From: Anaerostipes caccae L1-92
GTDB lineage: Bacteria > Bacillota > Clostridia > Lachnospirales > Lachnospiraceae
Direction: 5' to 3'
Assembly (NCBI RefSeq): GCF_014467075.1
Contig: NZ_AP023027.1
Location: forward strand, 20,001 to 82,500
Length of the DNA stretch: 62,500 nt
The notes under the pieces were generated by a model that saw only the letters and a list, made by a program, of their open reading frames with translations, did not search any database and was not told the DNA's origin. The position numbers and the translations under genes are program-made. Below, one piece after another: positions 1 through 62,500 of the stretch (the first letter of the stretch is position 1; each line of letters starts with the position of its first letter).

Positions 1-887
<887 letters not shown>

Positions 888-1037
888 GGAAAGGTAAGGA
901 AGAAAGTTTGATGGAACGTTCTGTATGTAGTTTTGAAGGTATACCCACAGGGCATCCCGTATTACATGTCCTACGGACGATATGCTTTGCATTACAAGGT
1001 ATATTTCAAAAGAAAAAGGAAAGAATAAAAAGAATGA
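888..1037 (+). other. 23S-tRNA spacer without a 5S gene
   Basis: This 150-base spacer has the 'TTCTGTATGTAGTTTTGAAGGTA' type of sequence usually seen between 23S and 5S genes, but none of the conserved 5S blocks follow. TATACC (about 940) and GGTATA (about 999) could close a stem that serves as an RNase III-like processing site for the 23S/tRNA precursor; that role is inference. Confidence 0.5.
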
Positions 1038-1110
1038 TCCTCGATAGCTCAGTTGGTAGAGCGCACGGCTGTTAACCGTGTTGTCGCTGGTTCGAGCCCA
1101 GCTCGGGGAG
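1038..1110 (+). tRNA. tRNA-Asn (GTT)
   Basis: A 73-base cloverleaf with acceptor stem TCCTCGA/TCGGGGA, anticodon loop CTGTTAA, T loop TTCGAGC and discriminator G. The anticodon GTT reads Asn codons. No CCA is encoded, so the CCA end must be added by a nucleotidyltransferase. First of four tRNA genes in the rRNA operon tail. Confidence 0.96.
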
Positions 1111-1143
1111 TTTAGTAAGACCGTGAAGCGGTCAAAGAAACAA

Positions 1144-1215
1144 GGCTCCATGGTCAAGTGGTTAAGACACCGCCCTTTCACGGCGGTAACACGGGTTCAA
1201 ATCCCGTTGGAGTCA
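1144..1215 (+). tRNA. tRNA-Glu (TTC)
   Basis: A 72-base cloverleaf with acceptor stem GGCTCCA/TGGAGTC, anticodon stem CCGCC/GGCGG and anticodon TTC. The T loop is TTCAAAT. No encoded CCA. It lies 33 bases after tRNA-Asn and is presumably co-transcribed with the rRNA. Confidence 0.96.
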
Positions 1216-1264
1216 TTTTTTCGTATCATAAATTAGATACGTTCACATATACTATATAATATAT

Positions 1265-1335
1265 GGCGCCATAGCCAAGTGGTAAGGCATGGGACTGCAA
1301 CTCCCTGATCACCAGTTCAAATCTGGTTGGCGCCT
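1265..1335 (+). tRNA. tRNA-Cys (GCA)
   Basis: A 71-base cloverleaf with acceptor stem GGCGCCA/TGGCGCC, anticodon loop CTGCAAC (anticodon GCA) and discriminator T, the usual base for tRNA-Cys. No encoded CCA. Confidence 0.96.
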
Positions 1336-1349
1336 TTTTACTTTCATAG

Positions 1350-1423
<74 letters not shown>

Positions 1424-1435
1424 CTCTAAAATAGT

Positions 1436-1466
1436 CTGGATATCGAAAGATATCCGGCTTTTTTAT
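1436..1466 (+). terminator. Rho-independent terminator of the rRNA-tRNA operon
   Basis: GGATATC-GAAA-GATATCC stem (1438-1455), extended by T.G and C-G pairs, with a T run at 1459-1464. The T run also forms the start of the palindrome that follows. Confidence 0.85.
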
Positions 1467-1532
1467 TTCATAGAGAAGTTCGCGAACTTTCCTATGAAAT
1501 AAAATCGCTCCGCGGGCTGTACACAGATGCGT
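1461..1532 (+). repeat. Palindrome-plus-tag repeat, copy 1 (fused to the tRNA terminator)
   Basis: Positions 1461-1504 are a nearly perfect palindrome: outer arms 1461-1473 and 1492-1504, with the inner palindrome AAGTTCGCGAACTT at 1476-1489. It is followed by CGCTCCGCGGG (1506-1516), one variable base, and TGTACACAGATGCGT (1518-1532). The same tag follows another palindrome at 28395-28487. The left arm begins in the terminator T run, so the element is joined exactly to a terminator. Confidence 0.75.
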
Positions 1533-1578
1533 GATGAAGCGTGCTTTCCAATTTTGTATTTTATTTAGAGGAGGGTTT

Positions 1579-2928
1579 ATGAATCATAAGAACAAGATGG
1601 AGACCAGACAGATGTTTCCGCTGATCGTATCCATGGCGGTACCTCCGCTCATATCGATGTTTATGCAGTATACATACAATTTTGTAGACTGTATGTTTGT
1701 CTCATGGATTGGGGAGAAGGAATTGACTGCCGTGTCTCTGGCCTTTCCAATTACAACCCTGATGATTGCAATGTCCATATGGATCGGTGTGGGTGTTAAT
1801 GTACTGATTGCAGATAATCTTGGTCAGAAGAATCAGGACAGGGCAGACAGTGTTGTAACAAATGGCATATTGCTCTCAGCTGCTATGGGAATTATCGTTA
1901 CCGGCGCTGTGCTAGTGATAACAAAACCCTTTTTTTCATCATTTACAGACGATCCGGAAATATATAATTTAGCCGTTCGCTACATGAGGATTTGTGCTTT
2001 TTTGGAAGTTTCCAGTATGGTACATATATGTATACAAAAGATTCTTCAGGGAACAGGAAATATGATCGCGCCTATGTGGTTTCAGATTGCGGGAGTTGTA
2101 TTAAACTTTATACTTGATCCCATTCTTATATTTGGTTATTTTGGTTTTCCTAAAATGGGAATTGAAGGGGCTGCTGTGTCAACTGTATGCGGATATACGC
2201 TATCCATGATTTTAGCCTTTATGGTACTTATTTTGCGAAAGCAAAAGGTCAGGCTGAAAATAAAGGGATTTCATGTTGACTTCCAGATAATAAAAGAAAT
2301 TTTTGTGATCGGATTCCCATCCTTTATCATGAATGCCCTGGGAGCATTTATGATTTACTTTACAAATATATTTCTTGTTGTATATTCCACGACTGCAGTG
2401 GCATTTTTCGGGGCATATTTTAAACTGCAGCAAGTTGTCATTATGACGTTAAACGGTCTTGTACAAGGGTGTATACCGATTATGAGTTATAATTATGGTG
2501 CAAAAAATATGCCAAGGCTTCGTCAGGCATTTAAATATGGAACCATAATAGGAATTGTCCTTACAGGTATCAGTATTGTTCTGTTTTGGACATTTCCGGA
2601 ACAGATATTAAAGATTTTTAATGCATCCGATGAAATGATGACATTTGGAGTGCCTGCATTAAAAATTATGTGTACAAGTTATGTATTTGCCGCGGCGGGC
2701 ACAATGACTGCATCGTTTATGCAGTCGACCAGGAGAGTTGGATTCAGCCTTATCATCAATATATTAAGGCAGCTGATACTTCTGCTGCCATTGATGTGGA
2801 TTCTTTCACAGGTTATTGGTATGGAAGGAATCTGGTGGTCTTTTTTAGCTGCAGAAACGATAACTGTATTCATAAGCATTTACCTATATAGAAGATATCC
2901 GGTAAAATTCTCGGATAACCCTGTATAG
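1579..2928 (+). CDS. MATE family multidrug/metabolite exporter
   Basis: A 449-residue polytopic membrane protein of the MATE (multi antimicrobial extrusion) family, expected to export cationic drugs or metabolites against a Na+ or H+ gradient. About twelve hydrophobic segments are visible, in the two-fold N-half/C-half pattern, and the length is typical. The start is the ATG at 1579, preceded by GAGGAGGG six bases upstream; an upstream in-frame ATG would lie before this strong ribosome binding site. It stands alone between the tRNA cluster and ddh, and no local regulator gene is present. The substrate cannot be told from sequence. Confidence 0.88.
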   Translation: MNHKNKMETRQMFPLIVSMAVPPLISMFMQYTYNFVDCMFVSWIGEKELTAVSLAFPITTLMIAMSIWIGVGVNVLIADNLGQKNQDRADSVVTNGILLSAAMGIIVTGAVLVITKPFFSSFTDDPEIYNLAVRYMRICAFLEVSSMVHICIQKILQGTGNMIAPMWFQIAGVVLNFILDPILIFGYFGFPKMGIEGAAVSTVCGYTLSMILAFMVLILRKQKVRLKIKGFHVDFQIIKEIFVIGFPSFIMNALGAFMIYFTNIFLVVYSTTAVAFFGAYFKLQQVVIMTLNGLVQGCIPIMSYNYGAKNMPRLRQAFKYGTIIGIVLTGISIVLFWTFPEQILKIFNASDEMMTFGVPALKIMCTSYVFAAAGTMTASFMQSTRRVGFSLIINILRQLILLLPLMWILSQVIGMEGIWWSFLAAETITVFISIYLYRRYPVKFSDNPV

Positions 2929-2964
2929 AGCAGGAAAAAATATGAATTACAGGATGTTTTGTTC

Positions 2965-2993
2965 TTGCAGAATTCTATTTAAGCAAGTATAAT
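2965..2993 (+). promoter_or_regulatory. Sigma-A-type promoter for ddh
   Basis: TTGCAG (2965-2970), 17-base spacer, TATAAT (2988-2993); ddh starts 35 bases downstream. Found by matching to the -35/-10 consensus. Confidence 0.7.
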
Positions 2994-3027
2994 CAAAAAA
3001 AGAAAAAAAACAGACAGGAGAAAAAAT

Positions 3028-4014
3028 ATGAGTATACGTATAGGTATTTTAGGTTATGGAAATCTCGGGCGCGGTGTGGAATGTGCCATCCGTCAGAATC
3101 CGGATATGGAACTTGCAGCAGTTTTCACAAGAAGAAATCCAGAAGATGTAACAATCCTCACAAAGTCGGCTGCTGTGTGCAGTGTAGCCAATGCGGCAGA
3201 CTGGAAGGATAAAATTGATGTCATGATCCTGTGCGGCGGCAGTGCCACAGATCTTCCGGTACAGACGCCGGAATATGCCTCTATATTCAATGTTGTGGAC
3301 AGTTTTGATACACATGCGAAAATTCCGGAGCATTTTGCTAATGTTGATAAAGCCGCAAAAGAAGGCGGAAACGTAGGGATTATTTCCGTGGGATGGGACC
3401 CGGGAATGTTTTCTTTAAACAGAATGTATGCGAATGCCATCCTTCCGGAAGGAAAAGATTATACATTTTGGGGCAGAGGAGTAAGCCAGGGACATTCAGA
3501 CGCAATCCGCCGGATCGATGGAGTAAAAGACGGAAAGCAGTATACCATTCCCGTAGAAACAGCACTTGAAGCAGTGAGAAACGGAGAGGACCCAGAACTC
3601 ACAACCCGTGAGAAACATACAAGAGAGTGTTTTGTCGTGCTGGAAGAAGGAGCAGACGCATCTAAAATAGAGGCAGAGATCAAAAATATGCCGAATTATT
3701 TTGCAGACTACGATACAACTGTTCATTTTATCAGTGAAGAAGAATTAAAAAGAGACCACAGCAGTATTCCTCACGGAGGATTCGTTCTGCGAAGCGGAAA
3801 GACCGGATGGGAAAACGAAAATAAGCATCTGATTGAATATAGTTTGAAGCTGGACTCCAATCCTGAATTTACATCCAGTGTCATTGTGTCTTATGCGAGG
3901 GCCGCTTACAGACTTGCCAAAGAGGGACAGACGGGATGCAAAACTGTTTTTGATATTGCACCTGCATACCTGAGTGAGAAAACAGGAGAAGAACTGCGCA
4001 AAGAATTATTATAA
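3028..4014 (+). CDS. ddh: meso-Diaminopimelate D-dehydrogenase
   Basis: A 328-residue cytosolic NADPH-dependent enzyme that reductively aminates L-2-amino-6-oxopimelate (tetrahydrodipicolinate) directly to meso-diaminopimelate. This is a one-step shortcut in lysine and peptidoglycan precursor synthesis. The nucleotide-binding loop GYGNLGRG is at residues 9-16 and the family motif GWDPG at 122-126; the length matches characterised Ddh proteins. The ATG at 3028 follows AGGAG. The gene has its own promoter and terminator, so it is monocistronic. The assignment rests on near-complete similarity of recognisable blocks to Corynebacterium/Clostridium Ddh. Confidence 0.93.
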   Translation: MSIRIGILGYGNLGRGVECAIRQNPDMELAAVFTRRNPEDVTILTKSAAVCSVANAADWKDKIDVMILCGGSATDLPVQTPEYASIFNVVDSFDTHAKIPEHFANVDKAAKEGGNVGIISVGWDPGMFSLNRMYANAILPEGKDYTFWGRGVSQGHSDAIRRIDGVKDGKQYTIPVETALEAVRNGEDPELTTREKHTRECFVVLEEGADASKIEAEIKNMPNYFADYDTTVHFISEEELKRDHSSIPHGGFVLRSGKTGWENENKHLIEYSLKLDSNPEFTSSVIVSYARAAYRLAKEGQTGCKTVFDIAPAYLSEKTGEELRKELL

Positions 4015-4029
4015 TGAGATAAATAAAAA

Positions 4030-4062
4030 ACTCCGGAGCAAAATATGCGCTCCGGAGTTTTT
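4030..4062. terminator. Bidirectional terminator between ddh and fsa
   Basis: Perfect 10-bp stem ACTCCGGAGC (4030-4039) / GCTCCGGAGT (4049-4058), with an A run on the left and a T run on the right. It can therefore end both the ddh transcript (+) and the mannitol operon (-), whose last gene stops at 4073. Confidence 0.9.
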
Positions 4063-4072
4063 GTTAGATTTT

Positions 4073-4753
4073 TTAGAAATCAAGCATAGTCTTTCCTTCA
4101 CCACAGCAGTTTTCAAAGTCGCGGATGAAGTCTTTTACGGCACCTTCAGCAACCTGATTGAATGCGAGGGTTTTTAAAGTATCCGGATTGACTGTGACAG
4201 ATCCGATACCGAACTTGCCCATTTCAAGAACCTGCTGAGAGTTTTTGAAAGAAGCACCGAGAACTTCCGCATCATATCCTGCAGCCTTGACCATCGTATG
4301 AATATCTTTTGAAATCTGCACACCATTGTATCCTAAGTTGTCCAGGCGGTTTACATAAGGAGCGAGGAACTTAGCTCCAGCTTTGGCCGCCATGAATGCA
4401 GGTATTACACCGTAAATAGCGGTTGCGGTTACATTGATTCCCTCTTTGCTCAGGATAGAAATCGCTTTTAATCCATTTGCGGTTACGGGTACTTTAATGT
4501 ACATGTTGCCGCCGATGGCATCAACCATATGTTTTGCTTCTTTTACCATGTCGTCGGTCTCTGTTGAAAGTACCTGTGCATGAAGCATCGCTTCTTCCGG
4601 AATCAAAGCACGGATTTTCTTTAATTGATCCATAGGATCAGGATTTCCTGTCTTGCCTAAAATCGTAGGATTGGTGGTGACTCCGTCATAAGGATATTTT
4701 GCATAGAGTTCCCCGATTTTTGTTAAGTCTGCGTCGTCAATTAAAATTAACAT
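4073..4753 (-). CDS. fsa: Fructose-6-phosphate aldolase (transaldolase-like)
   Basis: A 226-residue member of the small transaldolase/FSA family. By family precedent it splits fructose-6-phosphate into dihydroxyacetone and glyceraldehyde-3-phosphate, or runs the reverse aldol. The Schiff-base lysine is Lys87 in 'YIKVPVTANG'. Gln60 in 'HAQVLST' and Tyr133 in 'APYVNRLD' are the residues that separate FSA from true transaldolases, which carry Glu and Phe. RBS AAGGAG. It is the last gene of the mannitol operon, 45 bases after mtlF, so the natural substrate is probably the fructose-6-phosphate made by MtlD. Transaldolase activity cannot be excluded without assay. Confidence 0.85.
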   Translation of the reverse strand: MLILIDDADLTKIGELYAKYPYDGVTTNPTILGKTGNPDPMDQLKKIRALIPEEAMLHAQVLSTETDDMVKEAKHMVDAIGGNMYIKVPVTANGLKAISILSKEGINVTATAIYGVIPAFMAAKAGAKFLAPYVNRLDNLGYNGVQISKDIHTMVKAAGYDAEVLGASFKNSQQVLEMGKFGIGSVTVNPDTLKTLAFNQVAEGAVKDFIRDFENCCGEGKTMLDF

Positions 4754-4798
4754 AATATATCTCCTTTTTGTAATTTATAGCTGGTTTAAATGGCTGGA

Positions 4799-5233
4799 TT
4801 AAACGGTCAGGTCGCCGATGATGTCCAGGATTTCTTCTTTGGTCTGTGCTTCTTTTAATTTTTTGATATTTTCCTCTTCACAGATTACTTCAGAGAGCTT
4901 CATAAGGATGTCCAGGTGGGTTCCGTCTTTTCCTGCGACACCCATAACGATGTATACGGTGTCATCGCCGTATTTCACCCCCTCCGGTACCTGAATAAAG
5001 GATATACCGGATTCTTTTATGTACTTTTCGGAACCGTCGATACCATGAGGGATAGCTACGTTATTGCCGATGTAAGTAGAGATGACTTCTTCTCTTTTGT
5101 GCATACATTCTACATATTTTGGATCTACATAGCCCTGTTCCACCAGAACTTTACCCGCCACGTCAATAGCGTCTTCCTTATTCCGGAGGCGTTTGTTTAA
5201 AACAATGTTGTCTGCGTTGAAAATCTTATTCAT
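4799..5233 (-). CDS. mtlF: Mannitol-specific PTS enzyme IIA
   Basis: A 144-residue EIIA of the mannitol/fructose class (PTS_EIIA_2). It accepts phosphate from HPr-His and passes it to the EIIB domain of MtlA. The phosphorylated residue is His63 in 'AIPHGIDG'. Of the two EIIA genes in this operon, this one matches classical MtlF proteins along its whole length. The ATG at 5233 has an AAGGAG site and lies inside the end of mtlR, overlapping it by eight bases (ATGAATAA), so the two are translationally coupled. In many Firmicutes MtlR carries a C-terminal EIIA-like domain; here that position is taken by this separate gene. Confidence 0.9.
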   Translation of the reverse strand: MNKIFNADNIVLNKRLRNKEDAIDVAGKVLVEQGYVDPKYVECMHKREEVISTYIGNNVAIPHGIDGSEKYIKESGISFIQVPEGVKYGDDTVYIVMGVAGKDGTHLDILMKLSEVICEEENIKKLKEAQTKEEILDIIGDLTV

Positions 5234-6749
5234 GATGTTCTCCTTTTTTATTGAGGTGTTTGATGCGTTTTCTGGTTTCTTCCTTGTCCCTGTCGTTGAG
5301 CAGCGGGGATACACAGATGTACTTATCGTCGGCTAAATCCAGCGGTACTGTGGAAATAATCAGATCGTAGCGGGAAAGGTCTTCATCGGAGAGCTTATGG
5401 AGAGAGATGATCTTCTCCACGCCGATCTCTGCAAATTCCCGCTCCAGACGGCTTCTTAACATCTTGGATGAACCCATGCCTGAGGCACAGACGACCAGGA
5501 CTTCAATGGACTGTTTAGTCAGATACTCCATCGATGCAATAAAGTAGATGACGATATATCCTATTTCATCATCCGGCACCGGTACGGAGGTGTGATTAAA
5601 AACTTCTATAAAACTCTGCTTCACAATATCATAAAGCTTTGGATGGGACTGATAAATATCGTCATTGAGCGGATTGGATACGTTCATCCCGCTTCTGATC
5701 CGTTCCAGAGCCATATTGATGTGAAGCATAAGATTCTCGGCAAGGTTCTCATCTTCGCTGTATGGGAAACCAAACCGTTCCTCTACTCTGGCAATCAGCT
5801 GGGTGACCAGATCCAGCTGTTTTAAAATGCTGGAATCATTTGCGACATGGTAGTGAGTGCGTCCTGTATACAGGTTGATCATCCAGTTGAAGTAGTTAAG
5901 CTCTGTATCATAGAGCTTAATATGAAACTTATGTTCCAGCAGGTGTTTGATACTTTTGTAAAGCTCCTGCTCAGGATTTGGTATATCCACCGAGAGCTTT
6001 AACTCGTCCCCTTTCTCATCTGCAAGAGAATGCCTTTTGATAAAAATACACAGGAGGAATAAAAACTCCTGAAATTCTTTATCGGATACATTAAGTCTCT
6101 TTTTTGAAATCAGCGGGTCCAGAAAATCATAGATGACAGATAATGTGTCTTCATAATCCCATTGAATCAGCAGATTGATAAAGGCACAGCTTTTATATTT
6201 TTTGTTTTTCATCCAGTCAAAGAAATTATCCAGAGGAATATTTCTCAGAAGTATACTGATTAACAGGTGACGTTTGGATATTTCTTTCCCTTTTAGTATA
6301 ACACCTTCACTGCGTTTTGTAATCAAGGTGATATCATCATTTTCAAGGAAATTCTGCAGCTGGTGCAGACTATTTCTGATCGTCTGTGTAGATGTATTCA
6401 GATCGATGGCCAGTGACTGAGTCTTTACATAATCATTCTCGTGGAGAAGGATGAGGAGTATCAGATCATTTCGTTCTTTTGCGGTATAAGTCTGTTCTAC
6501 TTTGGATTCCTCAAAGAGGGACTCCAGACGTTTCATATTATACAGGGAGCCATAGATCTGCATTCCCCTGCCGGACTGTGATTCCAGCTTTAAATCACAG
6601 GATTCCATGATGTTGTTGATTTCGGGCATTTCACGGTAAACAGTGCGTTCTGTGACGCCCAGTTCCTTTGCAATCTCTGAAACCCTCACATAACCGGTTG
6701 CATCCAGCAGATATTCGATAATTTCTTTTGCGCGGTCAGAAATAACCAT
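5226..6749 (-). CDS. mtlR: MtlR-type PRD transcriptional activator of the mannitol operon
   Basis: A 507-residue DNA-binding regulator of the BglG/MtlR superfamily. An N-terminal DeoR-like helix-turn-helix (about residues 18-42, 'VSEIAKELGVTERTVYRE') is followed by two PTS regulation domains (about 185-400) and a C-terminal EIIB-like domain with phosphorylatable Cys421 in 'VCASGMGSS'. Family knowledge: HPr or EIIA phosphorylation of PRD histidines and EIIB phosphorylation of the Cys tune activity to sugar supply. It lacks the C-terminal EIIA-like domain of Bacillus MtlR (about 690 residues), ending after EIIB and overlapping mtlF. RBS AGGTGAAG. Autoregulation is likely, since it lies inside the operon. 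Confidence 0.88.
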   Translation of the reverse strand: MVISDRAKEIIEYLLDATGYVRVSEIAKELGVTERTVYREMPEINNIMESCDLKLESQSGRGMQIYGSLYNMKRLESLFEESKVEQTYTAKERNDLILLILLHENDYVKTQSLAIDLNTSTQTIRNSLHQLQNFLENDDITLITKRSEGVILKGKEISKRHLLISILLRNIPLDNFFDWMKNKKYKSCAFINLLIQWDYEDTLSVIYDFLDPLISKKRLNVSDKEFQEFLFLLCIFIKRHSLADEKGDELKLSVDIPNPEQELYKSIKHLLEHKFHIKLYDTELNYFNWMINLYTGRTHYHVANDSSILKQLDLVTQLIARVEERFGFPYSEDENLAENLMLHINMALERIRSGMNVSNPLNDDIYQSHPKLYDIVKQSFIEVFNHTSVPVPDDEIGYIVIYFIASMEYLTKQSIEVLVVCASGMGSSKMLRSRLEREFAEIGVEKIISLHKLSDEDLSRYDLIISTVPLDLADDKYICVSPLLNDRDKEETRKRIKHLNKKGEHHE

Positions 6750-6791
6750 ATCTTCACCTATCTTCCTCTCTGATAAAATGGATTATTGAAT

Positions 6792-7982
6792 TTAAATAAC
6801 GGGCCCTCTGATTTCATTATATTGTCTGTCAATCATCTTTAAAATAGATGCAAAATCTTTGGGTGAATTTTTCAACTTTTCATAAAATGCCATGATATAG
6901 CTGCCGCAGGGTTCATCGGATGAAATTTGGCATGTTTCATTTAAAAGCTCGTGAGCGGAAGCATCCGTTATATTATATAGGGCAGCTGCTATGGAAAAAG
7001 ACAGATAAACAGGGAGAATACCTTCCTGTTCACAGCCGCGCAGTGCCCCAACCAGGCGATCCTTCGGCTTTAATTTTCGGATCGGTTCCCTTCCCACACG
7101 TTCCACGGTATCATGGAGATCAGGGTTTTGGAACCGGAACAGCAGATCATCTATGTGAGCTTTCAGCTCTGAAAATTCTACATGATATTTTTTTGAGATC
7201 ATCATGGCACTTTCTATCATAGCACCTTCCACCAGCTTTCGTATATAGATATCACCAATACTTTCGTCAATATATGTATATCCCTTTATTCCTCCCAGAA
7301 ATGCGGTAACAGCATGGGCCATGTTATGGATGTACAGCTTTCGTTCCAGATAAAAAGAAAAAGGGCTGAAAGGGACTATTTTTTCATAGTCAGGAATTGG
7401 CCCTTTAAAAGCAGCCCGGTCAACCGGAAGATAATCATACTCTTCCACACAGATCCGGAGAGGATCACCTTTTTTCATGGCTTCTGTCATTACAGGCACC
7501 ATACGGCCGATGGAAGTTTCTACAAGTCCAAGGCTTTCATCCAAAGTTTTTTTATGTCTGTCAGGCAGTGTGTCTTTGATTCTTTCATATAAAAATTCAT
7601 TGGCATCCATTAGATTTTCACAGATCAAAAGATCCAGAGTGTTGTCAGGATCTTTGTCCCAGCGTCTGGTGAGACCCTCACAGATAACCGGAATGATCTT
7701 TTCGAGTACAGTGACACCCACGGAAGTAGCCAGAAGGTTCGCAGATGCGATTTCGTCACTGACAGTGGAAGTATCTTTTCCGTCAACGGCCCGTATGTTT
7801 TCTATCCAGACAGTTTTTCCGTTTTCACCTACAATTTCCTGGGGATAAGTTTTATCTCTGTTAATGGTATTTACAACGTCATCATTTACATCCACAAATA
7901 CGACTTCATAGCCGGTCTGTGAGAGTAGGGCACCGATAAAGCCCCGTCCGATATTGCCTGCCCCATACATAACTGCTTTCAT
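6792..7982 (-). CDS. mtlD: Mannitol-1-phosphate 5-dehydrogenase
   Basis: A 396-residue cytosolic enzyme oxidising mannitol-1-phosphate to fructose-6-phosphate with NAD+. The Rossmann loop 'YGAGNIGRGFIG' is at residues 6-17, and the catalytic Lys/His region of the polyol dehydrogenase family is visible in 'KLYIHNMAHA'. Length is normal for MtlD (about 380-390). The ATG has the strong site GGGAGGG. It lies 102 bases after mtlA in the same operon and 42 bases before mtlR. The intergenic stretch upstream carries a hairpin (8011-8035). Confidence 0.93.
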   Translation of the reverse strand: MKAVMYGAGNIGRGFIGALLSQTGYEVVFVDVNDDVVNTINRDKTYPQEIVGENGKTVWIENIRAVDGKDTSTVSDEIASANLLATSVGVTVLEKIIPVICEGLTRRWDKDPDNTLDLLICENLMDANEFLYERIKDTLPDRHKKTLDESLGLVETSIGRMVPVMTEAMKKGDPLRICVEEYDYLPVDRAAFKGPIPDYEKIVPFSPFSFYLERKLYIHNMAHAVTAFLGGIKGYTYIDESIGDIYIRKLVEGAMIESAMMISKKYHVEFSELKAHIDDLLFRFQNPDLHDTVERVGREPIRKLKPKDRLVGALRGCEQEGILPVYLSFSIAAALYNITDASAHELLNETCQISSDEPCGSYIMAFYEKLKNSPKDFASILKMIDRQYNEIRGPVI

Positions 7983-8010
7983 TTGAATTCCCTCCCAAAA
8001 TACCGGAACA

Positions 8011-8035
8011 GGGCATTTCCCCGGAAGGAAACGCC
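8011..8035 (-). other. Intergenic hairpin between mtlA and mtlD
   Basis: GGGCATTTCC (8011-8020) faces GGAAACGCCC (8026-8035). On the transcribed (minus) strand the single non-Watson-Crick position becomes a G.U pair, so the hairpin is more stable in the mRNA than on the other strand. There is no U run, so it is more likely a processing or stability element than a terminator. Confidence 0.45.
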
Positions 8036-8084
8036 CGCTCCATTTGCTATGCTTATTATTTGGATTGTACCAAGAGTACTCAGC

Positions 8085-9521
8085 TTAACGGTTCTTTAAA
8101 CGTTCTACGAGTTCGTCATATTCCGGAGCCTGAAGATAGTTTGTAATCGATAAATGCTGCTTGTTAGGCTGAGCTGCTTTTGCAGTACCTGTCAGCTCTT
8201 TGTGAGTGATGACCAAGTCTGTGTCATCCGGAATCTTGGAGATCGCGGTGTTGATGACTTCAACCGGGAGGTCAGCCGCTTTTACTTTTTTCTTTAATGC
8301 AGCAGCAGACATTGCACTGGATCCCATACCCGCATCACAGGCAACGACAATCTTCTTTACATTTGTAAGATCTAAGCCTGCAACACCGAGAGAAGCATCA
8401 TTTGTCACGGCATCAGATGTACTGGAAGCACTGGAGCCCATAGCTTCTTTTGGAATGACAGAAGGACCTAAAGAAGCTTCTCCCTTTCCTTTTGCCACCA
8501 TTCGTTTTACAAAGAAGGCGTTGATCACAAAAGACACGGCACAGGAGATTGCCACACCTGCAATGACACCGATCATAGAACTCTTGGGCGACAGTGCCAG
8601 GACTGAGAAAATACTGCCCGGAGAAGGTGTTGCAACGGTTCCCACATTCAGAAGCGTAAATGTACCGGTACCTGCGATACCACCCGCGATCATACCGATG
8701 ATTGTGAGAGGATTGGCTAATACATATGGGAAATAAACTTCATGGATACCGCCAAAGAAATGAATAAGAATCATTCCGGGAGCGGCTTCTTTCATCTCGC
8801 CTTTTCCGAAGAACCAGTAAGCAAGCAGGAGTCCGAGACCGGTACCTGGGTTAGGAACTAATAAAAACAATGCTGAATGTCCTAAAGTTTTAACCTGCTC
8901 GTAACCGATTGGTCCAAAAATACCGTGGTCTAAAGCGTTATTTAAGAATAGTACTTTTGCAGGTTCTACAAAAATTGCAGAAAGGGGAAGTACATTGTGG
9001 GATACAATCCAGTTTACTCCGTTTGTGAGTACCTGGGTCACGGTATCCATGACAGGACCGAAGACAAGGTAAGCTACACAGCAGAGAATACCGCCGATGA
9101 TACCTAAAGAAAAATTGTTGACGATCATTTCAAATCCGCCGGGGATCTTTCCGTCTACCGCTGCATCGAACTTCTTAATGCACCATCCGGATGCAGGACC
9201 TAAGATCATGGCTGCGAGGAACATAGGAGTTCCCGGTACTGCGACGATGGCACCGACCGTTACTAAGGCACCAATGACGCCTCCGCGGTCTCCTCCGACC
9301 ATTTTACCTCCGGTGTGACCGATCAGGATAGGAAGCAGTGAATTAAGAATCGGGCTGATCAGGTTTGCAAGCTTTGCATTTGGTGTCCAGCCTGTTTCAA
9401 GGAAGAATGCGGTGATCAAACCGAATCCGATGAACGCGCCGATATTTGGGATAACCATTCCGGCCAGAAATGCTCCGAACTTCTGAAGCTTCTGGGAGAA
9501 TGTTGTTTTTTCATGTTCCAT
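8085..9521 (-). CDS. mtlA: Mannitol-specific PTS enzyme IICB
   Basis: A 478-residue membrane permease that imports mannitol and phosphorylates it to mannitol-1-phosphate. The N-terminal EIIC part (about 1-340) is hydrophobic and carries the substrate-loop motif 'GGIHEVYFPY'. The C-terminal EIIB domain (about 387-478) has the phosphocysteine Cys395 in 'VACDAGMGSS'. There is no EIIA domain, in line with the two separate EIIA genes. It begins one base after the upstream EIIA stop codon and has the site AAGGAG. Confidence 0.94.
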   Translation of the reverse strand: MEHEKTTFSQKLQKFGAFLAGMVIPNIGAFIGFGLITAFFLETGWTPNAKLANLISPILNSLLPILIGHTGGKMVGGDRGGVIGALVTVGAIVAVPGTPMFLAAMILGPASGWCIKKFDAAVDGKIPGGFEMIVNNFSLGIIGGILCCVAYLVFGPVMDTVTQVLTNGVNWIVSHNVLPLSAIFVEPAKVLFLNNALDHGIFGPIGYEQVKTLGHSALFLLVPNPGTGLGLLLAYWFFGKGEMKEAAPGMILIHFFGGIHEVYFPYVLANPLTIIGMIAGGIAGTGTFTLLNVGTVATPSPGSIFSVLALSPKSSMIGVIAGVAISCAVSFVINAFFVKRMVAKGKGEASLGPSVIPKEAMGSSASSTSDAVTNDASLGVAGLDLTNVKKIVVACDAGMGSSAMSAAALKKKVKAADLPVEVINTAISKIPDDTDLVITHKELTGTAKAAQPNKQHLSITNYLQAPEYDELVERLKNR

Positions 9522-9522
9522 A

Positions 9523-9984
9523 CTATAACTCTCCTTCTTTTAAATAATTCTCATTGATGATCCTGATAAATTCTTCTTTTGATGCGGCAGATAATAGTTT
9601 TTCACATTCCTCCGGTTTGCAGAGGATATCAGTAATCTGCATCAGTTCCTGTATAGTGTCTTCTTCCTTACATGCAATTCCTATCACATAGGTTACAGTT
9701 TCACCGTTGTAATCTATGGTGTCAGGAAAGTGTGCAATGCAGATTCCGGATTTTAATACCTGATTCAGAGAATTTTCATTCCCATGAGGTATGGCAACGC
9801 CGAACCCTAAATATGTATTGTGTTCAAGCTCTCGTTCGATCATGCTGTCTTCATATCCGGGATTCACATATCCGTTGGATACAAGAAGTCTGCCTGCAAT
9901 GCAGATTGCATCTTTCTTTGCTGTACTTGGAAGTCCCCATGCTATGTTGTTTAAGAATTCATCATCAAGAAGTTTGCCGGCCAT
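9523..9984 (-). CDS. Second PTS enzyme IIA (mannitol/fructose class), divergent paralogue
   Basis: A 153-residue PTS_EIIA_2 domain protein with phosphohistidine His67 in 'VAIPHGNEN'. It is the first gene of the mannitol operon and its stop is one base before the mtlA ATG. The start is taken as the ATG at 9984, eight bases after AGGAG; a GTG two codons upstream is too close to the site. It is clearly less like classical MtlF than the protein at 4799-5233, so the operon encodes two EIIAs. Either both serve MtlA, or this one has a regulatory job such as signalling to MtlR; sequence alone does not decide. Confidence 0.85.
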   Translation of the reverse strand: MAGKLLDDEFLNNIAWGLPSTAKKDAICIAGRLLVSNGYVNPGYEDSMIERELEHNTYLGFGVAIPHGNENSLNQVLKSGICIAHFPDTIDYNGETVTYVIGIACKEEDTIQELMQITDILCKPEECEKLLSAASKEEFIRIINENYLKEGEL

Positions 9985-10005
9985 GCTCACCTCTCCTTTG
10001 TTGGG

Positions 10006-10032
10006 CAGCAGCCAGTTCCCGGGCGGCTGCTG
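10006..10032 (-). promoter_or_regulatory. Leader hairpin before the first mannitol operon gene
   Basis: CAGCAGCC (10006-10013) and GGCTGCTG (10025-10032) form a perfect 8-bp stem in the 5' leader, ending about 22 bases before the EIIA start codon. No U run follows. It may protect the mRNA or affect initiation. Confidence 0.4.
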
Positions 10033-10037
10033 TTTGC

Positions 10038-10051
10038 TGTAAACGTTTATC
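10038..10051. promoter_or_regulatory. cre/LacI-type operator in the mannitol leader
   Basis: TGTAAACGTTTATC is centred on the ACGT core typical of LacI-family operators and resembles cre sites, with mismatches to the full CcpA consensus. It lies just downstream of the predicted -10, where a bound repressor would block transcription. CcpA and the LacI-type protein at 10437-11519 are both candidate ligands. Confidence 0.5.
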
Positions 10052-10058
10052 TGTATTT

Positions 10059-10087
10059 ATCATAGCTTATGATTTGTATGGATGTAA
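10059..10087 (-). promoter_or_regulatory. Promoter of the mannitol operon
   Basis: On the minus strand: TTACAT (10087-10082), 17-base spacer, TATGAT (10064-10059). The core is bracketed by the inverted repeat CTGTATTTA (10051-10059) / TAAATACAG (10085-10093), a possible activator or repressor site. Confidence 0.6.
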
Positions 10088-10143
10088 ATACAGACTAATG
10101 CTATCTTTTTCATCGGAGGTTGTGACATAATTTTGTTTCAAAA

Positions 10144-10184
10144 CAAAAAAAGGGATGGTTTTCAAACAAGTAAAAACGCATCCC
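10144..10184 (-). terminator. Minus-strand terminator before the mannitol promoter
   Basis: AGGGATG (10150-10156) pairs with CATCCCT (10178-10184), and an A run at 10144-10150 becomes the U run of a minus-strand transcript. It would end transcription from the LacI-type gene and the small open frame at 10221-10382, and insulate the mannitol operon. Confidence 0.7.
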
Positions 10185-10220
10185 TAATAATTTGTGTGAA
10201 GTTAAAACGTGAAATTATAG

Positions 10221-10382
10221 CTATAATAAAGGATTACCATTGTCAGAAATTTCTTTCATAGCATCTAAAACTTCAGAGATTTCACATGCTTCTATCTGTG
10301 CTTTACCAATATCTTCTCCTAAATCTAAAAGAAGTGTATTGTCTACAAGACGAGTTATACTATTAACAAAACAGCAATTCAT
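10221..10382 (-). CDS. Small 53-residue hypothetical protein
   Basis: An open frame of 53 codons between the LacI-type gene and the minus-strand terminator. It runs from an ATG at 10382 to a TAG at 10221 and begins MNCCFVNSI. The middle is acidic and leucine-rich ('LLLDLGEDIGKAQIEA') and looks like a regular amphipathic protein rather than random translation. The ribosome site is weak (AAGAAAG). It has no recognised domain. The paired cysteines at positions 3-4 are the only notable residues. It could be a short regulatory peptide or a chance frame. Confidence 0.4.
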   Translation of the reverse strand: MNCCFVNSITRLVDNTLLLDLGEDIGKAQIEACEISEVLDAMKEISDNGNPLL

Positions 10383-10436
10383 CTTTCTTGTCTTCTTTTA
10401 TTAAGTAATAGTAGTGGCAATCGTAAAAATTATTCC

Positions 10437-11519
10437 TTATTTTTTTGCCTTTCCGGTGGAATTTCGGACAATCAGTTCCGGTTCATATTCCAGCCTCATA
10501 ATATAATGGTGTTTTGAAATCCCGTCTTTCTGCGCATTCTTTTTATAAATAATATCCACGGCTTCTTTGCCCTTGAATGCAGCCGCATGTTCAATGGTCG
10601 TAAGGGAGATCTGGGGCATGCCCGAAAGAGGTATATTATCAAAACCACAGACCGAATAGTCTCCCGGTATTTTATAGCCGTGATCTGTGATGGCAGACAT
10701 GATCCCGAACGCGGTCATATCGTTGTTTCCAACAAAAGCAGTGGATTTCGTGTGATTTTCCAGGGCCTTTGAGACAAGGTTATAGCCATTTAAGTATTCG
10801 GAATTATCCGGTGTATATCTGGAATAAGTAGAAAATTTGGATGAAAGAACCTCTATATTATTTAAATCAAAATTGTATGCCTTAAAACTGTTTTTTAACC
10901 CTTCCAGCCTGTGAAGCCTTCCGATTTCTTTTTGTTTGATCGGTGCTGAGACAAAAGAAACATGGGTGTGCCCGAGTGAGATCAGATATTCACCAAGTAT
11001 GAAACCGGGTTTTTTGCTGTCCAATTCAACCGAATCAAAACGGGAGCCTTCAGGTTTGTCACCGATGGAAACCATAGGCACTGACTTGGACAGTGCATTG
11101 ATCTCTGATATCTTAGAAGACGGAGGGTACAGAAAAATGATACCGCTTAAATCAAAGTTTGAAAGCATTTTTATGTAATACTCCTCCTGAGACACATCCC
11201 GGATCGTGGATACGGAAAATACGGTATAGCCATATTCTCTGGCCCGCTCTGTGATGGAATGGATCAGCATGGAGTAATAGCCATTAGACAGAATAGGGCA
11301 GATGACGATGATCGTTTTGGAAAGTGCGGATGCTTTTTTTAACGTATTTTTCTCTGGTTTCTTATAGCCCAGTTCTTTTGCTGCGGCTTTTACTTTATCT
11401 ATCGTCTCTTTTGAAAAGGAGACATGGGGCTTGCTGCTTAAGATCATAGAAACACTGGACTGGGAGAGCCCTGTGTACTCAGCAATATCCCTCGTTGTGA
11501 CTTTATTTCTCTTTCCCAT
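10437..11519 (-). CDS. LacI-family transcriptional regulator
   Basis: A 360-residue repressor with the LacI helix-turn-helix at residues 8-27 ('TTRDIAEYTGLSQSSVSMIL'), the linker/hinge region after it, and a periplasmic-binding-protein-like effector domain (about 68-345). The start is the ATG at 11519, five bases after GGAGGGG; longer in-frame starts upstream lie in AT-rich intergenic DNA. It sits between the mannitol operon (same strand, downstream) and the divergent flavoprotein operon starting at 11828. It could control either; the ACGT-centred operator at 10038-10051 favours the mannitol operon, while the repeats at 11560-11709 favour itself and the divergent operon. Confidence 0.88.
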   Translation of the reverse strand: MGKRNKVTTRDIAEYTGLSQSSVSMILSSKPHVSFSKETIDKVKAAAKELGYKKPEKNTLKKASALSKTIIVICPILSNGYYSMLIHSITERAREYGYTVFSVSTIRDVSQEEYYIKMLSNFDLSGIIFLYPPSSKISEINALSKSVPMVSIGDKPEGSRFDSVELDSKKPGFILGEYLISLGHTHVSFVSAPIKQKEIGRLHRLEGLKNSFKAYNFDLNNIEVLSSKFSTYSRYTPDNSEYLNGYNLVSKALENHTKSTAFVGNNDMTAFGIMSAITDHGYKIPGDYSVCGFDNIPLSGMPQISLTTIEHAAAFKGKEAVDIIYKKNAQKDGISKHHYIMRLEYEPELIVRNSTGKAKK

Positions 11520-11559
11520 AACACCCCTCCTGTCAAGTGGAAATATCTTCGATTTATTT

Positions 11560-11709
11560 TGATTAATAAAAATTACTAATTGAAACTTTTTATTGATTAT
11601 TAATATTATACTAATGATTAATAACAAACACAAGGAAAACAGGGGAAAGTGTCTGATCTGAAAAAAATAAAAGAGGAAAAGGCCTGTTAATCAATGATCT
11701 ATGATTAAT
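11560..11709. promoter_or_regulatory. Cluster of TGATTAAT repeats in the divergent promoter region
   Basis: TGATTAAT occurs exactly at 11560-11567, 11615-11622 and 11702-11709, with a related TGATTATTAAT at 11594. An inverted copy TTAATCA at 11687-11693 makes a dyad with TGATTAA at 11702-11708 (8-base gap). The 308-base gap between the LacI-type gene and the flavoprotein operon otherwise holds only promoters. The repeats are candidate operators for a regulator that is not identified. Confidence 0.45.
11605..11633 (-). promoter_or_regulatory. Promoter of the LacI-type gene
   Basis: Minus strand: TTGTGT (11633-11628), 17-base spacer, TATAAT (11610-11605). One TGATTAAT repeat lies in the spacer, so a protein bound there would block the promoter. 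Confidence 0.6.
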
Positions 11710-11827
11710 CAAAAGTGGGCGAAAGCCGCATAAAACGGCGGTTTGGCACGTTTGACAGGGCCAGATTATTATGATTAGATAAGGGCAGTAAGACAAACAG
11801 GGACTCAGTCGAAGGAGGATAAGAACA

Positions 11828-13267
11828 GTGTATGATGTAGCGATTATAGGTGCGGGGATTACAGGATGTTCCATCGCATATGAATTAGGAAAGTACAATG
11901 TAAATGCAGTGGTCATTGAAAAAGAAAATGATGTGGCTGTCGGCACAACGAAAGCAAACAGTGCCATCATCCATGGAGGATATGACCCGATACCGGGATC
12001 TCTGATGGCAAAATACAATATCAGAGGAAATCAGTACATAAAAGAGCTGTGCGAAAAGCTGGATGTTCCATTTAAACAGATCGGAGCCCTGATTGTTGCT
12101 TTTGAAGAAAAAGAAGAAAAAACCTTAGAAGAGTTAAAACAGCGTGGAGAGAAAAACGGTGTTCCGGATATGGAGATCTGGGATCAGGAAACCTTAAGAA
12201 AAGAAGAACCAAATATTTCTGAGAAAGCTGTCAAAGCTTTATTTTCCCCAAATGTAGGAATCATCAGCCCGTGGGAGCTGGCAATCGCTCTCGGAGAGAT
12301 GGCTGCCTTAAACGGTGTTGAATTTAAGCTGAACACCGAGGTTACAGATATTAAAAAGAACAATGATTCTTATGAAATAAAAACCAACAACGGAACCGTT
12401 GAGGCAAAATATATCTGCAATGCGGCAGGAGTCAACGCAGACAAAGTAAACGAATATACGAATAAAAAATCCTTTACGATCAAGCCTAATAAAGGTGAGT
12501 ATTACTTATTGGATAAAAGCCAGGGAGAACTTGTAAACCATGTAATCTTCCAGTGCCCGAACAAAGACGGAAAAGGTGTCCTCGTATCACCTACCGTACA
12601 CGGAAACCTGATTGTGGGGCCGAATTCACAGCCTACGGACGGAGACGATGTTTCAACTTCGACAGACGGATTAAGCTTTGTAAGAAATACTGCCTTAAAA
12701 TCCGTGCCTGGAATTAACTTCAGAGAATCCATCAGGAATTTCGCGGGAGTCCGTGCAAGAACAAAAGAGGATGACTTCTTCATATTTGAAGATGAAGAAA
12801 ACAAAGGCTTTTTTAATATTTCAGGAATGGCCTCTCCGGGACTTTCTTCTGCACCGGCAATCGCAGTTGACCTGTTAAAGATGATGGAAGAGTCAGGACT
12901 TTGTCTGAAAGCAAAGGAAGAAATCAAGGACGAGAGAAAAGTAAATCGTTTTAAGAAGCTGAGTGATGAAGAGAGAGCCGCGCTGATTAAAGAAAATCCA
13001 TTGTACGGAAAAATTATCTGCCGCTGTGAAACAGTGACGGAAGGAGAGATTGTGGACGCGATCCACCGCCCGATCCCTGCCACATCCATTGATGCAGTCA
13101 AGAGAAGATGCAACGCAGGTATGGGAAGATGCCAGGGTGGTTTCTGCGGACCGAGAGTTCAGGAGATCATCTCAAGAGAATTAAACATTCCGCTGGAAGA
13201 TGTTCCTCAGGACCGTGTGGGAATGAACATTATCACAGGAGAAACAAAAACAGGAGGTGCCGAATAA
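11828..13267 (+). CDS. GlpA-like FAD-dependent glycerol-3-phosphate dehydrogenase with [2Fe-2S] domain
   Basis: A 479-residue flavoprotein of the DAO/GlpA family, expected to oxidise glycerol-3-phosphate to dihydroxyacetone phosphate. The FAD-binding 'IIGAGITGC' is at residues 6-14. The C-terminal bacterioferritin-associated-ferredoxin-like domain carries Cys398, Cys400, Cys435 and Cys440 (plus Cys428), fitting a [2Fe-2S] cluster that passes electrons onward. It starts with GTG at 11828 after GGAGG. It overlaps the next flavoprotein by one base (TAATG), and a DUF1667 protein follows; this trio recurs in clostridia as an anaerobic GlpABC-like set. The substrate is inferred from family and context. 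Confidence 0.82.
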   Translation: MYDVAIIGAGITGCSIAYELGKYNVNAVVIEKENDVAVGTTKANSAIIHGGYDPIPGSLMAKYNIRGNQYIKELCEKLDVPFKQIGALIVAFEEKEEKTLEELKQRGEKNGVPDMEIWDQETLRKEEPNISEKAVKALFSPNVGIISPWELAIALGEMAALNGVEFKLNTEVTDIKKNNDSYEIKTNNGTVEAKYICNAAGVNADKVNEYTNKKSFTIKPNKGEYYLLDKSQGELVNHVIFQCPNKDGKGVLVSPTVHGNLIVGPNSQPTDGDDVSTSTDGLSFVRNTALKSVPGINFRESIRNFAGVRARTKEDDFFIFEDEENKGFFNISGMASPGLSSAPAIAVDLLKMMEESGLCLKAKEEIKDERKVNRFKKLSDEERAALIKENPLYGKIICRCETVTEGEIVDAIHRPIPATSIDAVKRRCNAGMGRCQGGFCGPRVQEIISRELNIPLEDVPQDRVGMNIITGETKTGGAE

Positions 13268-14532
13268 TGAAGTATGATGTGATCGTAGTCGGAGGAGGAC
13301 CGGCAGGCCTTGCGGCAGCAGTGGAAGCGAGTAAAAATGGTGCCGATAAAATCTTAGTGGTAGAACGTGACCAGGAACTGGGCGGAATTTTAAATCAGTG
13401 TATTCACAACGGATTCGGACTTCATTACTTCAAAGAAGAACTGACCGGACCAGAGTATGCAAATAAATTCATCGAAATGTTAGCCGAGACAAATATAGAA
13501 GTGATGCTGGATACTATGGTCTTGGATGTGGATGAAGAGAAAAAATGCGTTCATGCAATGAATAAGAAAAACGGCTATATGGTCCTGGAAGGAAAGGCAC
13601 TCATCTTAAACATGGGCTGCCGGGAGAGGACCAGGGGAGCCATTGCAATTCCTGGAGACCGTCCGGCGGGAGTCTTCACTGCGGGTGCAGCTCAAAGATA
13701 TGTTAACATTGAGGGCTACATGGTAGGGAAAAAAGTCCTTATTTTAGGGTCCGGAGATATCGGTCTGATCATGGCAAGGCGTATGAGCTTAGAGGGTGCA
13801 AAGGTTGTGGGCTGCGTAGAACTCTGTCCATATTCCAACGGACTTACAAGAAACATCGTGCAGTGTCTGGAAGATTACGATATTCCTCTGTATTTATCCC
13901 ACACGATTACGGATATCAAAGGGGATAAGAGAGTGGAGCAGGTTACCGTACAGAAGGTGGATGAGAAAAACCAGCCGATCCCTGGAACCGAAATCATATT
14001 TGATGTAGACACCGTACTTTTATCCGTGGGACTGATTCCTGAAAATGAACTGACAAGAGCAGCAGGAATCACTATGGACCCGAGAACAAACGGACCGGTC
14101 GTATTTGAAAACATGGAGACATCCGCTGAAGGTATTTTTGCAAGCGGCAACGTTGTGCATGTTCATGACCTGGTAGACTTTGTTACAGCCGAGAGTCAGA
14201 AGGCGGGAAGAAGTGCCGCAGAATATGTGAAAAACGGCGAGACCGAAGACCAGACATATATTGAACTGAAAAACGGAGACTGTGTAGGATATACAGTTCC
14301 TCAGAAGATTCGTCCTGCAAATGTTGATAAAATGGTAGAAGTCATGTTCCGGGTGAGAAACGTATACAAAGATGTGGCAATTAAGGTCACTTCAGCAGGT
14401 GAGGAACTGGCTTCCTTTAAAAGGGAACATATGGCTCCGGGTGAGATGGAAAAAATCGTGATACCAAAAGCGTTTTTAGATAAGGTGAAGAACGGTGAGA
14501 TCACTGTGTCTGTAGAAAAGGTAGGTGCTTAA
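13267..14532 (+). CDS. NAD(P)/FAD-dependent oxidoreductase, partner of the GlpA-like protein
   Basis: A 421-residue pyridine nucleotide-disulfide-type flavoprotein. It has an FAD-binding loop at residues 6-14 ('VVGGGPAGL'), a second dinucleotide-binding loop in 'LILGSGDIGLIMARRM' near residue 160, and no redox-active CxxC pair. The ATG at 13267 overlaps the previous stop codon, so translation is coupled. By analogy with related operons it forms a complex with the GlpA-like subunit and the DUF1667 protein, passing electrons from glycerol-3-phosphate to NAD(P) or another carrier. That electron route is inference. Confidence 0.8.
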   Translation: MKYDVIVVGGGPAGLAAAVEASKNGADKILVVERDQELGGILNQCIHNGFGLHYFKEELTGPEYANKFIEMLAETNIEVMLDTMVLDVDEEKKCVHAMNKKNGYMVLEGKALILNMGCRERTRGAIAIPGDRPAGVFTAGAAQRYVNIEGYMVGKKVLILGSGDIGLIMARRMSLEGAKVVGCVELCPYSNGLTRNIVQCLEDYDIPLYLSHTITDIKGDKRVEQVTVQKVDEKNQPIPGTEIIFDVDTVLLSVGLIPENELTRAAGITMDPRTNGPVVFENMETSAEGIFASGNVVHVHDLVDFVTAESQKAGRSAAEYVKNGETEDQTYIELKNGDCVGYTVPQKIRPANVDKMVEVMFRVRNVYKDVAIKVTSAGEELASFKREHMAPGEMEKIVIPKAFLDKVKNGEITVSVEKVGA

Positions 14533-14533
14533 C

Positions 14534-14884
14534 ATGACAGATTTAATTTGTATTGTTTGTCCGAAAGGATGTCATTTAAAAGTCGATGAAGAAAACGGAT
14601 ATAAAGTAACCGGAAACGGCTGTCCGAGAGGCGCCGTATACGGGGAAAAGGAATTAGTCAATCCTACCAGAGTCATCACGTCTACCGTGAGGGTTGAGGC
14701 AGAGACAGCGAGAAGAGTCCCTGTGAAAACAAACGGGGATATTCCGAAAGGGAAGATTTATGATATCATGGATGAGCTGACCAAAGTGACAGCTAAGGCC
14801 CCGGTGAATGTGGGCGATGTGGTTATCAAAGACGTTCTTGGACTGGGAGTAGATATTGTGGCAACAAAGAAAGTAACAGCATAA
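14534..14884 (+). CDS. DUF1667 cysteine-rich small protein
   Basis: A 116-residue protein with an N-terminal metal-site pattern: Cys6, Cys9 and Cys13 in 'CIVCPKGCHL' and Cys30 in 'GNGCPRG'. It matches the DUF1667 family, usually encoded right after the two flavoproteins found here. The ATG at 14534 is two bases after the stop of the preceding gene. The cysteines may hold an iron-sulfur or zinc centre, making it the small electron-transfer or assembly subunit; this has not been shown to my knowledge. Confidence 0.82.
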   Translation: MTDLICIVCPKGCHLKVDEENGYKVTGNGCPRGAVYGEKELVNPTRVITSTVRVEAETARRVPVKTNGDIPKGKIYDIMDELTKVTAKAPVNVGDVVIKDVLGLGVDIVATKKVTA

Positions 14885-14902
14885 GCATTATAGGAGGAAA
14901 AC

Positions 14903-15946
14903 ATGAGCGTTATTACATTTATTTGTGCAGGACAGATGGCATCAGCAATTACATTTCCGGCGATGGAAAACGGACACGAGGTCCGCTTGGTTGGTTCCCC
15001 GCTGGATCGGGACATTATCGACGGATTAAAGAAGGATAATTTTCATATCACATTAAAAAGGACCCTGCACGACGGGATCAAATATTATCAGATTGAAGAA
15101 TTAGAAGAGGCTCTGGACGGAGCAGACGCAGCGCTCTGCGGTGTCAGCAGCTTTGGATTAGACTGGTTTTGTGATGAGATTCTTCCGGTAATCCCTGAAA
15201 GTGTACCGCTCCTCTCTGTGACGAAAGGCATGGTAGATCTGGATGACGGAACTCTGGTTCCATATCCGGTGATCTTTGAGGAACGCCAGCCGGAAGGAAA
15301 GCATCTTGATATCAATGCCATCGGCGGTCCGTGTACCAGCTATGAATTGGCAGACCACGATCACAGCCATGTGGCTTTCTGCGGAAAGAACATGGAAACT
15401 CTCAAAATGTTCAAAGAGCTTTTGGCAACAGACTACTATCACATCACTCTTTCTAAAGACGTCGTAGGTGTGGAGTGCGCCGTAGCCATGAAGAATGCAT
15501 ATGCACTCGGTGTAACCCTGGCTGTGGGTCTTTCTGAAAAAATGGAAGGAAAGATCGGTATCCAGCACTACAATTCCCAGGCAGCATTGTTTGGACAGAG
15601 CGTAAAAGAAATGACAAGACTTTTGGAACTGATCGGCGGAGGCCCGGAGAATATTATTCACGGGGCAGGAGATCTGTATGTGACGGTCTTCGGCGGAAGA
15701 ACAAGGAAGATCGGAACCCTTCTCGGACGCGGGTTAAGCTTCGATGAGGCTATGGAAGAATTACAGGGCGTGACTCTGGAGTCCATTGTGATTGCAACCA
15801 GAACTGCACGTGCCGTAAGGAAACTTGCAGAGAGGGGAGTCGTTTCCCTGGATGAGTTCCCGCTTCTGATGCATGTTGATTCTATCATCAATGAAGGTGC
15901 TGAGGTCAATATTCCTTGGGATGACTTTACGATGATCAAAGAATAA
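14903..15946 (+). CDS. GpsA-like NAD(P)-dependent glycerol-3-phosphate dehydrogenase, paralogue 1
   Basis: A 347-residue protein with the two-domain layout of GpsA. There is an N-terminal Rossmann fold, a conserved 'GGPCTSYEL' stretch near residue 139, the catalytic-lysine region 'AVAMKNAYALGVTLAVGL', and 'GAGDLYVTVFGG' near 254. The Rossmann loop is unusual: 'CAGQMASA' (residues 8-15) replaces the normal GAGxWG pattern. It is the last gene of the flavoprotein operon, and a second copy lies at 34722-35750. Glycerol-3-phosphate/DHAP is the default substrate; another polyol phosphate is possible. RBS AGGAGG. Confidence 0.8.
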   Translation: MSVITFICAGQMASAITFPAMENGHEVRLVGSPLDRDIIDGLKKDNFHITLKRTLHDGIKYYQIEELEEALDGADAALCGVSSFGLDWFCDEILPVIPESVPLLSVTKGMVDLDDGTLVPYPVIFEERQPEGKHLDINAIGGPCTSYELADHDHSHVAFCGKNMETLKMFKELLATDYYHITLSKDVVGVECAVAMKNAYALGVTLAVGLSEKMEGKIGIQHYNSQAALFGQSVKEMTRLLELIGGGPENIIHGAGDLYVTVFGGRTRKIGTLLGRGLSFDEAMEELQGVTLESIVIATRTARAVRKLAERGVVSLDEFPLLMHVDSIINEGAEVNIPWDDFTMIKE

Positions 15947-15965
15947 AAACAATCTTATGAAAAAA

Positions 15966-15998
15966 GGGCAGAGCTATTTTTATGGCTGTGCCCTTTTT
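15966..15998 (+). terminator. Terminator after the flavoprotein operon
   Basis: GGGCA-g-AGC ... GCT-g-TGCCC hairpin (15966-15993) followed by TTTTT (15994-15998), with an A run on the 5' side. Confidence 0.85.
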
Positions 15999-16031
15999 GC
16001 TATGGTTAAATAGAAATAAAATACTTACAGG

Positions 16032-16047
16032 TGTGTCAAATGACACA
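16032..16047. promoter_or_regulatory. Perfect palindromic operator upstream of the cupin gene
   Basis: TGTGTCA-AA-TGACACA is a 7-2-7 perfect dyad 85 bases before the double-cupin start codon. Its form fits a dimeric or tetrameric regulator; the SorC-family protein encoded next (16879-17838) is the obvious candidate. Confidence 0.55.
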
Positions 16048-16131
16048 AGGGAAAAAACATAATTGACGAAACGGTAAAATCAAGTTACCTTAAAGACAGA
16101 AGCAGAAAAACTCGTTGGAAAGGAGTTTGTT

Positions 16132-16857
16132 ATGGAACTGAAAACAACAGTGAAAGATTTGGGGAGAATGCCATGGTTTTACCGGGCAAACAGCAGAACA
16201 GGAAAGATATTCGGGAAAAAGAGTCTGCATCTGGATGAAGAGACAGAGATGGTAATTGATTATATGCATTATCCCAAGGGATTTACAACGGTACTTCACA
16301 GACATCCGGCTTCTCATGGAATCTATGTGCTGGAGGGACAGCTGGAGACGGACGGTGAGCTTTACGGACCAGGAACGTTTGTCTGGTATCCGGAGGGAAT
16401 CGCAGCCACACATGGAGCGACAGAATATGAGGACCTGAAGTGTCTACTGATCTCCAACAAAGCATTTTCCATTGAATATCTTGAGGAGGAAGAACAGAGG
16501 CAAAACTCCCTTGAGAAAAAAGTGATGGATGTAAACCGAATGCCGTGGTTTTACCGGCCGACGACGACCACAGGGAAACTATTTGGAAAAAAGGCTTTAC
16601 TATTGGATGATGAGACAGGCATGCAGATCAATTATATGAATTATCCGGCGGGGTTTACCACGATCAATCACAGACACACGGCGGGTCATGGATTTTTTGT
16701 TCTGGAGGGTCAGTTACAGACCGGAGATGAGCTTTATGGGCCGGGAACCTTTATCTGGTATCCGGAAGGGTATGTGACGGCCCACGGAGCAACGGAATAT
16801 GAAGACTTGAAGTGCCTGCAGATATCCAATAAAACTTTTAATATTGAATATGTGTAG
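16132..16857 (+). CDS. Tandem double-cupin protein
   Basis: A 241-residue protein made of two closely similar halves (about 1-115 and 120-241). Each has 'RMPWFYR', 'GKIFGKK'/'GKLFGKK', 'GFTT', a histidine cluster (His56, His58 and His62 in 'HRHPASHG'; the same pattern in 'HRHTAGHG'), and 'YGPGTFxWYPEG..HGATEYEDLKC'. This is the ChrR-like metal-binding cupin fold duplicated within one chain. Enzyme activity is unknown; anti-sigma, dioxygenase-like or sugar-isomerase roles occur in cupins. It lies 21 bases before the SorC regulator and probably shares its transcript. RBS AAGGAG. Confidence 0.8.
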   Translation: MELKTTVKDLGRMPWFYRANSRTGKIFGKKSLHLDEETEMVIDYMHYPKGFTTVLHRHPASHGIYVLEGQLETDGELYGPGTFVWYPEGIAATHGATEYEDLKCLLISNKAFSIEYLEEEEQRQNSLEKKVMDVNRMPWFYRPTTTTGKLFGKKALLLDDETGMQINYMNYPAGFTTINHRHTAGHGFFVLEGQLQTGDELYGPGTFIWYPEGYVTAHGATEYEDLKCLQISNKTFNIEYV

Positions 16858-16878
16858 TCTCAGGGAAAGGAACTGTTT

Positions 16879-17838
16879 ATGGGAAGCACAGAGGAAATGA
16901 AGTTTTTAGTTGATGTTGCGCATCTGTATTATGAGAAACAGCTGACACAGCAGCAGATTGCCAGGAAACTTCACGTGAGCCGTTCTCTCGTATCGAAGGT
17001 GCTGGTAAAGGCAAGGAAGAGCGGGGTTGTGGAAGTTGTAATTCATGATGATAAGATCCATGCCCACAAAGAATTAGAAGAACGTATGAAGGGAATCTTC
17101 GGCCTAAAGGAAATCATCTGTGCAGAGCCTATGGAAGGTCAGACAGAGGAAGAATGTACAGCACTTCAGGCCGGAAAGTATCTTGCACGAAGGCTGCCCA
17201 ATGTGAAATATGCGGCAGTTTCCGGAGGACGGATGGCAAGGGAAACGGCAATGAAGTTCACATCCCCGATTCCTTTGGAACATGTGACCTTTGTTCCGCT
17301 GTGCGGCGGTGTTGATAAGGAGTTATGGGATATTCAGGCCAACACGGTATGTGAGTACTTTGCAAGCCACTGCGGTGCCTCAGGTCTTCAGCTGCATGCC
17401 CCTATTGTTGTCGATTCAAAGGAGGCAAAAGATATTTTTATGAGCCAGCGGTTCATAGAAGAAGTGCTTCAGAAAGCAAAACAGTCAGACATTGCTTTTG
17501 TCGGAATTGGAACAGGCAGCAGATATTTTGAAATGACAAACCTCTATCTCGAAAAAGAGCAGTGTATGGAAACCGAAATGAAAGATAAAGTGAAAGGAGA
17601 TCTTATTTATAACTTCTATGATCTTCAGGGACGGCTGCTGGACTGTCCGTGGAACCGTCAAAATATGACGCTCAGCCTTGAAGATCTCCAGCAGATTCCG
17701 GAAGTGATAGGAGCTGCATATGAGACAGAAAAAGCGGAAGCAATCTATATTGCCGTGCGCAGGAAAATCATCAGCTCTCTTATCGTTACGGCTCCATTAG
17801 CAAGGCAGATCCTAAAGCTGCATTCCAGGTTTCTCTGA
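16879..17838 (+). CDS. SorC-family sugar-binding transcriptional regulator
   Basis: A 319-residue regulator with an N-terminal helix-turn-helix (residues 23-42, 'TQQQIARKLHVSRSLVSKVL') and the C-terminal sugar-phosphate-binding domain of the SorC/DeoR-like family (about 58-315). Typical ligands are phosphorylated sugars. The ligand-domain glycine motif 'VGIGTGSRY' is near residue 212. It follows the double-cupin gene and likely binds the dyad at 16032-16047. It might also control the flavoprotein operon upstream, but no matching second site was seen there. Confidence 0.87.
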   Translation: MGSTEEMKFLVDVAHLYYEKQLTQQQIARKLHVSRSLVSKVLVKARKSGVVEVVIHDDKIHAHKELEERMKGIFGLKEIICAEPMEGQTEEECTALQAGKYLARRLPNVKYAAVSGGRMARETAMKFTSPIPLEHVTFVPLCGGVDKELWDIQANTVCEYFASHCGASGLQLHAPIVVDSKEAKDIFMSQRFIEEVLQKAKQSDIAFVGIGTGSRYFEMTNLYLEKEQCMETEMKDKVKGDLIYNFYDLQGRLLDCPWNRQNMTLSLEDLQQIPEVIGAAYETEKAEAIYIAVRRKIISSLIVTAPLARQILKLHSRFL

Positions 17839-17864
17839 GAAAAAGTTTTGGGAGATACCATGAC

Positions 17865-17893
17865 TTGAAAGATCCCTGCTCTGGTTCTATAAT
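17865..17893 (+). promoter_or_regulatory. Promoter for the PPC-domain gene and asnS
   Basis: TTGAAA (17865-17870), 17-base spacer, TATAAT (17888-17893); the start codon is 49 bases downstream. Confidence 0.75.
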
Positions 17894-17941
17894 AATGAAA
17901 GACACTACTCGCTGTAACCATGAATATGAGGAGGGATTCTT

Positions 17942-18361
17942 ATGGAATACCGTAAGTTTGGAAAGCAATATGTCATAAGGCTGGAAAAAGGGGAAGAGAT
18001 TGTATCATCCATCAAAGATTTATGTGAAAAAGAAAATATAAAGCTGGGCTCTCTGTCAGGTATCGGGGCTGTAAATAAAGTAACCGCAGGTTTATTTAAG
18101 ACAGGAGAAAAGAAGTATGTAAGCAGAACTTACGAGGAAGATATGGAGATTGTTTCACTTGGCGGTAATGTTTCCCGCATGAATGGGGAAACCTATCTAC
18201 ACTTCCATATCAGTGTCGCCAATGAAGCGGGAGAAGTCCGCGGAGGACATCTTACAGAAGCCTATATCAGCGCTACCGGGGAATTGGTGCTTACAGAGAT
18301 CGAAGGAACCGTGGACCGGGAATACAGCGGCGGGATCGGATTGAATTTATTTAAATTTTAA
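17942..18361 (+). CDS. PPC (DUF296) domain protein
   Basis: A 139-residue single-domain protein of the PPC/DUF296 family, which forms trimers and in plants is joined to AT-hooks; bacterial members are often called DNA-binding proteins without proof. Family features seen are '[15 protein letters not shown]' near residue 38 and the metal-site-like histidines in '[20 protein letters not shown]' near 86-105. It lies 16 bases before asnS under a shared promoter. A link between the two functions is not evident. RBS GAGGAGG. Confidence 0.85.
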
Positions 18362-18377
18362 GAGGAGAAGCAGAGAA

Positions 18378-19763
18378 GTGCAGATATTAACAGGGAGACA
18401 GATTTATAAACAGTATAAAGAGTATAACCAGAAAGAACTGAGTCTGTGCGGATGGGTCAGGAGCAACCGGGACTCCAGGGACTTTGGGTTTCTTGTGATC
18501 AACGACGGAACTTTTTTTGAACCAATCCAGATCGTATACGGCAAAGAACTTTCAAACTTTACTGAGGTGAAAAAGCTGTCTGTCGGGACCGCGGTGATTG
18601 TGAAAGGAATTCTCACAGAGACACCGGATGCCAGACAGCCGTTTGAGATACAGGCAGAGTCCGTAGAAGTGGAGGGTGAATCTCCGTCTGATTATCCGCT
18701 TCAGAAGAAACGGCATTCGTTTGAATATCTGAGAACGATCGCCCATTTAAGGCCGAGGGCCAACACATTTCAGGCGGTGTACAGAGTCCGTTCGCTGATT
18801 GCCTATGCTATCCATAAGTTTTTTATGGAGAGAGATTTTGTCTATGTGCACACACCGATCATTTCGGGACAGGACTGTGAGGGCGCAGGGGAAATGTTTC
18901 AGGTGACAACGCTTGACCTGGAGGAACTTTCCCAGGGTAAAAAGCTGGATTACAGAGAAGATTTTTTTGAGAGAGAAACCAGCCTCACAGTCAGCGGACA
19001 GCTGAATGGAGAAGCCTTTGCCCAGGCTTTCCGAAATATCTATACGTTTGGACCGACATTTCGGGCGGAGGAAAGCAACACTACCAGGCATGCGGCAGAA
19101 TTTTGGATGATCGAACCGGAGATGGCTTTTGCAGACCTGGAAGATAATATGCTGCTTGCGGAACATATGATCAAATATATCATTCAATATGTTTTGGAGC
19201 AGGCTCCGGAAGAAATGGGATTTTTTAATAAATTTGTAGACAAAGGTCTGCTGGACCGCCTGCACCATGTGGCGGAGTCAGAATTTGCAAGGATTACCTA
19301 CACAGAGGCCATAGATATTTTGAAAGAGCACAATAATATGTTTCAATATCCGGTATCCTGGGGAACTGATTTACAGACAGAGCATGAGCGGTATCTGACG
19401 GAAAAAGTATTTAAGAAACCTGTATTTGTGACAGACTATCCGAAGGAGATTAAGGCATTTTATATGAAACAGAATCCGGATGGAAAGACGGTGGCGGCAG
19501 TGGATCTTTTGGTGCCGGGAATCGGGGAGATCATCGGGGGAAGCCAGAGAGAGGATGATCTGGAGAAACTTCAAATGCGGATGGGCGAGCTGGAAATGAA
19601 TCTGTCTGACTATGATTTTTATCTGGATTTGAGAAAGTACGGTTCCACCAGACATTCAGGATTTGGGCTTGGATTTGAGAGAATGGTGATGTACTTGACG
19701 GGAATGGCAAATATCCGGGATGTGATACCGTTTCCGAGGACTGCGGGAAAATGTGAGTTTTAA
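18378..19763 (+). CDS. asnS: Asparaginyl-tRNA synthetase
   Basis: A 461-residue class IIb aminoacyl-tRNA synthetase that charges tRNA-Asn. It has an N-terminal OB-fold anticodon-binding domain (about 15-100), class II motif 2 around '[11 protein letters not shown]' (about residue 230) and motif 3 '[11 protein letters not shown]' near the C-terminus. Blocks such as '[10 protein letters not shown]' distinguish AsnRS from AspRS. The start is GTG at 18378, after AGAGGAG 11-17 bases upstream. A tRNA-Asn gene lies at the start of the window. No T-box leader is present; the gene is read through from the PPC-domain gene. Confidence 0.95.
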
Positions 19764-19792
19764 ACAAAACATAATAGTTGAGATGACTTAAA

Positions 19793-19821
19793 AATGGAAG
19801 CGGACAGTGCTTCCATTTTTT
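19793..19821 (+). terminator. Terminator after asnS
   Basis: AATGGAAGC (19793-19801) / GCTTCCATT (19809-19817), a 9-bp stem with a T run to 19821. Confidence 0.88.
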
Positions 19822-19870
19822 TGTATAGAATAAGCAAAAATACATATGCTATGAAAAAAGAGGTGGTTTG

Positions 19871-20473
19871 ATGCATTCCTTATGGCAGGAAAAAATAGAG
19901 TTTCCATATTATCCGATTTTGAAAACAGATAAGCAAGTTGATATATTATATCTGGAGGCATCCCTTCAGAACGCAGTGGAGGCTCATTTCCAAAAAGAAC
20001 AGGGAAAATCTGTGATGATCATGGAAGAGAAAACTATTGCGGACATGACGGAGCTCGGAGGAATGGGAATCATTAAAGGAGAAACTAAAGAAGAGATCAA
20101 AGATCTGCACAGACTGAGGGATTATATACAGGGAAGGAATATTCCCTGTGACATGGTCGTGGAATCCGACACCTGTATCTGGGTCCATCCGATCAAACTG
20201 TTTTTGTTTATGACAGAGGGAATCGATGTATATGAACAGATGAAAGTGATGGGGCGTAAGGGCAATAAACTGGACACGGGAACCGTTTATATCACGGCAG
20301 ATACGGTTGTTGAAAAGAAAGAAAAGGAACCGCTTTATGTTCACGCATTTTTAAGCAAAGAATTTCCGCGGATCGAAAAACCATACAAGGAAATGCGAAG
20401 GTACGGAGACTGCTGGCTTATCTGTACAGAGGAAGAAACAGCAGAAGGAAGTGATTTCTCCTGGATTATATGA
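19871..20473 (+). CDS. Hypothetical protein (200 residues)
   Basis: An uncharacterised soluble protein with a mixed charged and hydrophobic composition, no signal peptide and no membrane segment. No catalytic motif or known domain was recognised. The tryptophan and aromatic residues in 'CIWVHPIKLFLFMTEG' and 'YGDCWLICTEEE' suggest a folded core. The start is the ATG at 19871 with GAGGTGG upstream; a TTG one codon earlier is less likely. It lies 31 bases before a YqeY-like gene and may share its transcript. Coding confidence rests on length, ribosome site and codon pattern. Confidence 0.7.
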   Translation: MHSLWQEKIEFPYYPILKTDKQVDILYLEASLQNAVEAHFQKEQGKSVMIMEEKTIADMTELGGMGIIKGETKEEIKDLHRLRDYIQGRNIPCDMVVESDTCIWVHPIKLFLFMTEGIDVYEQMKVMGRKGNKLDTGTVYITADTVVEKKEKEPLYVHAFLSKEFPRIEKPYKEMRRYGDCWLICTEEETAEGSDFSWII

Positions 20474-20504
20474 TAGAATAAAAACAAAAAATCAGGAGGA
20501 CATT

Positions 20505-20951
20505 ATGAGCAAGATTGAAGAAATCAGAAAAGAAATGGTAGCAGCCATGAAAAATAAGGATAAAGCAAGAAAAGAAGCTTTGTCTATGCTGTTAAGCGCA
20601 TTAAAAAATGCACAGATCGATAAAAGAGAAGACCTCACGGAGGCCGAAGAAAATACAATTATTGCAAAAGAGATGAAACAGACAAAAGAAACCCTGGAAT
20701 CCTGTCCGGCAGAGCGCACAGATATCATTGAGGAATGTAATATACGCCTGGCGGTCATCAAAGAATTCGCTCCTGAGGAAATGAGTGAGGAGCAGATTAA
20801 TTCAGAGATTGATGCGGTGCTCGCGGAACTTGGCATTGAAACTCCAACAGCAAAAGACAAAGGTAAGATCATGAAAAGCCTAATGCCAAGGGTGAAAGGA
20901 AAAGCCGACGGCAAACTTGTCAATCAGCTTGTGGCTGCAAGGATCGGATAG
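20505..20951 (+). CDS. yqeY: GatB/YqeY domain protein
   Basis: A 148-residue YqeY-like protein: an all-helical stand-alone version of the C-terminal tRNA-handling domain of the GatB amidotransferase subunit. The start is the ATG at 20505, preceded by AGGAGG. Length and the 'KDKARKEALSMLLSALKNAQ' opening are typical. In other Firmicutes yqeY neighbours rpsU; here it precedes an isochorismatase-family gene by eight bases. The function is not established, but a role in tRNA or misacylation handling is suspected. Confidence 0.87.
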   Translation: MSKIEEIRKEMVAAMKNKDKARKEALSMLLSALKNAQIDKREDLTEAEENTIIAKEMKQTKETLESCPAERTDIIEECNIRLAVIKEFAPEEMSEEQINSEIDAVLAELGIETPTAKDKGKIMKSLMPRVKGKADGKLVNQLVAARIG

Positions 20952-20959
20952 GGGGCTGT

Positions 20960-21496
20960 ATGGAACATATTTTAGTGGTTGTCGACATGCAGAATGACTT
21001 CATAGACGGTGCCCTGGGGACTAAAGAAGCAAGGGAGATTGTTGAGGCAGCGGCAGAGAAGATAAGAGAGTTTAAAGGCAGTATCTACGGAACATTAGAT
21101 ACTCACTCTAAAGATTATCTCAGTACACAGGAAGGTAAAAATCTGCCTGTTCCCCACTGTATCCTGGGTGAAGAGGGATGGGCACTGCATCCTGATATCA
21201 TGGATGCCATCTCTGAGACAGAAGCGGAAGTGATGGACTTCTGCCGGAAAGATACATTTGGCTCCATTGAACTGTGCGAACTGCTGAAGCAGAAATATGA
21301 GGGTAAGGACGCCGAGATTGAATTCATAGGCCTGTGCACGGATATCTGCGTGATATCCAATGCACTTATGGTAAAGGCGGCCCTTCCTGAAGCAAAACTG
21401 ATCGTCCACGCGGACCTTTGCGCAGGAGTGACAAAAGAAAGCCATGACAATGCCCTGAGTGCAATGAAGATGTGTCAGGTGGACATACAATTCTAA
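20960..21496 (+). CDS. Isochorismatase-family cysteine hydrolase (nicotinamidase-like)
   Basis: A 178-residue hydrolase of the isochorismatase/nicotinamidase superfamily. The expected triad is visible: Asp9 in 'VVDMQNDF', Lys97 in 'FCRKDTFGS' and Cys130 in 'GLCTDICVISNA'. Nicotinamidase (nicotinamide to nicotinate, NAD salvage) is the most probable activity given the short length and 'DMQNDFI' start, but other amidases in the family cannot be excluded. RBS AGGGGGC, eight bases after the yqeY stop. A strong terminator follows. Confidence 0.83.
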   Translation: MEHILVVVDMQNDFIDGALGTKEAREIVEAAAEKIREFKGSIYGTLDTHSKDYLSTQEGKNLPVPHCILGEEGWALHPDIMDAISETEAEVMDFCRKDTFGSIELCELLKQKYEGKDAEIEFIGLCTDICVISNALMVKAALPEAKLIVHADLCAGVTKESHDNALSAMKMCQVDIQF

Positions 21497-21519
21497 ATAA
21501 GAATCCTTTTAAATAAAAT

Positions 21520-21572
21520 GGGACGGTCACACCAGCTAAAAAAAATATTTAGCTGGCGGCAGTCCCGTTTTT
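21520..21572 (+). terminator. Terminator after the cysteine hydrolase gene
   Basis: Outer GGGAC/GTCCC (21520-21524, 21562-21566) and inner CAGCTAAA/TTTAGCTG (21533-21540, 21548-21555) stems, then a T run at 21568-21572. Confidence 0.85.
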
Positions 21573-21609
21573 GTCCCTTAAAAGACTTAAAAAATTGCTG
21601 AGTTTTTTC

Positions 21610-21689
21610 CGGCAGATAGTATATCCATTTTCTGCATGATTGGAGTGAGGCATTCTAAGAGCCGAACAGAAATCATGTAGAAAATGTCA
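21610..21689 (-). repeat. Post-stop hairpin repeat, copy 1
   Basis: Read on the minus strand the element starts with TGACATTTT, where TGA is the stop codon of the rubredoxin-GOGAT gene. It forms a 16-bp stem (21686-21671 with 21641-21626) around the loop motif GTTCGGCTCTTAGAATGCC, then ends AAAATGGATATACTATCTG. Near-identical sequence is at 35754-35840. Confidence 0.75.
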
Positions 21690-23081
21690 CACATGTTCAA
21701 TGTCCGTATACTCTGATATTTCCCTGTTGGTTGTCCTGAGATCTGAAACACTAAGATCATGGATATTTGCGTGGCCGGTAATGCGTCCGAACATTTCCAG
21801 CTCAGACCTGCACACATTCAGGTAGTTGCAGAGCCGTTTGGCCGAATGATCGATATGAAGCCGTTTTCTCAATTCTTCATCCTGGGTGGCAACGCCGACC
21901 GGACACTGTCCTGTGTTGCAGATACGATACTGCTGGCAGGCAGCAGCTACAAGAGCAGCCGAAGCGATCGCCACGGCATCTGCACCCATGGCCAGTGCTT
22001 TCGCAAAATCCCCCGGAAGCCTGAGTCCTCCGGTGATGACCAGATCCATGGAAAGATGATGCCGGTCCAGATATTTTCTGGCTCTGGACAGTGCAAAGAT
22101 CGTAGGGATGGAAGTGTTGTCCTTTAATGTCCGTGGACTGGCACCTGTGGCCCCGCCCCGCCCGTCTATGGTGACAAAGTCGGCATCGGCATATGCAATC
22201 CATTCAAGATCCTGTTCGATATGTCCGGCTGCGATCTTTACGCCTACTGGTCTTCCGCCGGAGGTATCTTTCAGCCAGTCTACCATTGTCTTTAAATCCT
22301 CTTTGGAATTAAGATTCGGAAACTTGGAGGGGCTGATGACATCCTCACCTAAAGGCTTATTTCTGATCTTTGCAATCTCCGGGGTAACTTTGTCTCCGGG
22401 CAGGTGTCCGCCCATGCCGGGCTTGGTTCCCTGTCCGATTTTAATTTCTATGGCATCTGCGCTGCGGAGATTTTCTTCTGTGACACTGTACAGGTTCGGA
22501 ACATATTCAAATATGTACTTGTAAGCTGCCTGCCGTTCTTCGGGAAGGATTCCTCCTTCGCCGCTGCACATGGCGGTCTTGGACATGGCGCTGCCTTTTG
22601 CAAGTGCGGTTTTTAACTCTTTGGATAAGGCACCGAAAGACATATGGGATACATAGATGGGGTGATATATTTCCATTGGCTTTTTGGCTTTTTTACCGAT
22701 CACTGTTTTGGTGTCCACAGGATCGCCCGCATTTAGTGGTGCCGGGTTCAGCTGAGCGCCCATGATTAAAATATCATCCCAGGATATCATGGGCTTTAAG
22801 GTGCCCATGGCATCAACGACTGACGAACCCGTAAGAGCCATCTGATGTATGGCATCCATCTGCGGAAATTCTTTTGAATCAGATTTTGCAAAAGCATCGG
22901 GGTAAGCCAGGGGGTTATCTTTTATGGGCGAAGGAGTTCTTTTGCCTTCTGCGGGTTCAAATTTATCTTTTGATGCCTTGCAGACCGGACATGTATAGTC
23001 AGCTTCCAGCTGGGAAAAGGGGACGGATTCACTTTCCTCGTCGTAGACGTAGCCGCAGATACTGCATTTAAAAATACTCAT
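21687..23081 (-). CDS. Rubredoxin-glutamate synthase-like fusion protein
   Basis: A 464-residue protein. Residues 1-40 are a rubredoxin with iron ligands Cys6, Cys9, Cys31 and Cys34. Residues about 95-450 match the FMN-binding, (beta/alpha)8 synthase domain of glutamate synthase, including 'SHMSFGALSKEL', 'GQGTKPGMGGHLPG', 'GRGGATGASP' and the [3Fe-4S]-type 'CNTGQCPVG'. It lacks the glutaminase domain, so it is not an ordinary GOGAT; electrons may pass from rubredoxin to FMN. The RBS region is GGAGG. A Fur/PerR-like palindrome (23149-23167) lies in the divergent region with tatD. The stop codon is the first base triplet of a hairpin repeat. Confidence 0.85.
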   Translation of the reverse strand: MSIFKCSICGYVYDEESESVPFSQLEADYTCPVCKASKDKFEPAEGKRTPSPIKDNPLAYPDAFAKSDSKEFPQMDAIHQMALTGSSVVDAMGTLKPMISWDDILIMGAQLNPAPLNAGDPVDTKTVIGKKAKKPMEIYHPIYVSHMSFGALSKELKTALAKGSAMSKTAMCSGEGGILPEERQAAYKYIFEYVPNLYSVTEENLRSADAIEIKIGQGTKPGMGGHLPGDKVTPEIAKIRNKPLGEDVISPSKFPNLNSKEDLKTMVDWLKDTSGGRPVGVKIAAGHIEQDLEWIAYADADFVTIDGRGGATGASPRTLKDNTSIPTIFALSRARKYLDRHHLSMDLVITGGLRLPGDFAKALAMGADAVAIASAALVAAACQQYRICNTGQCPVGVATQDEELRKRLHIDHSAKRLCNYLNVCRSELEMFGRITGHANIHDLSVSDLRTTNREISEYTDIEHV

Positions 23082-23139
23082 AAAAAACCTCCGATTCGTG
23101 TTATAATAAAAAATATTGTCTTGTGTAATAGATACAGCC

Positions 23140-23169
23140 TTGCAATGAAATAAGAATTATTCTTATTAT
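23140..23169 (+). promoter_or_regulatory. Promoter for tatD-rsmA
   Basis: TTGCAA (23140-23145), 18-base spacer, TATTAT (23164-23169). The spacer is almost filled by the palindrome at 23149-23167, so a protein bound there would block this promoter. The divergent gene may use TTACAC/TATAAC (17-base spacing) at about 23127-23099. Confidence 0.5.
23149..23167. promoter_or_regulatory. Fur/PerR-family-like palindrome
   Basis: AATAAGAAT-T-ATTCTTATT is a perfect 9-1-9 dyad. It has the 7-1-7 architecture and the central AAT-N-ATT shared by Fur-superfamily boxes (PerR, Fur, Zur). It lies between the rubredoxin-GOGAT gene and tatD. The regulator is not in the window. Confidence 0.55.
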
Positions 23170-23223
23170 ACCATATGAATGAGAAATTGTATCAGAGTGA
23201 AAACAATTTTTGGAGGAAGGAAC

Positions 23224-23997
23224 ATGATTTTTGAAACCCATGCTCATTATGACGATGAGCAGTTTGACAAAGACCGGGAAGAACTGCTGGATTCCATGGA
23301 GAAGAATGGGATCGGGACCATTGTAAACATTGGTTCCAATATGGAAACGTCACGGTGGACGGTAAAAGCTGCAGATAAGTATCCGTTTCTTTATGGCGCG
23401 GTGGGGGTTCATCCGTCAGATACCGGTGAAATGAAAACAAAGGATCTGGCTGAGCTTAAAAAATATGCATCAAATCCCAAGATTCTGGCTATTGGAGAGA
23501 TTGGACTGGATTATTACTGGGATGAACCCGAACGTCCTATACAGAAAAAATGGTTTGAAGCACAGATGGAGCTCGCCAGGGAGACAAAGCTTCCGATGGT
23601 GATCCACAGCCGGGATGCCGCGAAAGATACAGAGGATATGATGCGGGCAGCCCGCGCCGAGGAGATTGGGGGAGTGGTTCACTGCTTTTCTTACCCAAAA
23701 GAAATGGCGAGGAAGTTTTTAGATATGGGATTTTATCTTGGAATCGGAGGAGTTGTCACATTTAAAAACAGCAGGACATTAAAAGAGGTTGTCTCCTATG
23801 CACCGCTGGACAGAATTTTGCTGGAGACGGACAGCCCTTATCTTTCTCCGGAACCAAACCGGGGAAAGAGAAATTCTTCTTTAAATCTGCCGTATGTGGC
23901 AGAACAGATTGCCGCACTCAAAGGGATCAGCACAAAGGAAATTATTGAGGTCACAGAACAAAATGCCAGGAACATGTACCGGATGAAAGAGGTTTAG
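23224..23997 (+). CDS. tatD: TatD-family metal-dependent hydrolase/DNase
   Basis: A 257-residue TIM-barrel metal-dependent hydrolase. Metal ligands are visible as His6 and His8 in 'ETHAHYDD', 'GEIGLDYYW', 'VIHSRDA', 'HCFSY' and 'LLETDSPYL'. Family members act as 3'-5' DNases, and D-aminoacyl or other amidohydrolase roles have also been proposed. The start is the ATG at 23224 after GGAGGAAGG. The rsmA start follows the stop codon directly. In many Firmicutes rnmV (5S maturase) sits between the two genes; here it is absent. Confidence 0.9.
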   Translation: MIFETHAHYDDEQFDKDREELLDSMEKNGIGTIVNIGSNMETSRWTVKAADKYPFLYGAVGVHPSDTGEMKTKDLAELKKYASNPKILAIGEIGLDYYWDEPERPIQKKWFEAQMELARETKLPMVIHSRDAAKDTEDMMRAARAEEIGGVVHCFSYPKEMARKFLDMGFYLGIGGVVTFKNSRTLKEVVSYAPLDRILLETDSPYLSPEPNRGKRNSSLNLPYVAEQIAALKGISTKEIIEVTEQNARNMYRMKEV

Positions 23998-24858
23998 ATG
24001 GAGAAGTTAAGCAGCCCTAAAAAAACAATAGAAATCATTCAAAAGTATAACTTTGATTTTCAGAAGAAGTTCGGACAGAATTTCCTGATTGACAGTCATG
24101 TGCTTGAGAAGATTATAGACGCAGCAAATATAACAGAGGACGATTTTGTGCTGGAGATCGGACCGGGTATCGGCACGATGACCCAGTATCTTTCAGAACA
24201 TGCCAGGGAAGTCATGGCTGTGGAGATCGATCACAATCTGATACCGATCCTTAAAGAAACTCTGGCCGGATATGACAATGTGGAAGTGCTGAATGAAGAT
24301 ATTCTGAAGGTAGATATAGGAAAGATTGCAGAAAAGAAAAATCAGGGGAGACCGATCAAAGTCGTGGCAAATCTGCCCTATTATATTACAACGCCAATTA
24401 TCATGGGACTGTTTGAAAAGAATGTCCCTATGAACAGCCTTACGGTTATGGTACAGAAAGAAGTGGCACAGAGGATGCAGGCAGGACCGGGTACAAAAGA
24501 TTACGGTGCACTGTCACTGGCTGTCCAGTTTTACGCCGAACCGTATATTGTGGCCAATGTGCCGCCAAACTGTTTTATGCCCCGCCCGAAAGTGGGATCA
24601 GCTGTTATTCGTCTGACAAGATATAAGGATATGCCAGTAAAGGTAAAAAATGAACAGCTGATGTTTTCCATTATCAGGGCCTCTTTTAACCAGAGAAGAA
24701 AAACACTTCAGAATGGGATTAATAATAGCAGTACACTCCATTTTTCTAAAGAACAGGTAGTAGACGCTTTGGATAAAATGGGACTATCGCCGAAGATTCG
24801 TGGTGAGGCACTGAGCCTTGAACAGTTTGCAAGGCTCAGTGACCTGCTGGAGGGCTAG
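23998..24858 (+). CDS. rsmA: 16S rRNA dimethyladenosine transferase
   Basis: A 286-residue SAM-dependent methyltransferase (KsgA) that dimethylates two adjacent adenosines in helix 45 of 16S rRNA. Seen are 'KKFGQNFLID' near residue 24, the SAM motif 'VLEIGPGIGTMTQYL' near 48, and the target-base motif 'NLPYYITTP' near 123. Length is typical. The ATG immediately follows the tatD stop codon. Its stop codon shares CTAG with the stop of the convergent gene. Confidence 0.95.
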   Translation: MEKLSSPKKTIEIIQKYNFDFQKKFGQNFLIDSHVLEKIIDAANITEDDFVLEIGPGIGTMTQYLSEHAREVMAVEIDHNLIPILKETLAGYDNVEVLNEDILKVDIGKIAEKKNQGRPIKVVANLPYYITTPIIMGLFEKNVPMNSLTVMVQKEVAQRMQAGPGTKDYGALSLAVQFYAEPYIVANVPPNCFMPRPKVGSAVIRLTRYKDMPVKVKNEQLMFSIIRASFNQRRKTLQNGINNSSTLHFSKEQVVDALDKMGLSPKIRGEALSLEQFARLSDLLEG

Positions 24859-26198
24859 AGAGACAGAATCCAGTAGCCGAAGTTTCCTGTCTTTTGACAG
24901 GATTCCGGCACGGTTAAGAAATCCCTGAATCCGAAAAGTTTTGCAATGAAATTTTTTTCATTGTCAAAAACACCCGGAACTCCCAGATAGATTCTGTTTG
25001 TCTGTCTGTGCTGACATAACATCAGGTGTCCGTAATTTCCGTAGTTCAGCAGCAGAAACCCGTTGGTTTTCATGTTTTCCGGCACATGAGGAATATTTTG
25101 AAGATCCTCTACTTTGATTTTGATGCTAGGATCCAGCATATAAGAAGGAGGTAAGGGCAAGGTGGGATACTCCTTCCAGTCAAAGAGACTGGGTGTGTTC
25201 GGCACTCCCTGTTCTTTGGCTTTCTTTTCCAATTGGAGGGCTTCAATATATTCTGCCAGCTTTGAATCAGGATCAGCAATACGTTCTTCATGCTGTCCGG
25301 CAGCTTTTTCTTCTGGAGGTTCTTCTTCGGAGGTATCCTCTTCGGTCAGTGATTCTGCGCTCATAGGTTCAGACTCCGGAATTTCCGGTTCTACATAGAC
25401 ACGGGGAGGCAGACCTGCCGGTTCGGGCGCCGGTTCCGGCACCGTGGATTTTGTGTCAGGGGTCCCGGCAGGAATCGGAATTTCCTGCGGAAGTTCGTCA
25501 AAAGGATCCTTTATAGGAGGAGGATCAGGAGCGCCGGACGGCGGTTCTTCTTCATCTTCCTCTGGTACTTCTTCGTCTGATGGAGAAGGATTCTGTACAG
25601 GGCGGGACTCAGGCATACTATCTTCCTGGGCAGGTTCTGACGGTTCTGTATCCGCCGGTGCGGAGCCGGAAAGGCTTTCTCCCTGAGCAGGTTCCGGCGG
25701 TTCCTGGGTTTCAGGAACAGGGACTTCTGTCCGGTCAGTTTCTTGAGACTCCCTGGTCACTTCTCTCTGAACAGCATCAGATTTCCTGACTTCTTCTGTC
25801 CGGTCAGCCTCGGGATTTTTGGCCATGTCTTCTGTCGGCAGGAAATTTCGTATCGTGATCGGTTTGTCATTCCACTCTGATCCAAAGAAATGGCTGTTGG
25901 AGTGATAGATCAAAAATCCGTCTACCTGGTCCAGATCTACAACCAGAGGGTAAGTATTCTTAAACTCAATGATAGTGTCATTGCGCTGGAAGGAATCTAA
26001 TAAAATGCCTTCCATGGTTCCGTGGCGGAACCGGTAAAAATAGATTTTGTACGTTAAGGCCTCGTCATTTGTTTTGACATGGAAGTATAAGCGAAGCTGT
26101 TTTTGACGCTTCTCAATTTTGGCGAATCCTGCATTTTCGCCTTTCATGCCATTGCTGTATTCGTATAGATATGAAACGATTCGTTGATATTCAGCCAA
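24855..26198 (-). CDS. Uncharacterised protein with Pro/Glu-rich linker (DUF6128-like)
   Basis: A 447-residue protein in three parts: an N-terminal globular region (about 1-125) rich in aromatic residues, a long low-complexity acidic/proline-rich linker (about 135-310, many 'EP', 'PEP', 'EEE' runs), and a conserved C-terminal region (about 325-447) ending 'GNFGYWILSL'. The end resembles a family I recall as DUF6128 in Lachnospiraceae; I could not check this. No signal peptide or membrane helix. The best start is the TTG at 26198 with GAGAG upstream, because further extension would run through the tadA promoter and start. It is transcribed divergently from tadA and convergently with rsmA. Confidence 0.7.
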   Translation of the reverse strand: MAEYQRIVSYLYEYSNGMKGENAGFAKIEKRQKQLRLYFHVKTNDEALTYKIYFYRFRHGTMEGILLDSFQRNDTIIEFKNTYPLVVDLDQVDGFLIYHSNSHFFGSEWNDKPITIRNFLPTEDMAKNPEADRTEEVRKSDAVQREVTRESQETDRTEVPVPETQEPPEPAQGESLSGSAPADTEPSEPAQEDSMPESRPVQNPSPSDEEVPEEDEEEPPSGAPDPPPIKDPFDELPQEIPIPAGTPDTKSTVPEPAPEPAGLPPRVYVEPEIPESEPMSAESLTEEDTSEEEPPEEKAAGQHEERIADPDSKLAEYIEALQLEKKAKEQGVPNTPSLFDWKEYPTLPLPPSYMLDPSIKIKVEDLQNIPHVPENMKTNGFLLLNYGNYGHLMLCQHRQTNRIYLGVPGVFDNEKNFIAKLFGFRDFLTVPESCQKTGNFGYWILSL

Positions 26199-26264
26199 TG
26201 TGATACTCTCTTTTTGATTTATTCTATGAGGAGGGACTAAAAAATATGACCGGAGGAAGACAGA

Positions 26265-26723
26265 ATGAATGAAAATGAAAAATTTATGAAAGAAGCCATA
26301 AAACAGGCAAAGAAAGCGGCAGCTATAGGGGACGTGCCCATCGGCTGTGTCATAGTATTGGACGGAAAAATCATAGCAAGGGCTTACAATCAAAGAAATA
26401 AGAGAAAGACAACACTGGCCCATGCGGAATTACTGGCGATTGAGAAAGCCAGTAAAAAGACAGGGGACTGGCGGCTTGAAGAATGTACGATGTATATCAC
26501 TCTGGAGCCGTGCCAGATGTGTGCGGGGGCTATAGTCCAGGCGAGAATACCCAAGGTTGTTATCGGGGCGATGAACCCTAAAGCGGGATGTGCAGGCTCC
26601 ATTCTCAATATCCTTCAGAGGGAAGAATTCAACCATCAGGCAGAGATTGAATCGGGAGTCCTCAGAGAAGAATGCAGCCATATGATGAGCGATTTTTTCC
26701 GGCAGCTGAGAAAAAAGGGTTGA
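26265..26723 (+). CDS. tadA: tRNA-specific adenosine deaminase
   Basis: A 152-residue zinc enzyme that converts A34 of tRNA-Arg(ACG) to inosine. The cytidine-deaminase-fold signature is complete: His53 and Glu55 in 'AHAELLAI' and Cys83/Cys86 in 'EPCQMCAGA'. The C-terminal helix is typical. RBS CGGAGGAAG. The stop codon TGA (26721-26723) is the first triplet of a large hairpin repeat. Confidence 0.94.
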   Translation: MNENEKFMKEAIKQAKKAAAIGDVPIGCVIVLDGKIIARAYNQRNKRKTTLAHAELLAIEKASKKTGDWRLEECTMYITLEPCQMCAGAIVQARIPKVVIGAMNPKAGCAGSILNILQREEFNHQAEIESGVLREECSHMMSDFFRQLRKKG

Positions 26724-26942
26724 CATTTTGACCAGTTTTCCGGCTTGCTGTCTCAGAGATGTAAGATTTTCTAACCTTCAGCAAAGTCTCTCCGGCGGCC
26801 CGTTCGGAACTCGCTGACGCTCAGACAGCCTCACTGTGCTCTGCACACCGCCTCCGAGCCTTTGCTGAAAGAAGAAAAACTAACATCTCTTCGAATGCAA
26901 GGCCTCCAAACTGGTCAAAATGGACGTAATATCTGCTGGAGC
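26721..26942 (+). repeat. Post-stop hairpin repeat, copy 2 (long form)
   Basis: The element begins with the tadA stop codon in TGACATTTT. It folds as a long imperfect hairpin. The outer arms pair CATTTTGACCAGTTT (26724) with AAACTGGTCAAAATG (ending at 26922). A middle arm pairs around 26756-26786 with 26868-26890. The loop region contains GTTCGGAACTC and GCCTCACT. The tail is GGACGTAATATCTGCTGGAG. Arms differ completely from copies 1 and 3 yet still pair. Confidence 0.75.
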
Positions 26943-26960
26943 AGGCTGTTTAGAGACAAA

Positions 26961-27050
26961 AGGTGCTACCTGTGATAGTTTTTCTCTATTGTCGGAAGGA
27001 GGCCTTTCCAGAGCCGACTGGAGATAATGGAGAAAAACTCATAGGTATTT
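26961..27050 (-). repeat. Post-stop hairpin repeat, diverged copy 4
   Basis: On the minus strand, directly after the corA stop codon, GAGAAAAACTCATAGGT (27030-27046) pairs with ACCTGTGATAGTTTTTCTC (26968-26986), allowing a bulge. The loop reads GTCGGCTCTGGAAAGGCCTC, resembling the loop of the other copies. The conserved tail is not preserved. Confidence 0.55.
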
Positions 27051-27928
27051 TAAATCCATTTTTTCTTTTTAAAGAACCATAGTTCTGCCGTGAAGATCAA
27101 AACACAGATGCCGATCAGGATAAAATAGCTGTACGGGTAATGAAGCTCCGGCATATTTCTGAAATTCATTCCGTACCATCCGGTAATCAGGGAAAGAGGA
27201 AAAAAGATCGTGGTAACTACGGTCAGTATTTTCATAGTTTCATTCTGCTTAATGTCCACTTGAGACTGATACATTTCACGGATCTGCAGAGCATATTCCC
27301 GGAGAAACTGAGTGTAATTGAGAAGACGTTCCGCACGGTTGGTGAGCACGGAAAAATGCCGCACGTCTGTCTGGGAAAAGAAACCGGATGAGTTTTCTTC
27401 CAGTTCACTGCCAAAATCACTGAGCTGCTGGTAATAGGCATTCATGCGGAGAAGCTTTCTGCGCACACCAATCATGCGGTGATTTATTTTAATATCTTTT
27501 CCTGTGAGAATTTCATCCTCAATCTCGGCGAGACAGGTTTCATAATTCTGGAGCAGGAGCATATCATCTTTGATGAGAGCTTCCACGAGCAGGACAAGAA
27601 ACTGGGGGAGTGATGATGCGTCGGTTATGTGTCTCTCATTTATGATCAGCTCCAAATCATTTATATGTTCTTTATCTTCAATTAGTACCAAAAGGTCTTT
27701 GGAAAGATAATAAGACAGGCAGAATTCCTTCTCTGACGGATTCTTTTTTTCAGGGATTAAGAGCGTTCCTGAAATAAAATCTGAAAAAACATCGGCCTTA
27801 CAGCTGTTGATGCCATGATTCCTGACGGTGTCAAGAAATGGCTGATAAGAGCACAGGTCCGGATAATTTTGAAAATATTCTTCCGTTGTAAGCAGCTTTG
27901 CAGTGCCGTCATGCATTGGATAATTCAT
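27050..27928 (-). CDS. corA: CorA-family divalent cation (Mg2+) transporter
   Basis: A 292-residue member of the CorA superfamily, which forms pentameric Mg2+ (or Co2+/Ni2+) channels. There is a long cytoplasmic N-terminal domain with a helical stalk. Two C-terminal membrane helices follow (about 232-252 and 264-284), with the family signature 'YGMNF' at the end of the first. The short basic tail 'FFKKKKWI' is typical. The start is the ATG at 27928 with GGAAGGTGAG upstream; upstream in-frame codons lie in the divergent promoter region. Expressed divergently from the SRP RNA. Confidence 0.9.
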   Translation of the reverse strand: MNYPMHDGTAKLLTTEEYFQNYPDLCSYQPFLDTVRNHGINSCKADVFSDFISGTLLIPEKKNPSEKEFCLSYYLSKDLLVLIEDKEHINDLELIINERHITDASSLPQFLVLLVEALIKDDMLLLQNYETCLAEIEDEILTGKDIKINHRMIGVRRKLLRMNAYYQQLSDFGSELEENSSGFFSQTDVRHFSVLTNRAERLLNYTQFLREYALQIREMYQSQVDIKQNETMKILTVVTTIFFPLSLITGWYGMNFRNMPELHYPYSYFILIGICVLIFTAELWFFKKKKWI

Positions 27929-28000
27929 AGGCTCACCTTCCTTTATTCTATCAATTATAGTATTGAAAGGTAAAAAATAAAATAGAAAATAAAATAAAAG

Positions 28001-28030
28001 TTGACGAATGTGAACAATATTTAGTATAAT
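28001..28030 (+). promoter_or_regulatory. Promoter of the SRP RNA gene
   Basis: TTGACG (28001-28006), 18-base spacer, TATAAT (28025-28030), preceded by an AT-rich stretch that may act as an UP element. A 5' extension of about 30 bases would be trimmed from the transcript. Confidence 0.75.
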
Positions 28031-28070
28031 CAAATCTGCACACATAATATAATCTTAATACGTCAAAAAG

Positions 28071-28337
28071 CTTCCGTGCAGCCGGGGAGGCAGCGGTGCC
28101 CTGTATCTGCAATCCGCTAAAGCAGAGGTGATGGCCTGTTTCGGGCTTTTCCCTGTGGAGCTGCCCTTCATAAGTGGCGTTGATGTTTGGGTCTTACGCA
28201 ATGAGAATCTATGAACCGTGTCAGGTCGGGAACGAAGCAGCACTAAGTAGAACCTTTCATGTGCCGTAAGGGTGCCTGGGCTGAGTTAACTGTGGAGGTA
28301 ACGTCTGTGGAGAGAGTTCAACGCAGGCCGCACGGAT
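28071..28337 (+). ncRNA. ffs: Signal recognition particle RNA (large, Bacillus type)
   Basis: The conserved domain IV, which binds Ffh, is present as 'GTCAGGTCGGGAACGAAGCA' and following bases near 28223, with a GGAA tetraloop. The ends pair CCGTGC (28074) with GCACGG (28330), and the length of about 267 bases fits the Bacillus/clostridial form that also has the Alu domain. The exact 5' and 3' ends are estimates. Overlapping open frames on the other strand are not genes. Confidence 0.93.
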
Positions 28338-28362
28338 TTTAAAATAGAATATTTGAATTTAG

Positions 28363-28400
28363 AAACCGATTTTAAGGCACAGCTTTAGAATTGGTTTTTT
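28363..28400 (+). terminator. Terminator of the SRP RNA
   Basis: AAACCGATT (28363-28371) / AATTGGTTT (28389-28397) with a T run to 28400. The T run is also the start of the palindrome that follows. Confidence 0.8.
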
Positions 28401-28487
28401 ATTGCTTAGGAAAGACCTTGTCACGCTAATGCGTGAAAGTCTTTCCTAAGCAATAAAAAACGCTCCGCGGGATGTACACAGATGCGT
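28395..28487 (+). repeat. Palindrome-plus-tag repeat, copy 2 (fused to the SRP RNA terminator)
   Basis: A perfect 22-bp stem (28395-28416 with 28439-28460) encloses a second hairpin TCACGC-TAAT-GCGTGA. The tag CGCTCCGCGGG (28461-28471), one variable base and TGTACACAGATGCGT (28473-28487) follow, identical to the tag at 1506-1532. As in copy 1, the left arm starts in the terminator T run. The remaining bases to 28618 hold only a possible promoter (TATAAT near 28553). Confidence 0.78.
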
Positions 28488-28618
28488 TTATGCATAGAAC
28501 AATCGGCAGCAGACAAATCTGCCAGTATTTGTGCTATATGCATAGACTTCGATTTCCTATAATATATATGATAAGATAGCGGCTTATTATATATTTAGAT
28601 TGAAAAGAGGGAATCCAT

Positions 28619-30658
28619 TTGGATAAAAGAAGCAATCAAATATTAAATCAACTTTTGGCAGGGGGCAGACTGCAGCTGGCGGAAATTTCTGAAAAATATC
28701 AGATTTCTGAGCGGATTGTGCGCAAAAAGATCAGAGAGCTGAATGACGAATTAAATGAAAGCGGACTGCCTTCGGTCAGTATAAACGGAGAGGGAATTTT
28801 AAGGTTTGAGGTCAGGGAAGAAGGGCTTTTGGAACAGATTCAAACGTTTATTATGAACAATGATTTTTATACATATCACCTGTCCAAAAATGAACGAAAG
28901 ACAATCCTTGCGATGCTTCTTTTGAATCAAGAGAAGTATGTGACTGCAGCCTGGATTTCAGAGTATATCAGTACGAGCAGAAACACAGTGATCAGTGATC
29001 TGAATGACCTGAAAGACTGGTTTTTGAAACATAATATGAAGCTTGTCTCTCAGGTACAAAAAGGATATATAGTGGAAGCTTCAGAGGGAGATATACGTTC
29101 CGGTATGCTGAAGCTCCTTGAGCTGAATCTGGATGAAGAAAAATATGGCGCAATGGGTGCGTTCCACGTGTTCGGACATCTTCTCCTAAAAGAAATTCAA
29201 TATCAGGGACGGTATGAAACGATACAGAAGGTTTTAAGGGAAGAAGAATTGAGGCATGACTGCTTTCTTTCCGACTTCTCTTTTTCAGTGGCAGTCTATG
29301 AACTGCTGATTCTGGCTGAAAGGGTAAAAAAAGGAAAAACATTAGAACAGGAACGGCAGCCGGACTGGGAAAATGCATCCCTGAGCTCAAAATATCCGCT
29401 GAGCAGGGCTGTACTGGACCGTCTGGCAGAAGAATTTTCACTGGATATACCGGCAGCAGAAGCAGAAAATTTTGTATTCTGCCTCAGAAGAAAAAGCTAT
29501 CTGAAGAGCGGAACGAATAATGTGGACCAGCTGGTGATCCCTGTTTTGATCGGGGAGGTGATTTACCGCATCATCAGCAGGTTTCGGATTAATTTTTATC
29601 TGGATTTTGCACTTTACGATCTGCTGGTGGATCACATGAAATCTTCTGTCTATCGGATGTCTTCAGGGGAGGTTCTTGAAAATCCGTTTCGGGGAGAGAT
29701 TGAAAAGGGATATCCCGAAGTGTTCTGTACGGTGGAAGAATGCCTGAAACCATTGGAGGATTATCTTGGGGTGAAAGTTCCCAGAGACGAAGTTTCCTTT
29801 CTTGTCATGTATTTTGCCTCTATGCTGGAGCGGGACAAACTGGAGCGGATGAGGGAACGGAAAGTACCAGCAGTTCTCGTATGCGCCATGGGAAGGGGAA
29901 CCGTCCAGCTTATGCTGGCAAAACTAAAACAGCTGGAGGATGTACTTGAAATCACGGATGTGAGATCCTCACACGAACTGAAAGATATGGGCAATATAAA
30001 CGATCAGCTGGTGATTTCCACAGTGGCATTTCCCGATGGAGAGATAAAAAATATTCTCATGGTCAGTCCCCTGCTGGAACAGGAGGACATTTACAGAATC
30101 CGGAGAAAGGCGACTAAGTTAAGAGAAAACTGGTCCGGAGGCCAGACGGCAGAGACAGGAAAATTTCTCAAAAAACAAAAAAAGGCCGAGAGGAATTCCC
30201 TTGGAGCTATGCTCTCGGCAGACAGGATTGCGCTGAAGCAGGAAGCCCAAAGCTGGGAGGAGGGAGTCAGGGCAGCAGGCAGGCTTCTCTATGAATCCGG
30301 GGCAGTCACCTATGAGTATATAGAAGCTATGGTTGAAAATATTAAGGTCAACGGTTCCTATGTGGTGATTTATTCCGGTATCGCAGCCCCTCACGCTGAA
30401 CAGGAAAAAGGGGCCGTCAGAGAGGCGGCCAGTCTGGTGAGCCTGAAAAAACCGGTAGTATTCGGGAACAGTGAAAATGATCCGGTCAGTTATATTATAG
30501 GCCTGAGCATCTTAAACTCTAACAGCATTAACTGTGCAATCTATAATCTGGTGCGTCTGTTTTCACAGGAGGAGGCAAAAAGCCGAATTGAAGCCCAGCA
30601 GTCTCCGGAAGAGCTGCTTGAGACAATCCGGAGGCTGGAAAATGAATACTGCGGATAA
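28619..30658 (+). CDS. PRD-type transcriptional activator of the galactitol-type operon
   Basis: A 679-residue regulator of the BglG/LicR/MtlR superfamily with a full domain set: N-terminal HTH domains (about 1-165), two PRDs (about 175-400), an EIIB-like domain with Cys near residue 422 ('VLVCAMGRGTVQ'), and a C-terminal EIIA-like domain (about 530-675, His in 'AAPHAEQEKG'). PTS-dependent phosphorylation of these domains would set activity. The start is a TTG at 28619 after AGAGGG; no better start was seen. It is followed by its own terminator and then the PTS operon in the same direction, which it most likely activates. Confidence 0.87.
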   Translation: MDKRSNQILNQLLAGGRLQLAEISEKYQISERIVRKKIRELNDELNESGLPSVSINGEGILRFEVREEGLLEQIQTFIMNNDFYTYHLSKNERKTILAMLLLNQEKYVTAAWISEYISTSRNTVISDLNDLKDWFLKHNMKLVSQVQKGYIVEASEGDIRSGMLKLLELNLDEEKYGAMGAFHVFGHLLLKEIQYQGRYETIQKVLREEELRHDCFLSDFSFSVAVYELLILAERVKKGKTLEQERQPDWENASLSSKYPLSRAVLDRLAEEFSLDIPAAEAENFVFCLRRKSYLKSGTNNVDQLVIPVLIGEVIYRIISRFRINFYLDFALYDLLVDHMKSSVYRMSSGEVLENPFRGEIEKGYPEVFCTVEECLKPLEDYLGVKVPRDEVSFLVMYFASMLERDKLERMRERKVPAVLVCAMGRGTVQLMLAKLKQLEDVLEITDVRSSHELKDMGNINDQLVISTVAFPDGEIKNILMVSPLLEQEDIYRIRRKATKLRENWSGGQTAETGKFLKKQKKAERNSLGAMLSADRIALKQEAQSWEEGVRAAGRLLYESGAVTYEYIEAMVENIKVNGSYVVIYSGIAAPHAEQEKGAVREAASLVSLKKPVVFGNSENDPVSYIIGLSILNSNSINCAIYNLVRLFSQEEAKSRIEAQQSPEELLETIRRLENEYCG

Positions 30659-30664
30659 GATAAG

Positions 30665-30698
30665 GAGCAGAACCTTTTTATGGTTCTGTTCTTTTTTT
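30665..30698 (+). terminator. Terminator after the PRD activator gene
   Basis: GAGCAGAACC (30665-30674) / GGTTCTGTTC (30682-30691) stem with one G.U pair, then TTTTTTT (30692-30698). It separates the regulator from the PTS genes. Confidence 0.85.
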
Positions 30699-30853
30699 GC
30701 CAGTCAACAAGCTTATGCCAGGTTTATGTATTACGATTAGTACAATTTAGTGCTCGTTTCAACGACTTCTCTTGTCCTTTATAGGGTGTCTTCTGAGGCC
30801 TATAATGAACTTAACAAAAATACAGACCAATACACTTGAGATCGGAGGAAATC

Positions 30854-31327
30854 ATGATCTGGGAAAACTTAAAAGACACATTGGTACAGACAGATTTGAT
30901 GGCAGAAAATGAACAGGAGATATTTGAACAGTTAGGAGGTGTGTTAGTTTCAGAAGGTTGCTGTAAAGAAAGCTATGTGAGTGCATTAAGTGAAAGGGAA
31001 AAGGTTTATCCCACGGGAATCTTAGCAGGAGATATCGGTGTGGCAATACCGCACACAGATCCGTGTTATGTAGAAACAACCGGAATCGCCATTGGAGTGC
31101 TGAAAGAGCCGGTATCTTTTTTTCAGATGGGAACCAATCCAAAAGAAAATGTGAAAGTCCCGGTCAAGTTTGTCATGATGCTGGCAATCGCAGGAAAACA
31201 GCATTTGGAAGTGCTTCAGAGAGCCATTCTTTTAATTCAGGATGCAGAGGTTTTGAAAATGCTTGTAAACGCCGGGAATCCGGAGGAAATTATTCAAATC
31301 ATCAAAAATAAGGAGGATTCATTATGA
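30854..31327 (+). CDS. gatA: PTS enzyme IIA, galactitol class
   Basis: A 157-residue EIIA of the mannitol/fructose/galactitol fold. The phosphohistidine is His67 in 'GVAIPHTDP'. The ATG at 30854 follows GGAGG at seven bases. It overlaps gatB by four bases (ATGA), so synthesis of IIA and IIB is coupled. First gene of a six- or seven-gene catabolic operon. The preceding 150 bases hold no convincing consensus promoter (a TATAAT-like box near 30801 lacks a -35), which suits an activator-dependent promoter. Confidence 0.88.
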   Translation: MIWENLKDTLVQTDLMAENEQEIFEQLGGVLVSEGCCKESYVSALSEREKVYPTGILAGDIGVAIPHTDPCYVETTGIAIGVLKEPVSFFQMGTNPKENVKVPVKFVMMLAIAGKQHLEVLQRAILLIQDAEVLKMLVNAGNPEEIIQIIKNKEDSL

Positions 31328-31629
31328 GGACTTACAGAATTTTATCAGCATGCGGGACGGGAATCGCAACATCAACGGTGGCATCTGAGACGTGCAAACG
31401 GCTGCTGGCAGAGAGGGGAATACCCTCAGTGGAGATATCAGAATGCAAAGCACTTGAAGTCGTCGGGAGAGCAGAGATTTTTAATCCGGATGTGATCATC
31501 CACACCGCGGAAATTCCGGTAAACGAGTTAAAAGAGTATAAAACCTACCGGACGCTGGAATTTATCACCGGGTTCGGAGCGGAAGAGAAAGCTGATGAAA
31601 TCGCAGACTATTTGAAATCATTGGAGTAA
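31324..31629 (+). CDS. gatB: PTS enzyme IIB, galactitol class
   Basis: A 101-residue EIIB with phosphocysteine Cys10 in 'SACGTGIATST', the typical P-loop of the galactitol (GatB/SgcB) group. The size is as expected for a free-standing IIB. RBS AAGGAGG. It is encoded between IIA and IIC. Confidence 0.9.
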   Translation: MRTYRILSACGTGIATSTVASETCKRLLAERGIPSVEISECKALEVVGRAEIFNPDVIIHTAEIPVNELKEYKTYRTLEFITGFGAEEKADEIADYLKSLE

Positions 31630-31653
31630 AGGAAAAAGAAAGGGAGGAAAACT

Positions 31654-32913
31654 ATGAGTGTTTTACAGTACATCTTAGATTTAGGCTCATCTGTGGTTAT
31701 GCCGCTGATCATAACCATTCTCGGACTGATCCTGGGACAGAAATTTTCCAAGGCATTCCGGTCCGGCATGACCATAGGCATCGGATTTATTGGAATTAAC
31801 CTCGTCATTGGACTGATGGGGGACTTTGTAAGTCCCGCTGCGCAGGCAATGACACAGCGGTTCGGCATGAATTTATCGGTTATCGACGTAGGATGGCCGG
31901 TCAGCGCGTCCATTGCATTCGGCACACAGATTGTACCGTTTGTGTTCCTTATCTGTTTTGTCTTAAATATTATTATGCTTGCTACGAACACAACAAAGAC
32001 ACTGAACATTGATATTTGGAACTACTGGCACTTCATTTTAACCGGGGCACTGGTACAGTTTCTGACAGGAAGCATGATCGCGGGAGTTATAGCATCAGGC
32101 ATCACCTTTATCATCATTATGAAACTGGCAGATTACTCAGCACCAAGGGTGCAGGAATATTTCGGTCTTCCGGGAGTTTCCCTGCCACATACAGAGACCG
32201 TGAGCTGGGCGCCTATCTGTATCTTAATGGATAAAGTTTATGACAAAATACCGGGGATCAATAAGATCCACTTTGATGGAGAGACGATCCAGAAAAGATT
32301 TGGAATTATCGGAGAGCCGATGGTTTTAGGCCTGATTCTTGGGGCAGGTCTCGGAGCTCTGGCAGGATACGAGCCAAATAAGATTATAACCCTTGGAGTC
32401 AATATGGCTGCGGTTATGTTCATTCTGCCGAGAATGGTGAGGATTCTCATGGAAGGGCTTATGCCTTTAAGCGAAGACGCTAAGAAATTTCTGGCAAAAA
32501 AGTTTCCGGGAAAGGAAGTCAACATCGGAATGGATGCAGCCATTGCAACAGGATCTCCTATGGTAATCTCAGCCGCACTGATCATGATTCCGGTCACTCT
32601 TTTGCTGGCAGTCATCCTTCCGGGAAACAGGGTGCTGCCGCTGGTAGACCTTGCGACACTGCCGTTCTTTATGATATGGCCGGTCGTTGCATCCAAAGGA
32701 AACCTGTTCCGTTCACTAATCACAGGAACATTGATGATGATTGCAATCTTATACATTGCTACCAACTTAGCAGGAACTGCCACATTGATCGCACAGTCCA
32801 CAGACTTTACGTTCCCGGCAGGTGCAAAGGCGATTTCTTCCCTGGATACAGGAGCCCATTTAGTACCGTACATTATTTATAAAATCGCAGAATTTTTCCA
32901 GATGATTTTTTAA
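31654..32913 (+). CDS. gatC: PTS enzyme IIC, galactitol class
   Basis: A 419-residue integral membrane permease of the galactitol PTS IIC (PTS-EIIC_GatC) family with about nine to ten hydrophobic stretches. Family blocks include 'LDLGSSVVMPLIITILGLILG' near the N-terminus and 'GFIGINLVIGLM'. Slightly shorter than Escherichia coli GatC (about 450). The actual substrate is unknown: this family also handles other alditols and pentoses. RBS GGGAGG. Confidence 0.9.
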   Translation: MSVLQYILDLGSSVVMPLIITILGLILGQKFSKAFRSGMTIGIGFIGINLVIGLMGDFVSPAAQAMTQRFGMNLSVIDVGWPVSASIAFGTQIVPFVFLICFVLNIIMLATNTTKTLNIDIWNYWHFILTGALVQFLTGSMIAGVIASGITFIIIMKLADYSAPRVQEYFGLPGVSLPHTETVSWAPICILMDKVYDKIPGINKIHFDGETIQKRFGIIGEPMVLGLILGAGLGALAGYEPNKIITLGVNMAAVMFILPRMVRILMEGLMPLSEDAKKFLAKKFPGKEVNIGMDAAIATGSPMVISAALIMIPVTLLLAVILPGNRVLPLVDLATLPFFMIWPVVASKGNLFRSLITGTLMMIAILYIATNLAGTATLIAQSTDFTFPAGAKAISSLDTGAHLVPYIIYKIAEFFQMIF

Positions 32914-32935
32914 TCTTTTCACATAAGGAGGCTAT

Positions 32936-33583
32936 ATGTTATTAGAACAAGAAAGAACCAAGGTTATCGAGATCGCGTTAAAAATACAGAAGGAAAAGCT
33001 GATTCCTCTTACGTTTGGAAATTTCAGCCTGAGGGATCCGGAGACAGGGTATGTGTGCATCACCCCCAGTGGAATGCCCTATGAGACCCTTCATCCTTCT
33101 GACATAGTGGTTGTAAGTGTTGATAACCAGATTATCGAAGGGGAACGCCGTCCATCCATCGAAATGCCGCTTCACACTGCCATGTACCGCAGACGGCCGG
33201 ATGTGTTCGGTGTGGTCCACACCCACTCTACCTACTGTACGGCATGGGCCTGTGTGGACGGAGGAATGCCTTGCATCACCTCGGAGGCGGCAGGTCTGGT
33301 AGGCGGAAATATCCGCTGTGCCGCTTTTGTACCGCCTGGAAGCGATGAGCTGGCAGAAGTGACCTCAGAGGCAATCGGAGACGACAAAGCAGTGCTGATG
33401 GGAAATCACGGAGCAATCTGTATTGACGAGACAATCGACAAGGCATATAACGACGCGATTGTACTGGAAGAGAGCGCGAAGGTGGCATTTCTGTCTTATC
33501 AGATGGGAAATGTCAATACGCTGGAAGATCAGATGTGTAAATTTCTGAAAGAAGACACAGATCAAAACTATGGACAGAAATAA
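32936..33583 (+). CDS. Class II aldolase (fuculose-1-phosphate aldolase-like)
   Basis: A 215-residue zinc-dependent aldolase of the FucA/AraD family. Zinc ligands His95, His97 ('VVHTHSTYC') and His158 ('GNHGA') and the catalytic Glu76 ('PSIEMPLH') are all present, so it should be active. Family members cleave ketose-1-phosphates to DHAP plus an aldehyde, or epimerise ribulose-5-phosphate. The presence of dehydrogenases but no sugar kinase in the operon suggests that the PTS product is oxidised to a ketose-1-phosphate, which this enzyme splits. RBS AAGGAGG. Confidence 0.86.
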   Translation: MLLEQERTKVIEIALKIQKEKLIPLTFGNFSLRDPETGYVCITPSGMPYETLHPSDIVVVSVDNQIIEGERRPSIEMPLHTAMYRRRPDVFGVVHTHSTYCTAWACVDGGMPCITSEAAGLVGGNIRCAAFVPPGSDELAEVTSEAIGDDKAVLMGNHGAICIDETIDKAYNDAIVLEESAKVAFLSYQMGNVNTLEDQMCKFLKEDTDQNYGQK

Positions 33584-33602
33584 GAATTAGGAGGATGGTA
33601 AC

Positions 33603-34637
33603 ATGCAGGGGAAAATGAAAGCACAGATGTTTTATGCACCGGGAGATGTAAGGTTTGAGGAGACGGATATTCCTCAGATTAAAGATGATGAGGTATTGGT
33701 TCAGGTAAAAGCGGCGCTGACCTGCGGCACAGACCTGAAAACATACAGGAGAGGACATCCGACGATTATCACTTCTGTACCTTCCACATTCGGCCATGAG
33801 TTTTCCGGAGTGGTTGTGGAGGCAGGAAAGGACGTTACAAAATTCAAGGTAGGAGACCGGATCGTGGGAGCTAATACCGCCCCTTGTTTTGAGTGTGAGC
33901 ATTGTAAAAACAAGAGATACAGCCTTTGTGAAAATCTGCAGTACCTGAACGGCGCTTACTCTGAGTATGTAGCTGTACCGGCGCACATCCTGAAATACAA
34001 TTTCTACCGTGTCCCTGATCATCTGCCGTTTGAACAGGCGGCTCTGCTGGAGCCCCTGGCATGCGCGGTCCACGGAAGCGACCGGATACCGGCCAAGGTG
34101 GGAGACACCGTCGCAGTCATCGGAGCAGGACCCATCGGACTTATGTTTATGAAGCTGTTAAGTCTGAAAGGATGCAGAGTTATAGCCGTAGATTTGTCAG
34201 ATTACCGCCTGGAGCAGTCTGAGAAATTCGGGGTATGGAAAACTGTCAATGCCTCTGGGGAAGAACATATAAATCAAGTGAGAGATTTGTGCGGCGGAAA
34301 AGGAGCCGATGTGGTCGTGGAAGCAACCGGATTCCCGGAAGTCTGGGAAAATGCAGTAAATATGGTCAGACCCGGAGGAACGGTTCTTGCATTCGGGGGC
34401 ACAAAGGCAGGCACAAGTATCACCCTGGACTGTCAGAAGTTCCACTATGAGGAGATCACACTGAAGGCCGTTTACCATCATACACCGTATCATGTACAGC
34501 TGGCGCTGAAACTGCTGTCCAACGGGCAGATCGACGGCAGTCTGTTCATCACAGGGCATTATCCTTTAGAAAAAGCCATTGATGCACTGGAGAGCATCGG
34601 CAGGCAGGAAGGCATCAAATACGCAATTATCCCTTAA
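33603..34637 (+). CDS. Zinc-dependent medium-chain dehydrogenase (sorbitol/galactitol-1-phosphate dehydrogenase-like)
   Basis: A 344-residue medium-chain dehydrogenase. Catalytic zinc ligands are Cys41 ('TCGTD') and His65/Glu66 ('GHEF'). Structural zinc ligands Cys95, Cys98, Cys101 and Cys109 are present. The NAD-binding loop is 'VIGAGPIGLM' near 170. It resembles GatD and threonine/sorbitol dehydrogenases. In this operon it probably oxidises the alditol phosphate made by the GatABC transporter. The ATG at 33603 has GGAGGATGG upstream. Confidence 0.86.
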   Translation: MQGKMKAQMFYAPGDVRFEETDIPQIKDDEVLVQVKAALTCGTDLKTYRRGHPTIITSVPSTFGHEFSGVVVEAGKDVTKFKVGDRIVGANTAPCFECEHCKNKRYSLCENLQYLNGAYSEYVAVPAHILKYNFYRVPDHLPFEQAALLEPLACAVHGSDRIPAKVGDTVAVIGAGPIGLMFMKLLSLKGCRVIAVDLSDYRLEQSEKFGVWKTVNASGEEHINQVRDLCGGKGADVVVEATGFPEVWENAVNMVRPGGTVLAFGGTKAGTSITLDCQKFHYEEITLKAVYHHTPYHVQLALKLLSNGQIDGSLFITGHYPLEKAIDALESIGRQEGIKYAIIP

Positions 34638-34721
34638 AATAAACTTCCTTCGGGCTTGGCGCGCTTTGCTTCATAGGTTACAATAGTTATTGTATGTATG
34701 TTGTTTGAAATGGAGGGTCTT

Positions 34722-35750
34722 ATGAGTACGATTACGGTGATTGGAGCAGGAGTGATGGCATCAAGCCTTTCCTTTCCTGCTGTGGAAAACGGAAATGAGA
34801 TGCGTCTTACGGGGACACCGCTGGACAGGGAGATTATTGATTCGGTAAAGGCAAACCGTTACCATCCCTCACTGAAAAGAACACTGCCCGAGGGCGTAAA
34901 GGCATTTCAGATCGAAGAGCTGGATGCCGCGCTTGACGGATGTGATGCAGTGATTCTGGGAGTCAGCAGCTTTGGGGTAGATTGGTTTATTGAAAATGCC
35001 CTGGCAAAGATACCGGATAAAATACCGGTGATCGCAGTGACTAAGGGTGTTGAAGTATATGACGACGGGATGGTAAAGACGTTTCCCGAACTGTTTGCAT
35101 CAAATGTAGAGAAGGGTAAGAGCCACGAATTTTGTGCCATCGGAGGGCCCTGCAGATGCTATGAGCTGGCAGATCATGATGATACGAGAGTCGCATTCTG
35201 CGGAAAGAACATGGAAGTCCTTGAGTTCTTTAAAAAGCTTTTAGAGAGGCCGTATTATCACATTGATCTGACACAGGATGTGGCCGGGCTGGAGATTGCG
35301 GTTGCCCTTAAAAATGCATATGCCCTTGGAGTCAGCCTTGGCATCGGTCTGGAAGAAAAGCAGCAGAAATATATGTGCAACACGCAGTCTGCACTGTTTG
35401 GACAGAGCTCTTATGAGATCATGAAATTTGTCCAGTACATGGGAGGAAATGTTGAAAACTCCATTCACGGAATCGGCGACCTGTATGTGACCGTCATGGG
35501 CGGCCGTTCAAAGGAAATCGGCAAAAGACTTGGAGCTGGAATGCCATATGAACAGGCTATGGAAGAACTCAAAGGTGTGACTTTAGAATCAGTGGTCATC
35601 GCCCGGCGGGCGGCGAAAGCTGTTAGAATTCTTTCTGAGAAAAATCAGATAAAAAAAGAAGATTTTCCTCTGATTTTACATATTGATGATGTTTTACAGC
35701 ATGGATCAATGCTCGATATACCTTGGAAAAAGTTCAGAGTAAATGAATAA
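34722..35750 (+). CDS. GpsA-like NAD(P)-dependent dehydrogenase, paralogue 2
   Basis: A 342-residue homologue of the protein at 14903-15946 along its whole length. It has the same altered Rossmann loop ('GAGVMASS' for GAGxWG), 'GGPCRCYEL', 'KNAYALGVSLGIGL' and 'GIGDLYVTVMGG'. The start is the ATG at 34722 after GGAGGG. It is 84 bases after the zinc dehydrogenase gene. If it reduces DHAP from the aldolase reaction it would make glycerol-3-phosphate; alternatively it acts on the operon's own polyol phosphate. A hairpin repeat starts three bases after its stop codon. Confidence 0.82.
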   Translation: MSTITVIGAGVMASSLSFPAVENGNEMRLTGTPLDREIIDSVKANRYHPSLKRTLPEGVKAFQIEELDAALDGCDAVILGVSSFGVDWFIENALAKIPDKIPVIAVTKGVEVYDDGMVKTFPELFASNVEKGKSHEFCAIGGPCRCYELADHDDTRVAFCGKNMEVLEFFKKLLERPYYHIDLTQDVAGLEIAVALKNAYALGVSLGIGLEEKQQKYMCNTQSALFGQSSYEIMKFVQYMGGNVENSIHGIGDLYVTVMGGRSKEIGKRLGAGMPYEQAMEELKGVTLESVVIARRAAKAVRILSEKNQIKKEDFPLILHIDDVLQHGSMLDIPWKKFRVNE

Positions 35751-35753
35751 GTA

Positions 35754-35840
35754 TGACATTTTCCACATGATTTCCGTTCGGCTCTTAGAATGCCTCACTC
35801 CAATCATGTGGAAAATGGACGTAATGTCTGTTGGAGAAGG
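35754..35840 (+). repeat. Post-stop hairpin repeat, copy 3
   Basis: TGACATTTT begins three bases after the stop of the GpsA-like gene. CATTTTCCACATGATT (35757-35772) and AATCATGTGGAAAATG (35802-35817) form a perfect 16-bp stem. The loop has GTTCGGCTCTTAGAATGCC followed by TCACT, and the tail is GGACGTAATGTCTGTTGGAG. It is nearly the same sequence as copy 1 on the opposite strand at 21610-21689. Confidence 0.8.
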
Positions 35841-35867
35841 GGCACTGTCAAAAAAAGTGCCTCTTTT
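35841..35867 (+). terminator. Terminator after the GpsA-like paralogue 2
   Basis: GGCACT (35841-35846) / AGTGCC (35856-35861) with TCTTTTC after it. It directly follows the hairpin repeat and may end the galactitol-type operon before the SDR gene. Confidence 0.65.
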
Positions 35868-35870
35868 CGA

Positions 35871-35988
35871 AAGTTATTTACCGCTATTGTAGGAGCGCAT
35901 TTCAAAAGCGCGACGGAAATAGCGGTAAATAACTTATTAAGTTCAGATTCTATATCTCCGGGACGGCATGAAGGCGTTCCGGAGATAT
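35871..35988. repeat. Two further perfect hairpins before the SDR gene
   Basis: AAGTTATTTACCGCTATT (35871-35888) pairs perfectly with 35918-35935 around a GCGC-containing loop. ATATCTCCGG (35952-35961) pairs with CCGGAGATAT (35979-35988), 22 bases before the SDR start codon. With copy 3 and the terminator they make four stacked hairpins in 235 bases. Confidence 0.65.
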
Positions 35989-36010
35989 CGGCAGTTATAA
36001 GGAGGTACAC

Positions 36011-36778
36011 ATGGAGTTAGGGTTATCGGGAAAGACGGCGGTCGTTACAGGGGGAGCAAAAGGCTTTGGACGGGCAGTCTGCCGGGTGCTGGCTGAGGAA
36101 GGCGCCAATGTGGTCATGAATTACCGGTCAGGAAAGGACGAGGCGGAGGCACTGATCCGCCAAATGAACCAGGAGTGTCCCGGAAAGGTCTTTGGATTTC
36201 AGGGAGATATGATGGAGGAGTCCGACAGGAAAGGACTGTTTTTGGCTGCCTGTGAACAGTTTGGGGGCGCAGATATCCTCGTGAACAATGCGGCCTCCTG
36301 GACAACTTCCATGGCTGCAAAAATGCCGGAAGAAGATTTTCGCAGAGTTCTGGAGATGAATCTGACAGTGCCGTTTCTGCTTTCTCAAAAGCTGATCTGC
36401 CATCTCACGGAGTCAGGAAAAAAGGGAAGTATTTTAAATGTGGTTTCCAAAGCGGGCATCATGGGATCGAAAAGAAATCATTCTCATTATGCATCATCGA
36501 AAGCCGGCTTGATCGGGCTTACGAAATCTCTTGCCAGGGAAACTGCAGAATACGGAATTACTGTAAATGCCATTGCTCCGGGATACATGAAGACGGACAT
36601 GCTGATGAAATCTTTTAAAGATAAAAAAGATGAAGAAGAACAGAACAAAAAGATACCCATAGGAAGAATTGCAGATCCTAGAGAAGTGGCAAATGCGGCC
36701 GTCTTCCTTGTGTCAGAGAGGGCTTCCTATTTTACCGGTATTACGTTTGATGCCACAGGAGGAATGCTGATGTGCTGA
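36011..36778 (+). CDS. Short-chain dehydrogenase/reductase (SDR)
   Basis: A 255-residue classical SDR with the cofactor loop 'TGGAKGFG' (residues 13-20), 'NNAAS', the catalytic Ser/Tyr/Lys set ('VVSKAG' and 'HYASSKAG') and a C-terminal 'GITFDATGGM'. It is of the FabG/polyol dehydrogenase size. The ATG at 36011 follows AAGGAGG. It follows the galactitol-type operon but is separated by a terminator and hairpins, so it may be read through at low level or have its own promoter. A polyol or sugar oxidoreductase role is inferred only from position. Confidence 0.83.
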   Translation: MELGLSGKTAVVTGGAKGFGRAVCRVLAEEGANVVMNYRSGKDEAEALIRQMNQECPGKVFGFQGDMMEESDRKGLFLAACEQFGGADILVNNAASWTTSMAAKMPEEDFRRVLEMNLTVPFLLSQKLICHLTESGKKGSILNVVSKAGIMGSKRNHSHYASSKAGLIGLTKSLARETAEYGITVNAIAPGYMKTDMLMKSFKDKKDEEEQNKKIPIGRIADPREVANAAVFLVSERASYFTGITFDATGGMLMC

Positions 36779-36808
36779 GCTGGTTACAAAAATTTCACAG
36801 TTGTAAGT

Positions 36809-36837
36809 TTGAAAGCTTTCTGTACTCGTGATAAAAT
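36809..36837 (+). promoter_or_regulatory. Promoter of the alarmone synthetase gene
   Basis: TTGAAA (36809-36814), 17-base spacer, TAAAAT (36832-36837). Confidence 0.7.
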
Positions 36838-36903
36838 ATTCTTTAGAACTGACAGGCATAGGAGAACCAGATACGATACAATTCAGAAAGAGGTGTGAAT
36901 TCT

Positions 36904-37557
36904 ATGGCAAAGATTGAATTACCTGATGTAAAGGATATTTTTTTAGAATACCGGAAAATGCAGCTGTTATATCAGTCAGCGCTGAAAGAGATCGGAACAA
37001 AGCTTGAAATTTTAAATGACGAATTTAAATTTGTACACAAATATAATCCGATCGAACATATCGAATCCCGGATGAAAAGTGAAGAGAGTATTGTCCGAAA
37101 GCTCATGAAAAAAGGGCAGGACATTACCGTAGAAAACATTGAGAGATATATTGACGATGTGGCAGGGATCAGAGTTATCTGCTCCTTTACCCCGGATATT
37201 TACCGGATCGTAGATATGATCTCCAATCAGGATGATATTGAAGTTGTAAAGACCAAAGATTACATGGTCAATCCAAAACCCAGCGGGTACAGGAGTTATC
37301 ACATGATTGTGAAAGTTCCGATCTTTCTCTCAGATACAGTCGTTCCAACAAGGGTAGAGATACAGATCCGCACGGTTGCCATGGACTTTTGGGCGTCCCT
37401 GGAACATAAAATTTATTACAAGTATGACGGACATGCTCCGGAATATATCCGGTCAGAACTTCGGGAATGTGCAGAGATGATCAGTTATCTGGACAGTAAG
37501 ATGCTGGCCATCAATGAAGAGATTCACAGCCTGAAACAGGAGGATATGCGCAGATAA
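36904..37557 (+). CDS. relQ: Small alarmone synthetase (GTP pyrophosphokinase, RelQ/YjbM type)
   Basis: A 217-residue single-domain (p)ppGpp synthetase with no hydrolase or regulatory domains. RelA-SpoT synthetase motifs are seen: 'DVAGIRVICSF' near residue 86, 'NPKPSGYRSYH' near 123, and the Mg/GTP-binding 'VEIQIRTVAMDFW' near 148. Small synthetases respond mainly through transcription or allosteric ppGpp rather than ribosome stalling. The start is the ATG at 36904 with AGAGGTG upstream; an earlier ATG three codons upstream is less well spaced. The gene is apparently monocistronic. Confidence 0.9.
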   Translation: MAKIELPDVKDIFLEYRKMQLLYQSALKEIGTKLEILNDEFKFVHKYNPIEHIESRMKSEESIVRKLMKKGQDITVENIERYIDDVAGIRVICSFTPDIYRIVDMISNQDDIEVVKTKDYMVNPKPSGYRSYHMIVKVPIFLSDTVVPTRVEIQIRTVAMDFWASLEHKIYYKYDGHAPEYIRSELRECAEMISYLDSKMLAINEEIHSLKQEDMRR

Positions 37558-37628
37558 CTTAAAAATTTTGTACCTTTTTTCTCTCCTTTCTCATAGTATA
37601 TTATCAGTAGAGAAAAGGAGCAGCGAAA

Positions 37629-38021
37629 ATGATGGATCGTGAAGGTTTGGGTGATCTGCCTACATTTGATATGGAGTCTCTTTCCAGAAAGCCGATGGTG
37701 ATGATGGATGAGCAGGATGAGGACGATTATCAGTACATTACGAAGATGTATGGACCGGTTGCAGGTAAAGTACTTGAGTACATTGAGGATGCCTGCGATC
37801 AGCTGGAGTACAAGGGAAGTATGATGTTTGACGAGTATCTGGACCGCACGGGGGTTCTTGTACTTGCCGATCATATCTATGACAAGATCAAGGAAATGGA
37901 AAAAGAAGACTGTATTAAAAAAGACCGCCTTCTTTATCAGATGGTCTGCACACTGCTGGGAGGAGAACTCTATCACCGCAGATGCCGTTACAGGAGAAAA
38001 TGCAGAATGTTTTCTGATTAA
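37629..38021 (+). CDS. Conserved-looking hypothetical protein (130 residues)
   Basis: A small acidic protein with a strong ribosome site (AAAAGGAG). The first 35 residues are Met- and Asp-rich ('MVMMDEQDEDDYQYI'); the rest looks helical, and the C-terminus is basic and Cys/Arg-rich ('GGELYHRRCRYRRKCRMFSD'). No known domain, signal or membrane segment. It follows relQ by 71 bases and ends at a bidirectional terminator. I believe similar proteins occur in other Lachnospiraceae, but no function is known to me. Confidence 0.7.
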   Translation: MMDREGLGDLPTFDMESLSRKPMVMMDEQDEDDYQYITKMYGPVAGKVLEYIEDACDQLEYKGSMMFDEYLDRTGVLVLADHIYDKIKEMEKEDCIKKDRLLYQMVCTLLGGELYHRRCRYRRKCRMFSD

Positions 38022-38043
38022 AAAACATAAGTATGAAGACAGA

Positions 38044-38088
38044 GATGCCGCAAAACAGCTGGAGTACAGTTGTTTTGCGGCATCTTTT
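38044..38088. terminator. Bidirectional terminator
   Basis: GATGCCGCAAAACA (38044-38057) pairs perfectly with TGTTTTGCGGCATC (38071-38084), followed by TTTT. It lies between convergent genes ending at 38021 (+) and 38090 (-). Confidence 0.85.
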
Positions 38089-38089
38089 G

Positions 38090-38989
38090 TCAGTCGGTGC
38101 CGGGTTTGTTCTGCCATGCTTTATAAATTTCTTCCTTTGAGGAAGAAGGATAGAGTCTGATCATACGGCAAATGGAGGCGATAGTCTGAGGATCTTCCTC
38201 TAAGGCATCGGCTATCTCTGCCTCAGTTTTTCCTCGCTGCATCTTTTTTTGAACCAGATCAATTACTTTGGTATATTCTCCTTCTTTTCTGCTGTACTCC
38301 ATCTGGGTGACATAATCTGAAAGATTTTTTTGGCGGAACAAATATTCGTCCATACGTTCAGGATCGCGTTCCAGCAATTCAAGTTCTCTGATGGCTTCTT
38401 CAATATAAGGATCTTTTTCTATCATGGCACGTTCCTCCTCTCCCTCTGCGCAAATAAAACATGCCCATTGATATAACTTTTTATGCTCTTCTTTTACTTT
38501 TGAAGAGTTCAGTTTTGGCAGCTCAATCACATGAATTTCCCACTGATCGCTGTATAGGCTGTGTCTGCTGTCCTCACTCATATGAAAAGAGGAATAAAAA
38601 TAATTGGTGTCAGCCAGCTGATTGAAACCAAGAATACTGATATGAATGGTCTTAACACAGTTGGCATAAGCTTCTCCTGATTTTAAATCCTGAGTGTAAA
38701 TTTTTGCTAAATAGGACAGCGATCTTCTGTCCCAGTGTGTGTAGGGCAGTACCTGCATCTCTATGTTAATTTTTCCGGTCCCTTCCACTACGGTATACAA
38801 ATCAAGTATGGAAAGCTTTCCTTCCAGAAGATCTTTGGAAAGGTGGCGGTCTTTTATATGAATGGTCCCGATCTTTTCAGGAGGAATATGCAGGATACTG
38901 CTTAAAAATCCCCGGAGTATCTTAGGCTGCTTCATGATCTGTGTGAAAGCATAGTCATTTTTAAGTGATATATTGTTAGACTTTTTCAT
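38090..38989 (-). CDS. Rpn-family PD-(D/E)XK nuclease (recombination-promoting nuclease/'transposase')
   Basis: A 299-residue protein of the Rpn/YhgA-like family (transposase_31-type PD-(D/E)XK nuclease). The nuclease core is seen as Asp63 in 'LDLYTVVEG' and Glu77-x-Gln79 in 'INIEMQV'. The opening 'KNDYAFTQIM' and the C-terminal 'GKTEAEIADAL' helix-turn region are typical. Relatives in Escherichia coli are DNA endonucleases that raise RecA-independent recombination. Many Lachnospiraceae genomes hold numerous diverged copies. It is intact here and shows no inverted repeats of an insertion sequence. Confidence 0.85.
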   Translation of the reverse strand: MKKSNNISLKNDYAFTQIMKQPKILRGFLSSILHIPPEKIGTIHIKDRHLSKDLLEGKLSILDLYTVVEGTGKINIEMQVLPYTHWDRRSLSYLAKIYTQDLKSGEAYANCVKTIHISILGFNQLADTNYFYSSFHMSEDSRHSLYSDQWEIHVIELPKLNSSKVKEEHKKLYQWACFICAEGEEERAMIEKDPYIEEAIRELELLERDPERMDEYLFRQKNLSDYVTQMEYSRKEGEYTKVIDLVQKKMQRGKTEAEIADALEEDPQTIASICRMIRLYPSSSKEEIYKAWQNKPGTD

Positions 38990-39106
38990 CTTTTGTTATC
39001 TCCTTTAGTTTATCATATATGGAAAGTTTTTTCAATATCACCTAGTATTTTACAATATAATCACTAAAATGTCAAATTATGTATTTTGGAGATCCAGAGA
39101 GTATTT

Positions 39107-39670
39107 TTATGAGATAACTAAAAGGATCTCCTTCCCTAGTCTGCACTTTGTTAAATCCTTTTCTGACTCGCTTTGTATTCTGCCGTCTGAAAGCATGTCT
39201 TCAAATTCTTTTCTGGATAACTGCAGTTTTTCACGAAGTATTGCCGATACTTTTACATCTGATGCATCATTACTTCTGATATGCAGCCTAACAGGTCCGT
39301 CAAATGCAGCACATCCGGTTATCTTGTAATCATATGGACCAATTTTGCAGCCGTTTCGTTTCAACAAATCTGTATTCATAGCATATTTATGGGCAAGTAT
39401 TTGATCATTGCCGTGGAATTTATCCAGAAGTTCTCTGCTCACTGCTTTGGGATGGATTCTGGATAAGACAGTCAGATTCCATGTGGCTTCACAGCCGGAA
39501 CATTTATAAATAAGCCAGACGTCCAGGTATTTTCTCTGTGCATTAACCCTAAACTGTCCGGAACTGACAAACTCTTTTTGTCTTCCGCATTTTTTGCAGT
39601 ATCGCACTGCTGGAGGCGGAGTTAAGTACTGTACCTCCCAGACAACCGTTCTGAGAAACTTATTTTTCAT
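39107..39670 (-). CDS. DUF1062 domain zinc-ribbon protein
   Basis: A 187-residue protein matching DUF1062. A four-cysteine zinc ribbon is formed by Cys25 and Cys28 ('RYCKKCGR') and Cys57 and Cys60 ('YKCSGCEATWN'). The characteristic 'FRVNAQRKYLDVWLIYKC' lies between them, and a charged C-terminal half has an S4-like 'LREKLQLSRKEFEDMLSDGRI' segment. Function unknown; nucleic acid binding is plausible from the ribbon. RBS GGAAGGAG. A 16-codon open frame with a strong ribosome site lies just upstream (39688-39738). Confidence 0.83.
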   Translation of the reverse strand: MKNKFLRTVVWEVQYLTPPPAVRYCKKCGRQKEFVSSGQFRVNAQRKYLDVWLIYKCSGCEATWNLTVLSRIHPKAVSRELLDKFHGNDQILAHKYAMNTDLLKRNGCKIGPYDYKITGCAAFDGPVRLHIRSNDASDVKVSAILREKLQLSRKEFEDMLSDGRIQSESEKDLTKCRLGKEILLVIS

Positions 39671-39687
39671 AAAATCTCCTTCCTGTT

Positions 39688-39738
39688 CTAAATTAGATTA
39701 GGAAAGAAAAAAGGCGGATTTTCTAAAATTCGCTTCAC
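39688..39738 (-). CDS. Possible 16-residue leader peptide upstream of the DUF1062 gene
   Basis: A near-perfect Shine-Dalgarno (AGGAGGTGA) is followed by a GTG start at 39738 and a 16-codon frame (VKRILENPPFFFPNLI) ending with TAG at 39688, seventeen bases before the DUF1062 start codon. The ribosome site is the strongest in this neighbourhood and has no other coding frame to serve. It could be a regulatory leader with a Pro-Pro/Phe run, or a decayed gene start. Confidence 0.4.
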   Translation of the reverse strand: MKRILENPPFFFPNLI

Positions 39739-39817
39739 AATGTCACCTCCTGAATTAGTTATTCTGAAAAAATTCTATCACTCATTTCCGTCAGTACAAA
39801 CCTCATCCTTTATTATG

Positions 39818-39860
39818 AAAAAAAGATGAGCCAATACGGTTTTTATATCCGTATCGGCTC
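39818..39860 (-). terminator. Minus-strand terminator after the CD3324-like gene
   Basis: GAGCC-a-ATACGG (39828-39839) / CCGTAT-c-GGCTC (39849-39860) with an A run at 39818-39824 that is the U run of the minus-strand transcript. The stem starts four bases after the stop codon at 39865. Confidence 0.85.
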
Positions 39861-39864
39861 ACCT

Positions 39865-40146
39865 TTACATGTTATGGATCATTTTCTCCTGCCGGATGAT
39901 TCTTTGAATGCTTTTCAGAGACAGAAAATATTTTTCGGATAATAGATCCTGGCTTTCTCCTGCAAGATACTCACTAAATATTTGTGCATTGCGTTTTTGA
40001 AAATACTTTAGAGATGCGGCAGAAGTCCCACGGGGCTTTTTTCTGTCCGATCTTCTTGGTATATAAATGCTCTCCCCTTCTACATATTTTTGGATTTCTT
40101 TAAGAAGTTCAAGGGGAAGTATATGTTTTGCTTTCTTATAGCTCAT
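39865..40146 (-). CDS. Small helix-turn-helix protein (CD3324-like)
   Basis: A 93-residue basic protein. It has 'KKAKHILPLELLKEIQKYVEGESIYIPR' style N-terminal helices and a C-terminal helix-turn-helix-like segment (about 63-90, 'DLLSEKYFLSLKSIQRIIRQ'). It matches my recollection of the CD3324/Mor-like family of small clostridial DNA-binding proteins. Its terminator follows immediately, so it is monocistronic. Target genes are unknown. RBS AGGAGAG. Confidence 0.72.
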   Translation of the reverse strand: MSYKKAKHILPLELLKEIQKYVEGESIYIPRRSDRKKPRGTSAASLKYFQKRNAQIFSEYLAGESQDLLSEKYFLSLKSIQRIIRQEKMIHNM

Positions 40147-40181
40147 ACTGCTCTCCTAAAATAAAAATATTAAATCGGAAC

Positions 40182-40257
40182 AGCAAGGGCTATTTGTCGA
40201 GATTGAAACGTTATAAATCATGCTGTTATTCAGCATGGCTGCAAATAGCTCCCTGCT
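40182..40257. repeat. Nested hairpin in the 365-base gap before 40512
   Basis: AGCAAGGGCTATTTG (40182-40196) pairs with CAAATAGCTCCCTGCT (40242-40257), allowing one extra base. Inside, CATGCTG-TTATT-CAGCATG (40219-40237) forms a second stem. No other feature was seen between 40258 and the promoter at 40447. Confidence 0.55.
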
Positions 40258-40446
40258 ATGCAGCAAAAACAATGGGATCAAGCATATGAATTTTCCTCCT
40301 CTTTTATTTATAGTTATTATATCATTTTCTGAAAAAAATAATAGCCTTAGATTATCAGCGCCGAGTCGGAATTCATAATTTGGTCTTTGTAATTTTTTAC
40401 TATCACCGTCAAGCAGTCTGCTGCTCTTAAAGTTTCCTTAAATTTG

Positions 40447-40475
40447 TTGTGTTTCCTCAGGAAAACGGATAAAAT
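40447..40475 (+). promoter_or_regulatory. Promoter of the 40.5-47.6 kb operon
   Basis: TTGTGT (40447-40452), 17-base spacer, TAAAAT (40470-40475), 37 bases before the start codon of the first gene. Confidence 0.65.
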
Positions 40476-40511
40476 ATACAGATAGGACAGAGAGAATGTT
40501 AGGAGGATCTT

Positions 40512-43013
40512 ATGAAGCGGGAAAAAGCCATACCAGCAGCAGTCTTTGGACTGATTTTTATTCTTGCTCTTGGAATATGGAATTATATTTTGATAGGAAA
40601 AAATAATCAGGGTGTCAGTGAGACCAGCCAGGCATCCCTGCCTGTGCTGACCATAAACACCGGAGGAAAAGAGATCAATGAACTCCATGGATATACAGAG
40701 TCCGTGGACGCATCTTTGATGAGAGATTCCATCACGCCCATGAAGGAGGATAAATTCCAGGTTTTTATGAAACACGGAAACAGCTCTATTGAAGCGCTGG
40801 ATTATAAAATATATAAAGAGAATAACCGCTCTGCCCTGGAAAAAGGAGTCGTGGCTTTTCAGCAGAAACAAAGCGAAGCGGCAGCGGACATAAAAGTCAA
40901 GAGCCGCCTGGAGTCGGGGAAAACATATCTTTTGGCTCTGTCGATAGAGGAAGACGGGCAAACGATCACATATTATACCCGTATTATTTACGGTACCGAT
41001 CTGCATTTTGCCGAGTGTCTGAAGTTTGCAGAGGAATTCCACGATGCGACTTTAACAGAGGGAAGCTCAGAATATGTAAAAAAATATTTGGAAGTAAAGG
41101 ATGGAACTATCACAAATGATCTTTCTTTCGTGGATATTTCTTCTAATCAGGAGGCGGTCTGCTATGCATCACTGAAACCAAAAACCGAGCGCATGTACGC
41201 GCCGGTCATCAAAGAGGCCAGCTCTAATGTGACATCGGTAGAGTACAGGTTTATTTTGTCTGCGGAAAACAGTAAAGGGATCAAGCAGTATTATCAGGTA
41301 AAAGAATACTTCCGCATCAGATATTCCAAAGACCGGATGTATCTGCTCAATTATGAGCGGACACAGAATGCATTTTTCCGCTATGACGCACTGGACCGGG
41401 CAAACAACAGAATACTCATGGGTATCACGCAGATGAATCCCGAAGAACTGATCAGCAGGAACAGCGGGCGGAAAGCGGCATTTGTTCAGGAAAATGAGTT
41501 GTGGTATTACGATTATAAAAATGCTTCCATGACAAGAGTGTTTTCTTTTGTAGGAGAAGATTACAGAGATTCCCGAAATAATTATCCGCAGCATGGTATC
41601 CATGTGATGGAGATGGATAAAAGCGGTAACATTAAATTCATTGTATATGGATATATGAACCGTGGAGAACACGAAGGGAAGAATGGTATCGGGGTCTATG
41701 AATTTGAAGCGGAGAGCGGAAAAACAGAAGAGAAAGCCTTTATACCGGTGAAGATTCAGTTTGAAAATTTAAAAGATGAAATCGAAAAAGGAGCATACTT
41801 GAGTGACAGCGGAAAGTTCTACTTTGAGCTGGACGGGGCTTACTATCAAGTTGATCTGGACAGCCGGGAGTCAAAGACCATCGCGAAAAATATCAGCAGC
41901 GGCATGGTCGCAGTCTCCGGAACCGGAATGCTTGCGATAACGGAAAACGAAACGGCTATACGGATTATAGATCTGGAAAATAACAAAGAGCATAAGATCC
42001 GCTGTGAGAAGGGAGAACGGATCAAACCAGTTGGTTTTGTGAAAGACGACCTTGTGTACGGTATCGCAGATGAAGGGGATGTGAAGACAAGAAAAGACGG
42101 TTCCATCCAGTTTCCAATGAAAAAAGTAGCAATTGCCGATGACAAAAATCAGGAACAGGCTAAGTTTGAAAAGAGCGGAATCTATGTTACGGACGCAAGG
42201 GTAGACGGAACTGTTGTCGTACTCAGTCCGGCCAGACGCTCAGGAACAGGGTACAAAAGCATGAAAGAGGATTATATCCGCTACAAAGATAAGACGGAGG
42301 ATAAAGCTTCATTGGAATACGGATACACAAGCGACCGTCTGAATCAGGTATATCTTTCATTCCCTGATTATGTATATGTACAGACCGTTCCGAAGTATCT
42401 GTCTTCTGCGCTCAGCCAGACTGAGAAAGAGTGCGGCGTATCCTTTGCAGTCAATGAACAGCGGTATAAAAATGCCTATGTTTATGCCGGAGGTTCACTG
42501 AAGGGCACTTATACGGATATGGCAAAAGCAATTAAAGAAGCCCAGAAAAATGCAGGGGTGGTGGTCAATTCAAGCCAGCTGTACCTGTGGGAAAAAGGCG
42601 TCATGAAAAGCTATGGAAAAGTGGCAAATATCCCAATGGTGAAGGCGGAGTCCAAAGACGAGACCGGAATTGCCTGTGTGAAAATGATCACAGATTCCGA
42701 GGGAAAAGATGTCACCTATGGTCAGCTGAAGCGGAGTAAAAAAGATGTTTACGGCATGCTGTATGATTCCATGGATAAAATGGCAGCGGATTACACCGGG
42801 TGTAAATTTGAAGACGTCCTCTACTGCATCAGCAAGGGAAGGCCGGTCATTGCCAAAAGAGCCAACGGCACATTTATTCTGGTCATGAGCTATAACAATA
42901 CAAAGATCAGATATTTTGATCCTCTGAAGGAAGAATCTGTTCAGGCGGAACGGTCTTCTATGGAGAGAGAATTTAAAAAGGCAGGCAGTGTATTTTACAG
43001 CTATGCGAAATAG
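40512..43013 (+). CDS. Membrane-anchored protein with degenerate C39 peptidase-like C-terminus
   Basis: An 833-residue protein. One N-terminal membrane helix (about 7-29) is followed by a large extracytoplasmic part with many short beta-rich repeats (about 300-560, propeller-like). A C-terminal domain (about 716-833) has the order of a papain-like C39 fold: 'TGIACVKMI', then 'GRPVIA' (776-781), 'NGTFILVMSYN' and 'YFDP'. The positions where the catalytic Cys and His would stand are Thr718 and Thr787; the Asp (803) remains. It is therefore probably a non-catalytic binding domain. It lies 12 bases before the SbcDC-like gene and upstream of a PBP gene. RBS TAGGAGG. Overall function unknown; the fold reading is inference. 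Confidence 0.75.
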   Translation: MKREKAIPAAVFGLIFILALGIWNYILIGKNNQGVSETSQASLPVLTINTGGKEINELHGYTESVDASLMRDSITPMKEDKFQVFMKHGNSSIEALDYKIYKENNRSALEKGVVAFQQKQSEAAADIKVKSRLESGKTYLLALSIEEDGQTITYYTRIIYGTDLHFAECLKFAEEFHDATLTEGSSEYVKKYLEVKDGTITNDLSFVDISSNQEAVCYASLKPKTERMYAPVIKEASSNVTSVEYRFILSAENSKGIKQYYQVKEYFRIRYSKDRMYLLNYERTQNAFFRYDALDRANNRILMGITQMNPEELISRNSGRKAAFVQENELWYYDYKNASMTRVFSFVGEDYRDSRNNYPQHGIHVMEMDKSGNIKFIVYGYMNRGEHEGKNGIGVYEFEAESGKTEEKAFIPVKIQFENLKDEIEKGAYLSDSGKFYFELDGAYYQVDLDSRESKTIAKNISSGMVAVSGTGMLAITENETAIRIIDLENNKEHKIRCEKGERIKPVGFVKDDLVYGIADEGDVKTRKDGSIQFPMKKVAIADDKNQEQAKFEKSGIYVTDARVDGTVVVLSPARRSGTGYKSMKEDYIRYKDKTEDKASLEYGYTSDRLNQVYLSFPDYVYVQTVPKYLSSALSQTEKECGVSFAVNEQRYKNAYVYAGGSLKGTYTDMAKAIKEAQKNAGVVVNSSQLYLWEKGVMKSYGKVANIPMVKAESKDETGIACVKMITDSEGKDVTYGQLKRSKKDVYGMLYDSMDKMAADYTGCKFEDVLYCISKGRPVIAKRANGTFILVMSYNNTKIRYFDPLKEESVQAERSSMEREFKKAGSVFYSYAK

Positions 43014-43025
43014 AGAAGGTGAGAC

Positions 43026-45407
43026 ATGAAGTTTATACACGTTGGAGACCTCCATCTCGGAGCCTGTCCGGAAGCAGAGAGGGGATGGGGGGAAGAGCGG
43101 AAAAAGGATATTGAGCAGAGTCTCAGCGAAGTCATTGCGCTGGCCAATGAAGAACAGGCAGACTTCCTGTTTCTGTGTGGGGATATCTTTCACAAAAAAC
43201 CATCCTTGAGGGATTTAAACAGGCTGGATTCTTTTTTGTCCCAGCTGGCATGTACCAAAGTTTTTATGATTGCGGGAAATCATGATTTTATTGACGAAGA
43301 ATCGGCATATCTGCGATATCGTTTTTCGGCTGATGTGCATCTGTTCACTGAAAGAGAGCTTACGAGAGTATACGAAGAGGTACAGAATACCTATATCTAC
43401 GGTCTCAGCTATCACAGCAGGGAAATTACAGAGCCTTTATATGATGAGGCAGGGCCCGGGAAAGAAGAAGGGATTCATATTCTGTTAGGGCACGGAGGAG
43501 ACGGCACACACAGTCCAATAGATTTTCACAAGCTGAAATGGTCAGGATTTGACTATGCCGCGTTAGGCCATATTCACAGACCTGAAATGATATCAGAGGA
43601 TCTGATCGCCTACGGCGGCAGCCTGGAACCGTTAAACAGGACGGAGACAGGGCGCCGCGGAATCTTTTTGGGAGAAATCACAGACGAAAAGAAGGTCGTC
43701 CGTTTCCTGCCCATCAATCAAAAAAGTTATGTGGAAGTACGGGTGGACCTGACAGAAGATATGGATGAACAGGAAATTCTCTGTGCTGCGGAAGAAGAGA
43801 TGAAGCTGCTGGGGGAAAACCAGATGTTTACGCTGTTCCTTCAGGGCTCAAAAAGAGCAGAAATTCGTCCTGATTTTGATCTGCTCGGAGCAGAATACAG
43901 GATCGTGGATATTGTTGATAAAACAAGGGGTAGCTGTACAGAAGAATCGCTGCTGGAATCCAACAAAGATAATATTATCGGCGCCGTACTGCGCCGCCTT
44001 GAGGGGATGCCGGAAGCGTCGCACTTTGCAGGGGAAGCATTTGAGCAGGCATCCAGGGGATTATATCAGAAGCGCCGGTCAGAAAAACGGGAGAGCAGAT
44101 CTGCTTTTTATATTCGGAATATTTATATCGACGGTTTCGGGAAATTCTGCGGAAAAGAATTATCCTTTGTACCTGGATTAAATATTGTATATGGACCAAA
44201 CGAGAGCGGGAAGACTACAATCAAAGAGTTTATCGTTCATATGCTGTTTGGTTTGGAAAAATCCAGAGGCATTGCGGCGAGATCTGATGCATATACTATA
44301 TATACGCCGGTTTATGGAGGAAATTACGGAGGCGTCATGGAGATTGCAGCGGACGGACATGCCTGGCTGCTTGAGAGAAGGTTCCGGGCGGGAGAAAAGT
44401 CTCTTCATCTGTATGATAAAGAATCAGGTGAAGAAGGTGATCTCTCAAAGCTGTATACCCTGAGCCTCGGTGCATATAAGGATTCTTTCTGTATTCAGGA
44501 AGGGGACATCCCTCCGTCAGGGAATCTCTCTATGGAACTTACCAACTATACATCCAATCTGACAGGCAGTAATACGGCAGATATAAAAATTGATCTGGCC
44601 CTGAAGGCCTTGAAAGAAAAGAAGAGTCTGCTGAGACGAAAAAGCAGAGAGGAATCGATTCTTCTGACAGAGAAGAGGGAGCGTTATTTGAAGGCTCCCG
44701 AGTCTGGTGATCAGGGCCGAAAGCCGCGGAGTATCCCGTTGTTTTTGGCAGCTGCAGCTGTATTTGCAGCGGCTGGCTTTGTTCATCTGGGCTTCTTTGC
44801 AGGCTGTGCGGTATTTCTGGTGTTATCGGTTCTTTCGGTTCAGTCAGAAAAGAAGGAAACGACAGAACGGGAGGACTTTAAGGAAGAATTAAGAAGAGAC
44901 TACCAAATTCTTAAAGAACAGACAGACCGTACAGAATATAATATAAATCAGGCAGATGCGGCCATTCAGGCTGTTTTAGATGCCGCCGGGGAATTCCGGG
45001 AAAATCTCGGAGAACAGTTTAACAAAAAGGTCAGTGAGATCGTCAGTTATCTTACGGGAGGAGTGTACGAAAAAGTAAAAATTGATGAATCACTGTCTTT
45101 TATGGTAAAATATAAAAACAGGTTTATTGATCTGAAGTATTTAAGCGCGGGAACCGTAGAGCAGATTTACCTGGCTGTGAGGCTTGCCGCGGGAGAGATT
45201 CTATATCCGAAGGAACCAGTTCCGGTTCTGATGGATGATATTTTCGGCAACTTTGATGATGAAAGGACCCGGAGAGCGCTTGATTATTTGAGCAGGCATT
45301 CCGGCAGGCAGCTGATCTTATTTACATGTAAGAAAGAGCTGTTTCATCAGCTGGACCGGAAGAATCAGAAAATCCACTGGATTTCCTTAGAGGAAACCAG
45401 AGAATAA
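43026..45407 (+). CDS. Single-chain SbcD-SbcC-like (Mre11-Rad50-like) nuclease/ATPase
   Basis: A 793-residue fusion. Residues 1-330 are an SbcD/Mre11-type metallophosphoesterase: Asp8/His10 'GDLHLG', Asp53 'CGDIFH', Asn85/His86 'GNHD', 'GHGGD' (155-159) and His182/His184 'GHIHRPE'. Residues 362-793 are an SMC/Rad50-type ATPase: Walker A 'YGPNESGKTT' (389-398), signature 'YLSAGTVEQ' (705-713) and Walker B 'VLMDDIFGNFDD' (734-745). The usual long coiled coil is replaced by short helices around a hydrophobic hairpin (about 569-605) that looks membrane-spanning, as in YhaN-type proteins. It is likely a membrane-attached DNA end-processing enzyme. RBS AGAAGGTGAG. Confidence 0.85.
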   Translation: MKFIHVGDLHLGACPEAERGWGEERKKDIEQSLSEVIALANEEQADFLFLCGDIFHKKPSLRDLNRLDSFLSQLACTKVFMIAGNHDFIDEESAYLRYRFSADVHLFTERELTRVYEEVQNTYIYGLSYHSREITEPLYDEAGPGKEEGIHILLGHGGDGTHSPIDFHKLKWSGFDYAALGHIHRPEMISEDLIAYGGSLEPLNRTETGRRGIFLGEITDEKKVVRFLPINQKSYVEVRVDLTEDMDEQEILCAAEEEMKLLGENQMFTLFLQGSKRAEIRPDFDLLGAEYRIVDIVDKTRGSCTEESLLESNKDNIIGAVLRRLEGMPEASHFAGEAFEQASRGLYQKRRSEKRESRSAFYIRNIYIDGFGKFCGKELSFVPGLNIVYGPNESGKTTIKEFIVHMLFGLEKSRGIAARSDAYTIYTPVYGGNYGGVMEIAADGHAWLLERRFRAGEKSLHLYDKESGEEGDLSKLYTLSLGAYKDSFCIQEGDIPPSGNLSMELTNYTSNLTGSNTADIKIDLALKALKEKKSLLRRKSREESILLTEKRERYLKAPESGDQGRKPRSIPLFLAAAAVFAAAGFVHLGFFAGCAVFLVLSVLSVQSEKKETTEREDFKEELRRDYQILKEQTDRTEYNINQADAAIQAVLDAAGEFRENLGEQFNKKVSEIVSYLTGGVYEKVKIDESLSFMVKYKNRFIDLKYLSAGTVEQIYLAVRLAAGEILYPKEPVPVLMDDIFGNFDDERTRRALDYLSRHSGRQLILFTCKKELFHQLDRKNQKIHWISLEETRE

Positions 45408-45422
45408 TGAAAGGTGGAGAAT

Positions 45423-47648
45423 ATGGCTGAAGAAACAAAAGAGACAAAAAAAGTCATTTCCAAAGAGAAAAAACCCAAAAAGAAGAAAAAGAAAAGAAAG
45501 ATTCTTTTAAAGATCTCCATTGTTTTTCTTCTTCTGGTGGTTATCGGCTGGTTCACCATCGGAATGAAAGTCATGAAGCTGAGGGCAGAGGCTAAGGATC
45601 TGGTAGCCAACACTTCAGAGCAGACATTTAAGGCAACCCAGACGAGTGTCGTCTATGATACGAATGGGAAGGTGATCACCAAACTGAAAGGTGAGAAGGA
45701 TGTCTATTATCTGAAGTATAAAGATCTGCCGGTTTATGCGGTAGCGGCAATGATTTCCGTGGAGGACAATAATTTTTACAAACATAATGGAGTAGACTTC
45801 AGGGGTATCGCCAGAGCAGCAGTATCCTTTGTTACAAATAAGGGAGAAGTTACTCAGGGAGGAAGCACGATCACACAGCAGCTGGCAAGGACTGTATTCC
45901 TGACTCGGGAGATTTCCTGGCAGCGCAAGGTCAAAGAAATGTTTGTGGCATGGGGTCTGGAGAAGGAGTATTCCAAGGACCAGATCATGGAGTTTTACCT
46001 GAACAACGTTTATTTTGCAAATGGCTATTACGGAATTCAGGCTGCCAGCAAAGGCTATTTTGATAAGGATGCCAAGGACCTGACCATGTCAGAAGCGGCA
46101 TTTTTGTGTGCGGTTCCGAATGCGCCGAACATGTATGAACCCTATCATCATAAAGAAAAGACATTGACAAGGCGAGACAAGATCCTCAAAGATATGTATA
46201 AGCAGAACCTGATCACCAAATCTCAGAGAGATGAAGCTCTGAGAGAAAAGATCACACTGAAAAAGAAAAAGACTGAACAGAAAAGAAATTATATTGAAAC
46301 TTATGTAATTCACAGTGCTACAAAGGCACTGATGGAAAAGCAGGGATTTGAGTTCCGTTATGTGTTTGACTCTGACGAAGACAAACAGGATTACGATGAA
46401 AAATATAATAAGTCTTATGCTGAGTGTAAGAGAACCTTATACAGTGCAGGATATCAGATTCATACATCCATTGACCTGAATGCTCAGAAGGAACTTCAAA
46501 GCAGTATCGACAATGCTCTGAGCGGATATACGGAGAAGGATAAGAACAAGGTTTACAAAGTCCAGGGCGCCGGCGTCTGTATTGACAATGAGACAGGCAA
46601 GGTAGCAGCCATCGTAGGAGGCAGATATCAGAAAAATGCAGGATTAGGCCTGAATCGTGCTTATCAGAGTCCGAGACAGCCGGGAAGTGCAATTAAGCCG
46701 ATCCTTGTCTATGCTCCTGCTATGGAGAGGGGATATGGACCGGGTTCTATTGTAAATGACAATCCAATGAACCCCAAAGACAAACACAGGGTCCGGAATT
46801 CCGGAGGTTCCTATTCAGGAAGTATAACACTGAGGCGTGCATTGGAGAAATCAAGCAACGTGGCTACGATGAGGCTTTACGAGGAGATTGGGCCGAAATC
46901 CGCTCTCCGGTATCTGGAAAAGATGAACTTTAAGAGTCTCGATGAAAATGACTATAAGTATTATACAACCTGCCTCGGCGGTTTCACCTATGGAACTACG
47001 GCTGAGGAGATGGCCAGCGGATATGCGGCACTTGCCAATCAGGGTGTGTTCAGAGATCCGACCTGTATTGTGAAGATTGAGGACTCTGACGGTGAGACTG
47101 TGGTCTCCAATCCATCCAAGAAAAGAACGGTTTACTCAGCCAATACGGCTTCTATGATGAGCAGCGTTTTAAAGAGTGTTATCACCAACGGTACAGGACG
47201 GGGGGCAAAGGTTCCCAATGTAGATACCGCGGGAAAAACAGGTACTACAACAGACAACAAGGACGGCTGGTTCTGCGGATATACCCCTTACTACACAACT
47301 GCAGTGTGGGTAGGAAGGGATGACAGCAGGGTAATGGCCAACCTGAGCGGTTCCGGTTATCCTAAGACTATCTGGAGCAATTTTATGAATGAACTCCACA
47401 AAGAGTTTTCAGGAGGCAAAAAGCTGAATTCCTATGAAGGCGGAGGCGGCACAGACATGCCGGCTACAGGCCAGACAACAGCAGGTACGACAGAAAAGGG
47501 AAGTACGAAAGGTACAACCCAGACAACGACTCAGGCGACTACCCAGGCCACAACCCAGGCGACCACTCAGGCAACGACCCAGGCCACAACAGCAGCGACA
47601 CAGCAGCAGACCGGCGATGACCGGCGCGGTGCCGGAAATGATGAATAA
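45423..47648 (+). CDS. Class A penicillin-binding protein (transglycosylase/transpeptidase)
   Basis: A 741-residue bifunctional peptidoglycan synthase. There is a Lys-rich cytoplasmic start (KKPKKKKKKRK) and one membrane helix (about 29-50). The GT51 transglycosylase domain has 'ISVEDNNFYKHNGVDF' and 'GGSTITQQLAR'. The transpeptidase domain has nucleophile Ser in 'SSNVATM', 'SGG/SGS' blocks and 'KTGTT'. It ends in a low-complexity Thr/Gln/Ala tail with repeated 'TTQA'. The start is the ATG at 45423 after GGTGGAG. It is third in the operon with the SbcDC-like gene, a rare partnership. Length is normal for PBP1a types. Confidence 0.92.
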   Translation: MAEETKETKKVISKEKKPKKKKKKRKILLKISIVFLLLVVIGWFTIGMKVMKLRAEAKDLVANTSEQTFKATQTSVVYDTNGKVITKLKGEKDVYYLKYKDLPVYAVAAMISVEDNNFYKHNGVDFRGIARAAVSFVTNKGEVTQGGSTITQQLARTVFLTREISWQRKVKEMFVAWGLEKEYSKDQIMEFYLNNVYFANGYYGIQAASKGYFDKDAKDLTMSEAAFLCAVPNAPNMYEPYHHKEKTLTRRDKILKDMYKQNLITKSQRDEALREKITLKKKKTEQKRNYIETYVIHSATKALMEKQGFEFRYVFDSDEDKQDYDEKYNKSYAECKRTLYSAGYQIHTSIDLNAQKELQSSIDNALSGYTEKDKNKVYKVQGAGVCIDNETGKVAAIVGGRYQKNAGLGLNRAYQSPRQPGSAIKPILVYAPAMERGYGPGSIVNDNPMNPKDKHRVRNSGGSYSGSITLRRALEKSSNVATMRLYEEIGPKSALRYLEKMNFKSLDENDYKYYTTCLGGFTYGTTAEEMASGYAALANQGVFRDPTCIVKIEDSDGETVVSNPSKKRTVYSANTASMMSSVLKSVITNGTGRGAKVPNVDTAGKTGTTTDNKDGWFCGYTPYYTTAVWVGRDDSRVMANLSGSGYPKTIWSNFMNELHKEFSGGKKLNSYEGGGGTDMPATGQTTAGTTEKGSTKGTTQTTTQATTQATTQATTQATTQATTAATQQQTGDDRRGAGNDE

Positions 47649-47657
47649 ATAAACAAA

Positions 47658-47693
47658 GGCAGCAGACTTAAAATAATTAGTCTGCTGCCTTTT
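47658..47693. terminator. Bidirectional terminator between the PBP gene and prs
   Basis: GGCAGCAGACT (47658-47668) / AGTCTGCTGCC (47679-47689), a perfect 11-bp stem with TTTT after and AAA before it. Confidence 0.88.
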
Positions 47694-47711
47694 GCTATAT
47701 TGCTGATAAGT

Positions 47712-48881
47712 TTATAAATGATTCTTTTCCAAATATTCTTTGATGCGCTCGGTTGGGTCCAGGAGTTCGCTGATAGACCCGTTGTGGTTCAGCGTATCGA
47801 TCAGCAGAGCCACATATTTGCTCACGTCTGAAGATACATACCAATCACGCTCCAACAGTTCCGGTGTCTGGTAAGTAAGATTGGTTGTGATAACCTTTTC
47901 TATGATACCTTCTTCCACAGCCTTGTCGAAGACATCAAGTCCGTTTGTAAACAGACCGAAGGTAGAAAGACAAAATACACGCCGCGCTTTTCTGGCTTTC
48001 AGTTCTTTGGCCACATCGATCATACTCTCTCCGGAAGATATCATATCGTCCAGGATCAGAACGTCCTTGCCTTCCAGGGAAGCTCCCAAAAATTCATGGG
48101 CCACGATAGGATTGCGGCCGTCTACGATAGTAGAATAATCTCTGCGCTTATAGAACATACCCACATCGACGCCGAGGACATTGGCCATATAGATGGAGCG
48201 CTGCATAGCACCCTCATCCGGGCTGATGACCATCAGATGATCGCTGTCAAAATTGACTCCGTCACACTGCTCAACCAGAGACTTTACAAACTGGTAAGTG
48301 GGCTGTACTGTATCAAAGCCGCTGTTTGGAATGGCGTTCTGTACACGAGGGTCATGGGCATCAAATGTAATGATATTCTGTACTCCTAAATGAATCAGCT
48401 CCTGAAGCATCATAGCACAGTCCAGAGACTCTCTGGTGCTTCTTTTGTGCTGACGGCTTTCATACAGGAAAGGCATGATGACACTGATTCTCTTGGCTTT
48501 GCTGCCGCTGGCAGCAATGAGCCTTTTTAAATCCTGAAAATGATCATCCGGGGACATAGAGTTCTGATGACCGCACAGGGAATACTTGATGCTGTAATTC
48601 AGCACATCAACGAGAATGTACAAATCGGTTCCGCGGACAGATTCACGGATGATTCCTTTTGCTTCTCCGGAGCCGAAGCGGGGACAGCCGGCATCCAGCA
48701 GATAGCTTTCCTTGTAATACTCATCATATCCGGGCATATTCTGATAGCGGGGGGCTTCATCTCCGCGCCAGCCTGTAATATACTTGTCAATCAGATTGCC
48801 AAGGCTTTTGCAGCTCTCCATAGCGATGATGCCAAGATTGCCGTCGGGAAGGGTTTTAAAGTTTCGGTCAGATCGTCTCAT
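47712..48881 (-). CDS. prs: Ribose-phosphate pyrophosphokinase (PRPP synthetase), long clostridial form
   Basis: A 389-residue enzyme making PRPP from ribose-5-phosphate and ATP for purine, pyrimidine, His, Trp and NAD synthesis. The phosphoribosyltransferase-fold PRPP-binding motif is 'ILDDMISSGESMIDVAKEL', and 'QNIITFDAHDPRVQ' near residue 160 corresponds to the ATP/flexible-loop region. It is longer than the usual 310-320 residues and its N-terminus differs from Bacillus Prs, as in some clostridial homologues. The start is the ATG at 48881 after AAGGAG. A promoter lies at 48913-48942. Confidence 0.88.
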   Translation of the reverse strand: MRRSDRNFKTLPDGNLGIIAMESCKSLGNLIDKYITGWRGDEAPRYQNMPGYDEYYKESYLLDAGCPRFGSGEAKGIIRESVRGTDLYILVDVLNYSIKYSLCGHQNSMSPDDHFQDLKRLIAASGSKAKRISVIMPFLYESRQHKRSTRESLDCAMMLQELIHLGVQNIITFDAHDPRVQNAIPNSGFDTVQPTYQFVKSLVEQCDGVNFDSDHLMVISPDEGAMQRSIYMANVLGVDVGMFYKRRDYSTIVDGRNPIVAHEFLGASLEGKDVLILDDMISSGESMIDVAKELKARKARRVFCLSTFGLFTNGLDVFDKAVEEGIIEKVITTNLTYQTPELLERDWYVSSDVSKYVALLIDTLNHNGSISELLDPTERIKEYLEKNHL

Positions 48882-48912
48882 TATAAATCTCCTTTGTAGT
48901 TTGTTCACTCTT

Positions 48913-48942
48913 TTTATATCACTCCCGAAGCGATTCCGTCAA
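48913..48942 (-). promoter_or_regulatory. Promoter of prs
   Basis: Minus strand: TTGACG (48942-48937), 18-base spacer, TATAAA (48918-48913). The -35 box overlaps the last codons of dnaI, so prs can be expressed apart from the primosome genes. Confidence 0.65.
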
Positions 48943-49928
48943 GGCTTGCGGGAAAAAGATTTCTTTAAACGGATATCCTCGCCGTATATTTGGCAGATGG
49001 TATAGTTCTCAATAATTCTGGAGAAAATCCGTTCCGTATAGCGGTCTTTTAAATTACGCATAGATAAGTTTGTTGAAATAAGTGTTGATTTACCGCTCAG
49101 CTGCCGTTCATTCAGGCAGTGAAACAGCTGGGAAGTTATGAAGGCATTGTTAAGCTCTGTCCCCAGATCATCTATAACCAGCAGGTCACAGTGAAAGATA
49201 AGCTGGTAGGACATAGGGAGATGATCCTTACGCTTTTGATATGCCTGGGAAGTCAGAATATCAAACAACTGAAATGCGGTCACATAGACACAGGTATAGC
49301 CCTTATCCATGATTTCTTTCGCGATACAATGGCTTAAAAAGGTCTTCCCGGTGCCGGTGGAACCGTGCAGCAGCAGGTTTTCCCTGGAAGGAAAATGTCC
49401 GATGAAATCACGGCATTTTTTCAGCACAGCATGAATATTCTGTCTCGGAGAAGGACGTCCGTCCTCCAGAAGCTTATCAGAATAATATTGATCATTGAAA
49501 CGATAAAAATTCTCTTTTTCAAGAATTTGCTGCATATTGGAATCAGAATAGATCAGGCGAATCACAGCCTGACGGAAACAATGGCACTTTTCGGTACCGA
49601 TATATCCGGTATCTTTACAGTCGGGACAAGTATAAACAGGGTCCAGATAATCCTCAGGATATCCGTGATCTAAAAGAAGCCGGCGCTTTTGGTCAGCCAG
49701 CTTCTGATTCTTTTGCCTGCAGATATCCATTGAATTATGATCTTTGGATGCGATCAGCTGTTTTCCCAGGAGAACAGCGTTGTGGGCCATCTCCCGGTCC
49801 AGATCCCTCATCTGAGGAATCTGTGCATAGACCTCACGTTTGCGTTCTCTGGAGAGATTGTAGCCGCTGAGCCGGTTCGCCTCGTACATCCTCATGATTT
49901 CCTGATATTGTTCATTGGTCAGGGACAT
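48939..49928 (-). CDS. dnaI: DnaI/DnaC-like helicase loader ATPase
   Basis: A 329-residue AAA+ protein that loads the replicative helicase. An N-terminal helical region is followed by a zinc-finger-like cluster ('CPDCKDTGYIGTEKCHCF', about residues 108-125). The ATPase core has Walker A 'GSTGTGKT' and Walker B 'LLVIDDLG'. The sensor/arginine-finger segment 'STNLSMRNLKDRYTERIFSRI' (split here as NLSMRNLKDRY and TERIFSRI) is typical of DnaI/IstB proteins. It starts one base after the dnaD stop codon, with GGAGGACTGAG as ribosome site. The pair forms a primosome operon. Confidence 0.9.
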   Translation of the reverse strand: MSLTNEQYQEIMRMYEANRLSGYNLSRERKREVYAQIPQMRDLDREMAHNAVLLGKQLIASKDHNSMDICRQKNQKLADQKRRLLLDHGYPEDYLDPVYTCPDCKDTGYIGTEKCHCFRQAVIRLIYSDSNMQQILEKENFYRFNDQYYSDKLLEDGRPSPRQNIHAVLKKCRDFIGHFPSRENLLLHGSTGTGKTFLSHCIAKEIMDKGYTCVYVTAFQLFDILTSQAYQKRKDHLPMSYQLIFHCDLLVIDDLGTELNNAFITSQLFHCLNERQLSGKSTLISTNLSMRNLKDRYTERIFSRIIENYTICQIYGEDIRLKKSFSRKP

Positions 49929-49929
49929 C

Positions 49930-51015
49930 TCAGTCCTCCTTTACAGGGTGTATCTGCTTTTCAAAAAGCTGTTTTTCCAGCTCATCATAGTCATAGTCAC
50001 GTTCTTCAAAATTGTGGAACTGGTTGTTTGGCTGCGGGGCTGCGGCTTTGGATACAGTACCCGGGCGGCTTTCCAGTTTCTTTACATCATCCAGTGAAAC
50101 CACATGGTTGTCCTTCCACTTTTTCAGAATACTGTCGGTATACTGAAATTTAGGCTGGCCGATGGAGCGGATCGTGCGGTTGCATGCTTCAATGACGATG
50201 CTTAAGTCAAAACCGTCGGTCTTGAGCCAGCGCTTCATATATTCGATCTGAGCCGGTGCGGGCTGGTTATTCAGTCCGAAGGCATGCATGATCTGATAAT
50301 ACTCTTTCTGATAGTTCTGGCAGTGAAGCTTGGCCTCGTCTGCTGTGCGGATGCCCTCCTGATACCAGGCAATCGCTACGGTCTGCATATAGCGGAAATT
50401 TTTCTTGCCGTTGGATACACAGTAATCTACTAAGTGTTCGATCAGCTCCGGTGACATCGCAAGGTCATCGTAGAAGTAAGAGAGAGTATTCAGATCATTG
50501 GCGGTGAGCGGACGCCCTATGTACATTTCTGCGATATAGATCAGATAAGAAAACTTATCGTCCTTATTTTTCTGGGCCAGCTGTGACGGAGTCAGCGTCC
50601 TCAGGGCCGGAACTGCCTTAGCTTTCGCAGCCGGAGCAACGGCAGCGGGTTCCACTGCCGGTACTTTCGCAGGTTTTTCTTTTTCCGGCTCCATGAGATC
50701 GTCCGCGTCAATCGTCAGGGCCGTGGAAACGGGGAGCAGTTTGATGGAACGGATCTCTCCGCCATCCATGACCAGGTCCAGGAGATTTTCTTTTTTCCAG
50801 TACTTCAGGGCGCGGCAGATATCACGCTCCGTAAGTTCCAGCAAATCTGCCAGACAAGATATATTAAACTTCTGGCCGTTAGAAACCATGCGCAGGAGGT
50901 AAATATAAACCTTCACATATTCTCCGTTGGCTTTGATCATGTAGTAGTCTACGAAGGCATTCGGTAATAAAGTTCCCCCGGTCGGGTATGTTGTCGTTAC
51001 GTTAATACTGCTCAT
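49930..51015 (-). CDS. dnaD: DnaD-domain primosomal protein
   Basis: A 361-residue primosome component acting with DnaI and DnaB-type loaders at oriC and in restart. It has an N-terminal winged-helix region (about 20-105), an Ala/Pro/Lys-rich linker (about 125-165) and a C-terminal DnaD domain (about 170-330). The latter includes the characteristic 'YQKEYYQIMHAFGL' and 'FDLSIVIEACNRTIRSIGQP' blocks; the YxxxIxxxW-like element near the end is also visible. RBS in the leader is GGGAGATGG. It has its own promoter at 51068-51096, directly beside a cluster of DnaA boxes. Confidence 0.88.
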   Translation of the reverse strand: MSSINVTTTYPTGGTLLPNAFVDYYMIKANGEYVKVYIYLLRMVSNGQKFNISCLADLLELTERDICRALKYWKKENLLDLVMDGGEIRSIKLLPVSTALTIDADDLMEPEKEKPAKVPAVEPAAVAPAAKAKAVPALRTLTPSQLAQKNKDDKFSYLIYIAEMYIGRPLTANDLNTLSYFYDDLAMSPELIEHLVDYCVSNGKKNFRYMQTVAIAWYQEGIRTADEAKLHCQNYQKEYYQIMHAFGLNNQPAPAQIEYMKRWLKTDGFDLSIVIEACNRTIRSIGQPKFQYTDSILKKWKDNHVVSLDDVKKLESRPGTVSKAAAPQPNNQFHNFEERDYDYDELEKQLFEKQIHPVKED

Positions 51016-51067
51016 AAATCCATCTCCCTAATATTAGTCAATACGTCTCTTTCTTTAATCTAAAAGA

Positions 51068-51096
51068 ACTATAACGCAGACCGAATAAATTGTAAA
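51068..51096 (-). promoter_or_regulatory. Promoter of the dnaD-dnaI operon
   Basis: Minus strand: TTTACA (51096-51091), 17-base spacer, TATAGT (51073-51068). The first DnaA-like box ends 21 bases upstream of the -35. Confidence 0.65.
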
Positions 51097-51116
51097 TAGC
51101 AGCTCTTTTCACAGAG

Positions 51117-51280
51117 TAATCCACAAAATAATTGTGGAAACTGTGGATAACGTGGATAAGTAAATGGAATCCGCAGAAAGACAAGCCTCACTTTAAAAAT
51201 CTTGATGTGGAAAAAATAAAGAAAAATCCACAGGAAAAGTTATACACAATTGTGTATAACCCTGTGGATAACGTGGATAA
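51117..51280. promoter_or_regulatory. DnaA-box cluster between murC and dnaD
   Basis: Four exact matches to TTATNCACA are present: TGTGGATAA at 51142-51150 and 51263-51271 (reverse), TTATACACA at 51240-51248, and TGTGTATAA at 51251-51259. One-mismatch boxes occur at 51117-51125, 51151-51159 and 51272-51280, and weaker ones at 51133 and 51224. The 19-base unit CTGTGGATAACGTGGATAA is repeated exactly at 51141-51159 and 51262-51280. Confidence 0.8.
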
Positions 51281-52663
51281 CTATTTCTTAACTAACTCAT
51301 TGCCGATAGAATCAACATTTCCGGCCCCCATAGTTATCAACAAATCATTTTTTTTGCATTTTTTTAAAATAAATTCTTCTATCGCATCAAAATCCTTGAT
51401 ATATCGAACGTCAGTACCGGTTTTTTCGATTTTATCTGCTAAGTCTCTGGCGTGGACCATGCCGGTGTCTTTTTCCCGGGCAGCATAGATATCGGTAATG
51501 ATCACATGATCGCATTGGCTGAGAGCCTCGGCGAATTCATCTAAAAAGGCATTTGTCCTTGTATAGGTATGCGGCTGGAAGACGCACCACAATTCTTTGT
51601 GAGGATAATTTTTGCAGGCATTTAATGTTGCTTTGATCTCCGTAGGGTGGTGGGCATAGTCATCAATGACGGTAAAGCCCCCGCAGGTCCCTTTATATTC
51701 AAATCTCCGCTTGGCACCGGAGAAAGTCAGGAGACCGGCTTTTACAGTATCTATGGAAAGTCCGAGGAAATCAGCAACGGCTGCGGCAGACAGCGCATTA
51801 TTAATATTATGCAGGCCGTTCACATTTAATGACAGGGAATCTACAAAAGTTCCTTCTTTGTACAGGTCAAAGTGTCCATGGCCCATAGAGTCATAGGAAA
51901 TATTTTTAGCCGTATAGGTAAATTCATCGTTATCAATGCCGTAGGTCACATACTTGGCTTTGAGCCCTTCTACGATATAAGAAATGTCATCAATCTCCCC
52001 GTTCAGGACGAGCAGGCCGTCTTCCGGGAGCTTATGAGCAAACTTTTTGAAGGAATCACGGATTTCATTAATATCATGGAAAAAGTCCATATGGTCTTCT
52101 TCTATATTTAAGATAATGCTGATCTTCGGAAAAAATTCGAGAAAGCTGTTCGTATACTCACAGGCCTCTGTCACAAAGACATTGGAATGGCCGACGCGGA
52201 TGTTGCCGTCAATAATGTCCAGAATCCCCCCCACAGTGATGGTTGGATCTGTCTCTCCGGCCAGCAGGATGTGTGAGAGCATAGAAGTCGTGGTTGTTTT
52301 GCCGTGGGTTCCGGATACTGCCACTGCATTTTTATAATTGTGCATCATTTGTCCGAGCAGAGTCGCACGCTTCATAAGAGGGATGCCTTTCTGCAGTGCG
52401 GCTTTGTATTCTTCATTTTCCGGATGGATGGCCGCAGTATATACCACCAGGTCAATATCATCTGTGATATTTTCCGCGACTTGCCCTAAAAAGACTTTGG
52501 CGCCTAAAGAACTCAATTTTTCGGTGATATCGGAGGAACGGATGTCGGAACCGGAAACAGTAAATCCTTCTTTGAGAAGGATTTCGGCAAGACCGCTCAT
52601 GCTGATGCCGCCGATCCCCATAAAATGAATATGAATTGGTTTCTTGAAATCTATTTGATACAT
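51281..52663 (-). CDS. murC: UDP-N-acetylmuramate--L-alanine ligase
   Basis: A 460-residue ATP-dependent ligase that adds L-alanine to UDP-MurNAc, the first amino acid step of peptidoglycan precursor synthesis. The N-terminal UDP-binding loop is 'MGIGGISMSGLAEI' near residue 16. The central ATP loop is 'VSGTHGKTTTTSM' near 113, and the C-terminal domain has 'DDYAHHPTE'. The start is the ATG at 52663, in line with other MurC proteins; a longer frame upstream crosses the promoter. The stop codon abuts the DnaA-box cluster. Confidence 0.94.
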   Translation of the reverse strand: MYQIDFKKPIHIHFMGIGGISMSGLAEILLKEGFTVSGSDIRSSDITEKLSSLGAKVFLGQVAENITDDIDLVVYTAAIHPENEEYKAALQKGIPLMKRATLLGQMMHNYKNAVAVSGTHGKTTTTSMLSHILLAGETDPTITVGGILDIIDGNIRVGHSNVFVTEACEYTNSFLEFFPKISIILNIEEDHMDFFHDINEIRDSFKKFAHKLPEDGLLVLNGEIDDISYIVEGLKAKYVTYGIDNDEFTYTAKNISYDSMGHGHFDLYKEGTFVDSLSLNVNGLHNINNALSAAAVADFLGLSIDTVKAGLLTFSGAKRRFEYKGTCGGFTVIDDYAHHPTEIKATLNACKNYPHKELWCVFQPHTYTRTNAFLDEFAEALSQCDHVIITDIYAAREKDTGMVHARDLADKIEKTGTDVRYIKDFDAIEEFILKKCKKNDLLITMGAGNVDSIGNELVKK

Positions 52664-52708
52664 AGGAATTCCTAACCTTTCTCTGATTTTAAAAAAAGTG
52701 TTTTTTCT

Positions 52709-52737
52709 ATTATAGTGCACAAAAAAATAAGTTGCAA
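52709..52737 (-). promoter_or_regulatory. Promoter of murC
   Basis: Minus strand: TTGCAA (52737-52732), 17-base spacer, TATAAT (52714-52709). Confidence 0.7.
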
Positions 52738-52862
52738 GGAAGGAAATGAGAAACAGGAGGTTCCGGCAAAAAAGGTGTACAGAATGATGGAAATATCGTC
52801 GTATTTTGTACTGCCAAATAGTAAAATACGATAATATCAGCGAAAATATATAATAATATTTG

Positions 52863-52891
52863 TTCACATTTCACGAAAGAGATGCTATAAT
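52863..52891 (+). promoter_or_regulatory. Promoter of spoVG with a long leader
   Basis: TTCACA (52863-52868), 17-base spacer, TATAAT (52886-52891). The leader would be about 240 bases before the spoVG start codon. It contains a hairpin CTTCCAA-(6)-TTTGGAAG near 52953-52974. No sigma-H consensus was convincing. Confidence 0.55.
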
Positions 52892-53141
52892 AAACATTAT
52901 CTAAGATAGTATGTACGATGTTGATCCCTGCACAAGCATCAGGATCGGCTTCCAATTTGGATTTTGGAAGGCGGCAGGTGCTTTGTTTTAGAGTATAGAT
53001 GTATACAGTGGGAGTCATAGTATGGGCAGAACGTGTTGAGAGTGGGGATATTTTGCGGCACTGAAAAGGGAAGGTGATAGAGTAAAAACGGCCGCACAAC
53101 AGATCATTAGCTAAAGTTTTGAAAACTAGGAGGAAGACAAC

Positions 53142-53438
53142 ATGCAAATTACAGATGTACGTATCAGACAAGTAGCAAAAGAAGGGAAAATGAAAGCAGT
53201 CGTTTCTATTACGATCGATAATGAATTTGTAGTACATGATATCAAAGTCATCGAAGGAGAAAAGGGCCTGTTCATTGCAATGCCAAGCCGCAAAGCTGCC
53301 GATGGGGAATACCGTGACATTGCCCATCCGATCAATTCGGCAACGAGAAACACGATCCAGACCATGATCCTGGAACAGTATGAGGCCATGAGACTTGGAG
53401 ACATAGACGCAACTCAGCCGGAAGAGGGAGCAGAGTAA
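53142..53438 (+). CDS. spoVG: SpoVG septation/RNA-binding regulator
   Basis: A 98-residue SpoVG, a small conserved nucleic-acid-binding protein. It affects asymmetric septation in sporulating Firmicutes and virulence or metabolism genes elsewhere. The body 'MQITDVRIR', '[22 protein letters not shown]', 'LFIAMPSRK' (read here in separate pieces) and 'YRDIAHPIN' is diagnostic. RBS TAGGAGG. It has a long leader from the promoter at 52863, suggesting post-transcriptional control. A terminator follows at 53514. Confidence 0.95.
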
Positions 53439-53513
53439 ACACTTAATTCTAAATACTATGATTGTCCATAAGTAACAGGAACGGGAGATCCGCCGTTCGC
53501 TGATCAGTAGATT

Positions 53514-53563
53514 AAGACAGTATATAACATGACTTTCAGAGCCGTGCCATATGCTGTCTTTTT
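53514..53563 (+). terminator. Terminator after spoVG
   Basis: AAGACAG-t-ATAT (53514-53525) pairs with ATAT-g-CTGTCTT (53549-53560), with TTTTT at 53559-53563. Confidence 0.65.
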
Positions 53564-53619
53564 GCGTTTCAGATGATTTTCTGTTATGCTGTAACAAAAA
53601 ATCAGAAGCGGGTTAATAT

Positions 53620-54126
53620 ATGGATGATACATCAAGAGAAAATGCATTTAATTTGTTATATGACGAAAGTTATGAAGAGATGCTCAAATTTATGAAGGGG
53701 TTTTTTTATTGGGACTGGGAGGAGGCCTATGATGTCCTTCAGGAAGTATATCTGACGGCATATGAAAAAATAGACAGTCTTTCAGAGCATGAAAATCCTG
53801 TCGGATGGCTGAAACAGACAGCAAAATACAAAACATATCATGTGTTTGAGAAGAAAAATAGGATAGACGAGATACTGACAGACGAGAATATAATGTCATT
53901 AAACCAAAAGTTTGAGGACGATTACAGCGGACTGCTGGAAACGGATCTTAAAAATGTACTCTCGGAAGACGAATTTCGTCTTTTCTATGATTTTTATATG
54001 AAAGGATTTACGATCAATGAGCTTGCGGGATTCAGGGAAAGCACAGATCAGGCGGTAAAATCAAAACTTGCAAGAATACGAAAAAAAGCAAGGAAACAGC
54101 TGTTTATTCTTATTATGTTTGGCTGA
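53620..54126 (+). CDS. ECF-like sigma-70 family RNA polymerase sigma factor (module 1)
   Basis: A 168-residue sigma factor with only regions 2 and 4. Region 2 (about 10-75) includes 'EAYDVLQEVYLTAYEKID' and 'NPVGWLKQTAKYKTYHVFEKK'. Region 4 (about 105-160) ends in a helix-turn-helix 'TINELAGFRESTDQAVKSKLARIRKK'. It is followed by a 51-residue protein and a membrane protein that probably controls its activity. A similar pair is encoded 1.2 kb further on in the opposite orientation. RBS is weak (AGCGGG). Confidence 0.85.
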   Translation: MDDTSRENAFNLLYDESYEEMLKFMKGFFYWDWEEAYDVLQEVYLTAYEKIDSLSEHENPVGWLKQTAKYKTYHVFEKKNRIDEILTDENIMSLNQKFEDDYSGLLETDLKNVLSEDEFRLFYDFYMKGFTINELAGFRESTDQAVKSKLARIRKKARKQLFILIMFG

Positions 54127-54209
54127 ATAAAGTCAATTTAAACGACACCTTCGCGTGTTTTTTGGGGATATAGATATGTAACCTTAAAATTCATGCGAAA
54201 GGAGCCGAA

Positions 54210-54365
54210 ATGAGAAGGAAGGAATTTGAACAGTTACTAGAGAAAGCGGTTGGGAAATTTGTAGAGGAAATCCATCCGGAGGATATAGAAGAGGAAACAT
54301 TATCAGAGGATGTAAAAGAAAAAATAAGGTCAAAAATTACAGATATTAATAAGACCCAGAAATAA
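54210..54365 (+). CDS. 51-residue charged protein between sigma factor and membrane protein genes
   Basis: A 51-codon open frame from ATG (54210) to TAA (54365) with a strong ribosome site (AAAGGAG). The product, beginning MRRKEFEQLLEKAV, is highly charged and predicted helical throughout, with many Glu and Lys. No domain is recognised. It lies 83 bases after the sigma gene and 97 bases before the membrane protein gene, so it may be part of the regulatory module, for example as a co-anti-sigma peptide; that is inference. Confidence 0.6.
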   Translation: MRRKEFEQLLEKAVGKFVEEIHPEDIEEETLSEDVKEKIRSKITDINKTQK

Positions 54366-54462
54366 TCCGTAAAAATCGTCGGTTCTTGGTTATGATTCAC
54401 ATATATAAAATTATCTGTTACAATAAATAGAAAATTCACAAAACATAGAACAGGTACAAAGG

Positions 54463-55314
54463 ATGAAAAATTTTATAATCAAGAGATGGGCTTTTGAATG
54501 GATTACAGAATTTTTTAAATCCCAATCAGATCAAGAGAAGTTACTGCATATAGAACTTATATTAGAATGTATGGAGCCCTTAAAAGATGAAGGTAAGCTT
54601 GATAAGGAAGCATTCTACTGCGGACATATAGAAAGAAGAAGCTTATTAAAAATAAGAAGAAGGAAGAGGTACTGCTCGATTGCAGCAAAGGCAGCGGTAT
54701 TTCTTCTTGTATTTATACTTTCAGCGCAGGTGATATGTTATGCGATAACAGGAAAGTCTATTTTTCGTTACATTAATAAAAAAAACGAAAAGACGACAGA
54801 AGTTCAGATTGAAATAAATGATCCTTCAGGGGAATCGCCTGCTGATCAGCTGATAGAGACGATAAAAGGGTTTGTTGCACGAAACATAACAAAAGATAAT
54901 GGGGCAGAATCAGGAACTAATTTTCGGGTATCTACCTGGGAGGAAGTAAAGAATAATTATAAGCGGGATGTAATGTATCCAAGATATATGCCTCGCGGAT
55001 GGAGACTGCAAAATATCCTTGTTAATGTTCTTGACAAGAAAGTCATAGGTATTATAGCATCTTACAGCAGGGGAGAGGCTGTGTTGTATTACTCTTATTA
55101 CGATCACAGCGGAACAACAAACGGTTCTGAAAAAATTCTTTTTGGAGAGGAAAAAACAAAAGTAAAAATACTTAAAGTTGCTGGAGGTGAATTCAGCTTT
55201 TATAAGGGAGACAGAACTTTATCGGTACTGGGACATGTGAATCAATTTGAAATGAATATTGAAGGAATGATCAGTATATATGAAGCTGAGAAAATTGCTA
55301 AATATATCAAATAG
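54463..55314 (+). CDS. DUF4367-like single-pass membrane protein, putative anti-sigma partner (module 1)
   Basis: A 283-residue protein with a cytoplasmic N-terminus (1-67, ending in a basic 'RRRKR'), one membrane helix (about 70-92) and an extracytoplasmic C-terminal domain (about 140-283) resembling DUF4367 ('YPRYMPRGWRL', 'VLYYSYYDHSG'). The layout fits a transmembrane anti-sigma factor for the sigma factor encoded upstream. The ribosome site is weak. A strong terminator follows. Confidence 0.75.
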   Translation: MKNFIIKRWAFEWITEFFKSQSDQEKLLHIELILECMEPLKDEGKLDKEAFYCGHIERRSLLKIRRRKRYCSIAAKAAVFLLVFILSAQVICYAITGKSIFRYINKKNEKTTEVQIEINDPSGESPADQLIETIKGFVARNITKDNGAESGTNFRVSTWEEVKNNYKRDVMYPRYMPRGWRLQNILVNVLDKKVIGIIASYSRGEAVLYYSYYDHSGTTNGSEKILFGEEKTKVKILKVAGGEFSFYKGDRTLSVLGHVNQFEMNIEGMISIYEAEKIAKYIK

Positions 55315-55315
55315 A

Positions 55316-55350
55316 AACAGGACAAAGCACTTTGACTTTGTCCTGTTTTT
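55316..55350 (+). terminator. Terminator of sigma module 1
   Basis: AACAGGACAAAG (55316-55327) / CTTTGTCCTGTT (55336-55347), a perfect 12-bp stem with a T run. Confidence 0.9.
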
Positions 55351-55367
55351 GCTTTTATCACGGTAAA

Positions 55368-55465
55368 AGAGCATTAACAACAGATTGTAAAAACTTCGCC
55401 AGCCATTTTTTATGAGAGAGAGAATGAGGTCCAGCGAAATAATCACAATCTGTTGTTAATGCTCT
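55368..55465. repeat. Perfect 21-bp inverted repeat
   Basis: Positions 55368-55388 and 55445-55465 are perfect reverse complements (AGAGCATTAACAACAGATTG... ). The 56-base loop contains TTCGC and GCGAA that can pair, and a GA-rich stretch. It lies just after the module 1 terminator. Confidence 0.7.
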
Positions 55466-55866
55466 CTATAATAGTAACTGAAATAATATGGAAATAGTGA
55501 AACATATTCGCAAGTTTCGTTAAAAAATGCAGAAAGACCAATGTTATTATGAATTCATGGTACTCTCTGCTCACTGAAGCTCAGATACTTATAATCTTAG
55601 CTTTTAACAAGAGGGGTAGATTCAACCATTAAAGCAGGTTTCCGCACCCGCTTAACCAATTTTTTAGAATGGTTTGTGATTTGGATGGTTTTCCTTTCTT
55701 TAATATTATAATAGTTAATATGTTCTTAGGAATAATGATTGAAAAAATACCCCTCTATAATAGAAACTGTTTTTAGAGCAAAAAGGTGAATATTTTTTAA
55801 AAAGTGCTGTCAAATAATTTTTAACAGCACTTTTTTAAATTCAGTAAGGATTTTAATATTTATTAA
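55466..55866. other. AT-rich non-coding stretch with one terminator
   Basis: No open frame with a ribosome site was found. AAGTGCTGT (55802-55810) / ACAGCACTT (55824-55832) with A and T runs on either side forms a bidirectional terminator. On the minus strand this would end the secreted-protein gene at 55867-56343. Several TATAAT-like boxes (about 55465, 55705, 55755) have no clear gene to serve. Confidence 0.5.
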
Positions 55867-56343
55867 TTATTTTCTGGTTTTTGTTTTTGTAAATGTGTCT
55901 GAATTTATAAGTTTTCCATTTTTAGATTTATAAATATAGGCCTTGCTATAAACTCGATACTTATATCCTTTAGACACATAGTAGCTTCTACTGTACATAT
56001 TATCTGACTTACTAGTACATGTACCACTCGTTAAAGTTGTCCAGGTTTTATTTTTATAACGTTGAAGTTTCATTGTAATTTTACAATAGTATTTCGAATT
56101 ACTTGCACATACAAGAGTGTAAAAATGAGCAATACCTGATTTGTCAATTTGCAGATCTATATAGGCGTCACGAAATCCTGTCCAACTATTAGACATAAAA
56201 TTGGGTTTTAACATAAATGAAGTTATCGATTGATTACTGTATGAAACCTCGGGTGTAGAGCTAGCTTCTGCAGGAACTGAAATTAACAGAATTGATAGTA
56301 CTAAAACAAGTGACATTATTAAATGTTTTAAATATTGTTTCAT
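55867..56343 (-). CDS. Small secreted protein, function unknown
   Basis: A 158-residue protein with a clear signal peptide: 'MKQYLKHLI', a hydrophobic core, and a likely cleavage after 'VPAEA' (about residue 27). The mature part is rich in Ser, Thr, Tyr and Lys, with a repeated 'SKGYKYRVYSKAYIYKSKNGK' texture split over short beta strands. No catalytic motif is seen. The base composition is more AT-rich than the neighbouring operons. The start is the ATG at 56343 after GGGAGG. It sits between two sigma/anti-sigma modules and could be a target of one of them. Confidence 0.75.
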   Translation of the reverse strand: MKQYLKHLIMSLVLVLSILLISVPAEASSTPEVSYSNQSITSFMLKPNFMSNSWTGFRDAYIDLQIDKSGIAHFYTLVCASNSKYYCKITMKLQRYKNKTWTTLTSGTCTSKSDNMYSRSYYVSKGYKYRVYSKAYIYKSKNGKLINSDTFTKTKTRK

Positions 56344-56507
56344 AATTCCTCCCATTATCCTTACTACTTGAATAACTGATGTAGTTAGATAATGGTGAAA
56401 TCATGAATTATCTGAGTGTGTTTACTTGTGTAGTTAAGTGGAAGAAGTATATTTTATAAAAAAATGTACAAAAAAAGGAACCCAAATTTTTTAGGTTCCT
56501 TAAAATA

Positions 56508-57194
56508 TTAATTATATTCAACGCCTTCTGCTATTTTTAATAATTCATCTTTAGAAAGAGTTCCATTTAGTTTATAAATAGTCTTGTGTTTATACCATAA
56601 AAGCTGACTAAAAGTATCATCTATGTAATAGTATTCAATATTATTTCTTTTAATTATACTGTAATCATTTTTATTCATATTACTATAATTCTTTGCAGAA
56701 GTATTTAAAATAATATTTAAATAAATTATGTTCGATGATTTATCTTTAAATTTATATAATATATGTGTATTATTCTCACTTACCTTTTTTTCAGAGAAAG
56801 AGTATCCAGGTGGCAAGTAATTAAAATTAAAATCTTTGTTTTCTCCATGTGTTTGAATCTGAATTCTTGTCCGATTCTGGGAACTACGTTTATTAAATAT
56901 AAAATTCATAACTGGCTCTCTGAAAGCCTCAACACTCATCAAAGTAACAGAAGCCATAGTAAGCAGTACCACAAACACAGCCGCAATCCGCCGTGCACTG
57001 ATAAACCTGCGTTTTCTGTTTGCCCTTTTCCTGGCCGAGGAAAATATGGTGTCAATTTTTTGATTTAATTGATCCGACAGTTCCTCTTCAGGAATATTAT
57101 CAGGGGAGATTTCGTCGGTCCATCTGCTTGCACCATACTCGATGATATGGTCAAACAATTCTTCATTTTTGTCTTTTTTATCGTTTGTACTCAT
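56508..57194 (-). CDS. DUF4367-like single-pass membrane protein, putative anti-sigma partner (module 2)
   Basis: A 228-residue protein with a cytoplasmic N-terminus (1-70, basic 'RKRANRKRR'), one membrane helix (about 70-90) and an extracytoplasmic DUF4367-like domain (about 110-228; 'YLPPGYSFSEK', 'YYYIDDTFSQLLWYK'). Its ATG lies inside the sigma gene upstream (17-base overlap), so production is coupled. This fits a membrane anti-sigma factor. The last half is AT-rich. Confidence 0.8.
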   Translation of the reverse strand: MSTNDKKDKNEELFDHIIEYGASRWTDEISPDNIPEEELSDQLNQKIDTIFSSARKRANRKRRFISARRIAAVFVVLLTMASVTLMSVEAFREPVMNFIFNKRSSQNRTRIQIQTHGENKDFNFNYLPPGYSFSEKKVSENNTHILYKFKDKSSNIIYLNIILNTSAKNYSNMNKNDYSIIKRNNIEYYYIDDTFSQLLWYKHKTIYKLNGTLSKDELLKIAEGVEYN

Positions 57195-57747
57195 AACTCA
57201 ATCCCTCCTTCTCAAACAGAGCACGTAAGGAACTGCGGGCTAGACTGCAGCGCTTCTTTGCAGTCAGTTCCGAAATTTGTAATAGCGTTGCTATTTCCAG
57301 AAAGCTGAATCCATAATAATAGTACAGGATAAGAACTGTCTGCTGGTTCGTTGGCAGCCTGCCAATCTTATCTACCATTACATTTAAGTCAATATATTCC
57401 ATGTAATAATCATTAGGATCAATCAAGTATTCTGAATCTTCGCCGTCCTCGTAAGTCAATTCTTCGTGATTATTTCTGCTCTCAACCTTGATCATGTCAT
57501 ACGCTGTGTTGCGAACTATGACATATAAAAACGTAAAGGCCTTTTCATCGGGCAATTCTAAAATCTTTTCAGAGTACAGCAACGCTTTCTCGAAAACATT
57601 TTGAAGTACATCTTCAGCCAACGTATCATTATGAATATATTGCTTTGCTACATATTTCAGCTTAGGCGCATACTTGTTGTAGAGCAGTTCAATATAATCA
57701 ACAGCGCTCTTGGTAGGAGGTTTATTCTTCCGCCGTTTCATTTTCAT
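57178..57747 (-). CDS. ECF-like sigma-70 family RNA polymerase sigma factor (module 2)
   Basis: A 189-residue two-domain sigma factor. Region 2 (about 18-85) has 'LAEDVLQNVFEKAL' and 'FTFLYVIVRNTAYDMIK'. Region 4 (about 125-180) has 'LPTNQQTVLILYYYYGFSF' and the HTH 'LEIATLLQISELTAKKRCSLA'. The start ATG at 57747 follows GGGAGAG. Overlap with the downstream membrane protein gene supports a sigma/anti-sigma pair. Confidence 0.88.
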   Translation of the reverse strand: MKMKRRKNKPPTKSAVDYIELLYNKYAPKLKYVAKQYIHNDTLAEDVLQNVFEKALLYSEKILELPDEKAFTFLYVIVRNTAYDMIKVESRNNHEELTYEDGEDSEYLIDPNDYYMEYIDLNVMVDKIGRLPTNQQTVLILYYYYGFSFLEIATLLQISELTAKKRCSLARSSLRALFEKEGLSYEYKR

Positions 57748-57832
57748 TCTCTCCCTTTTTCCCCCGTTTATGGTTTCTCTCTATATCTCTCATTATAGAT
57801 AGGTTTTCCGGTATTGTAAAGCTTGTACAAAA

Positions 57833-57861
57833 AAAGCCTGTAGAAATATTCTAAAGGCTTT
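57833..57861 (-). terminator. Minus-strand terminator
   Basis: AAAGCCT-g-TAGA (57833-57844) pairs with TCTA-a-AGGCTTT (57850-57861), with A residues at 57828-57835 giving a U run on the minus strand. The stop codon of the 92-residue gene (57851-57853) lies inside the stem. Confidence 0.75.
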
Positions 57862-58129
57862 GGTCTTCTTCGATAACCTGGACCTCCAAGAAATCAAAGT
57901 CAATATCTTCAATAAAACTGTCATGATAAAATCTTGTTTTATCGTGGGTCATAAATTCCTTTTTGTTCGCCTCCAGCCAGAGAGGTTTCGGCAGATCAAA
58001 CTCATAACAAATGTCTTCAAGAGCCTTATATACCTTTCGGGTACGGTTCAGACCGGCATCTTCCACACTGATTACGGTGTCTTTCAGCAGCCGGTTGCTT
58101 TTCATTAGTTTTCCCCACATACGGAACAT
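57851..58129 (-). CDS. Small conserved hypothetical protein (92 residues)
   Basis: A small acidic protein with 'MWGKLMKSNRLLKDTVIS', 'TRKVYKALEDICYEFDLPKPLWLEANKKEF' (read as separate pieces) and an acidic end 'FDFLEVQVIEEDQSL'. I recall similar short proteins across Lachnospiraceae, beginning with MWGK and ending in the same 'FDxLEIQVIEED' style, but no function is known. The start could be 58129 (better spaced from AGG) or the ATG three codons later. It has its own terminator. Confidence 0.75.
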   Translation of the reverse strand: MFRMWGKLMKSNRLLKDTVISVEDAGLNRTRKVYKALEDICYEFDLPKPLWLEANKKEFMTHDKTRFYHDSFIEDIDFDFLEVQVIEEDQSL

Positions 58130-58258
58130 TGGTTTTACCTGCTTTCTATTTGAAATATATTAAGTATAATAGAAGATAAATATAAAACAGTCAATATTGT
58201 AGTGAGAGAGAAAATGATTTAAAATGACGTTAAAGAAGAATATTGAGGAGAAGATCGA

Positions 58259-59314
58259 ATGAAGGTTTTAAAGAGGTTCTTTATTGACGGATTGTCCGGG
58301 ATGGCGCAGGGGTTGTTTGCGACTCTGATTATCGGGACGATTCTGGAACAAGTTGGACTGCTGATAGGCGGAAATATCGGACAAGTCCTGGCAGTTGGTG
58401 CGGCAGCGGCCAAAGTACTGACCGGGGCCGGGATTGGCGTGGGAGTTGCCTCACGTTTTCAGGAATCGGTTCTGGTAACCGTTTCATCGGCATGTGCAGG
58501 AATGATTGGAGCATATGCATCAAAAATTATGGCGGGAACCCTGATTGTCAAAGGGGCTGTCGTCCTCTCTGGTCCGGGGGAACCTCTGGGCGCTTTTTTG
58601 GCTGCCTATGTAGGAATTGAACTGGGACGCCTGATCTCTGGAAGGACACAGCTGGATATCCTGCTTACACCAATTACAACCATTTTATCCGGGGGTGCCG
58701 TAGGTCTGTTTCTCGGTCCATGGATCAGTCAGCTGATGGCGCGATTGGGCGACCTTATCCGGTGGGGTACGGAGCAGCAGCCGTTTTTGATGGGTATTGT
58801 AGTATCAGTTCTGATGGGGATGGCACTGACTCTGCCGATTAGTTCAGCCGCGCTGGGAGTCATATTAAATCTCTCAGGAATTGCTGCGGGAGCTGCTGCA
58901 GTTGGATGCAGCGCTCAGATGATAGGATTTGCAGTGGCGAGTTTCAGAGAGAACAGGGTGGGAGGCTTAATTGCTCAGGGAATCGGTACATCGATGCTTC
59001 AGGTTCCAAACATCGTCAGAAAACCGCTGATCTGGATTCCGCCGATCCTCACCAGTGCTGTGCTGGGACCTGTTTCTACTATAATATTGAAGATGACAAA
59101 CAATGCCATTGGTTCCGGGATGGGGACAGCCGGATTAGTAGGGCAGATTATGGGATATAAGACTATGGTGGCCGGCGGGGTTTCTCCGGCCGCAACCGCA
59201 GTCATGATCATTGGAATGCATATCATTGCTCCTGCACTGCTGACTTACTTTATATCAGAAGGCATGCGCCGGATGGGCATTATAAAACAGGGGGATATGA
59301 AACTGAATATGTGA
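58259..59314 (+). CDS. Orphan PTS-type EIIC membrane protein (PTS_EIIC_2 family)
   Basis: A 351-residue, strongly hydrophobic protein with about eight to ten membrane segments and Gly/Ala-rich helices. It resembles the PTS_EIIC_2 family (a membrane component without known sugar). No EIIA or EIIB gene lies nearby, and no phosphorylation-site motif is present, so transport may be non-PTS or may use subunits from elsewhere. RBS GAGGAG. It is convergent with yyaC, only five bases apart, with no terminator between. Confidence 0.8.
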   Translation: MKVLKRFFIDGLSGMAQGLFATLIIGTILEQVGLLIGGNIGQVLAVGAAAAKVLTGAGIGVGVASRFQESVLVTVSSACAGMIGAYASKIMAGTLIVKGAVVLSGPGEPLGAFLAAYVGIELGRLISGRTQLDILLTPITTILSGGAVGLFLGPWISQLMARLGDLIRWGTEQQPFLMGIVVSVLMGMALTLPISSAALGVILNLSGIAAGAAAVGCSAQMIGFAVASFRENRVGGLIAQGIGTSMLQVPNIVRKPLIWIPPILTSAVLGPVSTIILKMTNNAIGSGMGTAGLVGQIMGYKTMVAGGVSPAATAVMIIGMHIIAPALLTYFISEGMRRMGIIKQGDMKLNM

Positions 59315-59319
59315 CATCT

Positions 59320-59886
59320 TTAAGTCGTTGCAGCATGTTTCGCAAAATACCGGACAGAATCCTCTACTCCGCATGCAATATAAGAGGAGAGTTCCATGAC
59401 CGTGTGAAGCCTTGTGGTCTGTATGGTGTTAAAGTTGGTCTCTGATGTGAAATTTACGATGCCGGTAATCGAGATATCTCCTACAGGCGGCAGTTCTTTG
59501 TCTACACCCTGTCCGGGAAACAGCGGCATGGAAGACACGGTCACATAGCCAACATGATCAGCAGAACCCAGACACGCATCGATGGCGATAACAAAGGGCT
59601 CCCTGAACGAGCGGTAAATTTCGGCCATAGTCTGAGTAAGATTTCCGGCATGTACCGGCTGTGACAAAGTTCCGAAGACTTTATAATAAGAAGATGTCAT
59701 TAACTGATGGCCTACCAAGGGCCCAAGACAGTCACCGGTAGCACGGTCTGTTCCCACACACAGGACGACTACCTGCTGGCTGTCTTTTTTCTGCATTTGA
59801 ATCCGGCGGATCAAATCTGCCTGCAGTAAAGCACCCGCTTCTCTGTCTTTGGGATTAAAATAGGATATTCGGTCTGAAATGCGCAT
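59320..59886 (-). CDS. yyaC: Spore protease-like protein YyaC
   Basis: A 188-residue protein of the YyaC family, found in spore formers and related in fold to germination protease GPR/hydrogenase-maturation proteases. Diagnostic blocks are 'VVVLCVGTDRATGDCLGPLVG', 'PVHAGNLTQTM', 'VIAIDACLG' and 'PPVGDISITGIVN'. In Bacillus it is a sporulation gene of unclear role. The start is the ATG at 59886, seven bases after GGAG. Its presence supports a sporulating host. Confidence 0.9.
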   Translation of the reverse strand: MRISDRISYFNPKDREAGALLQADLIRRIQMQKKDSQQVVVLCVGTDRATGDCLGPLVGHQLMTSSYYKVFGTLSQPVHAGNLTQTMAEIYRSFREPFVIAIDACLGSADHVGYVTVSSMPLFPGQGVDKELPPVGDISITGIVNFTSETNFNTIQTTRLHTVMELSSYIACGVEDSVRYFAKHAATT

Positions 59887-60091
59887 TGCGTTCTCCAATC
59901 ATTTCTTAAATATCATTTTTCGCCGTATAAGACGCTCCATATAGTTTATACATAAAACAAAAAAGTATACCGTCCCAATACGTACTTCCCACATGGGCAA
60001 AATTATTTTCTTCAGTCGACGCCCTTTGATAAAAAAATTGAAAATACTGTGGTAAAGTCTTTGGTATTAAAGAGGAAAGGGAGGCTTTTTC

Positions 60092-61243
60092 GTGAGAGCA
60101 GAAAATCAGTTGCCGAAGAACATCAGACAGATCGGCGGGCCTGTGGGAACAACAAAAGTTTATATCGAAGATTTTGTAGTTACATTTTTAAAAGCATTGA
60201 CGACGGACAAAAACACTTTTGTAAGAGGGGCTATATTATTTGGAGAAAAAAAGAGTATTGATAATGAGACTGTGATATTTATCAGAGGAGCTGTGGAAGG
60301 GCAGAATATAGAGCTGGATTTGGACGAGACCGTATTTGACGATAAGGTTTGGCGGGAAATCTATCAGAAGAAAGAACGTTTCTTTCCGGATCTGGAGGTG
60401 ATCGGATGGGCGCTTTCCAGAATGGGATTCTCGGTAAGGCTTAATGATAAGATAAAGAAGACTCATTTTGAAAATTTTCCGGGTGACGGGAAAGTGCTGT
60501 ATATGACAGATCACCTGGAGGGGGAAGATGCATTTTACGTATACCGCGGACAAGATCTGGTGAGACAGAGCGGTTATTACATATACTATGAAAAAAATCC
60601 GATGATGCAGGAATACCTTATTGAGCGGAATCAAAAATTAAAAGAAGCTGTATCTTATGAATCCATGCTGGAAGCCAAGAGAGATGAAAAAATTGTGCGG
60701 CAGTTTCGGACAATCGTCCAGGAGAAGCAGAAAAGCAGCAAGACAAAGGACATGATGAAGCGGCTTTCCTCCAGTGCGGCAATGCTCCTTGTCCTGATCT
60801 TAGCCGGAGGAATGTTCTATTATTCCAGATTGGATAACAGTTCCTCCTTTGGCGACGCGATTCATGGGGCGGTGGAGACCATGGGAAAAGGCGTGAAGGA
60901 CAATGTTTCAATGGAGGAAGAAAACAAGGGGTCAGGCACAACCACGAAACAGCTGCCGGCCAGCACCGAAAAAGCGGACGGGACAGAGGCGGGCACGACA
61001 GCGGACGAGAAAAAAACAGAAGCCGGCACAACCGCAGCCACTGCGTCAACACAGAAATCTACGCAGTCCATGGAACACAGCCAAACTTATGTCGTCAAAA
61101 AAGGGGACAGTCTGGTATCCATTTCCCGCAGAATGTATGGAACCAGAAAATATATGTATAAAATACTGGATGCAAATAAGATTGGGCCGAAGGAGCGTAT
61201 CTATCCCGGACAGAAACTAATTATTCCTAGTATAACAAAGTAA
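60092..61243 (+). CDS. LysM protein with inactive JAMM/MPN-like N-terminal domain
   Basis: A 383-residue protein. Residues about 20-180 read like a JAB1/MPN (JAMM) domain. After 'VRGAILFGEKK', the stretch 'IGWALSRMGFSVRLNDK' (104-120) lines up with the JAMM centre (GW-x-H-x-H-P-GF...S-x-x-D), and 'VLYMTDHLEGEDAFYVYR' follows as in that family. The metal ligands are replaced (Leu108, Arg110), so it cannot be an ordinary metalloprotease. A membrane helix (about 226-246) and a Thr/Ala/Glu-rich linker precede a C-terminal LysM domain (331-383) that binds peptidoglycan. The JAMM domain would be cytoplasmic. GTG start at 60092 after GGGAGG. Confidence 0.8.
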   Translation: MRAENQLPKNIRQIGGPVGTTKVYIEDFVVTFLKALTTDKNTFVRGAILFGEKKSIDNETVIFIRGAVEGQNIELDLDETVFDDKVWREIYQKKERFFPDLEVIGWALSRMGFSVRLNDKIKKTHFENFPGDGKVLYMTDHLEGEDAFYVYRGQDLVRQSGYYIYYEKNPMMQEYLIERNQKLKEAVSYESMLEAKRDEKIVRQFRTIVQEKQKSSKTKDMMKRLSSSAAMLLVLILAGGMFYYSRLDNSSSFGDAIHGAVETMGKGVKDNVSMEEENKGSGTTTKQLPASTEKADGTEAGTTADEKKTEAGTTAATASTQKSTQSMEHSQTYVVKKGDSLVSISRRMYGTRKYMYKILDANKIGPKERIYPGQKLIIPSITK

Positions 61244-61302
61244 AATCATGTATAATAAAGCGTGATATTGATAATGTTAAATAAAAATACAGGGGTTTTA
61301 CA

Positions 61303-62496
61303 ATGAACCATAGGATAAAATCAGGTTTTTCCCTCTATACAAACAGCAGGGAAGCAATGCAGAATTCTATTTTGAAAAAACAGATCCGCAAAAAACAGAG
61401 GATCATTCTTGGGGGGATTTTGTGTGTGGTACTGTTTGCAGTCTTCCTGGCATACAGATATCGGACTTACCACATGCTCAAGACAGAACGGACAGTGGCA
61501 GAACATGTGGATTCCGGGACGAAGTCCTTTGCATATAAAAATGGCTCCATAAGTTATAACGAAGATGGGATTTCGTTTATCGACGGTGACGGTAAAGTAG
61601 AGTGGGAGAAGGCTTATTCCATCAAGAATCCGATTGTTACATACTGTGGAGATTATATCGCAGCTGCATATAAGAACGGGAATGAGATTCTTCTATATGA
61701 CAGTACCGGAAAAGTAAAAAGATTTTCCGCCTCATATGCGGTCAGTGATGTAGAAGTTGCGGAACAGGGAGTGATCGCCGCAGTTTTGCAGGGAGATAAT
61801 GAAAATTATATAGAGCTTTACGATGCTTCTCAAAAGAAGCTGGTAACGATCAAGACGACGATCGATGAAAATGGATATCCGCTGGATATTGACCTGTCCG
61901 AAGACGGCACGATGCTGGCTGTCAGTTATCTGGTAGTGGACGGACTGCAGACGAAGAACCGGGTAGCGTTTTATGATTTCGGAGAAAAAGGGCAGGAAAA
62001 AGAAGACCGGCTGCTGGCGGGATTTGACTTTAAGGATACTGTGATCCCAAAGATTCAATTTATGGGAAAAAATACGGTTTGTGCGTTTGGTGATAATAAA
62101 ACAATTATTTTTAACACAAAAGACACACCTTCGAAACAAAAAGAGATTAAAATAAATTCCAGGATCAAAAGTATTGCTGCGGATGATTCCCATTTTGCCC
62201 TGATTCTTGAGAATAAAAAGAAGTCTTCCAAAGAGCAGTATCTGGTACAGGCCTATAACCGTTCCGGCAGAAAGGTTATGGAGAGAGAGATTAAGACAGA
62301 ATTCTCGGATGTGTACCTTGGCCCGGACGGAGTACTGTTTGTGGGAAATTATCATTGCTCTATGATAAATTATGCAGGCCATGAGATGTACCAGCAGAAT
62401 TTTAAGAAAAGGATTCAGGCCATGGCGCCCACCGGGAAAGCGGAACGGTACTTGATTACATTTGAAGATAAAACACAGTTGGTTAGATTACGTTAG
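61303..62496 (+). CDS. Membrane-anchored beta-propeller-like protein (DUF5711-like)
   Basis: A 397-residue protein with a basic cytoplasmic start, one membrane helix (about 34-52) and a long extracytoplasmic region of repeated short beta-strand units ('GDYIAAAYKNGNEILLYDSTGK', split over strands; 'GTMLAVSYLVVDG'; 'GKNTVCAFGDNKTIIF'). This reads as a WD40/PQQ-like propeller. It resembles DUF5711 of Firmicutes as I recall it. It follows the LysM protein by 59 bases and both are anchored to the membrane, so a shared envelope role is plausible. The stop lies just inside the window. RBS is weak. Confidence 0.75.
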   Translation: MNHRIKSGFSLYTNSREAMQNSILKKQIRKKQRIILGGILCVVLFAVFLAYRYRTYHMLKTERTVAEHVDSGTKSFAYKNGSISYNEDGISFIDGDGKVEWEKAYSIKNPIVTYCGDYIAAAYKNGNEILLYDSTGKVKRFSASYAVSDVEVAEQGVIAAVLQGDNENYIELYDASQKKLVTIKTTIDENGYPLDIDLSEDGTMLAVSYLVVDGLQTKNRVAFYDFGEKGQEKEDRLLAGFDFKDTVIPKIQFMGKNTVCAFGDNKTIIFNTKDTPSKQKEIKINSRIKSIAADDSHFALILENKKKSSKEQYLVQAYNRSGRKVMEREIKTEFSDVYLGPDGVLFVGNYHCSMINYAGHEMYQQNFKKRIQAMAPTGKAERYLITFEDKTQLVRLR

Positions 62497-62500
62497 ATGG

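Follow-up and report, generated by a model that had tools for sequence, protein, structure and literature searches.

A probable family of small mobile DNA elements with hairpin ends in Anaerostipes

Three large hairpins with a common start (TGACATTTT), loop core (GTTCGG...GCCTCACT) and tail (AAAATGGANNTANTNTCTG) lie at gene ends in a 62,500-base stretch (the window, G000:C1:20001-82500) of a chromosome of 3,590,719 bases, from a member of the genus Anaerostipes close to A. hominis. They raise the question of whether such structures are kept as RNA at the ends of messages or are the termini of something that moves as DNA; the original prediction had offered both alternatives. We compared the window's genome (G000) with that of A. 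hominis (G254) and with a third carrier Anaerostipes genome (G255). We consider it very likely that the hairpins belong to a new family of small non-autonomous, mosaic, hairpin-ended mobile DNA elements, present in three of the 11 sampled Anaerostipes genomes, that works like BOX, REPIN and MITE repeats.

Elements with two hairpin ends

The three predicted hairpins are all present, each with its start, core and tail, where 0.01 core matches would be expected in the window by chance. As whole hairpins all three fold better than their shuffles (z -3.3, -3.8 and -6.9); the inner loop of the tadA copy, taken on its own, does not (z -1.1). The coordinates first given for them, however, span only the first hairpin, since a full element consists of a linker flanked by two hairpin ends that are inverted relative to each other.

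The element at tadA (the gene name is that of the original prediction) occupies 26722..27040 (+), between tadA and a convergent gene, and starts within the tadA stop codon. Its left end, 26722..26923 (+, right border approximate), is a long hairpin form, H1L, with the core GTTCGG..GCCTCACT and a fold z of -6.89. Its right end, H2, at 26977..27040 (-), is inverted relative to H1 and was matched by our covariance model R1 at G000 46973-47043 (-), that is, window 26973-27043. The TGA at 26721..26723 (+), which ends the reading frame 26265-26723, is made of a host T and the element's first GA, where A. hominis reads GGA TAA. The AT on the right of the element, at 27041..27042 (+), is the target duplication, whose left copy now reads TT. 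The arms of this copy had been described as wholly different; they do differ, but they are not unique, being those of a long sub-form, the first 30 bases of which are found at 19 places in the genome with at most three mismatches.

A complete standard element of 181 bp lies at 35755..35935 (+), four bases past the TAA stop of the gene 34698-35750, and has 97% identity over the length of a 186-base query. It has an H1 left end at 35755..35817 (+; fold z -3.83; R1 match G000 55752-55821) and an inverted H2 right end at 35872..35935 (-; R1 match G000 55868-55938 (-)), and is bordered by AT on the left at 35753..35754 (+) and on the right at 35936-35937. As predicted, its TGA begins at 35754, three bases past the TAA (35748-35750), whereas the TGA is the stop codon itself at 26721-26723 (+) and at 21689-21687 (-). 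The latter stop, of the gene 21687-23081, belongs to a partnerless single left end (H1 plus tail) at 21613..21688 (-). A short tandem repeat with 12/24/36-base units, at window 47514-47590, is a separate observation, near the 3' end of the open reading frame 45414-47648.

The elements are modular. One side is H1 or H1L and the other is H2 or another H1 form; H1 is either short or long (H1L), and H2 has several arm types. H1 reads GA, arm, TTTCCG, loop, CTCCAAT, arm, and H2 follows the same plan from the opposite end; aligning H1 with reversed H2 gives 43 identities, 15 mismatches and 11 gap positions, better than all of 1000 shuffles. As in a MITE, the ends are imperfect inverted terminal repeats, with R1 matching both of them in opposite orientation. 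Hairpin ends measure ~64-200 nt and begin AT-GA. The three genomes yielded 76 paired copies, of which 56 are well set once 20 rows are removed for pairing H2 with H2 or for ends that are mis-set or decayed; element length is 179-183 bp in 46 of these 56, and ~319 or 360 bp where a long hairpin is present.

Copies, insertion sites and stop codons

The core pattern GTTCGGN{5,30}GCCTCACT occurs 50 times in the chromosome, while the reversed pattern occurs 0 times forward and once in reverse. BLAST of one full copy against the genome returned 93 matches, of which about 15 span 184-186 bases at ≥94%, and some copies are 99-100% identical to each other. R1, built from 17 ends, found 101 ends in the chromosome at E 0.01 (109 at E 10), which with 19 long starts gives 120 ends, far more than the three copies of the original prediction and with arms that covary. 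A distance rule of 110-430 bases resolves these ends into 35 two-ended elements, 24 of them with 184-187 bp between outer model ends, and 50 single ends. The remaining eight of the 11 Anaerostipes genomes lack the element; the carriers have 101 (G000), 53 (A. hominis) and at least 150 (G255) ends. In samples of Lachnospiraceae only the window's own genome was matched, as one of 250 genomes by DNA and one of 200 by model, under stricter filters. The phage and plasmid collections gave no match at E 0.01, and the viral contigs gave one exact core, belonging to a two-ended copy (L171 6979-7163); the contig, IMGVR_UViG_2835226800_000003, may represent a prophage of one of the carriers.

A second palindromic repeat, of 61 bp (TATACCTTATCGCGC..GGTGTGCCCTATGGGTAT), occurs singly or in tandem (L104 1663-1905; L017 1660-1725; G000:C1:1051390-1051632). 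It is found in exactly the same three of 11 Anaerostipes genomes, with 31, 44 and 50 matches, adjoins the element at AT in several copies, and may be another module.

Corresponding sites were compared in A. hominis, where flanks are mostly 90-95% identical; 33 of 39 prepared flanks were covered, and sites beyond those named below gave no usable match. At nine junctions (L002, L003, L007, L010, L013, L024, L038, L041 and L044) A. hominis is without the element, although at L013 it has another copy further on; the window's 35755..35935 element is missing from A. hominis. Seven sites (L011, L017, L037, L039, L040, L045 and L104) have the same kind of end in both, as does the second end in L004. 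Four sites share the junction but have another end module in A. hominis (L004, L030, L033 and L035, against L150, L158, L157 and L145); these are not explained by simple insertion and may reflect replacement, inversion or repeated insertion. Inversion in situ lacks support at these junctions, of which L035/L145 was followed through by eye: its right side is alike and its left end different. L027 looks like an insertion into the AT next to an earlier copy. L001, L006, L021 and L032 hold remnants or are ambiguous in A. hominis, and the site of the 21.6-kb single end is ambiguous there too.

The tadA junction shows what an insertion does. A. hominis has GGGATAAGTATT where the window has GGGTT-[319 bp]-ATAGGTATT; the element entered within the stop codon, the AT was doubled (with the left copy since changed) and the TAA was replaced by the element's own TGA. 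More generally, AT stands on both sides of 44 of the 76 paired copies. Of the 56 well-set copies, 40 share this arrangement and 16 lack AT on one side or both; the left AT is preceded by Y in 47 and the right AT followed by R in 36. TA as the duplicated dinucleotide was rejected, because CAT on the left of a copy is compatible with AT alone. These flanks, together with comparison sites L002, L027 and L044, indicate a 2-bp target-site duplication such as a MITE would leave, although the sites are few, L002 needs one later change and the right end at L044 is joined to another repeat. Genome-wide copies, junctions empty in A. hominis and the AT duplication thus bear out one of the two alternatives first offered, that of a non-autonomous mobile element at gene ends.

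These sequence comparisons lead us to envisage a trans-acting enzyme that would recognise the folded or palindromic ends and insert the element at Y-AT-R sites, duplicating 2 bp. As both ends begin with GA, an insertion just behind the T of a stop codon would create a TGA whichever end came first. Gene ends would be favoured both for the presence of the target and for this shared GA. The single ends, tandem arrays and mosaics could have arisen afterwards, through deletions and through insertion into copies already in place.

How strongly are gene ends favoured? The hairpins had been described as placed exactly at gene stop codons, which turns out to be true of a minority. With gene ends placed by a simple codon-usage gene caller, the G000 loci gave 112 ends, or 104 after removal of seven that adjoin another end and one without a gene; 22 of the 104 form a stop codon (19 H1/H1L and three H2; 20 TGA and two TAA). 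For comparison, the window plus 19 loci of ~10 kb contain 568 Y-AT-R sites outside coding sequence, of which 32 (5.6%) are stop codons. The enrichment is 3.8-fold (p 7e-8), in a test that counts both ends of one element though they are not independent and that ignores survival. The excess is weak in G255 (9 of 96 ends, p 0.09); A. hominis has 6 of 24 (p 0.002), many of its loci having been chosen via G000 flanks.

One could argue from this excess that the element does not owe its placement to target motif and survival but actively targets stop codons or terminator regions. The proteins would agree in four of six informative comparisons, having the same length as at the comparison site at L002, L007, L013 and L038, but in the other two they are shortened, by two codons at L010 and by six at L132 (compared with L102). 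Furthermore, the majority of ends lie elsewhere, the excess in G255 is weak as noted, and the null takes no account of counter-selection on insertions in front of genes, a factor that would increase the proportion expected at stop codons. We regard active targeting as unlikely, and prefer a target motif combined with survival.

Paired arms and the case for an RNA role

The other alternative first offered was that of a dispersed 3'-UTR element, whose hairpin, just downstream of the stop codon, would protect, terminate or regulate the preceding message, with its arms held in pairing by selection at the RNA level. The arms do pair and covary. In a 17-row alignment (one row faulty) 94.8% of cells are paired, and the covariation score was reached by none of 500 shuffles. 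A second alignment, of 44 exact rows (22 H1 and 22 H2, random draws from 83 and 48), has 92.6% paired, 152 double-change cells and a score of 0.444, each reached by none of 500 shuffles, compared with 38-48% paired in slid controls; measures counting pairs or types were reached by 51 and 165 of 500 shuffles. The double changes count few events, as many of them separate H1 from H2. An RNA role would also account for the stable folds, for the G.U pairs of the short inner stem (six cells), and for the service of H1 rather than H2 as the stop codon: among 3'-facing ends, 19 of 42 H1 against 3 of 21 H2 in G000 (Fisher p 0.024), and 8 of 23 against 1 of 29 in G255 (Fisher p 0.007).

On the sense strand, however, outer-arm mismatches are more often A.C than G.U. 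Read inward, the outer arms of the 83 distinct H1 hairpins hold 74 A.C, 15 G.T and 30 other mismatches, and those of 47 H2 hairpins hold 37, 7 and 8. A single column contributes 42 of the H1 A.C mismatches, probably through one inherited change. A.C is the mismatch in all six outer-arm columns, counting both ends, where mismatches recur in at least five copies. This bias speaks against selection acting on the outer arms as sense RNA, and would suit a hairpin formed by the strand that terminates 3' at the end of the element; it is suggestive only, as the copies are related.

Nor are copies at stop codons better paired: of 15 pairs, a mean of 1.08 is broken in 26 copies at stop codons and 1.21 in 33 copies upstream of genes, and stop-codon copies do not differ from all others together (p 0.30). 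Moreover, 23 of the H1 ends are turned towards a gene's 5' side. An intrinsic terminator was rejected, since a scan allowing loops of 3-8 bases saw nothing like one in any of the three elements, and so was a known RNA family, none of the three copies having an Rfam match at gathering score (the 26.7- and 35.7-kb copies gave only weak matches, at E 0.42-0.98). A sense-strand RNA role for the hairpins is not supported, and we think it very improbable that a 3'-UTR element explains them. The case is a caution that covarying hairpins at gene ends should not be read automatically as regulatory RNA.

Mobilisation and relation to known repeats

If these are mobile elements, what moves them? Among the Y1 and DDE_3 families we found no mobilising enzyme: the Y1 transposase domain (PF01797) had no match in G000 or A. 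hominis, both rich in copies, and DDE_3 none in all 11 Anaerostipes genomes. G255 has three Y1 loci, with no element end in the fetched flanks (~1.5 kb each side). A search for an autonomous copy or parent insertion sequence among the 120 ends found no inward-facing single ends 0.43-6 kb apart. One end pair 1.1 kb apart was rejected as an autonomous copy, since a CRISPR-like array lies between and the right end pairs with a long form. We record separately that L015 1770-2390 is a CRISPR-like array with a ~30-nt repeat, GATAAACAGTAACAAGAGTTGTATTGAAAT, between element ends.

A more specific version of the mobile-element reading is that an enzyme other than Y1 recognises the ends by shape, as folded single-strand hairpins, which would leave the arms free to change, with ends that would restore a disrupted stop. 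The six recurrent A.C columns support it, as they would be wobble pairs on the strand with its 3' end at the element terminus. We put this forward as a speculative proposal, and a rather doubtful one; should the enzyme be found, and should it read hairpin shape and not sequence, it would represent a new transposition mechanism. A REPIN or BIME moved by a REP-associated Y1 (HUH) transposase has in its favour the inverted palindromes with a spacer, the compensatory arm changes and the stop-codon supply described for REPs, but is extremely unlikely given the absence of PF01797 from G000 and A. hominis, the Y1 loci of G255 without ends, and ends that start AT-GA and not GTAG/CGTC, on hairpins of ~64-200 nt against 20-40.

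The Anaerostipes hairpin-ended repeat was not found in Rfam or in searches of open-licence papers naming the genus. With MITEs such as RUP and Correia (PMC2229807), it shares a length of ~100-200 bp, inverted ends, target-site duplication and many copies; it differs in its target, AT not TA, in outermost arms that are not conserved between end types, and in that the search of single ends yielded no parent insertion sequence. The CIR elements of Caulobacter and Brucella, whose mobility the same review leaves open, likewise have two long stem-loop arms and a linker (PMC2229807), though in other hosts, and the likeness is by description and not by sequence.

REP, REPIN and BIME repeats too are inverted palindromic units with a spacer, lying near 3' ends (PMC3116915, PMC3733652), with compensatory arm changes in REPINs (PMC3116915) and a stop codon supplied by the repeat in GTAG REPs (PMC3733652). 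The Anaerostipes element is such an inverted palindrome pair with compensatory changes, but it lacks a Y1 transposase in two of three carriers, lacks the GTAG/CGTC tag and has longer ends. BOX of Streptococcus pneumoniae is likewise a small, modular, interspersed repeat that forms stem-loops if transcribed, and it encodes the 3' stop codon in 36 of 58 overlapping genes, for which its authors report no strong evidence of shortened proteins (PMC3049150). BOX is set apart, by description, by its other host and by the Anaerostipes ends each being their own hairpin, with arms that differ and covary. The supply of stop codons by repeats is thus already published for BOX and REP, and the Anaerostipes element offers a clear gut-bacterial case of small repeats that settle at gene ends, where their first bases restore the stop codon.
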